Source: Oscillospiraceae bacterium
Lineage (GTDB): Bacteria; Bacillota; Clostridia; Oscillospirales; Oscillospiraceae
Assembly: GCA_022792555.1 (NCBI GenBank)
Contig: JAAWBF010000007.1
Location: 1 to 53,304 of the forward strand
Length of the DNA: 53,304 bases
Direction of reading: 5' to 3'
A model generated the notes under the pieces. The model saw nothing but the letters and a program-made list of their open reading frames with translations. It made no database searches and was not told where the DNA came from. Positions 1-53,304 of this stretch are shown one piece after another; position 1 is the first letter of the stretch; every line of letters begins with the position of its first letter. The translations under genes were made by a program, and so were the position numbers.

Positions 1-65
1 CCCTTTCCGGTTGAGTTTTTTCCCAAATCAATTTTACCAAAAGTGGGCCCTGCTTTCTACATTTT

Positions 66-121
66 TGGAGTGATTCCCGGTTTCAGCCATGGCCGGAATC
101 CATTGAATTTACTCCATTTTT
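66..121 (+). terminator. Probable terminator of a gene left of the window
   Basis: TGGAGT-GATTCC (66-77) can pair with GGAATC (95-100) and ACTCCA (111-116), and the right arm is followed by five T (117-121). The stem is interrupted, so this is a moderate call. It would end a plus-strand gene outside the window and isolates the gene starting at 165. I see no convincing promoter in bases 1-164. Confidence 0.45.
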
Positions 122-164
122 AGAGTTTTGCTCATGGCTAATCAAATTAAATTAAGGAGTGATC

Positions 165-1535
165 ATGTTGAAACACTTTGAGATAGCAGTCATTGGCGGA
201 GGTCCCGGCGGATATATCGCCGCTATCCGCGCTGCCCAGTTGGGGCAAAAGACGGTATTGATTGAAAAGCAGGACCTGGGCGGCACCTGCCTGAACCGTG
301 GATGCATCCCCACGAAGGCCCTGCTCCACAGCGCGGAGGTCTACCATCAGCTGGGCTCCGCCAAAGCCCTGGGCATCACTATGGGGGATTACTCCTTCCA
401 GTACAAGAAGATGGCTAAACGCAAGGACAAGGTTGTTAAGCAGCTGCGCAGCGGCGTGGAAAACCTGGTGAACGGCCACGGTGCCGAGATCATTCGGGGA
501 AAAGGTGTCCTCACTGGCCCCCACACCATCCAGGTGGGCGAGGAATTGGTGGAGGCCGACCAAATTATCCTGGCCGCTGGTTCTATCCCCGCCTCCATCC
601 CAGTGCCCGGCGCGGACTTGCCCAACGTGATGAACTCCGACGGGGTGCTGTCCTTGGAGGAGTGCCCTGACTCCGTGGTCATCATCGGCGGCGGTGTCAT
701 CGGCGTGGAGTTCGCCACCCTGTTCAACAGCCTGGGCAAGCAGGTCACTATCATTGAGATGCTGCCCAGCATCCTCCACGGCAACGACCCGGACATCTGT
801 AAGACTATGACGGAGCTGCTCACCGATAGGGGTGTGAAAATCTATACTGGGGCCAAGCTGCTGTCTATTCAGGAGGGCCTGGTGTGTACATTCGAACAAA
901 ATGGCGAGACTTTGACCGCCCAGGGCGCAGCGGTGGTGATGGCGGCCGGGCGGAAACCCGATTCCAAGGCGCTGGGCCTGGAAGCCGTCGGTGTGCAGAT
1001 GGAGCGGGGCTTTGTCCAGGTAGACGATGAGCTGCGCACCAATGTCCCCCACATTTATGCCATCGGCGACTTGACCGGCAAACAGCAGTTGGCCCATGTG
1101 GCTACCGCCCAGGGCATCATTGCCGCCCACAACGCCGCCGGGGAGCACCGCTCCATGCGGTATGAGGCGGTGCCCAGCTGCATTTATACCACCCCGGAGA
1201 TCGCTTACGTAGGACTGACTGAGGAAAAGGCCGTCACCGCAGGCCACAAGGTGAAGACAGGCCGCTTCAACGTGTCGGGCAACGGCCGTAGCTTGGCCAT
1301 CGCCTGCTCGGACGGCTTTGCCAAACTGGTGATTGACGCGGATACCAACAAGGTGCTGGGCTGCCACATCCTGGCTCCCCACGCCACAGAGATGATCGGC
1401 GAGGCCACCCTTGCTATCGCCAGCAATCTGGACGTTGAGGATATCGCAGACACCATTCATGCCCACCCCACCGTGAGCGAGATCATTATGGAGGCGGCCC
1501 ACGATGTTGAGGGACTGTGCTGCCACAAAATGTAA
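165..1535 (+). CDS. lpdA: Dihydrolipoyl dehydrogenase (E3)
   Basis: FAD-dependent pyridine nucleotide-disulfide oxidoreductase of 456 aa, the usual E3 length, which reoxidises dihydrolipoamide with NAD+. Seen in the sequence: an N-terminal FAD-binding GGGPGG motif (residues 11-16), the redox-active disulfide CLNRGC (C42/C47), a second Rossmann motif GGGVIG for NAD, the FAD motif ending in AIGD, and a C-terminal dimerisation domain with the catalytic HPT segment. The ATG at 165 is preferred over a GTG at 159 because AAGGAG (154-159) lies 5 nt before it. No E1/E2, glycine-cleavage or acetoin genes are adjacent, so the lipoyl partner is not visible here. No lipoyl domain is fused to it. Confidence 0.95.
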   Translation: MLKHFEIAVIGGGPGGYIAAIRAAQLGQKTVLIEKQDLGGTCLNRGCIPTKALLHSAEVYHQLGSAKALGITMGDYSFQYKKMAKRKDKVVKQLRSGVENLVNGHGAEIIRGKGVLTGPHTIQVGEELVEADQIILAAGSIPASIPVPGADLPNVMNSDGVLSLEECPDSVVIIGGGVIGVEFATLFNSLGKQVTIIEMLPSILHGNDPDICKTMTELLTDRGVKIYTGAKLLSIQEGLVCTFEQNGETLTAQGAAVVMAAGRKPDSKALGLEAVGVQMERGFVQVDDELRTNVPHIYAIGDLTGKQQLAHVATAQGIIAAHNAAGEHRSMRYEAVPSCIYTTPEIAYVGLTEEKAVTAGHKVKTGRFNVSGNGRSLAIACSDGFAKLVIDADTNKVLGCHILAPHATEMIGEATLAIASNLDVEDIADTIHAHPTVSEIIMEAAHDVEGLCCHKM

Positions 1536-1538
1536 TCC

Positions 1539-1631
1539 ATGGAGAAGTACGGCCCAATCTTCGTCGTGGTAGGCAATCTGTTTGAAGTCCTGCCTGTGCT
1601 GGCGGATGAGATCAAAAAGGCCTGCGTCTAA
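1539..1631 (+). CDS. Tiny ORF after lpdA, unrecognised
   Basis: A 30-codon frame starting MEKYGPIFVVVGNL and ending in a TAA begins 4 nt after the lpdA stop. Its composition is protein-like (hydrophobic, then acidic/basic), but I do not recognise it and there is no clear ribosome site of its own beyond translational coupling. It could be a small coupled protein or the remnant of a longer downstream gene. Low confidence. Confidence 0.2.
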   Translation: MEKYGPIFVVVGNLFEVLPVLADEIKKACV

Positions 1632-1668
1632 ATCAGTGTCAAGCATAAACAACAGTCTACAAAGTTTG

Positions 1669-1699
1669 AAGCCGCCTATTCTCTGTGAATAGGCGGCTT
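1669..1699. terminator. Hairpin between convergent genes
   Basis: A perfect 13-bp stem (AAGCCGCCTATTC, loop TCTGT, GAATAGGCGGCTT) lies between lpdA (plus) and the radical SAM gene (minus), which converge on it. There is no T-run on either side, so it is a likely but not canonical bidirectional terminator. Confidence 0.6.
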
Positions 1700-1744
1700 G
1701 CATGCTCGGTTTATGTCACGCTACAGATAAACTAGTTGAGCGGT

Positions 1745-2566
1745 TTAGCAGTTTCCCGTGTAAACATAAGTGAGATATGCACTGGCCTCCCTGGCCAGAC
1801 GGTAGACCTGCTCCACAGGTGTTGAGGGCCAGTTTGTCATCTGATACCGCGGGAAAAACCGGGACAGATGCAGCGGAATGGTTTTATCCACCCCTTGCAG
1901 CCACTGAGCCAGGGCGCGGATCTCCTCCACCCTGTCATTTTTGCCTGGGATCAGCAGGGTTGTCACCTCCACATGACACTGTTCTGCCGCCAGGATGATT
2001 GCACGTTTAACAGTCTCTAGATCACCTCCCAGCCGCCGGTACCAGGTAGAAGTGAACCCTTTGAGGTCGATGTTAGCCGCGTCAATATAGGGCAGCAGCG
2101 CCCGCCAAGGTCTCTCTTCAATGGTACCGTTTGTCACCATAATGTTGACCATCCCCTGTTGATGGATCAGGGTGGCGCAATCCCGAACATACTCATAGCC
2201 TACCAGCGGTTCATTGTAAGTATAGGCCACCCCGATGTTGCCTTGTGGCCGTAGCTCTGCCGCCTTGCTGACCAGCTGTTCCGGCGTCATCTCCAACGTC
2301 CGGATGGTCCCCATGCCGGCCATGGAGATCTCGTGATTTTGGCAGAACGGACAGTGCAGATTACAGCCAAAGCTCCCCACAGACAAAATCAGACTGCCGG
2401 GATGAAACCGGCGCAGCGGCTTTTTCTCAATGGGATCCAGGGACAGGCTGGTGATCTGCCCATAATTCAGGGGAATAATTGCCCCATTCCGGCACCCTCT
2501 GGCCCGGCACAGACCAGTCTGCCCTTCTTCTAAATCACAGTGGTGAACGCACAAGGTACAGATCAT
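1745..2566 (-). CDS. amrS: AmmeMemoRadiSam system radical SAM enzyme
   Basis: 273-aa radical SAM protein. The [4Fe-4S] cluster motif is CNLHCPFC (C68, C72, C75), and the N-terminus has extra cysteines (C3, C6, C10, C20, C25) typical of this family, which resembles pyruvate-formate-lyase-activating enzymes. The start overlaps the stop of the upstream MEMO/AMMECR1 gene in an ATGA arrangement, so the two are translationally coupled. The family is known by its genomic pairing of AMMECR1, MEMO and radical SAM proteins; its reaction is not, to my knowledge, settled. Modification of a protein or RNA by the trio is inference. Confidence 0.9.
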   Translation of the reverse strand: MICTLCVHHCDLEEGQTGLCRARGCRNGAIIPLNYGQITSLSLDPIEKKPLRRFHPGSLILSVGSFGCNLHCPFCQNHEISMAGMGTIRTLEMTPEQLVSKAAELRPQGNIGVAYTYNEPLVGYEYVRDCATLIHQQGMVNIMVTNGTIEERPWRALLPYIDAANIDLKGFTSTWYRRLGGDLETVKRAIILAAEQCHVEVTTLLIPGKNDRVEEIRALAQWLQGVDKTIPLHLSRFFPRYQMTNWPSTPVEQVYRLAREASAYLTYVYTGNC

Positions 2567-3951
2567 GTGTGACGCACCACCTCAAACCGTTCTAACGTGT
2601 AAGGCTCCTTGGCACCGATGCCGCCCTTCTGTCTGGCAATCTCAATCTGCTGTCCGACCGAATCCACCCCCTCCAAGTCGGGGAGGAGCAGTCCCCGCCG
2701 GCCGCCGCAGGAGACAATGACGCCGTATTGCTTCACATCCAGATCCCCTAAGGCTTTGACGGCCTCGGCCTCCCCCAATATATCCACACTATATTCCAAT
2801 TGATCCAGCTCCTGGGGCTCTACAGGCGTGAAGCGCGGATCTCCAGTCCCTGCAGAAACCGCATTTTGTACAATCTCCCAGGCCACGCTTTCAGCCGTAG
2901 GCCCGGTAGTTCCGATACACCCGCGGAGCTGTCCATGAAGGTGGAGGGAGACAAAGGCTCCGGCGGCCCTGTTTGTCAACTCTGTTGGCAGGTGCTCCGG
3001 CAGTTTCTCCAAGCGCTTTCCTGTGCGGACGAAGGTCTCCAGGGACAGACGTGCCAGCCGCACCCATGGATCCTCTGCGGCTTTTCGTTCGGCCAGGCGT
3101 GCGCGTTCGGCCTCCTCACAACACTGGGCGAAACGGCGGTTCTCATCTGGACCGGTCACAGGAAAGACCGCGACGGCATACCCCACCCCAAAGGTTCCCT
3201 CATAGCTGAGGAGGTCGGGCTGGACTGCCAGACCGTCCAGTACCCCGGCCATGATCTGAAAGGACCGCAGGCCGCACTCCGCAGCCCGGCCGCACAGGTT
3301 GTAGTCTAGGGTCAAAAACTGCAAAAAGTCCCCCTCCGACATAGCCTGTGTCACCCGCTGGTCAAAGACCGGCCCCTCAGGTGCATAGCCATAAGGGCCG
3401 TCGTCCTTCAGCTTGTGGGACAGATCTCCACTGGCCACAAAGACCGCCCGGCGGCCTAAAACTGCCACAGCCCTGGCGATACATCGGCCCAGCCGGTAGT
3501 GCTCCAGCGGGGAGAAACCGGACAGCCCTATGCGCAGAATGGGACAGGTCACACCCGCCTCCTGGAGAAAGTACAGGGGCAAAAAGGTCCCATGATCCAG
3601 CGCGGCATCCCGCTCTCCCAAGGTCCCGGCCTGGATATCCGCCTCCTCTGCCTGCCGGATAACCTCCTGCCGCAGCTCCTCATCATAAACGGCATACAGC
3701 CGGATTTCTGCCGCCCCAAAGGCAGACATATTCCCCGATGCGCCGCGATTGGGAGAGATGTGGAAGTAGTCCGCGTACATCACTGTGTGGGGAGAGGTAA
3801 TGATGAGGACCTCCGGCTGCCAGTCTGCTGCCCGCTGGGCGGCCATACGGTAAGCCTCGATGGTGGCCTGGACTCCCCGCTCCTGTCCCCGTCCGATCTG
3901 GGGGAGAAGGATGGGCGGATGGGGGACAAGAATCGCACCTAAAACCGGCAT
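2563..3951 (-). CDS. MEMO-AMMECR1 fusion protein (AmmeMemoRadiSam A/B)
   Basis: 462-aa fusion. Residues about 1-270 are a MEMO domain related to class III extradiol dioxygenases, with putative metal-binding histidines in HPPIL, SPHTV, LDHGTFLPL and SGDLSHKL. Residues about 285-455 are an AMMECR1 domain with the conserved LRGCIGT motif. In many genomes these are separate proteins; here they are one chain, which supports a physical complex with the downstream radical SAM enzyme. The ATG at 3951 is chosen over one at 3969 because GGAGGG (complement of 3957-3962) lies the right distance upstream. The cellular substrate is unknown. Confidence 0.9.
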   Translation of the reverse strand: MPVLGAILVPHPPILLPQIGRGQERGVQATIEAYRMAAQRAADWQPEVLIITSPHTVMYADYFHISPNRGASGNMSAFGAAEIRLYAVYDEELRQEVIRQAEEADIQAGTLGERDAALDHGTFLPLYFLQEAGVTCPILRIGLSGFSPLEHYRLGRCIARAVAVLGRRAVFVASGDLSHKLKDDGPYGYAPEGPVFDQRVTQAMSEGDFLQFLTLDYNLCGRAAECGLRSFQIMAGVLDGLAVQPDLLSYEGTFGVGYAVAVFPVTGPDENRRFAQCCEEAERARLAERKAAEDPWVRLARLSLETFVRTGKRLEKLPEHLPTELTNRAAGAFVSLHLHGQLRGCIGTTGPTAESVAWEIVQNAVSAGTGDPRFTPVEPQELDQLEYSVDILGEAEAVKALGDLDVKQYGVIVSCGGRRGLLLPDLEGVDSVGQQIEIARQKGGIGAKEPYTLERFEVVRHT

Positions 3952-3984
3952 AAAATCCCTCCAATTCAACCTAATTTAAGTTTT

Positions 3985-4012
3985 ATTATAGCCGTTTTCG
4001 GTGGGTTTGCAA
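3985..4012 (-). promoter_or_regulatory. Promoter of the AmmeMemoRadiSam operon
   Basis: On the minus strand TTGCAA (4007-4012) and TATAAT (3985-3990) are separated by 16 bp and lie about 35 bp upstream of the start at 3951. This suggests the two-gene operon can be transcribed separately from the large cluster to its right. Confidence 0.65.
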
Positions 4013-4056
4013 GTTCATTTTTAAATGGCTGTCTGTTCCTTCCACCTCGCATCCTG

Positions 4057-5895
4057 TCATACTGGGAACCCTTGCGGTCTGGCGTCCAGCTCCCTGCGTT
4101 TCCCGGAAAAGACCCAGGGAGGGGCTTCACCAAATTCTATACGGACGGGAAAAGCGAAGCACTGCTGTATGCTCTCCTTTCCCCAGCTGGGTATCCGCCC
4201 CTCTATACAGAGCAGGAGGCCGTCCCTCTCCCGGATGGTGTAATATCCCAGAACCTCTGGGAGTGAGAATAGAAGATCGTCTAATTGATGGATGTTTCCC
4301 TGTTCCCGAAGCTGTTGTTTCCTGCCTAAGATTGGTCCTAAGCGCGGTCCCGACCTGCCGCATGGACAGCCTTCCCGCAGCAGGCTCCCAATGTCACCGG
4401 TACAGTAACGAATCAGGGGCATGGCCTTTTGTGGGAACAGACTGGTCAGAACGATCTCCCCTGCCTGTCCGTCCGGCAGGGACTGATGGGTGCCCGGGTT
4501 CAGGATCTCCACCAAATAATCCTGCCAGCGCAGGTGCTGTCCCTGTAAATGCCGGCACTGGACGGCCAGGCCATAGCCGGTCTCGGTCATCCCGTAGTGG
4601 CAGAACACCGGACAATCCCAGACGGCTGTGATCCTCTCCCGCAGTATTGGCGGGATATAGTCGGCACTGAGCAGGACGCTCTCCGGTCGCAGCTCCGGCC
4701 GTTTTTGGGCCAGGTAATACACATCCGTCGGCAGGCCGACGAGACAGGCACATCCTTTGGGGACCAAATCCAAATCGCGCTGTCCCTGGGGCCGGCCCAG
4801 AATGACGGCCCTCTTCCCAATCTGAGCCAGCCCCTCCCGCAGCAGGCTGGCGATACTATAGGGCCTGCTGTCTGACATTAAAATCGCCGTCTCTCCGCTG
4901 CCCACGGCGATCTCCGCCATACCGCGGGCAAAAAAGCTGACCGTCCTGTCCAGCTCGGCCTCGGTAAACCAGATCCGTTTGGCCCGGCCCGTACTGCCGG
5001 AGGTGGGGATGGTTCGTACCCGTGCGGTCTCCTCCAGCGGAACGCAGAGCAGCGCAGTACCGTGTTCCGCCAGCAGCACACCGTCCATCAGGGGAAGAGA
5101 CTCCAGACTGCCCGCCTGGAGCACTGTTTGGCCGCTACACTCCGACAGATGGCGGCGGAAAAAGCAACTGTTCTCTTTGGCACGGTCAATGGCCTGCGCT
5201 GCCTGGGTTAACTGCCAGCGCCGGATCTCCTGTTCCGCTACAGGATAGGGGAGCGGTTGTCTTCCCTGCGGGCCACATGCAGATTCCTTTCGCACCCTCC
5301 GGCTCAGAACAGCGGAATAATATCCCCACCGGGAGACATCGCAGCTTCCGTCACACCCCAGGATCCTTTTGGCCCCTTCTATTCCCTGGGAAAAGACTAG
5401 GGAGGCCCAACAGCTGATCAGCGCCTCGTCGTGGTATTGAAGGTCTAACGTCTGGAAGCCAGCTTCCTTTAAGTATTCCAGCTGCCGGTCCAGCGTATCT
5501 ACCCGCCTCACCTGACCGTGCCAGACGGCGGAACTCCCTCTCGTGTACAGATCGGAGATCAATATAGTCCCCCACGGTCGGAGGACGCGGTCTATTTCTT
5601 TGAGTACCAGCTCCGGCGCCTCCATACAGGAGAGACTGCACTCCAGCAGTACTGCGTCAAATTCTTCTGCCCCCCAGGGGAGATGCCGGGCGTCTCCCCG
5701 GACCAGAAACGGGGTCTCCTCCACGTCCAAATCGATCCCGACCACATCAAGGCTGTTTTCCTCCCGGAGCCGCCGGACTATCTTTCCTGTACCGCATCCC
5801 ACATCTAAAAGCCGCATTCCGGTCTTTACCCCGGCGCGGTTGAGCAGGGCTTCGGTCAGCTTCCAGCCTCCTGGCCGCAGACAATCTTCTCTCAT
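4057..5895 (-). CDS. Fused SAM methyltransferase / AMP-forming CoA ligase (DVU_1556 + DVU_1553-like)
   Basis: 612-aa two-domain protein. Residues 1-200 are a class I SAM-dependent methyltransferase with the glycine-rich DVGCGTG motif (31-37). Residues about 215-612 are an adenylate-forming ligase of the phenylacetate-CoA ligase type, with the P-loop SGSTG (299-303), YGMTETG (434-440), the RYCTGD motif (495-501) and a late lysine in SGKRR. It should activate a carboxylic acid to an acyl-AMP or acyl-CoA; the substrate is unknown. In the Desulfovibrio-type neighbourhood I recall these two functions as separate genes, so the fusion is notable. GAGGAGG lies 5 nt before the ATG at 5895. It is last in the redox cluster, 32 nt after the radical SAM gene. 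Confidence 0.8.
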   Translation of the reverse strand: MREDCLRPGGWKLTEALLNRAGVKTGMRLLDVGCGTGKIVRRLREENSLDVVGIDLDVEETPFLVRGDARHLPWGAEEFDAVLLECSLSCMEAPELVLKEIDRVLRPWGTILISDLYTRGSSAVWHGQVRRVDTLDRQLEYLKEAGFQTLDLQYHDEALISCWASLVFSQGIEGAKRILGCDGSCDVSRWGYYSAVLSRRVRKESACGPQGRQPLPYPVAEQEIRRWQLTQAAQAIDRAKENSCFFRRHLSECSGQTVLQAGSLESLPLMDGVLLAEHGTALLCVPLEETARVRTIPTSGSTGRAKRIWFTEAELDRTVSFFARGMAEIAVGSGETAILMSDSRPYSIASLLREGLAQIGKRAVILGRPQGQRDLDLVPKGCACLVGLPTDVYYLAQKRPELRPESVLLSADYIPPILRERITAVWDCPVFCHYGMTETGYGLAVQCRHLQGQHLRWQDYLVEILNPGTHQSLPDGQAGEIVLTSLFPQKAMPLIRYCTGDIGSLLREGCPCGRSGPRLGPILGRKQQLREQGNIHQLDDLLFSLPEVLGYYTIRERDGLLLCIEGRIPSWGKESIQQCFAFPVRIEFGEAPPWVFSGKRRELDARPQGFPV

Positions 5896-5927
5896 AACAG
5901 CCTCCTCTTTGCGCTCCTAAACAGCAT

Positions 5928-7238
5928 CTAAAGGTGCAGGGCGGCCCCATCCTCCGCTGTGAGCTGGCAGGAGCAGAAGGGGATCAGTTGCCCAGTCCGA
6001 ACCACATGGACATTACAGCGGCAAAGGCGCTCTAAATCCACCGTCCACCCATCTTGAAAGGCCATTCCAGAGACCGCTAGTGTCTCATATTTTCGCTGGT
6101 GCAAAAAAGCGTCCAAGGAATCCAGCCCGCTGTCTTTGCAACAGCGGCTCTCCTGCGGCGCCGACCACTGACTGGCGACCTTTTTGCGGGCGGCATCGCT
6201 GGTGTTATGACAACAGCAGGAGGAGGCTGTCTGCTGCAAGGTCCACGTTCCATCCCGGACTGTATAATTGGCGTGAAAGGAGCACAGGGCATGGACCCCG
6301 CCGCCCGGCAGAAAATCCGACCGCTTCAGCTTTCCTCCGGTCTGGCCCTCGATTGCGGACAGCAGCGCCGGGATTGTCATCCGTCCCGCCCCGGCGGTCA
6401 GTCCCTCCACCCGGCCAAAGAAGCTGATAGGTTGGAAATGTACGCCCCGGACCGTTGGCATCTCAGAGGCGGCAAACTCCAGAATATGTCCCAGCTCGCC
6501 TTCGTTGACCCCCCTGCATACGGTAGGGACTAGAACTACCCCCACCCCGGCCTGACGGCAGTGTGCAATGGCGGCGCGCTTTTCTGCAACCAGATCCCGC
6601 CCTCTCAGGCGCGCTCCAGATTGGGCGCTCAAGCCGTCAAACTGCAAAAAGACGGTGTTCAGCCCCGCCCCAGCCAGGCGGCGCAGGTAGTCCAAATCCT
6701 GTGCAATCCGCAGGCCGTTGGTATTGAGCTGGAAAAAGGAAAAGCCCTTTTCTACCCCCGTGGAGATAATTTGGGGCAGGTCCTCCCGCAGGGTGGGCTC
6801 ACCACCGGAGAGCTGAATATTAAAGGGGCCGCCCTGGTCCAGCAGCAGATCATACCACCCTGAAATGGTCTCCAGCGGAACATCTGCCCCCGCTGCCCCG
6901 CTGCGCGCGAAGCAGACTGGACAGCCCAGATTGCATCGCTCTGTCACCTCCATCAACACACAGCAGGGGGCTTGCCGGTGGTTGACACACAGGCCGCAGT
7001 CGAAGGGACACCCACGCTCCACGGGATAGGTTGGATGTTTGGGCGGCTGAATGGGGTACTCCCGAATCCAGGCGGTAAACTCGCTGGCGCTGTCCCAGAT
7101 CGGGGCGGCAAAGTCCCCGTGCTGATCACACCGCTTTTCCAGCCAGACACCGTCCTCCCTGGCGGTATAACGGGCAGGAATTTTGTTCAGGCAGACGGGA
7201 CACAGGCTCTGGGTCTCATGTAAGACAGACCTATTCAT
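5928..7238 (-). CDS. Radical SAM protein, TrsS-like
   Basis: 436-aa radical SAM protein with the cluster motif CNLGCPVC (C102, C106, C109) and an N-terminal zinc-ribbon-like region (CPVC, then C..H, and CPFDCGLC). The C-terminus is unusually cysteine-rich (CCCH, CC, LCRC, FCSC), suggesting additional clusters or a bound soft metal. It resembles the family I recall as radical SAM (seleno)protein TrsS, found beside aldehyde oxidoreductase genes. No in-frame TGA is present and the stop is TAG, so this copy would be the cysteine form. The ATG at 7238 overlaps the end of the upstream C-GCAxxG-C-C gene by 8 nt. Its reaction is unknown; a role in maturing the Mo/Se hydroxylases is inference. Confidence 0.75.
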   Translation of the reverse strand: MNRSVLHETQSLCPVCLNKIPARYTAREDGVWLEKRCDQHGDFAAPIWDSASEFTAWIREYPIQPPKHPTYPVERGCPFDCGLCVNHRQAPCCVLMEVTERCNLGCPVCFARSGAAGADVPLETISGWYDLLLDQGGPFNIQLSGGEPTLREDLPQIISTGVEKGFSFFQLNTNGLRIAQDLDYLRRLAGAGLNTVFLQFDGLSAQSGARLRGRDLVAEKRAAIAHCRQAGVGVVLVPTVCRGVNEGELGHILEFAASEMPTVRGVHFQPISFFGRVEGLTAGAGRMTIPALLSAIEGQTGGKLKRSDFLPGGGVHALCSFHANYTVRDGTWTLQQTASSCCCHNTSDAARKKVASQWSAPQESRCCKDSGLDSLDAFLHQRKYETLAVSGMAFQDGWTVDLERLCRCNVHVVRTGQLIPFCSCQLTAEDGAALHL

Positions 7239-7656
7239 AGGGATCGATCCCCTCCTCCTCCAAGAGTGCCAGGCACTGCACAAAAGTCTCTGCCATCATC
7301 TGCGGGCATCGTGCGCAGTTTTGCGCCTGCCCCACCAGGTCGCCGCACTGTATGCTGTGGTAGGTCTCCTCAAACCAGCACACCAGCCGCTCCGCCAGCT
7401 TCTGATAGCCCATCGGCTCCGGTTCCACTTCCTCACGGGGGAAGTAACTGGACAGCATACATACCCCTCCTGTCAATATACCGCAGGTCCGCTGGGCGAA
7501 CATTCCGTATCCCAGCGCCCCCAATGCCCGCAGTACAAAGGGGGCGGTTATCTGCCGCAGCTCCATAGACAGCCCCATCATCACCTGACTGCAATGGTAG
7601 CCCTGCTCTAACAGCGCGTGTACCTGCTCTAATTGTTCTTGCAGCTCTTCCGCCAT
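7231..7656 (-). CDS. C-GCAxxG-C-C family redox protein (DVU_1555-like)
   Basis: 141-aa cysteine-rich protein with the pattern typical of the C_GCAxxG_C_C family: HCSQVMMG, then TCGILTGGVC, then paired cysteines near the C-terminus (CGD, CARCP). Such proteins are often encoded near redox enzymes and may bind a metal or carry redox-active cysteines. The ATG at 7656 is preferred over upstream ATGs at 7671 and 7692 because AGGTG lies 7 nt before it. It is coupled to the radical SAM gene by an 8-nt overlap. Confidence 0.8.
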   Translation of the reverse strand: MAEELQEQLEQVHALLEQGYHCSQVMMGLSMELRQITAPFVLRALGALGYGMFAQRTCGILTGGVCMLSSYFPREEVEPEPMGYQKLAERLVCWFEETYHSIQCGDLVGQAQNCARCPQMMAETFVQCLALLEEEGIDPYE

Positions 7657-7714
7657 GGCGTGACACCTCATTTCTGCCGTTTTATTGTCCAATTGCGCAG
7701 CTGCCGGATGGATC

Positions 7715-7749
7715 GTTTTTTCCCTCCCCGGCTAGGGAGGGAGAAAAAC
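7715..7749. repeat. GC-rich intergenic hairpin (CCCTCCC/GGGAGGG)
   Basis: CCCTCCC (7722-7728) and GGGAGGG (7735-7741) form a 7-bp stem extended by T6 on the left and A5 on the right. The flanking T and A tracts pair with each other rather than forming a T-run after the stem, so it is not a classical terminator on either strand. Similar hairpins occur at 12029-12052 and 17572-17591. Confidence 0.5.
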
Positions 7750-7786
7750 GTGTGTATTTTTTGGCTCTACCCGCTTGAAGCCGCTT

Positions 7787-8866
7787 CTATGGCCGGATCA
7801 CCTGGCCGATCTGGTAGTCAGAGCCGATATCATAGGCGGTTGGGACGTGGAGGGTACCGTCATAGATCTCCTGGGTGGCCTTCTCCACCGCCTCCATGAC
7901 CTCGGCGGGGACCTGATCCTGGAGCTTCTCATTCCAGCACAGCTCAGAGCCGCCGTCCTTCATGGAGACAAATACGATCTCCGGCTCAAAGGGCTCTCCC
8001 GACATGAGCAGCTGAACCACCTTCTCAAAGCCCACAGTGTAGTGGGTGATCATGCTGACCAGGCAGCTATTGGGGGCCACACTACTGAAATCGTCCGCGT
8101 TGCCGAAGATATAGACCCCCTCGCTCTCCTCTGCCGCCTTCATGGCGCCGCTCTGGGCCTCGTTGGTGTTGGAGTAGATCATATCCGCTCCGGCGGAGAT
8201 CTGATTCAGAGTGGTCTCGTAGCCTTCCGAGGAGGTGGCGGCACTCAGCAGGACGGACAGCGTCTTTACCTCTGGATTCACGGTCTCTGCGGCCAGCTGG
8301 TAGGCATTGGTAAGCACGGTATAGGCGGGGAAATCTCCGTCCAGGTTAAAGGCGACGGTGCCGCTCTTAGTCATCATACCAGCGATCATCCCCATCAGAT
8401 ACGCCGTCTCCTCCTGGGCTACATAGAAGGGAAACTGATTTGCGGTGATGATGTTGCCGCCGGTGACGACAAACCAGGTGTCCGGGTAATCGGGGCTGAC
8501 CTCAGAGAAGGGGGTGTCGCACTGGCCGCCGTGGCCAAAGACGATCTTATAGCCCTCGCTAGCCATGTTCTCCGCCTCGCTTTTGATCTCCTCGGCGGTG
8601 ACAGCCTCTACCAGGCTGACCTTATAGCCCATATTCCGGATCAGATCGGCGCCGTTGGCGCCCTGCTCACAGAAGCCGCCGTTGGTGGGGGAGCCGGGAA
8701 TCAGCACGCCGATTTGGATCTCGGAGGGGTTCTGGGTTTTCTGCTCCGGGGAACCTGACGGCGCGGAGGCGGAGGGGGGCGGTGTTGTTTTGGTGCCGGA
8801 TGGGGCGCAGGCAGTGGTCCCCAGCAAAAGCGCCGTGGTCAAGAGTACAGCAATGATTTTTTTCAT
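7787..8866 (-). CDS. BMP/PnrA-family substrate-binding lipoprotein
   Basis: 359-aa extracytoplasmic solute-binding protein of the basic membrane protein (BMP, PnrA-like) family, whose studied members bind purine nucleosides for ABC import. The N-terminus is a lipoprotein signal (MKKIIAVLLTTALLLGTTAC), so it should be anchored outside the membrane, and a Ser/Pro/Thr-rich linker follows. The ATG at 8866 was chosen because the signal peptide begins there and AGAAGG precedes it. No ABC permease or ATPase for it is in the window. Sitting between hydroxylase accessory genes and near a xanthine-dehydrogenase-like gene, it may deliver or sense a purine-type substrate (inference). Confidence 0.85.
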   Translation of the reverse strand: MKKIIAVLLTTALLLGTTACAPSGTKTTPPPSASAPSGSPEQKTQNPSEIQIGVLIPGSPTNGGFCEQGANGADLIRNMGYKVSLVEAVTAEEIKSEAENMASEGYKIVFGHGGQCDTPFSEVSPDYPDTWFVVTGGNIITANQFPFYVAQEETAYLMGMIAGMMTKSGTVAFNLDGDFPAYTVLTNAYQLAAETVNPEVKTLSVLLSAATSSEGYETTLNQISAGADMIYSNTNEAQSGAMKAAEESEGVYIFGNADDFSSVAPNSCLVSMITHYTVGFEKVVQLLMSGEPFEPEIVFVSMKDGGSELCWNEKLQDQVPAEVMEAVEKATQEIYDGTLHVPTAYDIGSDYQIGQVIRP

Positions 8867-8892
8867 GATGGAAATACCTTCTTTCCCGCTCG

Positions 8893-8908
8893 CCCCCTGT
8901 AGGGGGCA
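8893..8908. repeat. Short perfect hairpin in the BMP gene leader
   Basis: GCCCCC-TGTA-GGGGGC lies 27 nt upstream of the lipoprotein start. It has no T-run and could be a weak attenuator or RNA-stabilising stem. The rest of the 261-bp gap (8867-9127) shows no other structure or promoter that I can defend. Confidence 0.35.
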
Positions 8909-9127
8909 GATGCGCAATTCATCGGAGTTCTGTCGTTCCTTCATGTTGTGGGTTCTATTTGACTGCACTGTCCAATACTCTGATTCTTATGTACTCCAAA
9001 TCCTCCCTTCTGAACCTCCTCGTCTGATTTTTGGACAATTCAGTCTCATGGAAGCTGCAATTACCATCAGACCGGAGCTGAATCTCCATTGTGGGTCTGA
9101 AGGCACCCGAAGCCGCGTCTCCGCCTG

Positions 9128-9328
9128 CTATTTATCTTCCAAAGTCTGCTCTACCTCCGCAATTTTTCCGTTGACCAATTCCTCAGACAGATAGATCTGG
9201 CCGCAGTTCGGACAGCCGGGCAGGGTTACCTCAAAGTCGTGGCCCAGATAGCGGAACACCGCTTTCCGGGGCTCCAGGAGCAGATTGCACCGACAGCAGA
9301 TCAGATCGGGTATTGATTCCTCAAGCAT
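9128..9328 (-). CDS. Small zinc-ribbon/redox protein (DVU_1557-like)
   Basis: 66-aa protein with two CxxC-type pairs, CCRC near residue 11 and CPNC near residue 38, a rubredoxin- or zinc-ribbon-like layout. It resembles the small redox protein of the DVU_1553-1559 neighbourhood. The start at 9328 is fixed by GGAGGAG 5 nt upstream, and it overlaps the preceding gene by 8 nt. It is likely an electron carrier or metal-handling partner of the dicluster protein upstream (inference). Confidence 0.75.
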   Translation of the reverse strand: MLEESIPDLICCRCNLLLEPRKAVFRYLGHDFEVTLPGCPNCGQIYLSEELVNGKIAEVEQTLEDK

Positions 9329-9590
9329 GGCTCTCCTCCTCCGGGATAAGCTGCATTCGATGGTGATAAGCGCGATCCACATGGATTTCTCCACTGGACA
9401 AAATGTGGTAGACCACCCAGAGCGTGATCGTCCCCATACGCTGGCTGGCGCAGTAATCCGCGCCAATGCGGAATTTGATACCATGTGCTTCCGCGGTCTG
9501 GATCAGATCGCGCACCCGCTTGGGCGGTATCCCGTCCCGCTCCAGCTGTTCCAGCAGGGCTGGCGGTATATAGATGTTTTCTTCTCTCAT
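9321..9590 (-). CDS. Small protein homologous to the C-terminal domain of its upstream neighbour
   Basis: 89-aa protein without an assigned function. Its second half (GTITLWVVYHILSSGEI, then a conserved Y-x-HR) closely matches the C-terminal 80 residues of the dicluster flavoprotein just upstream (GVLTCWVVYHPLSDGCY, Y-x-HR). It is therefore a free-standing copy of that domain. Its ATG overlaps the upstream stop (ATGA) and its own stop overlaps the start of the small redox gene, so all three are translationally coupled. The shared domain may be a docking or substrate module (inference). Confidence 0.75.
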   Translation of the reverse strand: MREENIYIPPALLEQLERDGIPPKRVRDLIQTAEAHGIKFRIGADYCASQRMGTITLWVVYHILSSGEIHVDRAYHHRMQLIPEEESHA

Positions 9591-11815
9591 GAACTCCCAT
9601 TTCCTCCGCTCTCAATGGCAAAACGGTGCGCGTACACGTTTTCTACCCGGTAACATCCGTCGGATAGGGGGTGGTACACCACCCAGCAGGTCAGGACGCC
9701 CGCCGGTCCGTAAGTGGTGAAGCTGCCGTCGGTCTTACTGCGTATGGTTTGACCGCTTGCTTCTCCCGCCAGAAGAATTGCTTCTACCTCCTCCCGCCGC
9801 AGGAGAAGCCGGTCCAGCTTGTCCAGTAGCGCTTCTGACAGTTCCATGCGGGATATCTGTTCTTCCGGCGGTGTCCCGCCGGTCATCCATGCGCGCAGAA
9901 GGGTTCGATTGTACCGCCGCTGGCCCAGGTGCGGGGGCTTTTGACTGCCGTCATTGTCTCCGAACAGTACGTCCAGCACATGCCTGCACTCCTTCCCTGC
10001 GGTGGAAAAGACATCGCGGCAGTTGGCGCAGTACACCACATAAGGCAGGGTAGATTCCACGGTCCGCTTGGCCGCAATCGCCAAGGCCAGTGCTTGGTTG
10101 GACGGGTAGATGTGGCCTCCAAAGCCGCAGCATTGGGCCTGGGTCCCAGAGTGGGACAGCTCGTGGATCTGGATGCCGTGGTGCGCCAGCAAACGCCGCA
10201 CGCTGTCTCCCACCTTGGGGTCATATCGGCTGGCACAGGGGTCGAAGAGGGCTGCCTGCTCCTGCGGCGGGATGGCGGCGTGATTAAAGGCCAGCAAAAA
10301 TTCATAGAGAGACTGCCGCTGAGTCTGGGGAAGCTGTTCTCCAAAGGTCTTTTGACAGGAGGTACAGGCGAAGAGCAGGGCCGGACGGCCCGCTGACTCC
10401 CAGTCCCGGCGGAGGACCTCCCACACGGCTTCAAACCGTCCCTCGTCCCCCGCCCACCTGGCTGGAAGCCCGCAGCAGCCCAGCCAGATCCCGGTCTCTG
10501 GGACCTCCTTTCGGAGTCTGTCATAGGTTTCGCGCACCAGCTCAGGGGCGGAGGCGCAGAGCTGACAGCCTGGGACCAGCAGATACCGGGTTTCACCGGT
10601 TCCGGGCTGGAGCAGATAGGACTGCCCGCCCATTGCGTGGTCCATGTCCCGCCGCCAGTAGTCGTAAAAGGCGGGGGGAATAGCGCCGTCCCGGTGGAAT
10701 TGGCGCCGGGTCTCTAAGATTGCACCGCCGGTATCAGTGTGCTCCGGGCACAGCTCCTTACACAGGCCGCACTGATTGCAGCCATAGATCAGACGGCTGT
10801 TGATCCGAGAAGTAAGCTGCTTCACCGGCTGAAGGCTGGAGACGGCGTCCATGACAATCCGTCTGGGGGCCCTGTTGTAGAACTGCATCAGTTCACAGCC
10901 GTCATAACAGAGAGTACACCTGCATCCGGTACACCGCTGCGCCTCCTGTACGGCCCGTTCCGCCTCGTGTTCCGTACAGGAGGACTGCGGCAGCTCCGGC
11001 AGGCCGATTGTATAGATATGGGGGTTGACCGGAGGGACCTGATAGGTCTCCGGCATACCATCCATCAGCCCTGTTTTTAAATATTTCTCTATCGAGTGGG
11101 ACACACGTATGCCATGCTCTAGTGCGTGTATGGGGTCCGCCCCAAGGCACGCGCCCCCTAAGAAGACACCCAGCTGCGTACTCCCCAGAGATTGCCGGTC
11201 CATCCCCGCCTCCAGGCCGAAGGTGTCTCCGCCCACGCCCGTGGCGATATAGATCCCGTCCGCCTCAAGTTGGGAGAGATCTGTGATCCGCTGGCCCAGC
11301 ACGAAGGTACAGGGGAGCGTCTCAAAGGCCGCCTGGATCTCCGGGAGGTACTGATCCTCAGCGAGCAAACGCCGCAGACTGCCGCCCAAGCGGTCTGACT
11401 GCTCGTAGACGGTCACACTGTAATTCCGCTGGGCCAGCTGTAAGGCACAGCCTAGGCCGCTCAATCCGCCGCCGACAACCGCAATCCGGCCCTCCTTTTT
11501 GGCGATGCGAAACCGCTCCGGCTTCACACCGACGCAGGAGGCGCTCAGATACTGCTCCAGCCACCCCACCGCTACCGGGCGATCTCTCCTGCCGCGAACA
11601 CAGGCGTCTTGACAGTAGCCAGGGCAGATAGCCGCCACAATGCCGGGAAAGAGCACCTTATTTCGATAGGCCCGGTAGGCGGAGGACAGCCGGTTTTTTT
11701 GTATCCGCTCCAGCAGCTGCGGGACATCCACCCGAAGGGGACAAGCCGCGGCGCAGGGCGGCTGATCGTCCCGGAAGCAGTTGGCCGTATAGGCGTTCAG
11801 CTCCTCTGCCCGCAT
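9587..11815 (-). CDS. Pyridine nucleotide-disulfide oxidoreductase / dicluster-binding protein
   Basis: 742-aa multidomain redox protein. In order: an N-terminal GltD/DPD-like Fe-S region (C21, C25, then C64, C68, C72), an FAD-binding Rossmann fold with GGGLSG (115-120), a ferredoxin-like pair of clusters (C295, C298, C303, C307 and C346, C349, C352, C356), two CCG-type segments as in heterodisulfide reductase HdrB/HdrD (CCG 447-449 and CCGFGG 562-567, with partner cysteines), and a C-terminal domain of about 80 aa shared with the next gene. It should move electrons between NAD(P)H or flavin and an Fe-S partner. It matches the protein type reported near DVU_1557-like genes. Likely partners are the two molybdenum hydroxylases upstream. 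Confidence 0.85.
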   Translation of the reverse strand: MRAEELNAYTANCFRDDQPPCAAACPLRVDVPQLLERIQKNRLSSAYRAYRNKVLFPGIVAAICPGYCQDACVRGRRDRPVAVGWLEQYLSASCVGVKPERFRIAKKEGRIAVVGGGLSGLGCALQLAQRNYSVTVYEQSDRLGGSLRRLLAEDQYLPEIQAAFETLPCTFVLGQRITDLSQLEADGIYIATGVGGDTFGLEAGMDRQSLGSTQLGVFLGGACLGADPIHALEHGIRVSHSIEKYLKTGLMDGMPETYQVPPVNPHIYTIGLPELPQSSCTEHEAERAVQEAQRCTGCRCTLCYDGCELMQFYNRAPRRIVMDAVSSLQPVKQLTSRINSRLIYGCNQCGLCKELCPEHTDTGGAILETRRQFHRDGAIPPAFYDYWRRDMDHAMGGQSYLLQPGTGETRYLLVPGCQLCASAPELVRETYDRLRKEVPETGIWLGCCGLPARWAGDEGRFEAVWEVLRRDWESAGRPALLFACTSCQKTFGEQLPQTQRQSLYEFLLAFNHAAIPPQEQAALFDPCASRYDPKVGDSVRRLLAHHGIQIHELSHSGTQAQCCGFGGHIYPSNQALALAIAAKRTVESTLPYVVYCANCRDVFSTAGKECRHVLDVLFGDNDGSQKPPHLGQRRYNRTLLRAWMTGGTPPEEQISRMELSEALLDKLDRLLLRREEVEAILLAGEASGQTIRSKTDGSFTTYGPAGVLTCWVVYHPLSDGCYRVENVYAHRFAIESGGNGSS

Positions 11816-11867
11816 GAAATCACCCTCTCTGTCTCCTGCCGTCTGTTTTTGTCAAATTTCATAGCTC

Positions 11868-11890
11868 CTTTAAACGGAGCTATCTATCGC
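11868..11890. repeat. Hairpin at the 3' end of the MBL fragment
   Basis: GCTCC and GGAGC (extended to ATAGCTCC/GGAGCTAT) form an 8-bp stem around TTTAAAC, about 50 nt upstream of the dicluster gene start. The stop of the small MBL-like frame lies in its loop. There is no T-run. Confidence 0.4.
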
Positions 11891-12016
11891 TCTGGTCATG
11901 CTGGACAGCGCCTGCCGGAGGTCCCCCTCGACAACACCGCCGCGGTCCAGTACCTGGGCCAGGACCCCGATGTGGTCGTAGTCGTGGTGGGTAATCACCA
12001 CCCCGTGCCACTCCAT
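11870..12016 (-). pseudogene. Remnant of a metallo-beta-lactamase-fold hydrolase
   Basis: A 48-codon minus-strand frame starting MEWHGVVITHHDYDHIG and ending in TAA. The THHDYDHIG segment matches the metal-binding motif of MBL-fold hydrolases (the variant with Asp in place of the middle His also occurs in intact members). A full MBL protein is 200 aa or more, and neither the N-terminal strands nor the downstream metal ligands are present. It sits between the aldehyde oxidoreductase-like gene and the dicluster gene. It is read as a truncated remnant; an independent small protein cannot be excluded. Confidence 0.5.
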
Positions 12017-12028
12017 GTTGTGGTTCTT

Positions 12029-12052
12029 ACCTCCCCGGCAGACCGGGGAGGT
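12029..12052. repeat. GC-rich intergenic hairpin (ACCTCCCCGG/CCGGGGAGGT)
   Basis: A perfect 10-bp stem with loop CAGA lies 17 nt downstream of the aldehyde oxidoreductase-like gene (minus sense) and just upstream of the MBL fragment. It resembles the hairpins at 7715-7749 and 17572-17591. With no T-run it may be an RNA-processing or stabilising element. Confidence 0.5.
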
Positions 12053-12069
12053 ACAGAAGCTGCAAGTTA

Positions 12070-14892
12070 TTAGACCGGATTGTCTCTCAGCTCGTCCAGG
12101 GTATCATAAAAATCCTGGCCCAGATAATAGGGCTCCTGGGTCTGATCCGCGCCGCTGGCCTTCCCTTCCAGGGCCGTCAGAACCTGCTCCGGCTTGGCGG
12201 GGAGGGAATCGATCCGAACCCCTGCCGCCTGCTCAATCCCGTTGATGATGGACATGTGTCCCCCGGATTGGAAGAGCTCCGAACAGCCGCACGAGCCAAA
12301 GGGGCCCTCTGTCCGGCGGTTTTCCTGGAAAATCAGCTGCATATCGTCCGGGACCTCCTGAATAGTGGGGATACCACAGGCCGCCAGACTGCCGTGCCGT
12401 TTCAGGTCATCGTAGTCCTCGGTGAGGGCGAAGCCCACCGTGTGAGACATGCCGCCATAGGCCTGACCCTCTACCGCCAGCCGGTTTCCAATGACGCCCA
12501 CATCGCCAACGGTGAGCATCCGCAGTACAGTTGTCTTCCCTGTGGCGATCTCCACCTCTACCTCGGAGAGGAAGACGCCGTAGTTATATTCCGGGGTGGG
12601 ATCGCCGTGTCCAGAGTTGGGGTCGATGGGGACATAGGTGGCCGCAGTGTCGAAGGAGCCGGTATACTTGGTCGGAATCCCCTCCGCTACCATCTCATCG
12701 TAGGTCCGGTAGGTGCCGTCCGGCTTGCGCATGGCGTCCATAAGCTGGTTGGCCGCGTCTATGGTGGCCCGGCCCCCCATGTAATGGCTCCGGCTACCGG
12801 CGGCAATCCCGGAGTCGGGACACAGATGGGAGTCGTTCATCACCAGACGGATCTTCTCCAAAGGGACCTTCATGGGCCGCAGGGCCTCATGGGTGAGAGT
12901 CAGGGCACCGATGTCTCCCCCCTGTCCCTGGTCCTCCCAGGTGTTATACTGGGTAAAGGTGCCGTCCTGGTTGAGCTCCAGGGCCACCTGGCTCCGGTCA
13001 AAGCCCAGGGTCACGTTAAAGCCGCCGCAGGACACACCCACGCCCCGTTTCCGCTCCGGAGTAGAGGTCTCCTCTGCGTGCTTTGTCCATTCCTGATAGA
13101 TAGGCCGGGCTTTGTCCATCAGCTCCACCATGGGATAGTCTTTATAGGGATAGCCATTGGGATTCAAATCACCGGGCCGGGCCACATTGAGATAGCGGAA
13201 TTCAAAGGGATCCATCCCCATCTTTCGGGCCAGCATATCCATCAGAGATTCTGATGTGGTGTACGCCTGGGGTGAGCCGAAGCCCCGGTAAGAGGTTCCA
13301 AAGTTGTGGTTGGTGTGGGCGATGCGGGACAGCCCTGTGATATTGGGGATCTGGTAGGGGAAGCCCATAAAGCGGCAGACCTTCTGTGCCAGCGCGTCCG
13401 CAATCTCCGTATAGGGGCCGTGGTCAATCCCAATGTCAAATTCCAGCGCGGTCAGCCGCCCTGTCTCATCGCAGGCCAGGCGGGCGTTGGAGTAGGATGG
13501 CGTCCGCTTGCCGACAAAATGCTGGGTCTCCTCGTAGCTCATGGTGATGGTGAGAGGCTGGTTGACCGCCATCAGGCAGACCGCCAAAAAGGCGTAGTTG
13601 GCGGCGCACACCGCCCAGCCAAAGCTGGCGCCGGTGGGATTTTCAATCAGGCGGATTTTCTCCGGCGGCAGGCCGATGGCCGGTCCCATCGCGCCCCGGT
13701 TGAAGCCGATGGCCTGGGTCTTGCACTGGAGGGTCAGATTTCCCTCCTCATCCCAGTAAGCCTGCAGGGTCTGGCCCTCCAGACTCAGGTGGGGTTCCCT
13801 GGAAGAGTGGAAGCTGCCCCCCACCGAGCAGTAGGAGCGATTGATGACCTCTGCAGCCTCTTCCCCCTTGTGCAGGGGCTGAACCATGTAGATATTGCCG
13901 CCCTCCTCGTGGATACTCAACGCGTCCGGCATGACGGCGTCCAGATAATTGAGGTATTCCGGCAGAGGCTCTAACTCCACCGTGACCTTTTTGGCGGCAG
14001 CCCGGGCCGTCTCCTCGTCCGTCGCCACCACTGCTGCCACTAGATCCCCATAGCGGTAGATCTTCTCGTCGGCAAAGATGGGTCGCTCCAGGCCGTTGGC
14101 CTTGCTCCTGGGATGAGCCACCGGGGTATTCATCCGGTTGGTCCCCTTGACATCCTTGGCAGTGACCACCTTGACCACCCCCGGCATCTCCTCGGCCTCC
14201 TCGGTGTGAATCCGCAGGATCTTGGCGTGGGAGGTTATACGGGGTTGGACCACCGCCACATGGAGGGTGCCGGGGGGCATCTTGTGCTTGATGTCGTCGC
14301 CGTAGTCTGCAAGCCCCATGACCTTGGCCAGAGCGGCAGGCCGGGGGAGCTTGCTGCCGTAGAAGCCCTCCTTACCCTCCGTGTGGAAGGTGATATCCTC
14401 CATGGTCTTTTCCCCGCGCATGACGGCCGCCGCCGCCATGACCGCATCTACCAGGGGCTTGTAGCCGGTACACCGGCAGATGTTCCGGTGCTTTTGGAAC
14501 CAAGCGCGGACCTCCTCCCGGGTGGGAGTTAAATTCTCATCCAGCAGGGCCTTGGCCGAGACGATAAAGCCGGGGGTGCAGAATCCGCACTGGACCCCGC
14601 CATAGGTGATCCATGCCTGCTGGAGGGGGTGCAGATGGTTGGCGGTCCCCAGCCCTTCGATGGTCTCCACCACATCGAAGCGGTTTAAATCCCGCATATA
14701 TTTGCGGCAGGAGCGGACAACCTTCCCGTTCAAAATCACCGAGCACGACCCGCACTGTCCGGTGCCGCACCCCACCTTTGTCCCGGTCAGGCCATAGCGC
14801 CGCAGCACCTCGGCCAAGGTGTCCCGCTCCGGGTTGAAGGTAAACGCCCGCTCTACTCCATTGACAATCATGATAATTCTGCGCAGCGCCAT
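12070..14892 (-). CDS. Molybdenum hydroxylase, aldehyde oxidoreductase (Mop)-like, with fused [2Fe-2S] domains
   Basis: 940-aa xanthine oxidase-family protein. The N-terminal plant-type [2Fe-2S] domain (C42, C47, C50, then C) is followed by the helical [2Fe-2S] domain (CGFC and CRCTGY) and the molybdopterin-binding domains. The catalytic glutamate near the C-terminus lies in GPFGSCGCSE, matching the GVGE element of Desulfovibrio aldehyde oxidoreductase, which is of similar length (about 907 aa). No FAD domain is present, so electrons must leave through another protein, plausibly the dicluster flavoprotein downstream. The ATG at 14892 has AAAGGAGG 9 nt upstream. The exact substrate (aldehyde, purine or other N-heterocycle) cannot be told by reading. 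Confidence 0.88.
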   Translation of the reverse strand: MALRRIIMIVNGVERAFTFNPERDTLAEVLRRYGLTGTKVGCGTGQCGSCSVILNGKVVRSCRKYMRDLNRFDVVETIEGLGTANHLHPLQQAWITYGGVQCGFCTPGFIVSAKALLDENLTPTREEVRAWFQKHRNICRCTGYKPLVDAVMAAAAVMRGEKTMEDITFHTEGKEGFYGSKLPRPAALAKVMGLADYGDDIKHKMPPGTLHVAVVQPRITSHAKILRIHTEEAEEMPGVVKVVTAKDVKGTNRMNTPVAHPRSKANGLERPIFADEKIYRYGDLVAAVVATDEETARAAAKKVTVELEPLPEYLNYLDAVMPDALSIHEEGGNIYMVQPLHKGEEAAEVINRSYCSVGGSFHSSREPHLSLEGQTLQAYWDEEGNLTLQCKTQAIGFNRGAMGPAIGLPPEKIRLIENPTGASFGWAVCAANYAFLAVCLMAVNQPLTITMSYEETQHFVGKRTPSYSNARLACDETGRLTALEFDIGIDHGPYTEIADALAQKVCRFMGFPYQIPNITGLSRIAHTNHNFGTSYRGFGSPQAYTTSESLMDMLARKMGMDPFEFRYLNVARPGDLNPNGYPYKDYPMVELMDKARPIYQEWTKHAEETSTPERKRGVGVSCGGFNVTLGFDRSQVALELNQDGTFTQYNTWEDQGQGGDIGALTLTHEALRPMKVPLEKIRLVMNDSHLCPDSGIAAGSRSHYMGGRATIDAANQLMDAMRKPDGTYRTYDEMVAEGIPTKYTGSFDTAATYVPIDPNSGHGDPTPEYNYGVFLSEVEVEIATGKTTVLRMLTVGDVGVIGNRLAVEGQAYGGMSHTVGFALTEDYDDLKRHGSLAACGIPTIQEVPDDMQLIFQENRRTEGPFGSCGCSELFQSGGHMSIINGIEQAAGVRIDSLPAKPEQVLTALEGKASGADQTQEPYYLGQDFYDTLDELRDNPV

Positions 14893-14947
14893 GATTTGCA
14901 GCCTCCTTTTTTTCTGTCCCAACAGGGTGGGCTCTCTCCGCGGTCCG

Positions 14948-17512
14948 CTACCGGCTGTACGGTGTGTTTTCCAGGGGCAGGCTGTGCTGAAAGGTGTGCT
15001 GAAGCGCATTGTAGGCCGACGCGATGGCAGGGGCCGTCGGGATGGTGGCGATCTCCCCCACACCCTTTGCGCCATAGCTCTCCTCACAGCACGGCTTCCC
15101 CAGAAGGACCGTCTCGATTTCAGGGATATCTGTGGCCCGCAGCAGGCCCAGCTTTGCAAAATTGGATTTCACATAGCCCTCTTCCACCTGGAAGCGCTCA
15201 GTCAGGGCATAGCCCATCCCCATCACCACGCCGCCCTCGATCTGTCCCTCCACGTTTAGGGGATTGATGGCCTGTCCGATATCGTGGGCCGCCACAATCC
15301 GTTCCACCTGTCCCGTATCATCCAGTACGGCCAGGTGAGTGGCATAGCCATAGGACACATGGAACTGGGGATCAGAGACCTCAGAATCCAGGGGGTCTGT
15401 CTTAGGTGTATAGATCCCGGTATAGGCTCTGCCCTCCAGGGCGGAGAGATCGTGCCCGGCCAGATCCGCCTTGAGCTGGAGCGCAGCCTGACGGACGGCC
15501 TCGCCGGAGAGGATGGTCTGGCGGGAGCCGGTGGTCGCGCCGGTGTCCAGGGTAACGGCGGTGTCGGGCGGCATGACCTTAATGCCGGCAACCGGACAAT
15601 CCAGGGTCTGCGCCGCGATCTGGGCCATGGTGGTGGCCAGTCCCTGCCCGATGCAGACGGCAGCGGAATACAATACGACCTGTCCATCCTCCAGCCGGAG
15701 GATCGCCCGTCCGGTGTCCTGCATCCCCATGCCGATCCCCGCGTTTTTGATGGCGCAGGCGATGCCAACTGTCTTTCCCGCCTGTATGCCGGCCTCATAG
15801 GTCTCTTTGACGGCCAGCAGGGTCTCCTTGATAGCGGTGTCCGGGGTGCAGATCTGCCCGGTTCCCATATGGTCGCCCGGTTCGAGGGCGTTCTCCCAGC
15901 GGATAGCGAACCGATCCAGCCCCAGCTTCTGGGCCGCCATATCCACGCAGGTCTCCAGGGCAAAGGCCGATTGGGCGACCCCAAACCCCCGGAAAGCCCC
16001 GGAGGGCGGGTTATTGGTATACACGGCACAGCCGTACAGGTCCACATTGGGCATCCGATAGGGGCCGCACATATGGGTCACGGCCCGGCGCATAACGCCG
16101 GCACCCAGGGAGGCATAGGCCCCCGTATCGGCTATGATCTCCCCCCGCAGCGCCGTAAACTGGCCGGACTTGTCTAGGCCAAGGGTCAGAGTGATCGTCA
16201 TTGGGTGGCGCTTGGGGTGGACCCGCAGGCTCTCTTCCCTGGTAAAGGTGAGCTTGACCGGTCTGTGGGTGTAATAGCAGAGCAGAGCAGCGTGGTGCTG
16301 GACGGTGAGGTCCTCTTTCCCGCCAAAGGCCCCTCCGATGCTCTGGGCATGGACCCGAATCTGATCGACAGGGAGGTTGAGAATCCGGGAGAGACATTGG
16401 GCATCGTGGTGAATGTTCTGTGTCCCAACCCGCAGGTTTAAGCGTCCGTCGCTATCGTAATAGGCCAGAGTGCTCTCAGGCTCCATAAATGCATGCTCTG
16501 TATAGGGGGTAGAAAAGGTCTCCCGGAGAACCACCGCAGAGGCTTGCAGCGCTTTGTCCACATCCCCGCGGATAATATGGAGCTCTGCCAGCTGATTGCC
16601 GTCCGTGTGGAGTTTGGGTGCGTCAGGCTCCAGGGCTGCCTGGGGGGTTGTAACCGGGGACAAGACCTCATAGCGAACCTCAATCTGCCGGACCGCCTCC
16701 CGTGCAATCTCCGCGGTATCCGCCGCCACAATGGCTAGCGCATCCCCGATGTAGTGGGTGGTATCCCCTACGGGCACCAGCACCGGCCAGTCCAGGGCCA
16801 GATAGCCGTCGTAGACCCCGCCGGGGATGTCCTCCGCAGTCAGGACACAGCGAACCCCTGCAAGCGCCTTGGCCTTTGTGGTGTCAATTCCTTGGACCAC
16901 CGCGCGGGGGTGCTCCGCTCGGAGTACCGCGCCGTACAGCATCCCCTCCAGGGCCAGATCGTCGCAGTAGGCCGCCCTGCCAAGGACTTTGTCAGCGGCA
17001 TCAAGGCGGATGAACCTTCCACCTACCCTACCGTCCTCCTCCTCGACTGGAAGCTGTCCCCCGTTTCGGAAGTGGGCGGCAGCCAGGAGAATGGCCTGCT
17101 CAATCTTCACATAGCCGGTACAACGGCACAGATTCCCCCGGATTGCCTGCTTGATATCCCTGCGGTCAGGGTCTGGATTCCGGTCTAGCAGGGCCTTGGC
17201 GCTAAGGACCATCCCCGGAATACAATATCCGCATTGCACGGCCCCCGCCTTGCCGAAGGCGTAGGAATAGACCTCCTGCTCTTGTGTAGAGAGCCCCTCA
17301 ACGGTAAGCACCTGCCTTCCCGCCACCTGGGCCAGTGTCTGGCGGCAGGCCGTCTTTTTTACCCCGTCAATCAGCACGGTACAGGCCCCACATACCCCCA
17401 TATCACACCCGTTTTTCACCGAGGTTATCCCGCAGTCCTCTCGCAGGAAGGTCATCAGCTTTTTGTCCTCCATACCGGAAACCGGACTTCCATTTAAGTA
17501 AAATGTCACCAT
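14948..17512 (-). CDS. Xanthine dehydrogenase-family molybdenum hydroxylase, selenium-dependent XDH-like
   Basis: 854-aa protein with the same fused plan: N-terminal [2Fe-2S] domain (C36, C41, C44, then C), second cluster (CGYC and CRCTGY), then molybdopterin domains with QSIGGAFGGKED and the catalytic glutamate in GAKGVGE. The length and fused Fe-S domains fit the family annotated as selenium-dependent xanthine dehydrogenase; that the cofactor carries labile selenium here is inference. The ATG at 17512 is preferred over GTG at 17521, since GAGGGTGG is well placed only for the ATG. It is followed after 55 nt by the second hydroxylase. No separate FAD subunit is in the cluster. Confidence 0.85.
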   Translation of the reverse strand: MVTFYLNGSPVSGMEDKKLMTFLREDCGITSVKNGCDMGVCGACTVLIDGVKKTACRQTLAQVAGRQVLTVEGLSTQEQEVYSYAFGKAGAVQCGYCIPGMVLSAKALLDRNPDPDRRDIKQAIRGNLCRCTGYVKIEQAILLAAAHFRNGGQLPVEEEDGRVGGRFIRLDAADKVLGRAAYCDDLALEGMLYGAVLRAEHPRAVVQGIDTTKAKALAGVRCVLTAEDIPGGVYDGYLALDWPVLVPVGDTTHYIGDALAIVAADTAEIAREAVRQIEVRYEVLSPVTTPQAALEPDAPKLHTDGNQLAELHIIRGDVDKALQASAVVLRETFSTPYTEHAFMEPESTLAYYDSDGRLNLRVGTQNIHHDAQCLSRILNLPVDQIRVHAQSIGGAFGGKEDLTVQHHAALLCYYTHRPVKLTFTREESLRVHPKRHPMTITLTLGLDKSGQFTALRGEIIADTGAYASLGAGVMRRAVTHMCGPYRMPNVDLYGCAVYTNNPPSGAFRGFGVAQSAFALETCVDMAAQKLGLDRFAIRWENALEPGDHMGTGQICTPDTAIKETLLAVKETYEAGIQAGKTVGIACAIKNAGIGMGMQDTGRAILRLEDGQVVLYSAAVCIGQGLATTMAQIAAQTLDCPVAGIKVMPPDTAVTLDTGATTGSRQTILSGEAVRQAALQLKADLAGHDLSALEGRAYTGIYTPKTDPLDSEVSDPQFHVSYGYATHLAVLDDTGQVERIVAAHDIGQAINPLNVEGQIEGGVVMGMGYALTERFQVEEGYVKSNFAKLGLLRATDIPEIETVLLGKPCCEESYGAKGVGEIATIPTAPAIASAYNALQHTFQHSLPLENTPYSR

Positions 17513-17571
17513 ACCGGCCACCCTCTATCTTCCATACTGAGAACCTGTATTCACAAGTTCTAATTCCTACG

Positions 17572-17591
17572 CCTCCCGTCCGCAAGGGAGG
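17572..17591. repeat. GC-rich intergenic hairpin (CCTCCC/GGGAGG)
   Basis: A 6-bp stem with an 8-nt loop lies just downstream of the crotonase gene, in the 90-bp gap before the XDH-like gene. It is the third member of the CCTCCC...GGGAGG hairpins in this cluster. It may be a transcript-processing or partial termination site. Confidence 0.4.
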
Positions 17592-17602
17592 ATGGGTTCG
17601 CG

Positions 17603-18415
17603 TTAGAGGCTGGCTTTGCCCACAAAGTAATCGTCCCGCCACTGGAAGGCCGCCTTCATGCCGTCCCGGTCCGCGATCTCAAAGAACTTATCGGACTCCG
17701 GGGTGTGCTGGACCTTGACTGCCGCAAAGGCCTCCTCGCTCATATACATGGCCTCCCGCATCCCGGCCAGCTCATAGATCTTGTTGATCGTCTTTTTGCA
17801 GCCCTGGAGGGCGGGAGTGGGAATTTTGACCAACTTGGCGGCCAGTGCTTTTACAGTCTCCTCCAGCTGATCTGTTGGAACGGCCTCGTTGACCAAGCCA
17901 ATCCGGACCGCGTCCTGGGCGGAGATCCGGTCACCGCTCATCAGGAGCATTTTGGCGTGCTTCATCAGCATGGTATAGGGCATAATCAGCAGGGAGGGGT
18001 GGGTGTTGAACTGGATCTCCGGCACTGAGAAGAGGGCATCCTCTGAGCAGACGGCCAAATCGCAGCTCATGAGCAGATCGCAGGCGCCACCGAAGCAGTA
18101 GCCGTGGACCTGGGCGATCATCGGCTTACGGTTCTCCCATGCGCTGTACATCATCAAATTGCTGTCCACCGCCTCTTTGCGCCACTCCTTAATGGTGGTA
18201 TAGGGCTTGTCGCTGGGAGTGACATCGTAGCCAGATCCAAAGCACCGGCCAGCTCCCTTGAGCACGATGACATTGACATTGTCGTCCTGATCCAGGTCCC
18301 GGAGAGCCTGGGTCAGCTCGGCCACCAGCTCATGGTTAAAGGCATTCAGCTTTCCAGGGCGGTTCAGGGTGACAGTGGCGATGCGTTTTTCTATCTCAAC
18401 CAAAATCGTATTCAT
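17603..18415 (-). CDS. Enoyl-CoA hydratase/isomerase (crotonase) family protein
   Basis: 270-aa crotonase-fold protein. The oxyanion-hole segments are GRCFGSGYD and HGYCFGGACDL. Relative to mitochondrial crotonase, the first catalytic glutamate (GGGCEL) is Asp here (GGACDL), while the second (PEI) is kept (VPEIQF), so hydratase activity is not assured and another crotonase-type reaction is possible. It lies 19 nt after the acyl-CoA synthetase gene, implying a CoA-thioester substrate from that enzyme. The product of the pair is not known. Confidence 0.85.
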   Translation of the reverse strand: MNTILVEIEKRIATVTLNRPGKLNAFNHELVAELTQALRDLDQDDNVNVIVLKGAGRCFGSGYDVTPSDKPYTTIKEWRKEAVDSNLMMYSAWENRKPMIAQVHGYCFGGACDLLMSCDLAVCSEDALFSVPEIQFNTHPSLLIMPYTMLMKHAKMLLMSGDRISAQDAVRIGLVNEAVPTDQLEETVKALAAKLVKIPTPALQGCKKTINKIYELAGMREAMYMSEEAFAAVKVQHTPESDKFFEIADRDGMKAAFQWRDDYFVGKASL

Positions 18416-18434
18416 TGTTATAGTCTCCTAATCT

Positions 18435-20552
18435 TTATTGTTTTTTGACAGCCAGCGCGTCTACGGCGCGCACACCCTTCCCAGCTTCCAGAACAAGGAC
18501 TGGGTTGATATCCATTTCTCCAATGGTCCCGGCGTTATCCACCGCCAACTGACTGAACTTTACAATGGTATCTGCCAGCGCGTCGAGGTCCGCCTTTGCC
18601 CGGCCGCGGGCCCCCTCCAAAACCGGTTTTCCCTTCAGGGAGCCGATCATCTCGTAAGCGGCCTCCCTGCTCACCGGTGCCAGCCGCAGGGCCACATCCT
18701 GAAATATCTCAACAAAGATGCCGCCCAGGCCCACCATGACGCTAGGGCCGAAGTTGGCGTCGTTTTTCATACCCAAGATGATCTCGGTGCCCCCGGTCAC
18801 CATCTCCTGGATGGAGATCCCACGGATCAAGGCATTGGGATCGTAAGCCTTTGCATTTGCAAGCAGTTCCTCATAGACAGTCTGGACCTGCTCTGAACTG
18901 GAGACATTCAGCCGCACCACCCCGGCCTCGGTCTTGTGCCGGATGTCGGGAGAGTCTATCTTCATGACCACCGGGTAGCCGATGGCCTCTGCCGACGAGA
19001 CCGCCTCCTCGACGCTCTGGACTAGGGCCTCTTTCGCGACTGGGATGTCGTAGGCACGCAGTAGGGCCTTACTCTCCCCCTCGCTCAGGACACCGCTGTC
19101 GGGGAACTCAGCCAACAGCTTGGGCTGCCGGGGCTGTGTGGTCTGCGCCCAGACGGCCCCACGGCGGAACTTGGCATACTCCATTAGAAGGGCCACCGCC
19201 CGCATGGTCTCCTGCATCCCCTGCAAGAGGGGGACACAAGCCGCATCTAAAATTCGCTTCATGGATGGATGGAGACCGCCGGAGAGGGGGGAGTATACCG
19301 CCAGCGGTTTGTCCAGCTTGAGCTCGGCCACCGTTTTGACGATATCCCAGTAAATGTAATCCTGCTCCTCCAGCAGGGCCTGCTCGCACTCCTGGCAGAC
19401 TAAAATCATGCCTACTGCGGGGTCCTGAGCCATGATCTCAATGCACCGCCGGTAGGCCGGGGGGTCAAACAGGGCGATAGACACATCCAGAGGATTGTGG
19501 GGGGTGCTGAACACGGGGAGGACCTCGGCCAGCGCCGAGCGGGTCTCCTCGTTGATCTCGGCCAGGGCCACATGTTCATCGCTGGCATTGTCGCTGGACA
19601 GACTCAGCAGCCCGCCGGAAATAGCGGTGATCCCGATGGCCTGGGTGGTGGGCAGCTTGTCCTTGCACATCACCAGCAGGGCGCAGGTCTCCAGGAGTTC
19701 ATCAATACTTTTGACGGTCAGTACACCGCAGGTCTTAAAGTAGGCCTCCGTCACCGCTGACGAGCTGGCCAGAGCGCCGGAGTGGGCCGCCGCGGTTTTC
19801 TTGCCAGTCTCAGACCGGCCCACTTGCAGGGCTATAATAGGCTTGTTTTTAGACAGGGCATAATGGGCCGCCGCACGGAACCCGGCGGGCTCACGGATGG
19901 TCTCCAGGAAACAGGCGATGACCTCGGTCTGGGGGTCGTCTGCCAGATAGCGGATGTACTCGGCCACCGGGGTCCCCGCCTCGTTGCCGCAGGAGATGAC
20001 CTTGCTGTACCCCAGGTCCCGGCCCGCATTGGAGAGCACGATGCTTACCGCACCGGAGTGGGCGACTACTCCCACCGGGCCCGGTCGGTTCTCCAGCTTG
20101 TAGGGATCGCCCCAGAGGTAGACCCCCTGCTCGGTATTGTAAAGGCCAATGCAGTTGGGGCCGCAGGATGTGATATCGTACTCTTTGAGCTTCTGCGCTA
20201 CCACTGCCTGGAGGGCCTTGCCCTCTGCGCCCACCTCGGAAAAGCCGCTGGCGAACATCACCACCGCGTGAACCCCTTTGTCCCGAACCTCGGCCAGCGC
20301 ATCTGGAATCAACGTACTTCTCAGCGCAATCACACAGCAGTCCACCGGGCCGGGAATATCGGCCAGCGTTTGATAGCACTTCACACCGCAGATGGATTCC
20401 TGCTTCAAGCTCACGGGATAAATCGCGCCCTGGAATTGGGTGGATTTGATCAAATTCTGTAGTACCCTTCCACCGATGTTGAATTCAGAGCACCCTAAAA
20501 TGGCAACTGATTTCGGCTGAATCAGCCGATCCAACTTTTCCTTTCCCGTCAT
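18435..20552 (-). CDS. Acyl-CoA synthetase (NDP-forming), fused alpha-beta type
   Basis: 705-aa member of the acetate-CoA ligase (ADP-forming) / acyl-CoA synthetase superfamily. Residues about 8-100 are the CoA-binding Rossmann domain, followed by succinyl-CoA-ligase-like domains with the phosphohistidine candidate H257 (AAHSGAL), then a C-terminal ATP-grasp domain (about 480-700). Such enzymes interconvert acyl-CoA with acid plus ATP. The start has GAGGGGG upstream. It is the first gene of the minus-strand cluster, behind a consensus promoter, and likely operates with the crotonase. Confidence 0.9.
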   Translation of the reverse strand: MTGKEKLDRLIQPKSVAILGCSEFNIGGRVLQNLIKSTQFQGAIYPVSLKQESICGVKCYQTLADIPGPVDCCVIALRSTLIPDALAEVRDKGVHAVVMFASGFSEVGAEGKALQAVVAQKLKEYDITSCGPNCIGLYNTEQGVYLWGDPYKLENRPGPVGVVAHSGAVSIVLSNAGRDLGYSKVISCGNEAGTPVAEYIRYLADDPQTEVIACFLETIREPAGFRAAAHYALSKNKPIIALQVGRSETGKKTAAAHSGALASSSAVTEAYFKTCGVLTVKSIDELLETCALLVMCKDKLPTTQAIGITAISGGLLSLSSDNASDEHVALAEINEETRSALAEVLPVFSTPHNPLDVSIALFDPPAYRRCIEIMAQDPAVGMILVCQECEQALLEEQDYIYWDIVKTVAELKLDKPLAVYSPLSGGLHPSMKRILDAACVPLLQGMQETMRAVALLMEYAKFRRGAVWAQTTQPRQPKLLAEFPDSGVLSEGESKALLRAYDIPVAKEALVQSVEEAVSSAEAIGYPVVMKIDSPDIRHKTEAGVVRLNVSSSEQVQTVYEELLANAKAYDPNALIRGISIQEMVTGGTEIILGMKNDANFGPSVMVGLGGIFVEIFQDVALRLAPVSREAAYEMIGSLKGKPVLEGARGRAKADLDALADTIVKFSQLAVDNAGTIGEMDINPVLVLEAGKGVRAVDALAVKKQ

Positions 20553-20639
20553 TACACAACCCCCTCATTTTCTTTTTATCCACTCAAAAAGGACAGAATT
20601 CGGACATAACTACAACTTTTTCTTCTCTTTATGGGCTTT

Positions 20640-20668
20640 ATTATAGGAAAATTGACGATCGATGTCAA
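20640..20668 (-). promoter_or_regulatory. Consensus sigma-A promoter of the redox cluster
   Basis: On the minus strand TTGACA (20663-20668) and TATAAT (20640-20645) are separated by exactly 17 bp, a perfect housekeeping consensus, about 90 bp upstream of the acyl-CoA synthetase start. A small CACAACC-GAA-GGTTGTG hairpin (20688-20704) lies upstream of the -35 and could be an operator. A promoter this strong suggests control by repression or downstream processing. Confidence 0.85.
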
Positions 20669-20788
20669 ACAACCCTTTCTATGAAGCCACAACCGAAGGT
20701 TGTGCCCTTCCTTCCTCACAACCACCGGAGCTGCAAAAAAAACCGCCCCGATGGGCAATGTCATTAAGTTAAAGTTTTCGCGCCCACG

Positions 20789-20837
20789 AAAAAAGGCCCA
20801 CCACCTTTCCAAAAAACAAAGGTGGTGGGTATTTTTT
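20789..20837. terminator. Strong bidirectional terminator
   Basis: CCCACCACCTTT (20797-20808) and AAAGGTGGTGGG (20818-20829) form a 12-bp stem with A6 on the left and T6 on the right, giving a T-run on either strand. It ends the surface-protein gene reading leftwards and shields the redox cluster promoter. Confidence 0.9.
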
Positions 20838-20876
20838 GCAGGTCACACGTTATCGGCTAGTGAAAGCTGTTTGGAT

Positions 20877-23192
20877 TTACTGCCCCATAGCCCGGTACAG
20901 AAAAGTGACAATCTGCCCACGGGTGCAGGTAGCGGCAGGGGAAAAGTTACCGCCGCCGGTACCGCTGGTGATCTTCTGCTCCACTGCCCAAGCCACGGCT
21001 TGTGCATAGTCAGCATTGACAGAAACATCGGTGAAGTTGGACTTACCAGCGGGCACGGGACTTCCCGCTGCTTTCCACATGTATTCCACGGTCATGGCGC
21101 GGGTACAGTCGGTGTTTGCACCGAAGGTGGAGCCAGATACAAGGCCCCTCTCTGCGGCCCATAGCGCCGCTTTGTAGTAAAAGTCGGTGGTCTTGATATC
21201 GGTAAAAGTGTTCTCATTGGTCGGTTCCGGAGAGCCGTTAGCACGCCACAGGAAAGTCAAAATCTGCGCGTTAGTGCAAGTTGCATTAGGGGAGAACATG
21301 GTCTTGCTGGTGCCGACGGTGATATTCTTCTCCACGGCCCATTTGATCGGCTTTGCATAATAGGCATCAGCGGGCACATCGTCAAAACTGACTGTCGTTT
21401 CTGCTGGAAGTTCTGTCCCGCCCTGGTTGGTCTTGCCGTTGTCCTGACCGGGTTCAGGCATTTCCTGTGCTGTACTCATAAAAGTACCCCCTGCCCGGTG
21501 AGTTTGGGAAAGGAAATAAACCGAGGCATCGAAATAGCGGGCATCATAAATGCCGCCATTACCCGGACGGCTCCAAGTGGGATCCAGGAGGATCCATCTT
21601 CCGTCTACATAAGCGGCATTCCATGCGTGGCGGTCGTTGGAGGCCCATCCATGCACGCAGACGGCGGGAATACCAGCGGCCTGGAGCAAGGCTCTGGTCA
21701 GGTTGGCAAAGCCGCCGCATACCGCCTTCCCGCTAACCAATACTTCGTCCGCTGCTGTAGTGGTTGTGGTGGAATTGCCCCGGAAATAGGCGTAGTCATA
21801 GGCGATATTCTTGGCGACCCACTGGTTGATGGCGCTGGCCTTGTCATAATCACGGCTCAGCCCTGCGGTGATCTCCTCTGCCTTGGCGGTAATGGCATCG
21901 CTCCGGGCAGTGAGATAACTCCTTGGATCGCCCAAGCCGTCAATAGACGATTGATTGGACGCTACCGCTGCCGCATAATCAGTGCTGGGGATATTCTTGA
22001 TCTCTTGCAGGCTGGGCACACTCCCAATATAGCTCCCAAATTGGTGGGCATTCAGTCCCTTTAGTTCCTCCACCGCTCTGCCCTTGCTTGGGAACGTGAT
22101 ACTCGTGAGGGATTCACAGCCATCGACCAAGCCCCCACCAAGATAATCCATTCCATCCGGGAGAGTAAGGGACAGGATGTTGGTAGCACGGAATGCGGCT
22201 CCGCCTAATGACTTTAAGCCCGCAGGCAGATAAATCGTGCCGGTCAAGCTGGAGTATTCAAAGGCACGTTCACCGATCTCAACAATAGACGAAGGGAAAT
22301 TGATGTTCTTGAGCAAGACACAGTTCCCGAAAGCCTGTGGGCCAAGATATTCCAGACCTGCGGGCAGGATAATTTGACTGAGGGAGGAACAGCGCTGGAA
22401 CGCCTGCTCTTCTATGCGGGTAACCCCTGCGGGCAGGGTGATCTGCGTGATAAAACGCTGTTCCTCAAATGCATGCCTGCCAATAACAGTAACCCCGGCA
22501 GGAACCGTAACAGCGGTGGAAGAACCAGTATATTCCACCAAGACCCCATTCTCAATGACAAAGTCAGAGGACATAGAGCCAGGGTTTTCACTGGAACCAG
22601 TGTCGGGTGTAGTCATTCCCCCTGCGGTACTGGCATAGTGGAAAGGCGTGTTAAAAAAGTAGTTCTCAATTTCCGCCGTCGAAAGGGTATGCCCGTTCCA
22701 AGATACTTGAGAAAGTTTTTGACCGTATCCAAAGGCCCCGTCGCCAAGGCTGTTCAGGCTTGAGGGCAGGGTGACATGGGAAAGGTAGCTGCCCTCAAAA
22801 GCAGTTTCTCCGATGCTCACCAGTCCTTCAGGAAAATTGATCTGTGTGACATGGGCCTCTTCAAAAGCCCGATCACCAATCACTTGCAGGGTGGAGGGCA
22901 GCGTGACCTTTACCGAGGAAACCAAATCTCCCAGAAAGTAGAACGCCTCGTCATCAATCTTCACACAACCTTCTGGAATAACCACAGACGATACAAAAGA
23001 GCGATTGACCGCAAAGGCGCCTGTGGCGATTTCAGTTACGCCGTCTGGAATCCTTACGTCCCCTCCGCTGCCGTTGTATTTCACTAAAACCCCATTCTCA
23101 ATGACAAACTCACTGTCAGCGGCAAGGGCCGGGGCGCATAGGCCCAAGCACAGGGCCAGAGCCAGCAACAGGGATGTAATTTTCCTCTTCAT
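20877..23192 (-). CDS. Secreted surface protein: BspA-type LRR, transglutaminase-like domain, three SLH domains
   Basis: 771-aa exported protein. Order: signal peptide (about 1-24, ending ALA), two leucine-rich (BspA/LRR_5) blocks that each open with FVIENGVLV (about 28-180 and 210-370), a transglutaminase/protease-like domain (about 450-570), a linker, and three S-layer homology domains (about 604-660, 661-717, 718-771). The transglutaminase triad appears intact: Cys in KAVCGGF, His in DRHAW and Asp in LLDPTW. SLH domains should bind secondary cell-wall polymers and hold it on the surface, so it could crosslink or cleave surface proteins or bind host or neighbour proteins. The start is the ATG at the signal peptide; in-frame codons continue upstream without a ribosome site. 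Confidence 0.9.
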   Translation of the reverse strand: MKRKITSLLLALALCLGLCAPALAADSEFVIENGVLVKYNGSGGDVRIPDGVTEIATGAFAVNRSFVSSVVIPEGCVKIDDEAFYFLGDLVSSVKVTLPSTLQVIGDRAFEEAHVTQINFPEGLVSIGETAFEGSYLSHVTLPSSLNSLGDGAFGYGQKLSQVSWNGHTLSTAEIENYFFNTPFHYASTAGGMTTPDTGSSENPGSMSSDFVIENGVLVEYTGSSTAVTVPAGVTVIGRHAFEEQRFITQITLPAGVTRIEEQAFQRCSSLSQIILPAGLEYLGPQAFGNCVLLKNINFPSSIVEIGERAFEYSSLTGTIYLPAGLKSLGGAAFRATNILSLTLPDGMDYLGGGLVDGCESLTSITFPSKGRAVEELKGLNAHQFGSYIGSVPSLQEIKNIPSTDYAAAVASNQSSIDGLGDPRSYLTARSDAITAKAEEITAGLSRDYDKASAINQWVAKNIAYDYAYFRGNSTTTTTAADEVLVSGKAVCGGFANLTRALLQAAGIPAVCVHGWASNDRHAWNAAYVDGRWILLDPTWSRPGNGGIYDARYFDASVYFLSQTHRAGGTFMSTAQEMPEPGQDNGKTNQGGTELPAETTVSFDDVPADAYYAKPIKWAVEKNITVGTSKTMFSPNATCTNAQILTFLWRANGSPEPTNENTFTDIKTTDFYYKAALWAAERGLVSGSTFGANTDCTRAMTVEYMWKAAGSPVPAGKSNFTDVSVNADYAQAVAWAVEQKITSGTGGGNFSPAATCTRGQIVTFLYRAMGQ

Positions 23193-23604
23193 ATGTTTCC
23201 TTCCTCTCAATTTTAATTTCCAACAAAAGTCCCGAAGGGCAGGGGACGTGCCCCCGTCCGGGGCTTTTGCTGGAAACACAATAGGCGGGACCGAGTTTTT
23301 ATCCTCAGCCCCGCCCTGATAAATCACGCAACGCACACTATCTCCCCAATCCAGCCTTGAAAATCCGCACCGGTTTGAACATAATAGTCCCGTGGTGTAG
23401 TCAAGACTACTGTGCTGAGTACTCACTCGTACAGGGCCGCAAGGTGTTTACACCACCTTGCGGCCTGCCGCTGTTGTGTCTCTAAGGATGATTTTAACCG
23501 ATAGCGGCAAAAATTGCAAGGCATTTTCCCCGAAATTTGGAGAAAACAGATATTCCCGCCTTTTTGCTGTCGTGTCCCAGACTTGTTGATTTTATATTAT
23601 ATGC
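23193..23604. other. Non-coding leader/intergenic stretch with several hairpins
   Basis: 412 bp between the surface protein and the DUF4303-like gene. GGCCGCAAGGTG/CACCTTGCGGCC forms a 12-bp hairpin near 23434-23465, a probable end of the upstream DUF4303-like transcript, though without a T-run. Closer to the surface-protein gene lie GCCCCGGACGGGGGC-type and GTCCC...GGGAC stems (about 23236-23270). I cannot assign a riboswitch class and see no convincing promoter. Confidence 0.4.
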
Positions 23605-24219
23605 TTATCCGTTGAAAAATCTTACCCATGTCTGGAACTGCTCATACTGTTCCGGGGTGTTGAGCCGCTGGGCGGAACCATCCTCAATGTCCGGTGTTCG
23701 ATCGTCATCGGACATTGAGATGAAGCAGAGGGTCTCTGGGGCAAAGAGACCCTCCGCCCGCAGCGTCTCAAAAGCCAATGCCACTGTCTCCAGAAACTGT
23801 TCCTGGAACTGTTCTTGGATTTCGTCATAGGTGTCAGCGTCCGTATTGGAGAGGGTCGCTTCCTGATCGTAGAGCTGTCGGCTGACCTGATTGAGTTCAC
23901 TGTCGGTCCCATCGGAGTAGCCCCACTCATCAGGGAGATAGCGGTTCAGGCTGAACGATCCATCCGCCACCTGGTCCACCAGTTCCTCAGGCCAGTACTC
24001 CCGCAATTCTGCCAGACGCTCCGGCGTCCGATCCTCTTCATCCCGCCTTACCAGTGCCTCTTCGGTATTCACTGCCAAAAAAAGGGTAATACAGTCGCTG
24101 TCGGTAACCAAGGCCGCACTGTAGATGTGCTCCTTCCCAATTTCCCGACGAATCTTCTCCATTGCGTGCCTTACCGCGTTCTCAATAGCGGGCTGTAGGT
24201 CTACAAAGAATTGTTCCAT
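23605..24219 (-). CDS. DUF4303-like protein
   Basis: 204-aa acidic soluble protein without signal peptide or membrane segments. The overall pattern (an N-terminal helix, a strand region ITLFLAVNTEEAL, a WGY segment, and a C-terminal CFISMSDDD followed by LNTPEQYEQF) resembles the DUF4303 family. Function is unknown; related small acidic families often serve as immunity or regulatory partners, but no toxin is adjacent, so that remains speculation. A good promoter lies 50 bp upstream. Confidence 0.6.
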   Translation of the reverse strand: MEQFFVDLQPAIENAVRHAMEKIRREIGKEHIYSAALVTDSDCITLFLAVNTEEALVRRDEEDRTPERLAELREYWPEELVDQVADGSFSLNRYLPDEWGYSDGTDSELNQVSRQLYDQEATLSNTDADTYDEIQEQFQEQFLETVALAFETLRAEGLFAPETLCFISMSDDDRTPDIEDGSAQRLNTPEQYEQFQTWVRFFNG

Positions 24220-24264
24220 CTTTCAATTATCCAACCTTTCTTCTTGCCGAATTGATACGAGAAA

Positions 24265-24293
24265 AGTATAGTACAGAATCAGCCAGCGTTCAA
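24265..24293 (-). promoter_or_regulatory. Promoter of the DUF4303-like gene
   Basis: On the minus strand TTGAAC (24288-24293) and TATACT (24265-24270) have a 17-bp spacer and sit about 45 bp upstream of the ATG at 24219. Confidence 0.75.
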
Positions 24294-24299
24294 CCTCCA

Positions 24300-24700
24300 T
24301 TGCAGGGGCTTCACCTACTTGGCAAGCAGTACATTTGTTCCTACAAATACTCAAAACAGACTTCCGGTGTGTCCGCCGAAAATCTGTTTTTGCTTGTTGG
24401 GACAGCGTCCCAAACCCTTTGAACAGCCCCGTAACCGGGGCTGGCTACGCATTTGTTTCACGAATGCTGTATTGCCCTGCAAAGTGAAAGGGACATCCAG
24501 GTCAACCCCAGATGCCCCCGCTTCCGCTTTCTCCTGTCGGCTTGTCACCGCCCTTTCAGCCTGTGCCATTCACCACAAATGAGTCGCCAGTCATATGTAT
24601 TTGGTGGGAAAAACCACCCTTTACATAGTACCTCTCAACATAAGAAAATAGGGACACAAGCAGAGTGATTTGGAGGTATGATTCAAATAATATATATAGA
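24300..24700. other. Non-coding stretch, possible mobile-element remnant
   Basis: No gene is supported here. The DNA holds short perfect inverted repeats on the minus strand (GCCCCGGTTACGGGGC near 24430 and GGGACGCTGTCCC near 24405). It also has a 72-codon minus-strand open frame (24351-24569) with no recognisable domain. The style recalls non-coding segments near mobilisation regions of integrative elements of gut Firmicutes, but no relaxase, oriT or integrase is adjacent, so this is a low-confidence reading. Confidence 0.25.
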
Positions 24701-24704
24701 TCGG

Positions 24705-24728
24705 TTGACAAAAGTCTCGTGATACTGT
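24705..24728 (+). promoter_or_regulatory. Possible promoter of the ZIP transporter
   Basis: TTGACA (24705-24710) is a perfect -35. The best -10 at a 17-18 bp spacing is a poor match (TTCTAT/TCTATT near 24728-24734), so expression may need an activator. Confidence 0.4.
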
Positions 24729-24753
24729 TCTATTTGGAGGAGAAAATCAAGAT

Positions 24754-25536
24754 ATGATCAACAATGTATGGGGTGAATTGCTCCTTCCCTTCCTGGGAAC
24801 TACCCTTGGAGCGGGGTGTGTATTCTTTCTAAAAGGCAGTATGAATCTACTGCTTCAACGGGTCTTGACCGGCTTTGCTGCTGGGGTCATGGTAGCGGCG
24901 TCTATTTGGAGCCTGCTGATCCCCGCCATGGAACAGGCGGCAAATATGGGCCAGATGGCGTTCCTCCCGGCCGTTTTGGGATTTTGGATGGGCATTCTGT
25001 TCCTGCTGGTGCTGGATAAGACAATTCCTCACCTGCACTGGAACAGCATCCAGCCGGAAGGCCCTCATGCCCGGCTGAAACGAACAACCATGCTGGTACT
25101 GGCCGTCACCCTCCACAACATTCCGGAAGGTATGGCGGTAGGCGTGGTACTAGCAGGTTGGATCGTCGGGAATGAAGAGATTACTGCTGCTGCGACACTA
25201 GCCCTGTCTATCGGCATTACCATTCAGAACTTCCCAGAGGGCGCTATTATTTCTATGCCGCTCCGAGGGGAGGGCATGGGAAAAGGACGGGCGTTCTTAT
25301 ATGGAGTCCTGTCGGGCGTTGCTGAACCACTGGCCGCCGTGCTGACCATTTGGGTGGCAGGGCTGATCCTGCCTGCTCTGCCTTACCTGCTCAGTTTCGC
25401 ATCGGGGGCCATGATCTATGTGGTCGTGGAGGAATTGCTCCCGGAAACCTCTGCCGGGGAACATTCCAACTTGGGGACGCTGTTCTTTGCGGCTGGATTT
25501 ACCATCATGTTGGCGCTGGATGTGGCGCTGGGATAA
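24754..25536 (+). CDS. ZIP-family divalent metal transporter
   Basis: 260-aa integral membrane protein with about eight hydrophobic segments. The two metal-site helices carry HNIPEG (TM4) and QNFPEG (TM5); the histidine is replaced by Gln in the second, a common ZupT-like variation. ZIP proteins import zinc, iron or manganese into the cytoplasm. GGAGGAG precedes the ATG at 24754 by 11 nt. It is monocistronic, with no neighbours of related function. Confidence 0.9.
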   Translation: MINNVWGELLLPFLGTTLGAGCVFFLKGSMNLLLQRVLTGFAAGVMVAASIWSLLIPAMEQAANMGQMAFLPAVLGFWMGILFLLVLDKTIPHLHWNSIQPEGPHARLKRTTMLVLAVTLHNIPEGMAVGVVLAGWIVGNEEITAAATLALSIGITIQNFPEGAIISMPLRGEGMGKGRAFLYGVLSGVAEPLAAVLTIWVAGLILPALPYLLSFASGAMIYVVVEELLPETSAGEHSNLGTLFFAAGFTIMLALDVALG

Positions 25537-25627
25537 AAAGGGCTCAACAAATCTATTTTGTCTATAACACCAATCTGAAATTGTAAGAAAACACCGAAGA
25601 AGTTTGATAGTTTTTCGGCTTATAGTT

Positions 25628-25656
25628 TTTACAAACGAACCGGTACCTGATAAAAT
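25628..25656 (+). promoter_or_regulatory. Promoter of the tyrosine recombinase gene
   Basis: TTTACA (25628-25633), a 17-bp spacer, and TAAAAT (25651-25656), followed by GGAGG and a GTG start at 25690. The -10 box is overlapped by the left arm of an 8-bp inverted repeat. Confidence 0.65.
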
Positions 25657-25674
25657 AAGGGTACTATTTATCAG
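25647..25674. repeat. Inverted repeat overlapping the -10 box
   Basis: CTGATAAA (25647-25654) and TTTATCAG (25667-25674) are perfect inverted arms 12 bp apart, covering the -10 and transcription start of the recombinase promoter. This is a good candidate for an operator or for the recombinase's own binding core. Confidence 0.5.
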
Positions 25675-25689
25675 ATAGGAGGTAGCGTT

Positions 25690-26535
25690 GTGAAAGAGAA
25701 TAGAGTAATGTCAGGCCAAACCGATGCTTTCGTTCAGCATCTACAGGACGAGGAACGAGAACCGGGGACAATTGAGAAGTACCTGCGGGATATTCAGGCC
25801 TTTATGGATTGGGTTGGACACAGAGCGATCAATAAAGAGCTGACATCAGGGTGGAAAGAGCACCTGAAAGCGCAGAACTTCCAGCCAGAAACCATTAACG
25901 CCAAGCTATCGGCCTTGAACAAATTCTTTGCTTTCCTGGGGTGGAACGACTGCCGTGTAAAGTACCTAAAAATTCAGCGTAGGCTGTTTCGGTGCGTAGA
26001 CAAGAATCTGACAAAAGTGGAGTACCTGCGCTTAGTGGATACCGCCCTCGGTCTCCAAAAGGCACGCCTTGCGCTTCTTATAGAGACCATCTGCGCCACT
26101 GGGGTTCGTGTGTCGGAGGTGAAGTACATCACGGTGGAAGCTGTCCAGGCCGGCTATGCGGAGATTGCATTAAAGGGTAAGATCCGTACGATCCTGCTGC
26201 CTGGCAAGCTGTGCCGGAAGCTGCAAAAATACTCCAAAAAGCAAAAAATCGCCTCCGGCGAACTGTTTGTCACCAGAAGCGGAAAAGGCATCACCCGTCG
26301 TCAGGTCTGGGCGGAGATGAAGTCCCTCTGTGAAAAAGCGGGCGTGGAATCCTCCAAAGTGTTTCCCCATAACCTGCGGCATCTGTTTGCCCGGACATTT
26401 TACCGGATCTATAAGGATGTGGCCCGGCTGGCGGATGTGCTGGGCCACTCCAGTATTGAAACCACTCGTCTCTATCTTATCTCCACCGGGGTGGAGCATG
26501 CCCGGAAGCTGGAACAGCTGGGGCTTATTTCTTAA
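25690..26535 (+). CDS. Tyrosine recombinase (integrase), complete
   Basis: 281-aa XerC/D-like tyrosine recombinase with an N-terminal SAM-like core-binding domain (about 10-90) and a catalytic domain. The catalytic set is all present: R140 (ATGVR), a lysine near 162-164, H227 and R230 (HNLRH), H253 (LGHSS) and the nucleophile Y262. The start is GTG, with GGAGG upstream. It precedes a polysaccharide locus rather than a prophage or element, so it may invert or exchange a segment there (inference). It is followed by tandem terminators that should confine most of its transcript. Confidence 0.88.
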   Translation: MKENRVMSGQTDAFVQHLQDEEREPGTIEKYLRDIQAFMDWVGHRAINKELTSGWKEHLKAQNFQPETINAKLSALNKFFAFLGWNDCRVKYLKIQRRLFRCVDKNLTKVEYLRLVDTALGLQKARLALLIETICATGVRVSEVKYITVEAVQAGYAEIALKGKIRTILLPGKLCRKLQKYSKKQKIASGELFVTRSGKGITRRQVWAEMKSLCEKAGVESSKVFPHNLRHLFARTFYRIYKDVARLADVLGHSSIETTRLYLISTGVEHARKLEQLGLIS

Positions 26536-26550
26536 TAGAAAAATAAGACA

Positions 26551-26625
26551 GAATGCATAATCTGTATTAATGATAGGACAAAACAAAAAGTCTTTTACTC
26601 TAATTCCGTCCAGATTATTTGCATC
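26551..26625. repeat. Imperfect inverted repeat between the two recombinase genes
   Basis: GATGCAAATAATCTG on the minus strand (right arm 26611-26625) matches GAATGCATAATCTG (26551-26564) except for a small insertion; the arms are 46 bp apart. It may be a recombination site pair or a large transcript stem after the first recombinase gene. No further copy was noticed in the locus. Confidence 0.35.
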
Positions 26626-26681
26626 ATACCACAAACAAAACGGGATTGCAAGCAAAAGGCCTATTTTTTGCGCGACAAATA

Positions 26682-26722
26682 ACAGCTAGAGAGGAAATGT
26701 TTCCTGTCTGGCTGTCTTTTTT
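26682..26722 (+). terminator. Intrinsic terminator 1 of the polysaccharide leader
   Basis: The arms 26682-26697 and 26700-26715 pair at 15 of 16 positions and are followed by C and six T (26717-26722). It faces transcription from the recombinase gene toward the rfb operon. Confidence 0.85.
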
Positions 26723-26724
26723 GC

Positions 26725-26763
26725 CGCAAAAGTGTCCCCGCCACTTTTGCGCAGTCCTTTTTT
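26725..26763 (+). terminator. Intrinsic terminator 2 of the polysaccharide leader
   Basis: CGCAAAAGTG (26725-26734) and CACTTTTGCG (26742-26751) form a 10-bp stem around TCCCCGC, with six T at 26758-26763. The T-run is 7 nt from the stem, so it is weaker than the first. No convincing promoter was found between it and the next gene, so downstream expression may rely on read-through. Confidence 0.6.
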
Positions 26764-26831
26764 ATAGTGCATGACGCCTGGTTTCAGGGCTGTTTATGCA
26801 TTCTGAGATGAATCCAGGGGGGTGAGGAGCT

Positions 26832-27686
26832 GTGCCTCAAACCAGGCAGCATATCTACGCAGAACGCCCGCGGAGCCGGTATCGCCCGGCAGAGGGAGTG
26901 GTTGTAACCCAGGAGGAGATACAGCAGTTTCTTGCCAACTACGAGAGTCTGAATCGTTCAAAGGATACCGTCCAATTCTATCGAAGAAAATTGAAGCGAT
27001 TTTATCAGGACCTGCCAGAGGATAAGACTATCCGGCGCGGCACCCTGAAGAGGTGGCAGGAGTCGCTGCTTGAAAGCGGATATACGCCTGGGTCAGTGAA
27101 TGCGTTTCTCTCTGCGGCAAACTCGTATCTGGATTACATTGGCCACCGAGAGTACCAGCTGGCAGGACAGCTCAAGGAGGAGAAAAACCCGCAGCCGGAG
27201 CTGGTGCGAGCGGAATATCTGCACCTCCTTCAGACAGCCAAGGCGTTGGGGAAGGAGAAGGTGTACCTGCTGATTAAGGTGTTTGCATCCACAGGCCTTT
27301 TTGCGCAGGAACTGCCAGAGGTAACGGTGGAGGCGGTTCAGGCGGGAAAGATTGTCTGCGACCAGAATAAGCAGAAGCAGACTGTAACCGTCCCAGCCTG
27401 TCTCAAGAAGGAGCTTTTACGTTTTGCGCAGAAAAACGGCATCTGGTCCGGCCCAATCTTCCAGACCAGAGATGGCCGGCCCATGCATCGGACCTATGTG
27501 ACCGCAGCCATCCGAAATCTCTGTGAGGAGGCAAAGATTTCGGGAGAAAAAGGGAATCCGAAGTGTCTGCGCAAGCTATATTTATCTACCCGCTCTGGAA
27601 TTGAAAACAACATCGCCCTGCTGGTAGAACAGGCTATGGAGCGGATGATGGAGCAGGAGCAGTTTTCCATCGGCTGGGACGAGTAG
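26832..27686 (+). CDS. Catalytically degenerate tyrosine recombinase homologue
   Basis: 284-aa protein clearly related to the recombinase at 25690 (same SAM-like N-domain, and the shared phrase VTVEAVQAG in the catalytic domain). The active site is gone: the first Arg is Phe (STGLFAQE), HNLRH has become KCLRK with only the central Arg kept, and the LGHSS histidine and C-terminal tyrosine segment are absent. The frame is intact and lies 18 nt before rfbA, so it is the first gene of the polysaccharide operon. A DNA-binding or regulatory role, or modulation of the active recombinase, is inferred. The GTG start at 26832 has GGGGGG 9 nt upstream. Confidence 0.75.
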   Translation: MPQTRQHIYAERPRSRYRPAEGVVVTQEEIQQFLANYESLNRSKDTVQFYRRKLKRFYQDLPEDKTIRRGTLKRWQESLLESGYTPGSVNAFLSAANSYLDYIGHREYQLAGQLKEEKNPQPELVRAEYLHLLQTAKALGKEKVYLLIKVFASTGLFAQELPEVTVEAVQAGKIVCDQNKQKQTVTVPACLKKELLRFAQKNGIWSGPIFQTRDGRPMHRTYVTAAIRNLCEEAKISGEKGNPKCLRKLYLSTRSGIENNIALLVEQAMERMMEQEQFSIGWDE

Positions 27687-27704
27687 CGGTTAGGAGAGAG
27701 AAAG

Positions 27705-28583
27705 ATGAAGGGAATTATTCTGGCGGGCGGTAGCGGAACACGCCTGTACCCGCTGACTATGGTGACCAGCAAGCAGCTGCTACCTATTTACGATAAACCG
27801 ATGATCTATTACCCGCTGTCCACCCTGATGCTGGCGGGGATTCGGGAGATTCTGATTATCTCCACCCCCCAGGATTTGCCCAACTTTGAGCGTCTGCTGG
27901 GGGATGGGAGACAGTTTGGGATTCAGCTGTCTTATAAGGTACAGCCCTCTCCGAACGGGCTGGCCCAGGCCTTTCTCCTGGGCGAGGAATTCATCGGAGA
28001 GGACCGGTGCGCCATGATCTTAGGGGACAATGTGTTTTACGGCGCGGGCCTGACCGCACACCTGAAGTATGCGGCACAGCAGGAGGAGGGCGCCACGGTA
28101 TTTGGGTACTATGTGGAGGACCCGGAGCGGTTCGGCGTGGTGGAGCTGGACGGAGAAGGGAGAGCGGTCTCCCTGGAGGAGAAGCCGGCCCAGCCAAAGT
28201 CCAACTACGCGGTGACGGGGCTATACTTCTATGATAAGAAGGTTTGCCAGCGGGCAAAGGACCTGAAGCCGTCTCCACGCGGGGAGCTGGAGATTACAGA
28301 TCTGAACCGTATGTACTTAGAGGAGGGTTCCTTGAAGGTGATTACCCTTGGCCGGGGCTACGCCTGGCTGGACACAGGAACAGTGGAGTCGCTGTCCGAG
28401 GCATCTGAGTTTGTGCGGGTAATTGAGAGCCGAGAGGGCATCCAAATCTCAGCGCCAGAGGAGATCGCTTACCGGAACGGGTGGATCAGCGGGGAGCGGC
28501 TGGAGAAATCCGCCGCAGTTTATAGCAATTCGCCCTACGGCATACATTTGCGCAATGTAGCCAGCGGGAAGTACATGTACTGA
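27705..28583 (+). CDS. rfbA: Glucose-1-phosphate thymidylyltransferase
   Basis: 292-aa nucleotidyltransferase making dTDP-glucose from dTTP and glucose-1-phosphate. The N-terminal signature [11 protein letters not shown] and the RfbA-type sequences [23 protein letters not shown] and [20 protein letters not shown] are all present and the length is typical. It is followed by rfbC and rfbB in a tight operon. GGAGAGAG precedes the ATG. Confidence 0.96.
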
Positions 28584-28596
28584 GGGTGATGAAGCA

Positions 28597-29151
28597 ATGG
28601 AGTTTACAGAGACGATGTTGAAGGGCGTATATATTGTGGAGTCCCAGGTATTTGGCGATCATCGGGGCTTTTTTATGGAGAGCTGGTCCCGGCGGGACTT
28701 TGAGACGGCGGGACTGTACTATGAATTTGTGCAGGACAACCACTCCTCGTCCGCCGTGAAGGGGACGCTGCGGGGCATCCATTTCCAGCGGGGGGAGAAA
28801 GCCCAGGCCAAGCTGGTGCGATGTGTAAAAGGTGCTGTGCTGGATGTGGCGGTGGACCTGCGGCCCAGCAGTCCAACTTACAAAAAATGGGTAGGTGTGG
28901 AGCTGTCGGGAGAGAATAAGCGGCAGCTCCTGATCCCACGGGGCTTCGGCCATGGATTTCTGACGCTGACAGACGATGTGGAATTTCTATACAAGGCGGA
29001 TAATCCCTATGCACCGGAGGCAGACGGCGGGATCCGCTGGAATGACCCAGAGCTTGGGGTGGACTGGGGAATTGACGATCCCATTTTATCCGATAAGGAC
29101 AGCAAGCTGCCCTATTTCAAAGAGGCCGTCACCGGCTTTGAGGAGTGGTGA
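28597..29151 (+). CDS. rfbC: dTDP-4-dehydrorhamnose 3,5-epimerase
   Basis: 184-aa cupin-fold epimerase acting on dTDP-4-keto-6-deoxyglucose. The family motifs VKGTLRGIHFQ (catalytic His), RCVKGAVLDVAVDLR and PRGFGHGFLTL are present. It lies 13 nt after rfbA and is followed at 2 nt by rfbB. Confidence 0.96.
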   Translation: MEFTETMLKGVYIVESQVFGDHRGFFMESWSRRDFETAGLYYEFVQDNHSSSAVKGTLRGIHFQRGEKAQAKLVRCVKGAVLDVAVDLRPSSPTYKKWVGVELSGENKRQLLIPRGFGHGFLTLTDDVEFLYKADNPYAPEADGGIRWNDPELGVDWGIDDPILSDKDSKLPYFKEAVTGFEEW

Positions 29152-29153
29152 GG

Positions 29154-30173
29154 ATGAAGATCTTAGTTACTGGTGGGGCCGGATTTATTGGGAGCAACTT
29201 TATCTTTTACATAGAAAAAAAGCACCCGGAGTATGAGCTGGTTTGCCTGGATAAGCTGACCTACGCAGGAAATCTGGCGACGTTGGCCCCCATGATGGAT
29301 CGGCTAAACTTTAAGTTCATCCGGGGAGATATTGCGGATCAGGAGGCAGTGTTCGACATCTTTGAGACGGAAAAACCGGATGTAGTGGTAAACTTCGCAG
29401 CAGAGAGCCATGTGGATCGGTCTATTGAGGCTCCAGGCATTTTTTTACAGACCAATGTGATAGGGACCCAGGTATTGCTGGACGCCTGCCGAAGCTATGG
29501 AATCCAGCGGTATCACCAAGTATCCACAGACGAGGTATACGGGGACCTGCCCCTAGACCGGCCAGATCTGTTTTTCACCGAGCAGACCCCCCTGCACACA
29601 TCCTCGCCCTATTCCGCCTCCAAGGCGTCTGCGGATCTGTTGTGCAATGCCTATCAGCGGACTTACGGTCTGCCTATCACGATCTCCAGGTGCTCCAACA
29701 ACTATGGGCCATACCAATTCCCGGAGAAGCTGATCCCGTTGATGATCGCCAACGCTCTGGCGGACAAGCCCCTTCCAGTGTACGGCGAGGGGCTGAACGT
29801 GCGGGACTGGCTGTATGTGGAGGATCACTGTGCGGCGATTGACCTGATCTTAGAGAGCGGTCAAGCGGGGCAGGTGTACAACATCGGCGGACACAATGAG
29901 ATGAAGAACATCGACATTGTGAAGCTGATCTGCAAAGCGCTGGATAAGCCGGAGCGTCTGATCACCTATGTCACAGACCGAAAGGGACACGATATGCGCT
30001 ACGCCATCGACCCGACCTTTATCCATGAAAAGCTGGGCTGGCTGCCGGAGACGAAGTTCGAGGCGGGCATTCAGCGGACCATCCAGTGGTATCTGGACAA
30101 CCAGGACTGGTGGACAGAGATTGTAAACGGGGAGTATCAAAGCTACTATGAGCGGATGTACGGGAACAGGTAA
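29154..30173 (+). CDS. rfbB: dTDP-glucose 4,6-dehydratase
   Basis: 339-aa extended SDR that dehydrates dTDP-glucose to dTDP-4-keto-6-deoxyglucose. The NAD-binding GGAGFIGSN is at the start, the catalytic region has STDEVYGD and the YSASKAS motif supplies Tyr and Lys; length is typical. ATG 29154 has AGGAG 8 nt upstream. No rfbD follows, so L-rhamnose synthesis is not completed in this window. Its last 26 nt overlap the next gene, at the point where base composition changes sharply. Confidence 0.95.
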   Translation: MKILVTGGAGFIGSNFIFYIEKKHPEYELVCLDKLTYAGNLATLAPMMDRLNFKFIRGDIADQEAVFDIFETEKPDVVVNFAAESHVDRSIEAPGIFLQTNVIGTQVLLDACRSYGIQRYHQVSTDEVYGDLPLDRPDLFFTEQTPLHTSSPYSASKASADLLCNAYQRTYGLPITISRCSNNYGPYQFPEKLIPLMIANALADKPLPVYGEGLNVRDWLYVEDHCAAIDLILESGQAGQVYNIGGHNEMKNIDIVKLICKALDKPERLITYVTDRKGHDMRYAIDPTFIHEKLGWLPETKFEAGIQRTIQWYLDNQDWWTEIVNGEYQSYYERMYGNR

Positions 30174-31086
30174 AAGAATACAGATTTTACTCTCGACCTA
30201 TAATGGCGAAACATATCTTAAGGAACAGTTGGATAGTTTTTTGTCCCTAGAAAATTTCAGTGTATGCAATGTATTGATTCGAGACGATGGCTCAACCGAT
30301 AGGACAAGATCAATTCTTCGCGAATATGAGAAGCGGAAAGATTTTAAAATTTATTATGGAGAAAATATAGGAATCACAAAGAGCTATTATTGGCTGCTGC
30401 AAAATAGCGATCAATTATGTGAGTATTTTGCTTTTAGCGATCAGGATGATGTATGGCTGCCAAATAAATTGAAGCTTGCAATAGATGCCTTAGATGAATG
30501 CCCACCAAATATACCAGTGCTTTTTGCATCTGCAACTCAAATTGTAGATGCAGAGTTACGTTGTTTAAATAGTCGCGGTGTGGTCAAAAATTGTAGAATT
30601 TCTTATTACAATGCCATGGTTCAAAATGTGCTTCCCGGACATACACAGGTGATGAATCGAAAGCTGCGTGAGGTCATTTTACAGCAGGGCTATGACGACA
30701 TTCATGTGATTGATTGGTGGTATTATTTAGTTGCGTCTGGAATTGGAGTTGTCAAATATTGTTCAGAGTGTACTGTTTTGCATCGTCAGCATGACGGCAA
30801 CGCGGTCGGCATGCAGAAGGGACTATTTTTAAATATTTTTAGACGGATTCAGTACATTAAAGAAGGACGCGGAAATGCGTTCTCCAAACAACTATATGCT
30901 TTTTATATGAGGTATAAGTCGATGCTTCCAGAAGAATACAGTCTAGAAACAGAGGCCTTTTTGGGCCACCTGCCGTCTGTACGGCTAAGACTTAGATATA
31001 TTGTAACCGGCAAGGTATATCGACAAGGATTGATGGAAACATGGATATTTAAGCTCTTATATGTTTTGGGGAAATATAAGCTTTAA
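30148..31086 (+). CDS. Glycosyltransferase family 2, rhamnosyltransferase-like
   Basis: 312-aa GT-A fold glycosyltransferase. It has the N-terminal ILLSTYNGETYLKEQLDS, the DDGSTDRT nucleotide-sugar motif and the FSDQDDVW catalytic/DxD region typical of the rhamnosyltransferase-like subgroup that follows rfb genes. No membrane segments are evident. The ATG at 30148 lies inside rfbB and gives about 8 extra N-terminal residues, as might arise from cassette joining. Codon use is clearly more AT-rich than in rfbACB. Sugar and acceptor are unknown. Confidence 0.85.
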   Translation: MSGCTGTGKRIQILLSTYNGETYLKEQLDSFLSLENFSVCNVLIRDDGSTDRTRSILREYEKRKDFKIYYGENIGITKSYYWLLQNSDQLCEYFAFSDQDDVWLPNKLKLAIDALDECPPNIPVLFASATQIVDAELRCLNSRGVVKNCRISYYNAMVQNVLPGHTQVMNRKLREVILQQGYDDIHVIDWWYYLVASGIGVVKYCSECTVLHRQHDGNAVGMQKGLFLNIFRRIQYIKEGRGNAFSKQLYAFYMRYKSMLPEEYSLETEAFLGHLPSVRLRLRYIVTGKVYRQGLMETWIFKLLYVLGKYKL

Positions 31087-31170
31087 AAGTATATGCAATA
31101 CTATCGGGCAGCAGTACAGAAGAATCTATAAGCATCAATAATACATGTCTTATAAAGATAAGGAGTTTTA

Positions 31171-33153
31171 ATGCCAGTACATATTTTAGTTGAATGCCCA
31201 GAACTGATTGTTTCGGCAAAAATAGGCGTTTTAGGACCATTGGCCTTACTAGAACAAACGGGGAAATGTGATGTTCTTTTTGTAGAAACAAAGAATATGA
31301 AAAGAAAACATATTGTATGGGCAGACATACTGGTCTGTGTACGCGGCTGTGAGCATTTGACCCGAAACATTGTGTCGGAGGCTAAGAAGGCAGGCCGACT
31401 TGTTATTTATTATCTGGATGATGATTTGCTGAATGTTCCCGAAGAGTCCACAGCATGGAGTTATTATCATGACATACAAATAAGAGAAGACTTGAAAGCC
31501 ATCTTGTCGATGAGCGATATACTGTGGGGGGTAAATGTTAATATTCGGGATAAGTATTTGCCCTATATAGATGGGAGATGGATTCAAAACAGGCTGCCAG
31601 TTATCTATAACAGTTTTTTCCCGATGTCGAGGCTAGATGATAAACCTAGACGGATTTTATACGCAGGTTCAGTAGACCACAAAGTGCTGGTGCGTGAAAT
31701 ATTGTCACCAGTTGTGAAACGTCTTGCATTGGAATACGGAGAGCAGGTTGAATTTACCTTTATTGGGGTTGACCCAGGATTAACGGAATGTGACAATGTG
31801 CGCTATATTCCATTTATAACTCCATATGAGGAATACAGGAACTTTGTAGAAAGAAACCATTTTGATATTGGACTCGCTCCAGGACGTTCAGATGATTTTT
31901 ATGCATGTAAATATTACAACAAATTTGTGGAATATTCATCTATAGGAGTGGTAGGTATTTATACCAATGCAGAGCCGTATACACAAATTGTTGTACATAA
32001 AGAAAATGGAATATTGTGTGAAAACACGCAGGAGTCATGGTACAACAGGATACGAGAATTACTAGAGAACCCCGATCTGTTAAAGACGTGCCGCACGAAT
32101 GCATTGGATCAATTAGCTGTCGAATTTGGACCGGATCAGGTTTTGAATCAGCTTGTAGCGCAATGTCCAGAATTATACACGTTCCATGCAAAGCAGATAA
32201 AGGAAAAAGAGATCCACTTAATGAACGGGTTTTGGTCGTTCTATATCGGCAGAGTATCACTCATTTGGAAGAGATATGGTATCAGAGCATTGCCGGTAAT
32301 TTTTATGAAGGCACTCAAAATTCTAATATTATTCAGTCTAAACTTTATAAAAGAAAGGTTTTGTACTGTGTTTTATAAATATTTCGATGGAATTAGAAAA
32401 AACCGCTATATCTTAACAAGTCTTATACAGCGGGATCTGCAAATGAAATACCGGCGATCTAGGTTAGGGATTGCCTGGACAATTTTGACGCCTTTAGGAT
32501 TGGCCATTATAGTAGGTTCCGTGTACTCAATTTTGTTTGGGACATCCCCCAAGGAGCTTATTCCGCTTATATTTGCCAGCATTAATCCGTGGATATTTAT
32601 GTCTGGCACGGCGGATGCGGCTACAATGGCTTTCCCAGCTGCAGAGGGATATATCAAGCAGTCAACTGTGACGTCACAGATTTTTCCTATTAGGGTAACT
32701 ATGACAAATTTTGTGACACTTTTGTACAGTGTTCTTACATTTTTCGGCGTTTATTTGTTTTTATCGCCTGAAAGATTTGGACTGCAGATGATTTTGTGTG
32801 TTCCAGGATTGATAATCATGTTTATTTTTACACTGGGGCTTGCAAACCTGACTTCTGTAGTCAATCTTTATATCAGAGATTTTGCGCCGTTCCAAAGCTT
32901 GGTCTTCCAAGGACTCTTTTACGCTACTCCAATTATTTATGACGCAAAGATGATTGCAGAAAAAGGACTTGGAATCGTGTACGAAATAAATCCTTTTTAC
33001 TATATGCTTGAGGTGGTCCGGCTGCCTATGCTGGGGAGAGAACTGCCTGGAATCATGTCATATGCAATTTCGATTGGCATTGCGCTTATAACCTTTGTCG
33101 CTGGTGTAATTGTACAGATGCGGGCGGCAAAAGAAATTTCCTACCTGTTATGA
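31171..33153 (+). CDS. Glycosyltransferase fused to an ABC-2 polysaccharide export permease
   Basis: 660-aa fusion. Residues about 1-340 form a GT-B-like glycosyltransferase (ILYAGSVDHK, FIGVDPG, the FDIGLAPGRSDDFYACKYYNKFVEY donor-site region, and IVVHKENGILC). Residues about 405-660 form an ABC-2 permease of the Wzm/TagG type, starting with the amphipathic LIQRDLQMKYRRSRLGIAW and carrying six hydrophobic segments. The permease should move the lipid-linked glycan across the membrane with the ATPase encoded next. The two activities are normally separate proteins, so synthesis and export may be physically coupled here. The ATG at 31171 has AAGGAG upstream. Confidence 0.85.
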   Translation: MPVHILVECPELIVSAKIGVLGPLALLEQTGKCDVLFVETKNMKRKHIVWADILVCVRGCEHLTRNIVSEAKKAGRLVIYYLDDDLLNVPEESTAWSYYHDIQIREDLKAILSMSDILWGVNVNIRDKYLPYIDGRWIQNRLPVIYNSFFPMSRLDDKPRRILYAGSVDHKVLVREILSPVVKRLALEYGEQVEFTFIGVDPGLTECDNVRYIPFITPYEEYRNFVERNHFDIGLAPGRSDDFYACKYYNKFVEYSSIGVVGIYTNAEPYTQIVVHKENGILCENTQESWYNRIRELLENPDLLKTCRTNALDQLAVEFGPDQVLNQLVAQCPELYTFHAKQIKEKEIHLMNGFWSFYIGRVSLIWKRYGIRALPVIFMKALKILILFSLNFIKERFCTVFYKYFDGIRKNRYILTSLIQRDLQMKYRRSRLGIAWTILTPLGLAIIVGSVYSILFGTSPKELIPLIFASINPWIFMSGTADAATMAFPAAEGYIKQSTVTSQIFPIRVTMTNFVTLLYSVLTFFGVYLFLSPERFGLQMILCVPGLIIMFIFTLGLANLTSVVNLYIRDFAPFQSLVFQGLFYATPIIYDAKMIAEKGLGIVYEINPFYYMLEVVRLPMLGRELPGIMSYAISIGIALITFVAGVIVQMRAAKEISYLL

Positions 33154-33175
33154 TGTTAACTGAGGGGATATGCCG

Positions 33176-33913
33176 ATGAGCCTAATTGAACTAAAGTCTG
33201 CTGACCTTGTGTTCAAGATTCAGCGTGAGCGCAGAATTAAAGATATTATTATACCTGGCAGCAATCGATTCAGTAAGTTTGAACATGGAAAAGAAGTCCA
33301 TGCGCTTAAGCATATAAATTTGACGGTGCGGGATGGAGAGCGTTTAGCAGTTATCGGCCATAATGGAGCAGGAAAAAGTACGCTTTTGCGTTTGATTTCT
33401 GGAATATATGCACCGACTGGCGGGGCACTCACAGTAGAGGGAAGAGTGTCTGGAATGTTTGAATTTGCTACTGGATTTGAAATGGAGCAAAACGGGTGGG
33501 ATAACATATATCTGCGGGGGCTGATGCTGGGAGAAAAGCCGGAAGAAATTAAGAAAAAAATGTTGGAAATTGCGGACTTTTCAGAGCTGGGAGACTTTTT
33601 GAACATGCCAGTGAAGTACTACTCTTCCGGTATGCTGATTAGACTGGCGTTTTCGGTTTCAACTGCCATCAACCCAGATATTTTGTTGCTAGATGAGGCT
33701 ATGGCCGCGGGAGATGCAGCTTTTATACAAAAGGCACAAGCGCGTATGAATCATATGATGGAAAAATCACATATTTTGATATTGGTTACGCATGGAATGC
33801 AGACGGCGGTTGATTTTTGTAACCGATGTATATGGCTGGAGCAGGGGGAAATCGTAATGGATGGCGCGCCCGACAATGTTACTACAGCATATAAGGCCAG
33901 CACCTGCGGTTGA
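33176..33913 (+). CDS. ABC transporter ATP-binding protein, Wzt/TagH-like
   Basis: 245-aa ATPase with Walker A (GHNGAGKST), the signature YYSSGMLIRLAFS and Walker B (PDILLLDE), as in polysaccharide and teichoic-acid exporters. It is of the short type without the C-terminal carbohydrate-binding domain of some Wzt proteins. The ATG at 33176 is preferred over 33170 because GAGGGG is 8 nt before it. It pairs with the fused permease encoded 22 nt upstream. Confidence 0.93.
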   Translation: MSLIELKSADLVFKIQRERRIKDIIIPGSNRFSKFEHGKEVHALKHINLTVRDGERLAVIGHNGAGKSTLLRLISGIYAPTGGALTVEGRVSGMFEFATGFEMEQNGWDNIYLRGLMLGEKPEEIKKKMLEIADFSELGDFLNMPVKYYSSGMLIRLAFSVSTAINPDILLLDEAMAAGDAAFIQKAQARMNHMMEKSHILILVTHGMQTAVDFCNRCIWLEQGEIVMDGAPDNVTTAYKASTCG

Positions 33914-33951
33914 TTAAGGCATAGGGATTGCTAGAGAGGAAGAAATAAAAA

Positions 33952-36408
33952 ATGAAGGTCCGGGATATTATTGCGAACAACTCTGAATGGATGCCAAACA
34001 CGCGCTATGAGACAATAAATCCCCTTGTTACAGTTATTTTGCCCACATATTCCAGAGCAAAAAGCGGTTTACTGCGGCAAAGTATAGATTCTGTTCTGAA
34101 TCAAAGCTTCCGACGGTTGGAGCTCATTATTATTGATGACGGCTCAGTGGATGGAACCTTTGATATCTGCAAGAAGTATATGAGGCGCGATCCCCGCGTG
34201 AGCATCATACGTCATAAAGAGAATATGGGCCTGCCGGCTGTCAGTACATATGAAGCGTACATGAAGGCGCGGGGAGAGTATATCGCCTATGCCTTTGATG
34301 ATAATCAGTGGGAGCTGGATGCGTTATCCAAAACCTATGACTTTATGGAGGAAAATCAAGTCAAGGCCAGTTATGGAATCACGCGCGTAACAGATCCCAT
34401 TACCCATCAGACCGTTGAACTGGGAACAGATGGAACCATGGTTTCGGCGTCGATTTGGATGGGAAACTGTATTGGCGCCGGTTCTGTTGTACTCCATAAG
34501 GAGGTGCTGGAAACTGTTGGACTTCATGACCCACATCTTTCTTTGACGCGTGTGTGTGATTGGGATTTATGGCTTAGAATCATTGAATATTATGAATTTG
34601 TTGCTACAGATATTTTATTTACATTTGAGCATGGAACGACACAGCCGGACAGCCTTGGAAACATGTTTAAACTGGACCAGTGGTTTTTCCGCGAATGGCA
34701 GCAGAACCGCAAAAAAAGCAATTTGCTACCGGCCGTGTATGAAAGTTTTGATGTTATAGAATGTGAAGAAAATAATAGTACCTATTTCAAAACCTGTTTA
34801 AAAGTTCATTACCTTCAATACAAAAAGAAATATTGGTTTAGCAGTACGGAATTAGATAAAATTTTAACAATGCGATCCAATTCGACACGTAAACGTATTT
34901 TGGTATTAGTTTCAGAAACAAATGCCAGCTACATGTCTTTTACGCGGTACAAAGGAAAAAACTGCACATTTGCATATTTGAGAGGCGATACAGTTACAGT
35001 AACGCTTCTGGCACTTACAGATGTGGTCATATTTGGAAGACTTTTTTGGGCTGGGACGAATGTAAAGGAATTATGTGAAGCTCTGTCAATTCCATATTAC
35101 TACTATACCGATGATAATTTTAGGGAATGTGCTCTGGAGTCGAACGACCGCGGAATATCTTCCTTGGCACGGGATACAACAGCAGAGAATTTAAAAGCAT
35201 TTCAAGGCGTGATTGTTTCCTGCAATATGCTAAAAGACTATTTTATTAAGAAAAGACTGCATAGAAATGTAATCGTTTTAGATCCGATTTACAGAGATTA
35301 TATTGCACATAAAAGGGAAGACAATACTTTTACAGTGGGATTTATGGGAGGGAAGTTCCGCGAGGGAGTGTTAAGGTCATGCATACTTCCCGCTCTGTTG
35401 GAATTATCAGAAAATAGAAAAATACGCTTGATTTGTCCATGTATGAAAGGAGAAGAGGAAAATCTTAAGGATCTGGAGAAGAGAAAGTTAGAGATTATTC
35501 CATTTGTGCGAACACATAATTATGAATATCTATTGAATATGTACCAAAAAATTGGTATTGATGTCTTAATTCACTGTGGGCGCAATCTCAGAAATAACAT
35601 CTATAAAACAAAAAACGCCCTTATCAATGCGGTTACGCTCGGTGTTCCACTGGTTGTTTCGGATATTGAGCCATATTGCTATAGGGAGGCAGATGAGTTT
35701 GAGGAAAACTATATTATAATTCGCAATACCAAAGAAAACTGGAAGAGTACATTGCAAAAGCTGGCTGATAGTCCTCAACTACGACACAAATATTTTGAAA
35801 CAGCGCGGGAGTTTTGTAGTAAGCGCTATAGCAGTAGAAGGGCTTGGACAGAGCTGGAGAAGGAATTTGAACAATACCTGTATCATGAAGATTTCTTTTA
35901 CCTAAAACGATATGAAAGGCTGTGCGAATGGATACAAGTACATGGCCTGACGGACAGGAAACAAGCTATAAATCCCACTTGGCGGCAGTATATACCTGAG
36001 AAGCTGAGTTATACCGGGGAGATGAAACTGCCTCGACGCTTTGGCTTTACCTCTCATGTAGCTTGCATCAGAGAAATAGGATTACTTTTTGCGGTCACAG
36101 GTGAGTGCAGCGGAACGGTGTCCATAGGAATTTATAAGAAGGGGCATAGGGCACCGGAAAATGAATGGAAGATATCTATCGATCAATTGACAAAGGATGG
36201 GTATACCAATTTCTATTTAGTAGACTCTATTATCGTAAAGAGGAACGAATTATTATATTTAGATATCGATATAGAATATGAGTACAAAAATGGATATGTA
36301 GGTCTTTTTGAGGATCGTAAACGCCGAACCTTCTGGTACAAAGTACTGAATAAGTTGGGGCATCCGTTATGTGGAAAAAATGCTCTGTTTGTAGATTGCA
36401 GGAGTTGA
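33952..36408 (+). CDS. Multidomain glycosyltransferase (GT2 + GT-B-like + C-terminal beta domain)
   Basis: 818-aa protein. Residues about 25-240 are a family-2 GT-A domain (TVILPTYSRAKSG, IIIDDGSVDGT, AFDDNQWE, then VCDWDLWLR). Residues about 315-640 look like a GT-B fold enzyme (VGFMGGKFREG, the middle LLNMYQKIGIDVLIHC and the donor-type TKNALINAVTLGVPLVVSD). The last 120 residues are strand-rich with no recognised domain. Two transferase modules in one chain would add two successive sugars. It is cytoplasmic with no membrane segments, and its acceptors are unknown. Confidence 0.78.
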   Translation: MKVRDIIANNSEWMPNTRYETINPLVTVILPTYSRAKSGLLRQSIDSVLNQSFRRLELIIIDDGSVDGTFDICKKYMRRDPRVSIIRHKENMGLPAVSTYEAYMKARGEYIAYAFDDNQWELDALSKTYDFMEENQVKASYGITRVTDPITHQTVELGTDGTMVSASIWMGNCIGAGSVVLHKEVLETVGLHDPHLSLTRVCDWDLWLRIIEYYEFVATDILFTFEHGTTQPDSLGNMFKLDQWFFREWQQNRKKSNLLPAVYESFDVIECEENNSTYFKTCLKVHYLQYKKKYWFSSTELDKILTMRSNSTRKRILVLVSETNASYMSFTRYKGKNCTFAYLRGDTVTVTLLALTDVVIFGRLFWAGTNVKELCEALSIPYYYYTDDNFRECALESNDRGISSLARDTTAENLKAFQGVIVSCNMLKDYFIKKRLHRNVIVLDPIYRDYIAHKREDNTFTVGFMGGKFREGVLRSCILPALLELSENRKIRLICPCMKGEEENLKDLEKRKLEIIPFVRTHNYEYLLNMYQKIGIDVLIHCGRNLRNNIYKTKNALINAVTLGVPLVVSDIEPYCYREADEFEENYIIIRNTKENWKSTLQKLADSPQLRHKYFETAREFCSKRYSSRRAWTELEKEFEQYLYHEDFFYLKRYERLCEWIQVHGLTDRKQAINPTWRQYIPEKLSYTGEMKLPRRFGFTSHVACIREIGLLFAVTGECSGTVSIGIYKKGHRAPENEWKISIDQLTKDGYTNFYLVDSIIVKRNELLYLDIDIEYEYKNGYVGLFEDRKRRTFWYKVLNKLGHPLCGKNALFVDCRS

Positions 36409-36411
36409 ATC

Positions 36412-36996
36412 ATGAAATTTGCTTATAGAGTGATTATGATATCCATAGCCGCGGTTTTATTAGAATTGTTATATTTTAATTTTCAGCCGCTTAAGCTCTC
36501 TATAAATGCTGACTTGGAACGGAATATAGTTTATTATCACGATAATCTGGAATTTATTAATTGGAATAAAAGCGAAGATGGACGTTTTATCAGTATGGAT
36601 GACCCTCAGATTCTAATCCCGTCTCCACAAATGAAAATCGTTTCTGTTGAAGTGGCATTTCAAACAGAGCCAGAGTCAAATGACTGCCTATTCTTTTTTA
36701 CCAATAGCGAAGGCATTGTAGAGGTTGCACAGGGGCAGAAGATAGAAAATGGTGTTAGATTTGAGATCGATCAAACAGCAGGGCGTACAACCAGAGTTGA
36801 TATCGGAGATGCAGCGGGCATTGAGCTTAAAAATGTGTCTGTTATCTTCAATCCTACAAATTGGAATATATCTATATCTAGAATTGTTACCGTTATTTTA
36901 ATCTATGTGAGCGGTTACTGGTTGTTTCAAATCCAACGTATGCCAGACTATGGTTTAGAGATGCAAATTAAAGCGAAAAAAGAGGAAAATCAATGA
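36412..36996 (+). CDS. Unrecognised membrane protein of the polysaccharide operon
   Basis: 194-aa protein with one hydrophobic segment at each end (about 8-25 and 155-175) and a polar extracytoplasmic middle part. No family recognised. It resembles the outer soluble part of larger polysaccharide-locus membrane proteins and could be an assembly or modification partner, but no function can be assigned. It starts 3 nt after the upstream stop and its stop overlaps the next start (ATGA). Confidence 0.6.
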   Translation: MKFAYRVIMISIAAVLLELLYFNFQPLKLSINADLERNIVYYHDNLEFINWNKSEDGRFISMDDPQILIPSPQMKIVSVEVAFQTEPESNDCLFFFTNSEGIVEVAQGQKIENGVRFEIDQTAGRTTRVDIGDAAGIELKNVSVIFNPTNWNISISRIVTVILIYVSGYWLFQIQRMPDYGLEMQIKAKKEENQ

Positions 36997-37787
36997 GTGC
37001 CTGTTTTGCTGTAATATCAGATATTCATGGGAACCTTGAGGGATTGCAGGCGGTGTTGTCATCCATTGAAAAGCAAGGTATTTCAGAAATCATATGTATA
37101 GGCGATGTTGTTGGTTACGGGGCAGATCCAGAGCTTTGCTGGATATTGGCAAAAAAGAACTGTGCCAAGATACTCAAAGGAAACCATGAAGCAATGCTTG
37201 TTGGAGACATAGATTCCTCCAAATGCAGCAAGCTTGGACAGCAGTCTGCCCTTTGGACCAAAGCTCATGTTTCAACGAACACACAGCAGGAGCTGGAAAA
37301 GCTTCCAATGAGCTTGAACAGATATGGTGCGGATTTTTTTCACGCGGCACCGGAAGACTATGGAATATGGCGCTATTTAAACCATGCTTCAGAAATCATA
37401 GAGGCATTTGGTCAAGTGAAGGCACCTTTAGTATTTTATGGGCATACACATCGTCCACGCATTACTTTGGTTGGCTATGATGGTATAGTAAAGCAGGATA
37501 TACTGCCGCAAAAGAAGCAGCATATTACTGTGGAGTTGGACAAGTGGCGCTGCTATGTCAATCCCGGAAGTGTTGGACAGCAGAGAGATTCACACACGGA
37601 TGCGTCTTATGCTATCTGTAATTTGGAGGATCGTATAGCAAGGATCACAATGATTCGTATTCCGTACAGGAGGCTAACATCATACCGAAAAATCAAATGT
37701 TATGGGTGCGGTGAAGAGGCAGCGGCTTATTTGATCCGTGAGAAGGTAAGGAGAGATTGGTTTGAGCTTATTAGTCACTGGCGCTAA
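36993..37787 (+). CDS. Metallophosphoesterase
   Basis: 264-aa calcineurin-like phosphoesterase of the YfcE/diadenosine tetraphosphatase-like branch. The metal-binding motifs are complete: DIHGN at residue 10, GDVVGYG, GNHE, and GHTHRP, with the later GSVGQ. Four cysteines near the C-terminal region could bind metal. Its presence inside a polysaccharide operon is unusual; it could remove a phosphate from a sugar intermediate (inference). Translation is coupled at both ends: ATGA at the start, and its 3' end overlaps the next gene by 26 nt. Confidence 0.85.
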   Translation: MSACFAVISDIHGNLEGLQAVLSSIEKQGISEIICIGDVVGYGADPELCWILAKKNCAKILKGNHEAMLVGDIDSSKCSKLGQQSALWTKAHVSTNTQQELEKLPMSLNRYGADFFHAAPEDYGIWRYLNHASEIIEAFGQVKAPLVFYGHTHRPRITLVGYDGIVKQDILPQKKQHITVELDKWRCYVNPGSVGQQRDSHTDASYAICNLEDRIARITMIRIPYRRLTSYRKIKCYGCGEEAAAYLIREKVRRDWFELISHWR

Positions 37788-38616
37788 CAGTTATATTGCA
37801 GGCTATCTGTCTGATGTTCTGGACAGAACGGGGATAGAATACATAGCTTCAGACCGTACTGATTTTGAGTACACTGATATAGAAAGCATACGCAGTTTCT
37901 TTACAGGAAAGGACATCAATGCTGTCATTCATCTGGCTGGAGCTCTGCAGAATGATAATTTCAGTGATTTATTCGGTGTTAATATCTACGGTATTTATAA
38001 CCTTTTGATGGTATGTAAGGAAAAGGGGATTTCTCATTTTACTTTCGCATCAGGTAATAACGTTTATGCTGACTGCTCGGGAAAATCCCTGTGCGAAACG
38101 GATCCATGTCAGCCGGATTCAAAGAATCGCTATGCGTTTTCCAAATATGTTGGAGAACTTCTGATTAGAGATGTGTGTGAGCGTACAGGAATAAGCTTTG
38201 CCAACGTCAGAATTGCCGATGTCTATGGTCCCAAACAAAAGCATGGGAATCTGCTTAAGGCGATTGTGAGGAATATAGAACAGGGCCAACCTTTGGAGCT
38301 TTATGGAAAGGGAACGCGTGTGCGGGATTATGTCTTTGTTAAAGATGTCGCAGAAGGTCTTGCATATATTTCTAAAAATAAGTTGACAGGGAATTTAAAC
38401 CTTGGAACCGGTGTAGGAACCAGCGTAAAACAATTGCTGGATATTGTCAATGACCTGTACTCTAATACCTTGACCATTGAACACAGAGAGGTTACCGTCG
38501 AGGACTGTTCTTCTGTCGTGCTCAATTGTGACAGACTCAAACAACGCGGATTTTATGCAAAATACTCCGTCATCGACGGCATGACCGAGATATTGAAGGG
38601 AATAAAAAATGAGTAA
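37762..38616 (+). CDS. NAD-dependent sugar epimerase/dehydratase (extended SDR)
   Basis: 284-aa SDR with an N-terminal TGANSYIAGYL NAD-binding motif, VIHLAGA, the YAFSKYVGE catalytic Tyr-x3-Lys and RDYVFVKDVAEG. Substrate is probably a nucleoside diphosphate sugar. The start is TTG at 37762, with AAGGAG 8 nt upstream, inside the preceding gene. It might replace the missing rfbD function or act on a UDP-sugar; neither is provable by reading. Confidence 0.82.
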   Translation: MSLLVTGANSYIAGYLSDVLDRTGIEYIASDRTDFEYTDIESIRSFFTGKDINAVIHLAGALQNDNFSDLFGVNIYGIYNLLMVCKEKGISHFTFASGNNVYADCSGKSLCETDPCQPDSKNRYAFSKYVGELLIRDVCERTGISFANVRIADVYGPKQKHGNLLKAIVRNIEQGQPLELYGKGTRVRDYVFVKDVAEGLAYISKNKLTGNLNLGTGVGTSVKQLLDIVNDLYSNTLTIEHREVTVEDCSSVVLNCDRLKQRGFYAKYSVIDGMTEILKGIKNE

Positions 38617-39604
38617 TGAACTCACTATTATGATTACAGGGGCAGGCAGCACAATGGGACAGAGTGTAATGAAAGCGTTGCTGATGTCTTGTTATAGAAA
38701 CACTGTCCGACTCATTATTACAAACAGCGAGCCCCTTGGCGCATCGTTTTTTATGTCAGATAGAGTAAAGAACAGATACCTTGTACCGATAGCAAAGAGT
38801 GAAAATTATATTCCTCAAATTATTGAAATATGTAGGAAAGAACGGGTTCAGGGTATCTTCTCGGGTACAGAGCATGAAATATATGCGCTGTCGAGAGCTG
38901 CAAATAAGATTAAAGAAAAAACAGGTGCAGTTGTTTTCCTGTCTCGGCCCGAAGTAATTGATATTGGAACAGATAAGTATAAAACATATCTCTATTTCAA
39001 GGAACACAACATCCCATTCCCCGAAACCGTCCTTTTTGACAATTACAAAAAGTTGATTGCATCTAAAGGCTATCCTGTTTTTATGAAACCACGCATTGCG
39101 TCATCTTCCCGGAATATTTATAAAATCAACAGCGAAAAAGAATTGTTTGAAAAGCAGTTCGACCACAGCGACAGGATCATACTTCAGGAGTATCTGGACA
39201 GTGAGCTTGAATATACAGTAGAATCTTTCTGTGACAAAAATGGAACTGTCGCGGGAACAATTCCCATGATTCGTGAACTGGGATATGGAATGTCAATCAC
39301 AGGAGAAATTGTTGATAACCCAGAAGCTGCTGCCGTATCAGAGCTTATTGCTGAAACGCTTAAACCGGAAGGCGCGATTAATGTTCAGCTGAGAATGGTA
39401 AATGGAAAAGCGATTCCTTTTGAGATCAATACTCGGTTTTCTAGTACGGAGTGTGTACGCGCGCATTATGGATATAACGCGGTTGAAGCGGCGATCAAAA
39501 ATTATTTGTTTGACGAGCCGATTGACTTGAGTCACTGGAAAACCGGCATGTTCATGCGGTATTGGCATGAATGTTATTTTGATGCGGGTGATATCCCGGA
39601 GTAG
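38609..39604 (+). CDS. ATP-grasp ligase, carbamoyl-phosphate-synthase-like
   Basis: 331-aa ATP-grasp protein. It has an N-terminal pre-ATP-grasp Rossmann part (ITGAGSTMGQSVMKAL), a central ATP-binding region (GYPVFMKPRIASSS, IILQEYLDSELEYTVE) and the metal-binding FEINTRFSS. Such proteins in glycan loci are thought to form amide or peptide bonds on sugars, but the substrate here is unknown. It overlaps the upstream gene by 8 nt, so it is translated with the epimerase. Confidence 0.8.
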   Translation: MSNELTIMITGAGSTMGQSVMKALLMSCYRNTVRLIITNSEPLGASFFMSDRVKNRYLVPIAKSENYIPQIIEICRKERVQGIFSGTEHEIYALSRAANKIKEKTGAVVFLSRPEVIDIGTDKYKTYLYFKEHNIPFPETVLFDNYKKLIASKGYPVFMKPRIASSSRNIYKINSEKELFEKQFDHSDRIILQEYLDSELEYTVESFCDKNGTVAGTIPMIRELGYGMSITGEIVDNPEAAAVSELIAETLKPEGAINVQLRMVNGKAIPFEINTRFSSTECVRAHYGYNAVEAAIKNYLFDEPIDLSHWKTGMFMRYWHECYFDAGDIPE

Positions 39605-39619
39605 AAATACAGAGGCTGG

Positions 39620-40250
39620 CAATCGTGCGAAGCAGCTGTATGATATATTCGTATTTATCGTTGCTTTCTCTACTGCTGACTTTTTTATCACGACAATTTT
39701 ACATATAATTGTTATAGATAGAATGTATTTGCAGACTATACCATCAATAAAAACAATATTGGTGCGTGGATATCCGAACATACAATTAACATAGAAAATA
39801 AAAAATGGGGACTATGTTTAATCTTTTTGACTGTGACATTTCTTGAAACGTTGTTGACTTTTACAAAACCGGAAAGTAAATGCTTATTGGAGCTTGTTTA
39901 ACGACGGCCTAAATGGAGATACCAATTCATTTCCTGTTTTGATGTCCACAGTGGCACTCTTCGTGCTTTTGAAAGGCATAAATATCAAGGGTGCTCGTAT
40001 TGGAAAAATTATAAAAAGTATCTCTTCAAATGTGTTCGGTATCTATTTAATATCTGTCGGAATTACTGATACTCTGGTCTATCCACCTCTACAAGCCAGA
40101 TTTTGCAACGCACAGGAAGCTATGATTGTCCAGCCGTTTGCTATTTTAGCAAATTTCTTTTTTGCATGTTTGATTTATTTCATAATTAGTATAATTGTCA
40201 AAAAATTATGGATACTGCTGTTATTAAAAGCGATATTCAAAAGGAGATTT
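39620..40250 (+). pseudogene. Frameshifted remnant of an acyltransferase 3 family membrane protein
   Basis: Pieces of one protein lie in two reading frames. Up to about 39725 frame 0 gives ITTILHIIVIDRM. Then frame 2 gives FADYTINKNNIGAWISEHT and WGLCLIFLTVTFLETLLTF (about 39729-39880). Then frame 0 resumes with WSLFNDGLNGDTNSFPVL and FGIYLISVGITDTLVYPPL through 40250. The last part is the C-terminal membrane region of polysaccharide O-acyltransferases. The N-terminal half is absent, so it is truncated as well as frameshifted. The final open piece runs in frame into the DegT gene, which has its own ribosome site. Glycan acylation by this protein is presumably lost. Confidence 0.65.
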
Positions 40251-40256
40251 AGAACG

Positions 40257-41390
40257 ATGTCAATTCAAGTACTAAAGCCAAAATTTCACATTGAAGAGTG
40301 TCTTGCTCAGGTACGCGAATGCCTGGAAAAGGGCTGGACAGGCTCCGGTTTTAAGACTGCGGAATTTGAACAGAAGTGGAAGGAATATACCGGACATGCC
40401 AATGCCTGTTTTCTAAATTCCAACACCTCCGGCCTTCATTTGGCGGTAAATATCTTAAAGCGCAAATATGGATGGAAGGATGGAGACGAGATTATTTCTA
40501 CGCCTATTACTTTTATATCGTCAAACCATGCTATTATGTATGAGAATATGCTGCCTCGTTTTGCAGATATAGACGAGTACCTCTGCCTAGATCCCAAAGA
40601 GGTTGAGAAAAATATTGGTGAACGGACACGCGCGGTGATGTTTGTTGGATATGGCGGTAGAGTGGGCCAATTGGAGAAAATTCTTCAGATCTGCAAGGAA
40701 CATAAGCTTGCGCTTATTTTGGATGCGGCTCATATGTCAGGAACGCGTGTTAACGGTGTATTTCCGGGAACATGGGCTGGTGTAGATGTTACTGTTTACT
40801 CCTATCAGGCAGTTAAAAATCTGCCTACAGGAGACAGTGGTATGATCTGCTTTGCTGATGCAGACTTGGATGCAGAATGCCGCAAGGTGTCGTGGATGGG
40901 GATCAATAAGGATACCTATTCTCGCACAAGCAGAGAGGGTACTTATAAATGGAATTATGGCGTAGACTATTTAGGCTATAAATACAATGGTAACGCCATC
41001 ATGGCGGGAATTGCCTTAGCGCAGCTTCCCTATTTGGACGAGGAAAATGCCTATCGAAGGAAGCTTTGCGCAATCTATGACGAAGTCTTTTCTCAAAACA
41101 GAAACATCCATATTATTCCTGCACCCCATCGGGATGAGTGTGCATTTCATATCTACGAGATCGCGGTTCCGAATAGGGAGGCATTGCTTTCTGAATTGGC
41201 CAAAAACGATATATATGGTGGTGTACATTACCGTGACAATACAGAGTTCTCCATGTATACATATGCGCAAGGCAGCTGCCCCAAAGCACACGAAATTACG
41301 AAGCATATTATAACGATGCCGCTGCATATGTATCTTTCTGAAACAGATGTACATAGGATTGCAGAAATTGTTGATCATTTTTGCAAGTAA
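40257..41390 (+). CDS. DegT/DnrJ/EryC1 family aminotransferase
   Basis: 377-aa PLP-dependent enzyme that typically transaminates a keto sugar nucleotide. Seen: substrate/PLP region GSGFKTAEFE, NSNTSGLHLAV, LILDAAHMSG (Asp to the PLP nitrogen) and a YSYQAVKNLPTGDSGM segment with the PLP-binding lysine (VK). The keto-sugar could come from RfbB (dTDP-4-keto-6-deoxyglucose), giving an amino-deoxy sugar. ATG 40257 with AAGGAG 10 nt upstream is the true start; open codons upstream belong to the acyltransferase remnant. Confidence 0.85.
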   Translation: MSIQVLKPKFHIEECLAQVRECLEKGWTGSGFKTAEFEQKWKEYTGHANACFLNSNTSGLHLAVNILKRKYGWKDGDEIISTPITFISSNHAIMYENMLPRFADIDEYLCLDPKEVEKNIGERTRAVMFVGYGGRVGQLEKILQICKEHKLALILDAAHMSGTRVNGVFPGTWAGVDVTVYSYQAVKNLPTGDSGMICFADADLDAECRKVSWMGINKDTYSRTSREGTYKWNYGVDYLGYKYNGNAIMAGIALAQLPYLDEENAYRRKLCAIYDEVFSQNRNIHIIPAPHRDECAFHIYEIAVPNREALLSELAKNDIYGGVHYRDNTEFSMYTYAQGSCPKAHEITKHIITMPLHMYLSETDVHRIAEIVDHFCK

Positions 41391-41431
41391 GCTCATTGTG
41401 TAGTATATCAATTAAATAAATGCTGGACAGC

Positions 41432-41477
41432 GTTAAGATACTTCTTCAGGGAGTAGTTAGCGCTGTCCGTTTTTTAC
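41432..41477 (+). terminator. Terminator of the polysaccharide operon
   Basis: GGACAGCG and CGCTGTCC enclose a partly paired loop and are followed by GTTTTTTAC. It lies 40 nt after the DegT stop and closes the AT-rich cassette. The rest of the 370-bp gap to 41762 holds only the promoter and operator described next. Confidence 0.75.
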
Positions 41478-41634
41478 GAATTTGTAGCTTGAATCGACGG
41501 GAACACAATAAGGTAGTGTCAAGAGTTATACGCAAAAAAGTTTTCAGGCTCTGTGGATAAGATACAATAAATAGTTCTTATTCGGTACTGTCCAACCTGT
41601 ATTGTTTCTTACCATAGAAAAAGCTGGCGGCACA

Positions 41635-41663
41635 TTGACAAGTAATGACGTTCGTGGTACACT
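41635..41663 (+). promoter_or_regulatory. Promoter of the CoA-transferase operon
   Basis: TTGACA (41635-41640), 17 bp, TACACT (41658-41663). The transcription start should fall at about 41670, inside the putative operator. Confidence 0.75.
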
Positions 41664-41670
41664 TAAAATA

Positions 41671-41695
41671 GAACAACGTTCTGATATATGGAACA
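41671..41695 (+). promoter_or_regulatory. Putative IclR operator, site A
   Basis: CGTTCTGATATATGGAACA (41677-41695) plus a third half-site GAACA (41671-41675), directly after the -10 box. The same arrangement occurs at 47677-47701 and 49014-49038. The position over the start site suggests repression. Confidence 0.65.
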
Positions 41696-41761
41696 ATAAG
41701 GCCGATCCAGAAGCGCTGCACGCGCCGGGCCGGGCCAATACAGAAGGAATGGAGAATGTGC

Positions 41762-42436
41762 ATGAACAAAGTAATAGACATCCAAAAAGCTGTTGCTATG
41801 GTCCACGATGGTGACTCCATCATGTTTGGGGGCTTCGAGCACATCGGATCCCCGCGCAACCTGATCCATGCTCTTTCAAAGACGGGGGTGAAGGATCTGC
41901 ATGTGATTGCGGACGATATTGGCTGTGTCATGCGGGGATTTAGCCAAACACTGGACTCCTTGCTGAAAAACGGACAGATTGCCTCGGCGAAATGCTGCTT
42001 TTTGGGGATGAACCCGGACGCCAGTCGGCTCTACTTAGACGGAAAGCTGGATGTGGAATTTATCCCCATGGGAACTCTGGCCGAGCGTATCCGCGCGGGC
42101 GGCTGCGGGATTGGGGGATTCTATACCAAGACCGGCATCGGCACTCTGGTAGAGGAGGGGAAGGAGACCAAAATCATCAACGGCGAGAAGTATATGCTTG
42201 AGCTGCCCATCCATGCGGAAGTGGCTTTTGTCAAAGCCTACCGCGCGGACAAAATGGGAAACGCAATCTTTAAATACACCGCGAATAATCTCAACACGGT
42301 GATGGCCACCGCCGCAGACCTGGTCATTCTGGAGGTAGAAGAGGTAGTAGAGGTGGGCGAGATTGAGCCTGACCGGGTACAGCTGCCAGGAGTCTTTATT
42401 GATTATGTAGTCGAGGCGAAGGAGGCGGTTCTGTAA
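41762..42436 (+). CDS. CoA-transferase subunit A
   Basis: 224-aa alpha subunit of a family I (3-oxoacid/acetate-type) CoA-transferase, with the N-terminal GDSIMFGGFEHIGSPRNLI and the EFIPMGTLAERIRAGGCGIGGFYT motif. ATG 41762 is chosen over 41756 because GGAG lies 7 nt before it. It is coupled by a TAATG overlap to subunit B. It likely swaps CoA between the acyl-CoA formed by the oxidoreductase at 49064-51638 and acetate or another acid (inference). Confidence 0.9.
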   Translation: MNKVIDIQKAVAMVHDGDSIMFGGFEHIGSPRNLIHALSKTGVKDLHVIADDIGCVMRGFSQTLDSLLKNGQIASAKCCFLGMNPDASRLYLDGKLDVEFIPMGTLAERIRAGGCGIGGFYTKTGIGTLVEEGKETKIINGEKYMLELPIHAEVAFVKAYRADKMGNAIFKYTANNLNTVMATAADLVILEVEEVVEVGEIEPDRVQLPGVFIDYVVEAKEAVL

Positions 42437-43164
42437 TGAGCAGCTATCGAGAAATTATCGCGAAAAATGTGGCGCCCATGATTCACGACGGAGATTTTGT
42501 CAATCTCGGTGTGGGAATCCCAAGCCTTGTTAGCAACTACATTCCCAAGGAGAAGGTTGTGATTCTCCACGGAGAAAACGGGTCCGCAGGCCTGGCGGGA
42601 CGGCTGCCGCTGGAGGGGATTTTTGACGATGCGGACACCTTCTTGCGGTGGGAACGGGAGCACAGTGGAGAACAGAGCGACTACCGTACCGGCCATAAAG
42701 ACTTGACGGACGCCGGCAGCGATCCCGCGATTCTCATGCCTGGGGCCTGCAACTTCGATATCTGCATGTCCTTTACCATGTCCAGAGGCGGACATTTGAA
42801 TATGACGGTCCTGGGTGCCATGCAGGTCGACCAGGAGGGAAATCTGGCCAATTGGATGATTCCCGGCTCACTGGTGACAGGCATGGGCGGAGCCATGGAT
42901 ATCATTTCGGGCACAAAAAAGGTGGTCGTCGCTACAAAGATGCAGGCGAAAGACGGTAGCCCAAAGCTTTTGACCCGGTGTACTCTCCCATTCACAGCTC
43001 TAGGGAGGGTCACAACTGTGGTTACGGAAAAATGTATCACAGAGATCAAAGACGGTCGCTTCGTAGTGATCTCCATGTATCCCGGCGTGACGCGGGAGGA
43101 GCTCCAGCGCTGTTCTGGGGCGGAGCTCCTGTTTGCGGACTCTGTAGATACAATGCTCCCGTAA
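42436..43164 (+). CDS. CoA-transferase subunit B
   Basis: 242-aa beta subunit. The catalytic glutamate lies in HGENGSAG, and GVGIPSLVSNYIP and the GGAMDIISGTKKVVV regions are conserved. Acyl-CoA specificity cannot be read directly. It ends at a strong terminator shared with the converging dehydrogenase gene. Confidence 0.92.
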   Translation: MSSYREIIAKNVAPMIHDGDFVNLGVGIPSLVSNYIPKEKVVILHGENGSAGLAGRLPLEGIFDDADTFLRWEREHSGEQSDYRTGHKDLTDAGSDPAILMPGACNFDICMSFTMSRGGHLNMTVLGAMQVDQEGNLANWMIPGSLVTGMGGAMDIISGTKKVVVATKMQAKDGSPKLLTRCTLPFTALGRVTTVVTEKCITEIKDGRFVVISMYPGVTREELQRCSGAELLFADSVDTMLP

Positions 43165-43175
43165 CATTCTCACAT

Positions 43176-43222
43176 AAAATGGAGCCCGGCCGAGCATTTT
43201 GTGCACAGCCGGGCTCCATTTT
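43176..43222. terminator. Bidirectional terminator between convergent operons
   Basis: AAAATGGAGCCCGGC (43176-43190) and GCCGGGCTCCATTTT (43208-43222) form a perfect 15-bp stem, with A/T-rich ends giving a T-run on either strand. It serves both the CoA-transferase operon and the oppositely transcribed dehydrogenase operon. Confidence 0.9.
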
Positions 43223-43238
43223 ATTGTGTTTTTCTTGC

Positions 43239-44630
43239 TTACAGATCAAGGATGACACCGGGATTGAGAATGTTGTTGGGGTCAAAGGCCCGCTTGATAC
43301 CCTTCATGACCTCGATCACGCCGGGGGTAAACTGAAGATTCATATATGGTTTCCGTGTTTTTCCGGTGCCGTGCTCGGCGGTGACAGTGCCGCCGTATTT
43401 CAGTGCGGCCTCATAGATATCTCTGCGCATATCATCGGCCCAGACGGGCGGCTTGCCGTCCTCCCGCATGATGAAGTTATGGAAGTTGCCGTCGGCCACA
43501 TGGCCTACCCGTGGGGAGGTGGTATGGTACTTCTCCGCGATAGCGTCGATGTCCCGAAGGAGGTCGCCGATGTGCGCCATGGGTACAGCAGTGTCCAGCG
43601 AGTCCACAAAATAGGGCAGGAAGATCTCATAGATCATGGAGCGGACCTCCAAAACGTCCCGCTGGTCCTTGGCATTCTCCGCAATGACTGAGTTGACAGC
43701 TCCGGCCTCCTCGCAGATCTCCGCGATGGTGCCTGCAGTCTCATACAGCGCGTCCTCCGTGGCCTCCTCCACCATGAAGATAAGGTCCACCTTGCCCTCG
43801 TCGTGCATCGGCCAGGTTTTGCTGATCTCCTCAGCGGTCTTAAGGGCGATCATACGGTCCATGTACTCCACCGCCAGAGGGATGATTCCCTTGCGTTGAA
43901 CGGCCGCCACAGAAGCGATGGCGGACTCTGTATCCAGGTAGGAGCACACAAGGGTCCCAGTGTGGTCCATCCGGGGATAAAGCTTGAGAGTAGCCTCTAA
44001 AATGATGGCCAGCGTTCCCTCAGAGCCTACCAGAAGGTGCATGATGTCATAGCCCATGTTGTTTTTGACCAGCTTGCCGCCGAACTGGACGATCTCGCCG
44101 GAGGGCAGCACTACTTTCAAACCCTTGACATAGTTGCGCATGATACCATGCTTTACTGCCCGGACGCCCCCTGCGTTCTCAATGGCCATGCCGCCCACAT
44201 GGGCGCCCTCGTCTCCGGGATGGCAGGGGAAATAGAGGGAGTGGACGTGCTCGTCCAAATATTCGTTCAGCTTGGCCAAGCTGACTCCGGCCTGGCAGGT
44301 GACCATCATGCTGGTCTCGTCCACTTCCAAAATGTCGCGGAAACGCTCCATGGACATGATAATAGAGGGAACCGTAGGGATGGCGGCACCGCAGGCGCCG
44401 GTTCCGCCGCCGCGGACTACTACGGGCGTCTTGGTTTCGTTGGCCAGCTTCATCACCGCCGACACCTCCTCATAGGTGCCCGGACGGATTACATAGCAGT
44501 CGGTACAGGCCGCAGGCCGGACATATTCCTCCGTTGAGTCGTAGAGATAGCCTGCCACATCCTCTGCGGAGGAGAATACCTGGTCCACACCGGAAATACC
44601 GACTAGCTGGTCAAACAGCTCTTGATTCAT
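43239..44630 (-). CDS. FAD-linked 2-hydroxyacid dehydrogenase (GlcD/D-lactate dehydrogenase type)
   Basis: 463-aa flavoprotein with an N-terminal PCMH-type FAD domain (VVVRGGGTGACGAA, CHPGDEGAHVGGMAIENAGG) and a C-terminal FAD-linked oxidase domain (HVADGNFH with a metal/substrate histidine, and TAEHGTGKTRKPYM). The family oxidises D-lactate, glycolate or longer D-2-hydroxyacids to 2-oxoacids. ATG 44630 has AAAGGAG 9 nt upstream. It is last in the nhaC-MFS operon. No Etf genes are adjacent, so the electron acceptor is unknown. Confidence 0.9.
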   Translation of the reverse strand: MNQELFDQLVGISGVDQVFSSAEDVAGYLYDSTEEYVRPAACTDCYVIRPGTYEEVSAVMKLANETKTPVVVRGGGTGACGAAIPTVPSIIMSMERFRDILEVDETSMMVTCQAGVSLAKLNEYLDEHVHSLYFPCHPGDEGAHVGGMAIENAGGVRAVKHGIMRNYVKGLKVVLPSGEIVQFGGKLVKNNMGYDIMHLLVGSEGTLAIILEATLKLYPRMDHTGTLVCSYLDTESAIASVAAVQRKGIIPLAVEYMDRMIALKTAEEISKTWPMHDEGKVDLIFMVEEATEDALYETAGTIAEICEEAGAVNSVIAENAKDQRDVLEVRSMIYEIFLPYFVDSLDTAVPMAHIGDLLRDIDAIAEKYHTTSPRVGHVADGNFHNFIMREDGKPPVWADDMRRDIYEAALKYGGTVTAEHGTGKTRKPYMNLQFTPGVIEVMKGIKRAFDPNNILNPGVILDL

Positions 44631-44679
44631 ATGAAAAAGCTCCTTTCGTTTCATAGGGTAAGAGTTAGAATATAGGTTC

Positions 44680-45975
44680 TTACTCCACTAGATCCGCGGG
44701 CGCGTTGGCTAGTTTCTTCCGCTTGTAAATCTGCACCACAATCGCATTTACCACGCCGATTGCCATGACAATCATGGCATAAATAAAGATTTTCTGATAG
44801 CCGTCGTTCCCAAACTTATCCAGCCAGTAGCCGTACAGGACAAAGATAAACAGGTCTGGGCAGTAGCCGATGGCACACACCACGCCGGAGGTAGTCCCAG
44901 CATATTTTCTAGGTATTTTCAGCTCGGAGGGAACGGCGAACATGGAGCCTCTGGCCATATAGGTGAGGATGCCGGCGGCCAGGGTGAGGATGATAAGCAG
45001 GGTGGCGTTAGAGCCCGCGGGCATCAGCATAAAGGCCAGAACCGTGACCACTGCGATGGCCAACGAAAGCCCCACTACTGTAGAGACGGATTTGATCTTG
45101 TCTCCCAGCCAGCCGCCAAGAGGGGCGCCCAAAAAGCGGGTGCCGTACTGACGGAAGATGGCCAGGCCGCCAGTGAAGACCACCGATACGCCCAGTACGT
45201 TGCTGAAATAGGGGGTGTAGTAGGACAAGGTGCAATACATGGTATAGGTAGCGAATACGGCAATGCCGGACATCCAGGTGCGAGGGTTCAGGACCACCTT
45301 AGACCAGTCCTTTATCGTCATCTTGTCGTTGATGTTAGTTCCACCCTGGTTCTCCTGAGAGGGCTTGCCGGGGTCGGGCACCAGGAAGGCCAGCGCGGCC
45401 ACGGCTAAAACGCCTATCACCGCATAACAGATGATGGCCGCCCGCAGGCCGGCAGGACTGAGTCCATCGGGGGCAAAGTGGTCAAAAAACCACAGAGCCA
45501 GGAAATTAACAATCACGTTGGTGATACCGCAGAACGCCTCGGTCAAGCCGAAGATGGTACCCTGCTGGTCCTCACCGCCGATTAGGCGGACCAGCTTAGT
45601 ATGGGCGGGGAAATACAGGAATAGGCCAAAAATGGCAAAGCCAGCCCAGATGACTAGTGCGAAGTTATAAGTCATGTTCAGTGCGAACACCACGTTGAGC
45701 AGACAGATGACCAACATGGCAATGATATAAATCTTTTTTGTGTTAAATTTATCGCTGAGCATCCCGCCAAAGGGCGCCAGAAGGTTACCTATACCGAAGA
45801 TGGTGATGAGATAGCCTAACTGTTGTTGGCTGCACCCCAGCGTACCCACCAGGGGATCATAGAGCACATATTGGATAAAAGGTGTGGCGTAGACTACGGT
45901 GTAGCCGAAGCCCAGGAACAAGATGATGATAATTTGCTTGAGAGAGAGACCCTTTGACTTGACCTGATGATCCAC
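44680..45975 (-). CDS. MFS transporter
   Basis: 431-aa protein with about 12 membrane segments, MFS motif A-like GGMLSDKFNTKK between TM2 and TM3 and the equivalent GGWLGDKIKS in the second half. Context suggests uptake of a 2-hydroxyacid or similar carboxylate (inference). The start is most likely GTG at 45975: a full AAGGAGGAG lies 6 nt upstream of it, and this ribosome site would be inside the gene if the ATG at 45993 were used. Confidence 0.88.
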   Translation of the reverse strand: MDHQVKSKGLSLKQIIIILFLGFGYTVVYATPFIQYVLYDPLVGTLGCSQQQLGYLITIFGIGNLLAPFGGMLSDKFNTKKIYIIAMLVICLLNVVFALNMTYNFALVIWAGFAIFGLFLYFPAHTKLVRLIGGEDQQGTIFGLTEAFCGITNVIVNFLALWFFDHFAPDGLSPAGLRAAIICYAVIGVLAVAALAFLVPDPGKPSQENQGGTNINDKMTIKDWSKVVLNPRTWMSGIAVFATYTMYCTLSYYTPYFSNVLGVSVVFTGGLAIFRQYGTRFLGAPLGGWLGDKIKSVSTVVGLSLAIAVVTVLAFMLMPAGSNATLLIILTLAAGILTYMARGSMFAVPSELKIPRKYAGTTSGVVCAIGYCPDLFIFVLYGYWLDKFGNDGYQKIFIYAMIVMAIGVVNAIVVQIYKRKKLANAPADLVE

Positions 45976-46038
45976 AAAATTCTCCTCCTTCATTTACGCT
46001 ACAGCAAGGTTTTGAGACGCCCGCCGGGGCGGTCCCAC

Positions 46039-47454
46039 TCAATGGACTGCCTTTTCCTGCTTTTTGTGGCCCCCCTCCCGCAGAATAAAGATGCCAAACA
46101 TGGCCAGCACGATGGACAAAACCGGATTGATATAGTTCAGCAGCGCATACTTCCAATATTCAGCGGTGGTGACACCCAGAGTGGCAGTGATAAACACGCT
46201 GCCGGTGGACCAGGGAACAAACACCTGGGTCAGCGTGCCGCCTTCCTCTATCAGGCGAGAGAGGAACTCCGGCTTGAGCCCCCGTTCCTCAAAGTTCCGC
46301 CGGTATAGGTTCCCCGTCAGGACGATGGAGAGATATACCTCGCTCATCGTCAGTGTGGCAAGGGTCGTACTGATAATGACAAGCGGGACCATGACCCAGT
46401 CATGCTTGACCCGGCTGACGACGACCAAGATGATGCGTTGGAGATAGCCCACCTGCTCCATGATGCCGCCAAAAGAAATGGCGATACATGCCAGGGAGAA
46501 GGTATACATCATGCTTTGGATTCCGCCCCGCAGCAGCAGGGCATCCACCAACTCCACACCGGTGGGGTTCGCATAGCCGTAGTTTAACCCGGTGATTACC
46601 TCGGCCAACGGCGTTTTCTGCATGGTACATGCGATGATAACACCCAAAATACTGCCGATGGCCATGCCGGGAATTGCGGGGAAATTGGCGACATTCAGTG
46701 CGAAAAGCACGACCATAGGCAGCAGTACAATGGGGTGGATGGTGAAGCGCTCCGCCAACGCGTTGGAGATCAAAGTAATGGAAGAGTCATCCACCACCTG
46801 GGCGCGGTATTGTAGCCCGATCAGTGTGAAAATAACTAGTGTAACTGCGTAGGACGGAATGGTAGTCATCCACATGGCACTGATGTGCTTTTGCAGTGTC
46901 GTCCCCGCAGCTGCGGGAGCCAGATTCGTGGTGTCTGACATGGGGGACATTTTATCGCCAAAATATGCGCCGGAGATGACCATGCCGGCGGTCAGGGCAG
47001 GGGGTATGCCCATACCGGTACCAATTCCCATCATGGCCAATCCAATTGTACCCATGGTCCCCCAGGAGGTGCCGATGGAAATAGATACCAGACTACACAA
47101 CAACAGACCCACCGGAAGAAAAAACTGCGGGGTGATATAATGCAGGCCGTAATAGATCAGGGCAGGTACCGTTCCTGAGAAAATCCAAGAGGCGATGATG
47201 ATTCCGATAAAGATAAAAATAACCATGGCCGAAAAGGACTGACCCAGGGACTTTTTCATACATACGACAAGATCCTCAAAGGAATAGCCGAGGGAACCGG
47301 AAGCCAGGCATACCCACCCTAGCGCCAGGAGAAGCGAAATATGGATGTCATATTTGAGCAGTATGATGCTACACAGTAATATCACGATGGCAACGCCAAA
47401 TACGACAAAGGACAGCCTAGTACCCGGCTCTTGCCGTTTATCTTTGCTTTTCAA
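46039..47454 (-). CDS. nhaC: NhaC-family Na+/H+ antiporter
   Basis: 471-aa integral membrane protein with about 12 hydrophobic segments and the family region GAYFGDKMSPMSDTTNLAPA. NhaC-type carriers exchange Na+ for protons, and some relatives exchange organic acids. The start is TTG 47454 with AAGGTG 6 nt upstream. It leads an operon with the MFS carrier and dehydrogenase, behind promoter 47713-47742. The mRNA leader is about 250 nt, with no recognised riboswitch. Confidence 0.88.
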   Translation of the reverse strand: MKSKDKRQEPGTRLSFVVFGVAIVILLCSIILLKYDIHISLLLALGWVCLASGSLGYSFEDLVVCMKKSLGQSFSAMVIFIFIGIIIASWIFSGTVPALIYYGLHYITPQFFLPVGLLLCSLVSISIGTSWGTMGTIGLAMMGIGTGMGIPPALTAGMVISGAYFGDKMSPMSDTTNLAPAAAGTTLQKHISAMWMTTIPSYAVTLVIFTLIGLQYRAQVVDDSSITLISNALAERFTIHPIVLLPMVVLFALNVANFPAIPGMAIGSILGVIIACTMQKTPLAEVITGLNYGYANPTGVELVDALLLRGGIQSMMYTFSLACIAISFGGIMEQVGYLQRIILVVVSRVKHDWVMVPLVIISTTLATLTMSEVYLSIVLTGNLYRRNFEERGLKPEFLSRLIEEGGTLTQVFVPWSTGSVFITATLGVTTAEYWKYALLNYINPVLSIVLAMFGIFILREGGHKKQEKAVH

Positions 47455-47676
47455 AAAAACACCTTCTGCCGGTTTTATAATTTAGCCGCGCAGAACCGGT
47501 CTTCGCAGCAGGCTAGAATATGCGCGGGCAGACGCAGTCTCTGTTCAATGGCTCACAGCCTCACGAAAGCAAAAAGCTCTGTTAAGTCCCCTCCTATGTT
47601 TAACCGTTTTCCCAAGATATCAACCTTTGGTAAATTTGTGTTACCCACGCTCCTTTCCATCGACATCCTACCAGGA

Positions 47677-47701
47677 TGTTCTGTTTAATGGAACAATGTT
47701 C
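47677..47701 (-). promoter_or_regulatory. Putative IclR operator, site B
   Basis: On the plus strand TGTTCTGTTTAATGGAACA (47677-47695) plus a third half-site TGTTC (47697-47701). It lies just downstream of the minus-strand -10 box of the nhaC operon and matches site C at 18 of 19 positions. Confidence 0.7.
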
Positions 47702-47712
47702 TGATATAAGAC

Positions 47713-47742
47713 AGTATAATATACCCTGCTCCGCCCTGTCAA
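47713..47742 (-). promoter_or_regulatory. Promoter of the nhaC-MFS-dehydrogenase operon
   Basis: On the minus strand TTGACA (47737-47742), 18-bp spacer, TATACT (47713-47718). It has the same boxes and spacing as the oxidoreductase promoter at 48978-49007. Confidence 0.8.
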
Positions 47743-47863
47743 GTGCGCAGCCGTAGAAAATCCTGCGTGAATTTTATGCATAAAGACGATATCTTTTTTT
47801 CTGAGGCAGTACAAATTATAAGGATTGACAATTCTATATCACCAGATAAGGATAAATCAGGGA

Positions 47864-47950
47864 CAAAAAATCCGCGAAGACCGATAAACCCGCTGACATG
47901 AAAACTTGTCTCTCACGTTTTCTGCCGCGGCGTTTCGGTCCTTGCGGATT
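47864..47950 (-). terminator. Terminator of the IclR regulator gene
   Basis: The arms 47869-47889 and 47932-47950 pair as AATCCGC-A-GACCGA-AAAC with few mismatches, around a 42-nt loop. In the minus direction the stem is followed by a T6 run (complement of A tract 47865-47870). It ends the iclR transcript, 15 nt after its stop. Confidence 0.7.
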
Positions 47951-47964
47951 GGGGTTCTTTGCTG

Positions 47965-48732
47965 TTAAATGATGGATGAGATTTCCTGGGCAATCTTCCG
48001 AACCGCGTTGATTCTGGTATAGAGGTCGCTACTCAACATACGACTAGTGGGCCCAGACAGTGAGATAGCGGCCACCGCAAATCCCCACTGGTTCAAAATA
48101 GGCGCCCCAATGCAGGTCAGCCCTAGCTCCAACTCCTCCTGGTCCATGGCATACCCCTCTGTGCGGATTTTTTCTAGCTCGGCATACAGAGCGTCCACCG
48201 AGGGAATGGTGTTGGCGGTATAGCGTTTTAGTCCCTTTTCCCGATAAATATCCAGGTCAATGTCCTCGCTGAAGGCCAAAAGACATTTTCCAACCGCGGA
48301 ATTGTAGCACTGGCTACTGGAGCCTACCGGAGGGTTCACCGTGAGAATCTGCCGCCCGCTGTCCTCTTTAAGGATAATTACGCTGCGGTATACGTCGTCT
48401 AGATTCCGCTCCAGAATGGATACGTTTACCACCTCATGATAGGTCTCATGAAGCCGGTGGGCATAGGGCCGAATCAGCTCTGTAAAGCCCATTTTGACCT
48501 CCACGGCTTTTCCCAGCGTAAACAGCCGCTCTCCCAGCCAATAGCGCTCAGTGTCCGAATTTTTCTTCACAAAGCCCCGGGCCTCCAGGGTGACCAACGT
48601 GCGGAAAATGGTGCTTTTATACTCGCCCATGTCCTCTGCAATTTGGGTAATTCCGCACTCCTTTCCCTCACGGCACAGGTAGATTAGAAGCTTCAGCGCC
48701 CGGTCCACGGACTGAATGGTGTCCATCGCCAT
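47965..48732 (-). CDS. IclR-family transcriptional regulator
   Basis: 255-aa regulator with an N-terminal winged helix-turn-helix (about 8-65, ITQIAEDMGEYKSTIFRTLVTLEARG) and a C-terminal IclR effector-binding domain (about 80-250, with GSSSQCYNSAVGKCLLAF and EELELGLTCIGAPI). Family members bind palindromes over promoters and respond to small organic acids. It lies between two operons that share the TGTTC-N9-GAACA palindrome and is the obvious candidate to bind it (inference). Start at 48732 with a G-rich site upstream; an internal ATG at 48726 is possible. Confidence 0.92.
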   Translation of the reverse strand: MAMDTIQSVDRALKLLIYLCREGKECGITQIAEDMGEYKSTIFRTLVTLEARGFVKKNSDTERYWLGERLFTLGKAVEVKMGFTELIRPYAHRLHETYHEVVNVSILERNLDDVYRSVIILKEDSGRQILTVNPPVGSSSQCYNSAVGKCLLAFSEDIDLDIYREKGLKRYTANTIPSVDALYAELEKIRTEGYAMDQEELELGLTCIGAPILNQWGFAVAAISLSGPTSRMLSSDLYTRINAVRKIAQEISSII

Positions 48733-48913
48733 AGCATGTATTCCCCCCTGGTTTCAACAGATGAATGGAGCCATTATCGGCATAGTCCACCATCTTGCCT
48801 CCATATTTCTGAGGCATTCCCGCTTGTGTTTTGTGGTTGGTCATACTTCCATTCGTACACATTTGGGCGATACCTTTTCGTTTCGTTGCTTTGTGCATTT
48901 ACGATTTTAACTT

Positions 48914-48943
48914 ATTGTACCTGTTGGAAGGATAGCTTGTCAA
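48914..48943 (-). promoter_or_regulatory. Promoter of the IclR regulator gene
   Basis: On the minus strand TTGACA (48938-48943), 18-bp spacer, TACAAT (48914-48919). The leader to the start codon is about 175 nt. It is divergent from the oxidoreductase promoter 35 bp away. Confidence 0.65.
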
Positions 48944-48977
48944 GCGGTCCGCCAACGGCGGGATATCAATTAATGGG

Positions 48978-49007
48978 TTGACACCGGCACCTTGACAGGT
49001 ATATACT
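48978..49007 (+). promoter_or_regulatory. Promoter of the 2-oxoacid:ferredoxin oxidoreductase operon
   Basis: TTGACA (48978-48983), 18-bp spacer, TATACT (49002-49007). A second TTGACA at 48992-48997 is too close to the -10 to be used with it. Confidence 0.8.
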
Positions 49008-49013
49008 AAAACA

Positions 49014-49038
49014 GAACAATGTTCTGTTAAATGGAACA
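49014..49038 (+). promoter_or_regulatory. Putative IclR operator, site C
   Basis: TGTTCTGTTAAATGGAACA (49020-49038) plus a third half-site GAACA (49014-49018), starting 6 nt after the -10 box. Together with sites A and B it defines a shared operator. Confidence 0.7.
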
Positions 49039-49063
49039 ACCGCTTTTGATTGGAGGGGATTTC

Positions 49064-49261
49064 ATGAAGGTAGAACTCAAGCTGGAGCGGTGCAAGGAGT
49101 GCGGCCTGTGCATCCACCACTGCCCAAAGCACGCAATCAGCAAATCGGAGCACCTCAACGCCAACGGTTATTATGCAGTCCAAATCAACGATGAACTGTG
49201 TATTGCCTGCGGGATCTGCTACACCACTTGTCCCGATGGTGTGTTCCATGTACTAGGCTGA
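49064..49261 (+). CDS. 2-oxoacid:ferredoxin oxidoreductase, ferredoxin-like (delta) subunit
   Basis: 65-aa protein with two [4Fe-4S] motifs, CKECGLCIHHCP and CIACGICYTTCP, as in KorD/VorD/PorD subunits. It passes electrons from the TPP-containing core to soluble ferredoxin. The ATG at 49064 has GGAGGGG 6 nt upstream. First gene of the four-gene operon. Confidence 0.92.
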   Translation: MKVELKLERCKECGLCIHHCPKHAISKSEHLNANGYYAVQINDELCIACGICYTTCPDGVFHVLG

Positions 49262-49283
49262 GCGGAAAGGAGAGGAAAAGCAC

Positions 49284-50345
49284 ATGGTAGAAATGATGAA
49301 GGGCAACGAGGCCATCGCGGAGGCGGCGATACGCGCCGGAGCGCGCTTTTATGCCGGTTATCCCATCACGCCCTCCAGTGAGATCATGGAGTATCTGTCC
49401 TGGCGCATGGCGGAGGTCGGCGGCTCTTTTGTCCAGGCAGAGAGCGAACTGGCCGGCATCAACATGGTGATCGGTGCCTCCGCCTGCGGCGTGCGGGCGC
49501 TGACAGCCTCCTCCGGACCGGGCATCTCCCTCAAACAGGAGGGAATCTCCACGCTGTGTGATGAGGGCCTGCCCGCTGTGGTCATTACCCAGGTCCGCTA
49601 TGGAAACGGTCTGGGAACCCTGTTTACATCCCAGTGTGACTACAACCGGGAGACTCGGGGCGGTGGACAAGGCGACTATCGCTGCATTGTACTGTGTCCC
49701 TCATCTGTCCAGGAGTATGTGGACCTTATGCTGCCTGCCTACGAGCTGTCAGAAAAATATCGGATTGTCGTGATTATGATGGGCGAAGGCACCTTGGGAC
49801 AAATGATGGAGCCGGTGGAGCTGCCCGATTTCGTGGAGATAAAGCGTACACCCTGGGCGCTGAATGGCCACTATACATATAAAAAGATCGGCATTTTTGA
49901 GCGTGATTCCATGGCGGAGGCTGTGGAGCTTCGGGCAAAGTACGATGAAATAAAAGAGAAGGAACAGCGCTGGGAAGAGGAGTCTATCCAGGACGCCGAC
50001 TATGTCTTTGTGGCCTACGGCGTGCCTGGCCGCGCTACCCTCGGAGCGGTGCGGGAACTGCGCAATGCCGGGGAGAAGGTGGGGCTGATCCGTCCTGTTA
50101 CCGCCTGGCCTTATCCGGAAAAGGCCTTTGCCCGGATTAACCCCAATGTGAAGGGAATCATCACCGTGGAAGAGAACGCCACGGGACAGATGATCGACGA
50201 CGCCGCCTTGTCCATCAAAAAAACCCACAAGGACCGCAACATTCCCGCCTACGCCCTGACCTATGTCTACAACACACCTCCCATCGGTCGAATCAAGGAG
50301 GATTACTTCAAGGTCAAACGTGGCGAAATAAAGGAGGTCTATTGA
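49284..50345 (+). CDS. 2-oxoacid:ferredoxin oxidoreductase, alpha subunit
   Basis: 353-aa subunit containing the pyrimidine-binding and transketolase C-terminal-like domains. It has GNEAIAEAAIRAGARFYAGYPITPSSEIMEY at the N-terminus and the GPGISLKQEG region typical of KorA/VorB. With beta it decarboxylates a 2-oxoacid to acyl-CoA. Whether pyruvate, branched-chain or 2-oxoglutarate-type substrates are used cannot be read; the layout is of the KorA/VorB type. AAAGGAGAGG precedes the start. Confidence 0.93.
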   Translation: MVEMMKGNEAIAEAAIRAGARFYAGYPITPSSEIMEYLSWRMAEVGGSFVQAESELAGINMVIGASACGVRALTASSGPGISLKQEGISTLCDEGLPAVVITQVRYGNGLGTLFTSQCDYNRETRGGGQGDYRCIVLCPSSVQEYVDLMLPAYELSEKYRIVVIMMGEGTLGQMMEPVELPDFVEIKRTPWALNGHYTYKKIGIFERDSMAEAVELRAKYDEIKEKEQRWEEESIQDADYVFVAYGVPGRATLGAVRELRNAGEKVGLIRPVTAWPYPEKAFARINPNVKGIITVEENATGQMIDDAALSIKKTHKDRNIPAYALTYVYNTPPIGRIKEDYFKVKRGEIKEVY

Positions 50346-50346
50346 T

Positions 50347-51102
50347 ATGGCTGCCACCCGCGAAAGAAAAGTCCCTGTCCTGGTCGATAAGCCAATGGAC
50401 TTCTGCCCCGGCTGTGGCCACGGTATCATCAGCCGCCTGATCATGGAATGCCTGGAGGAACTGGGTCAACTGGAAAACATTATCTTTCCCATTGGGGTAG
50501 GCTGCTCCTCCAATCTAGGTGCCGGGTTGGAGTGCGACCGGCTCCACTGTTGCCATGGCCGCGCCGCGGCGGTGGCCACTGGAATGAAGCGAGTGAATCC
50601 TGATGTATTGGTCGTCACCTACCAGGGTGACGGCGATGCCTATAACATCGGGATCGCGGAAACCTTCAGCGCCGCCTACCGCGGAGAGCACATCACCGTC
50701 ATCACGATCAATAACACCAACTTTGGTATGACCGGCGGGCAGATGGCCGTAACCACTATGGAGGGTCAAAAGACCAGCACTACCGTCCACGGACGAGACT
50801 GCGGCGTCACTGGTTTCCCTCTCCGTTTCCCAGAGATGGTCGCTCGGGAGTTCCCCAATGTGGCGTATGCCGCCCGGGGCACCGTCACCACGCCGGCCCA
50901 GATCAACCGGCTGAAGGGATACATCAAAAATGCTCTAGAGGCCCAGATCAACCATGAGGGCTATTCCATCGTGGAGGTGCTCTCTCCCTGCCCGGTGAAC
51001 TGGGGTCTGAGTCCGGTGAAGGCTATGGAGCGGATCGAGCAGGAGCTTATCCCATGCTATCCGATCGGCGAATTTAAAAAGAGAGGAGAGGGTAACGTAT
51101 GA
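50347..51102 (+). CDS. 2-oxoacid:ferredoxin oxidoreductase, beta (TPP-binding) subunit
   Basis: 251-aa TPP subunit. It has CPGCGHG at the N-terminus (cluster/TPP-site cysteines), the TPP-Mg motif GDGDAYNIG continuing to NNTNFGMTGGQ, and CPVNWGLSP. It follows alpha by 1 nt and overlaps gamma (ATGATG), so subunits are produced in step. Confidence 0.95.
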   Translation: MAATRERKVPVLVDKPMDFCPGCGHGIISRLIMECLEELGQLENIIFPIGVGCSSNLGAGLECDRLHCCHGRAAAVATGMKRVNPDVLVVTYQGDGDAYNIGIAETFSAAYRGEHITVITINNTNFGMTGGQMAVTTMEGQKTSTTVHGRDCGVTGFPLRFPEMVAREFPNVAYAARGTVTTPAQINRLKGYIKNALEAQINHEGYSIVEVLSPCPVNWGLSPVKAMERIEQELIPCYPIGEFKKRGEGNV

Positions 51103-51638
51103 TGTCGGAAATCATTTTTGCTGGTTCTGGCGGACAGGGCGTACTGACCTGCGGCCTGATCATCTCCAATATCGCGGCAAGCGAGGGGATGAATGTCACC
51201 TGGGTGCCCTCTTATGGATCCGCCATGCGCGGCGGTACCGCAAACTGCACAGTAAAATATTCCTCTGATAACTATATTTACAATCCGTCCCCTGAATGCC
51301 CCAATATGCTATTGGCTATGAACCAGCCCTCCTTTGTCAAGTTTCTTCCTATGGTAGCACCTGGTGGCACGGTGTTGATCGGCGACACGGTGGAAATTCC
51401 GGACAACGCCAGGACAGACGTCACCTATGTCAAGGTCAACTGTACGGAGATCGCCGTTGGCCTGAACAATCCCAAGGGTGCCAATATAGTCATGACCGGG
51501 GCCATCATCAAGCTCATGGAAGACTTTAAGCATGACGCCGCGATTCAGTCCATGAACAACATGTTTGAGAAAAAGGGCAAAGGCAAGTTTAACGCCGCAA
51601 ACATGGCGGCCTTTGATGCCGGCTACAACGCTGTTTAA
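51099..51638 (+). CDS. 2-oxoacid:ferredoxin oxidoreductase, gamma subunit
   Basis: 179-aa CoA-interacting gamma subunit, with the N-terminal FAGSGGQGVLTCGLIISNIAA and the YGSAMRGGTANCTVKYS motif. It completes the delta-alpha-beta-gamma set, so the complex should be functional. It ends 50 nt before a strong hairpin terminator. Confidence 0.95.
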   Translation: MMSEIIFAGSGGQGVLTCGLIISNIAASEGMNVTWVPSYGSAMRGGTANCTVKYSSDNYIYNPSPECPNMLLAMNQPSFVKFLPMVAPGGTVLIGDTVEIPDNARTDVTYVKVNCTEIAVGLNNPKGANIVMTGAIIKLMEDFKHDAAIQSMNNMFEKKGKGKFNAANMAAFDAGYNAV

Positions 51639-51687
51639 CCTAAACATAGGCGCGGTATAGGAGCCAAGTCTGGTCAAAAGAAAAATG

Positions 51688-51735
51688 GAACAGGCTGCGG
51701 GCCTTCCACAGTTGTGGGAGGCCCGCAGCCTGTTC
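51688..51735 (+). terminator. Long hairpin terminator of the oxidoreductase operon
   Basis: GAACAGGCTGCGGGCCT (51688-51704) pairs with AGGCCCGCAGCCTGTTC (51719-51735), and TCCACA/TGTGG inside pairs further, giving a nearly continuous 22-bp stem. There is no long T-run, but the stability is very high. Confidence 0.75.
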
Positions 51736-51896
51736 TATGCAGCCTGTCGAAAACATGCAGTTGAAACCAACCTGTGACACCGGAACCCAACGCTTGACAG
51801 AGGCATAAGATGCCATGGGTGCTTCGCCGGGGAGAGCCTCCTGCTGGTGAAAATTAGCGGGAGCAATATCATGATGACTTCAAAGGAGGTCCCACT

Positions 51897-52988
51897 ATGG
51901 TGAGCGTCAGCTTGTGCATGATTGTAAAAAATGAGGAGGATGTGCTGGAGCGGTGTTTGAACAGCATATCCCATCTAGTAGATGAGATCGTCATCGTAGA
52001 CACTGGCTCCACTGACCGTACAAAGGAGATTGCCGCCCAATTTACCGATTTGATTTTTGATTTCACCTGGCGTGATGATTTTGCTGCCGCTCGGAATGAG
52101 TCCTTCTCTCACGCGTCTATGGACTACTGCATGTGGCTAGATGCCGACGACGTGTTTCTAAATGAGGATCAGAAGACGTTCCTTACCTTGAAAGAGACTC
52201 TGGACCCTGCAGTCTCTGTGGTCATGGCTCCTTATCATACCGGCTTTGACGAGCGTGGCCGTGTAACTTTCTCTTACTATCGGGAACGCCTTATCAAAAA
52301 CCGAACTGGAATGAGTTGGGTAGGGGCTGTTCACGAGGTTGTCACGCCAGTGGGGAAGATCTTTTATGCGGACTTTGCCGTTACTCACCACAAGACCAGA
52401 CCCTCCGACCCTGATAGAAACCTGCGGATCTATCAGGCGCAGCTGGATGCTGGAAAGGTGCTGGATCCCCGTGAGCAATTCTACTATGGCCGTGAGCTCT
52501 ATTACCACCATTGCTGGGAGGAAGCCCTGGGAGTTTTTGAGCGGTTTTTGGAGGAAGGTCGGGGCTGGGTAGAGAACAACATTGACGCCTGCTGTCACTA
52601 CGCCTACTGTCAGAAGGAGTTGGGACATGAGCAGGCGGCGTTGGCGGCGTTGTTCCGAACGTTTGCTTATGACCGGCCACGAGCTGAGGTATGTTGTGAA
52701 ATTGGCCTCTGGTTTTTCCAGAAAGAGAAGTACCAGCAGGCCGCCTACTGGTACGCCATGGCCCTGACCTGTGTCCGGGACGACCGTAGGGGCGGCTTCG
52801 TCTCCCCGGACTGCTATGGCTACCTCCCATGTATCCAACTGTGTGTCTGCTACAGCCGCCTGGGTGACCAGAAAAAAGCGGAAGCGTTCAACGAGCTGGC
52901 CGCTTTCTGCAAACCGGATTCTCCGACGGTACACTATAACCGGACTGTTTTTCAAGCCATGTCGGAACAGACAGCGTACAAGGGTTAG
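51897..52988 (+). CDS. Glycosyltransferase family 2 with TPR-like C-terminus
   Basis: 363-aa protein. Residues 1-230 are a GT-A domain (VSLCMIVKNEEDVLERCL, IVDTGSTDRT, MWLDADDVF), with the KTRPSDPDRNLRIYQAQL segment typical of TPR-containing glycosyltransferases. Residues about 190-350 are helical repeats with TPR-like spacing. Relatives glycosylate proteins or peptides in some systems; no peptide substrate is seen nearby. AAAGGAGG lies 7 nt before the ATG. It is monocistronic. Confidence 0.88.
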   Translation: MVSVSLCMIVKNEEDVLERCLNSISHLVDEIVIVDTGSTDRTKEIAAQFTDLIFDFTWRDDFAAARNESFSHASMDYCMWLDADDVFLNEDQKTFLTLKETLDPAVSVVMAPYHTGFDERGRVTFSYYRERLIKNRTGMSWVGAVHEVVTPVGKIFYADFAVTHHKTRPSDPDRNLRIYQAQLDAGKVLDPREQFYYGRELYYHHCWEEALGVFERFLEEGRGWVENNIDACCHYAYCQKELGHEQAALAALFRTFAYDRPRAEVCCEIGLWFFQKEKYQQAAYWYAMALTCVRDDRRGGFVSPDCYGYLPCIQLCVCYSRLGDQKKAEAFNELAAFCKPDSPTVHYNRTVFQAMSEQTAYKG

Positions 52989-53124
52989 CCTTACCCTTTA
53001 CAACATACATCTTTATACATGTGTAAACCTGTGTGCAGTTTTGTGTGAAATTAGCTTTATTTTATGGATATCCTGTTTTCTGAATTGCATAGCGCATTAT
53101 GCTTCAAACCGTTGCGGCAGTAAG

Positions 53125-53159
53125 AAAACCACCGGAATTTTGATAAATCCGGTGGTTTT
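53125..53159. terminator. Terminator of tRNA-Pro
   Basis: AAAACCACCGGA (53125-53136) and TCCGGTGGTTTT (53148-53159) form a 12-bp stem. In the minus direction it is followed by TTTTC, ending the tRNA transcript; it can also end transcription from the left. Confidence 0.8.
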
Positions 53160-53163
53160 CTTT

Positions 53164-53240
53164 TGGTCGGAGTGCCGGGATTCGAACCCGGGGCCTCTTG
53201 GACCCGAACCAAGCGCGATACCAAGCTTCGCCACACCCCG
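53164..53240 (-). tRNA. tRNA-Pro (CGG)
   Basis: 77-nt minus-strand tRNA. The acceptor stem CGGGGTG pairs with CACTCCG (one G-T), the D arm is GCGA/TCGC, the anticodon stem CTTGG/CCAAG encloses TTCGGGT (anticodon CGG, complement of 53204-53206), and the T arm is CCGGG-TTCGAAT-CCCGG. The discriminator A and CCA are encoded (53164-53167). Confidence 0.95.
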
Positions 53241-53255
53241 CTAAAAGTCAAATAT

Positions 53256-53284
53256 ATTATAGTAGCTTTTGGCTGTATTGTCAA
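53256..53284 (-). promoter_or_regulatory. Consensus promoter of tRNA-Pro
   Basis: On the minus strand TTGACA (53279-53284), exactly 17 bp, TATAAT (53256-53261), 15 bp upstream of the mature tRNA 5' end. A full housekeeping consensus. Confidence 0.9.
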
Positions 53285-53304
53285 GAGATGATTTAAAAGA
53301 ATCC

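Follow-up and report, generated by a model that had tools for sequence, protein, structure and literature searches.

Invertible promoters and repressors derived from dead recombinases are both already known, each on its own. In streptococci, the XerD-like protein is a Xer homologue without catalytic residues, for which we know of no link to invertible promoters or surface operons. The best described case of the second kind is MrpR, the DNA-binding repressor of the SPbeta prophage, which has the fold of a tyrosine recombinase and has lost recombinase function, and which keeps Lys169 and Tyr304 (PMC10516654). In Bacteroides, phase-variable capsule operons, of which there are several per genome, begin with the genes for UpxY, an antiterminator, and for UpxZ, which inhibits non-adjacent capsule operons (PMC7315117). 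According to the abstracts seen, the RecV-type promoter or leader switches of Clostridioides difficile (for example cwpV and flg) consist of a short segment ahead of surface genes that is inverted by a tyrosine recombinase (PMC5386303, PMC2784873); a dead paralog as partner is not mentioned in these abstracts.

The window, that is, the whole stretch of 53,304 nucleotides that was analysed, from a gut bacterium of the Oscillospiraceae, holds a recombinase with an intact active site (A), an invertible segment and a catalytically dead paralog (D) at the head of a polysaccharide operon. The locus is laid out as follows:

25644..25677, plus strand: palindrome just 5' of the ribosome site of A; similar hairpins stand before A genes with and without D.
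25690..26535, plus strand: A, active Xer-like tyrosine recombinase of 281 aa, R-K-H-R-H-Y intact, presumed invertase of the promoter segment; in A-D pairs, A has kept its catalytic residues almost without exception.
26549..26560, plus strand: left inverted repeat CAGAATGCATAA, 13 nt past the stop of A.
26561..26793: invertible promoter segment of 233 bp, OFF here and in the opposite orientation in the homologous segment of genome G029 (locus L041).
26623..26651, minus strand: sigma-70-like promoter TTGCAA-17-TATGAT with TG, directed away from D (OFF).
26725..26751, plus strand: intrinsic-terminator-like hairpin followed by a T run, inside the segment.
26794..26805, minus strand: right inverted repeat TTATGCATTCTG, 27 nt ahead of the start of D.
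26832..27686, plus strand: D, dead tyrosine-recombinase paralog and first gene of the operon; GTG start, 284 aa, intact frame.
27705..28583, plus strand: rfbA-like glucose-1-phosphate thymidylyltransferase (NTP_transferase), from a domain scan.
28597..29151, plus strand: rfbC-like dTDP-4-dehydrorhamnose 3,5-epimerase, from a domain scan.
29145..30173, plus strand: rfbB-like dTDP-glucose 4,6-dehydratase, from a domain scan.
30148..31086, plus strand: 312-aa ORF, probable glycosyltransferase of the operon, judged from its sequence.
31171..33153, plus strand: ORF with glycosyltransferase group 1 and ABC-2 permease domains, from a domain scan.
33170..33913, plus strand: polysaccharide-export type ABC ATPase, from a domain scan.

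D begins 296 nt past the stop of A, at a GTG that is preceded by a GAGGAG ribosome site and falls in the same alignment column as the ATG starts of its relatives, and it ends 18 nt ahead of rfbA. It shares 31% identity with A, and the Pfam matches to Phage_int_SAM_1 and Phage_integrase are weak in D and strong in A. The sequence-only reading had described D as a full-length relative of an active recombinase about 300 bp upstream, and these data agree with it; the open reading frame and the neighbouring genes likewise confirm an intact frame at the head of rfbACB.

The residues R-K-H-R-H/W-Y that mark active tyrosine recombinases (PF00589) are not found together in the window D. The position of the first Arg is occupied by F157 (in the context STGLFAQEL), K244 replaces the His of HxxR (NPKCLRK), and neither the second His nor the Tyr is present in the alignment of A- and D-type proteins. 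The losses claimed earlier are all seen, but the Arg of HxxR is retained (R247). A survey of homologues for the same missing residues, as proposed in that reading, showed that all or almost all D members of this alignment have lost the first Arg, the Lys, each of the two His and the Tyr, whereas R-K-H-R-H is kept in 36 of the 36 A paralogs that cover those columns and the Tyr in 35 of them. The loss of catalytic residues in the D family is far above chance. The family has conserved motifs of its own, KGNPRCLRRLY and EQLxxGW, with D-specific invariant residues, and in the window these read NPKCLRKLY (N242-Y250) and EQFSIGW (E276-W282).

In the predicted structure of D (pLDDT 90.7), the fold of both the core-binding and the catalytic domain is preserved. 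Its C-terminus is modelled as one helix of 38 residues (243-280) where A has the tyrosine region and the last helix; the Tyr is indeed gone, but the segment that carried it appears replaced and not simply lost, as had been thought. Active integrases were the best matches in a structure comparison, with Z up to 15.4 for lambda integrase over 232 residues, supporting that D has the tyrosine-recombinase fold. The model also matches SroF (Z 11.8), MrpR (Z 11.4) and YopR (Z 10.5). Like MrpR (YopR, Bacillus SPbeta) and SroF (phi3T), D is a stand-alone protein that combines the recombinase fold with lost catalytic residues. It differs from MrpR in lacking the Lys and the Tyr that MrpR keeps, in keeping the second Arg, in its predicted single long C-terminal helix, in being linked to invertible promoters and surface operons instead of a prophage, and in matching its fold less well than that of active integrases. 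When PDB sequences were searched with a D profile at E 0.001, XerA, XerD and lambda Int were returned and MrpR was not. The streptococcal XerD-like protein would be like D in being a Xer homologue that lacks catalytic residues. The mean charge is +4 in D versus +21 in A, and this low basicity makes DNA binding by D less likely.

Among 400 genomes of the same family, a protein search detected matches in 34 genomes; those in G106, G136 and G146 proved to be A-type, which leaves D in 31. D was also found in a second (sister) family of the order (G738, G698, G651 and G668), and outside the order a sample of 371 genomes of the class yielded none at E 1e-62. At least four D genes are present in the genome of the window: that of the window itself, a paralog in C152 that is 88% identical to it, and two whose 3' ends, at the edges of C177 and C178, are identical over 141 nt and are each followed by different polysaccharide genes. 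The operons led by D can encode polysaccharide functions (rfb, ABC-2/ABC export, glycosyltransferases, Wzz) or adhesins and pili (SLH, VWA, Cna_B, SpaA and LPXTG proteins). As many of the scanned D loci are of the latter sort, a tie of D solely to polysaccharide operons is ruled out, and the description of D as the first gene of such an operon holds for rfbACB here but not for the whole family. The polysaccharide-linked D form one weakly supported clade in a quick tree.

In the same quick tree D is monophyletic, and a single split with support 100 separates it from A. D is thus of old origin and did not arise by decay of the neighbouring A; the split also rules out D as a recent duplicate of the adjacent recombinase. 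The dN/dS values of the window D against its C152, G137 and G029 counterparts are about 0.07-0.08 (0.12-0.13 for the window A against C152 and G137), indicating that D is under strong purifying selection. Together with the monophyly and the family's own motifs, these values sustain the earlier claim that selection has kept the protein and not its active site. A decaying relic of a duplicated recombinase would be expected to lose catalytic residues, and broken or missing copies in relatives had been named as the sign of simple decay. Such cases are marginal: only one clearly truncated copy was found, L084 (G399), and D is missing from two comparable loci, L099 and L109, against about 50 intact copies across the 31 genomes plus those of the sister family. 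The stop codons reported in D of G698 and G651 were located, upon realignment, outside the aligned protein, so these copies were not counted as broken. Given the low dN/dS (about 0.07), the single ancient origin, the number of intact copies and the D-specific invariant residues, a relic is scarcely credible, and simple decay is refuted by selection and conservation.

The gap between A and D is, by its sequence, an invertible promoter, a central feature that the earlier reading lacked. The window repeats are perfect over 12 nt and stand 233 bp apart around a promoter, as in invertons, and both orientations were seen, in relatives and between the window and its L041 homologue. In the OFF state, the terminator-like hairpin would block read-through from A into the operon. 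We compared 29 A-D gaps, namely 28 in relatives and the C152 paralog plus that of the window. The left arm starts near the stop of A, and the right arm is close to the start of D, except in four loci with an N-terminally extended D, where it is further upstream. The arms vary between loci and match within a locus, in such a way that the mean arm-pairing score was 14.2, versus 8.1 for arms mis-paired between genomes, and scores of at least 12 were reached by 72% of the true pairs and by 2.2% of the mis-paired ones. The promoter was directed OFF in 15 loci and ON in 10, and 4 gave no call.

That inversion occurs is directly apparent in relatives. In G369, the segments of L057 and L058 are identical at 218 of 218 positions only when one of them is reverse-complemented (62 of 218 directly), and their flanks are identical over 878 of 878 nt upstream (in A) and through D as well. 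An alignment on opposite strands was also obtained between the segment of G029 and those of the window, C152 and G137, and again for L064 versus L056, L059 and L067, and for L073 versus L075. No D-specific operator was found in the invertible segments, where the conserved elements are common to loci with and without D, and upstream of A, where the same is true of the palindromes. One such element, the palindrome-like TTTGYNNNRCAAA, lies upstream of the -35 box in several inverton promoters, with or without D (about 26665-26685 on the minus strand in the window), and is a possible site of a common regulator.

We lean towards the view that D is an MrpR-like dead-recombinase transcription regulator, made only when its phase-variable surface operon is ON. 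A would invert the 233-bp segment. When ON, the promoter would drive transcription across the right repeat into D and the polysaccharide genes; when OFF, as here, it would face A, with the terminator insulating the operon. Because the promoter reaches D only in the ON orientation, D would be made only in ON cells. There it most likely binds DNA through its kept core-binding and catalytic-like domains, and the new C-terminal helix may serve its assembly as a transcription regulator. As target we infer either the operon that D leads or a fixed group of surface genes, and the mode of action would resemble that of MrpR of phage SPbeta, in which a dead recombinase fold is used as a repressor. The precedent of MrpR and SroF (PMC10516654) makes the DNA-binding regulator suggested earlier plausible by structural analogy. 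Against a regulator speak the low charge of D, the negative search for a D-specific operator, a predicted fold that matches active integrases (Z 15.4) better than MrpR (Z 11.4), and L099 and L109, in which an A switch leads an ABC-type polysaccharide operon but D is missing, with no other visible change.

The most telling evidence on function is the persistence of D behind exchanged switches. Most D genes lie behind A and its segment of 200-280 bp, and in L077 and L130-L134 one or more genes of the ON operon precede D. In G274, by contrast with these A-linked loci, D is found behind a different integrase of 378 aa (L061 and L068), encoded within a 1.46-kb inverton with perfect 21-bp repeats TTCGCAGAGTTGGCCCATCAA (L061 6395-7899, L068 7186-8692). 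This segment has opposite orientations in the two loci of the same genome, and their D group in the quick tree with the A-linked D of L046 and L047. In L167 (G738, of the other family) and L086 (G162), a serine invertase of resolvase fold lies upstream of D, and closely similar repeats of 22-24 nt, 115-143 bp apart, stand directly before D. A serine recombinase also precedes D in L053, where flanking repeats were sought and not found. A, the second integrase and the serine invertases each recognise other sites, and the chemistry of the serine enzymes is different too, so a factor that directs one of these enzymes would hardly be kept behind the rest. With D relatives behind at least three unrelated flip switches, D probably serves in gene regulation and not in the flipping machinery, and the comparisons make a role as recombination directionality factor unlikely. 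Production only in ON cells, strong selection, a DNA-binding fold and retention after switch exchange would together fit a regulator best.

The same loci bear on the possibility that D modulates recombination, by binding the repeats or joining A in mixed complexes; made in the ON state, it would bias or block further inversion, either as a feedback lock or by blocking the switches of other loci. D adjoins A in most loci, its predicted fold is that of A, nearly all D genomes also carry A, and distances among A proteins correlate with those among D proteins when all pairs are taken (Mantel r 0.51, 0 of 2000 permutations), all of which would be expected of a modulator. However, the correlation drops to 0.16 without close pairs, and the presence of D changes about 10 times on the A tree. 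A itself was found in 98 of the 400 genomes, and about two thirds of these have no D. Switches with A only also exist in both orientations (L124 versus L127), their cargo being mostly large surface proteins, so a requirement of D for inversion is unlikely. A modulator would also have to work with the other switches, the integrase with its 21-bp repeats and the serine invertases, whose sites are unrelated. On balance we regard it as unlikely, and the directionality partner of the sequence-only reading is weakened by D genes behind unrelated switches and by A with an invertible promoter in many D-less genomes.

A regulator might instead act across loci, with D controlling other surface loci to keep the number expressed at any one time low, like UpxZ of Bacteroides. 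D stands at the head of its operon as UpxY and UpxZ do in phase-variable capsule operons (PMC7315117), and 2-5 D loci are found in several genomes, at least four in the present one. The protein families are, however, unrelated, since D derives from a recombinase and also leads adhesin and pilus operons, and Pfam, NCBIfam and PHROGs gave significant matches only to integrase/recombinase families, with no NusG-like UpxY or UpxZ sequence in D. Moreover, 21 of the 31 D genomes show a single D (in draft genomes, in which copies may be missed), which is more in keeping with action on the operon that D leads or on a fixed regulon than with mutual exclusion of D loci. G388 and G215 each have two ON D loci in one assembly, and strict mutual exclusion is unsupported by the ON/OFF calls of the assemblies, although an assembly averages a population. 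Cross-regulation of this type seems to us quite improbable.

LoaP is likewise encoded first in long operons, a position that would suit an action of D on RNA or transcription elongation, for instance as antiterminator of a long operon. To our knowledge no antiterminator has a recombinase fold. UpxY gives the same positional precedent (PMC7315117), and the basic charge of D is low for a DNA binder. Three G274 loci have, ahead of the operon, a double hairpin with compensatory changes, which would also fit, but it is limited to that genome among the loci searched, and one of the three has no D (L109). We consider such a role very improbable. This strong hairpin pair (GGGGGAGGC..GCCTCCCCC / CGTGGRGGTACCYCCACG) precedes three surface-polysaccharide operons, at L061 6151-6172, L068 6943-6964 and L109 5373-5394; Rfam gave no match for this pair and none in the four loci scanned.

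A dead recombinase that opens invertible surface operons and is shared across switch types was not found described in the open-access literature searched, nor was the D family itself, in agreement with the earlier remark that such a regulator or directionality partner is undescribed. The locus differs from the RecV-type switches in that each switch has its own adjacent recombinase, often with a dead paralog as the first gene of the operon. More tentatively, and with rather less conviction than for the regulator itself, we propose that D founds a chromosomal family of dead-recombinase regulators, portable between switches, which, placed first in polysaccharide and adhesin operons, would report the ON state and feed it into the transcription of their own or other surface loci. 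Phase variation that works by inverting promoters is usually regarded as stochastic, and the control of surface polysaccharides in gut Firmicutes is poorly known. If the proposal is true, a recombinase-derived D, made only in the ON state and kept through recombinase exchange, would be a dedicated link from flip state to regulation in gut Firmicutes, and dead-recombinase regulators, known from Bacillus phages, would have arisen in bacterial chromosomes too. The system could be tested with one purified protein and a short reporter.

Some loci carry further degenerate recombinases. The D genes of G215 and G293 (L056, L059, L062, L064 and L067) have an N-terminal extension, which in L056 (6060-7673, minus strand) is a second degenerate catalytic domain by Pfam, and the extended D of these loci is followed by a degenerate recombinase gene of 187-189 aa (L056 5494-6063, minus strand). 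In L071 (2748-4037, minus strand) and L175, a protein of 429 aa is encoded directly upstream of D, with one Phage_integrase match and one weak regulator C-terminal match in Pfam; judged from its sequence, it appears to combine two degenerate recombinase catalytic domains with winged-helix-like domains after them, and is possibly another dead-recombinase regulator.

Palindromes scoring at least 10 were found upstream of about 30% of the A genes, versus 0.3% in shuffles. Hairpins directly before the start of A, seen in the window, L047, L063, L066, L091, L095 and L104, often pair CCTCC with the Shine-Dalgarno GGAGG and could shield the recombinase from read-through translation. A third switch of the same genome, in C24 (L094 1600-1900), has an active recombinase, 23-nt repeats and an OFF promoter ahead of genes without assigned function, and no D. 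Upstream of the locus, the window holds an ORF of 849 aa (20877-23426, minus strand) that, judged from its sequence, resembles a secreted protein with leucine-rich repeats and a transglutaminase-like and SLH-like region.
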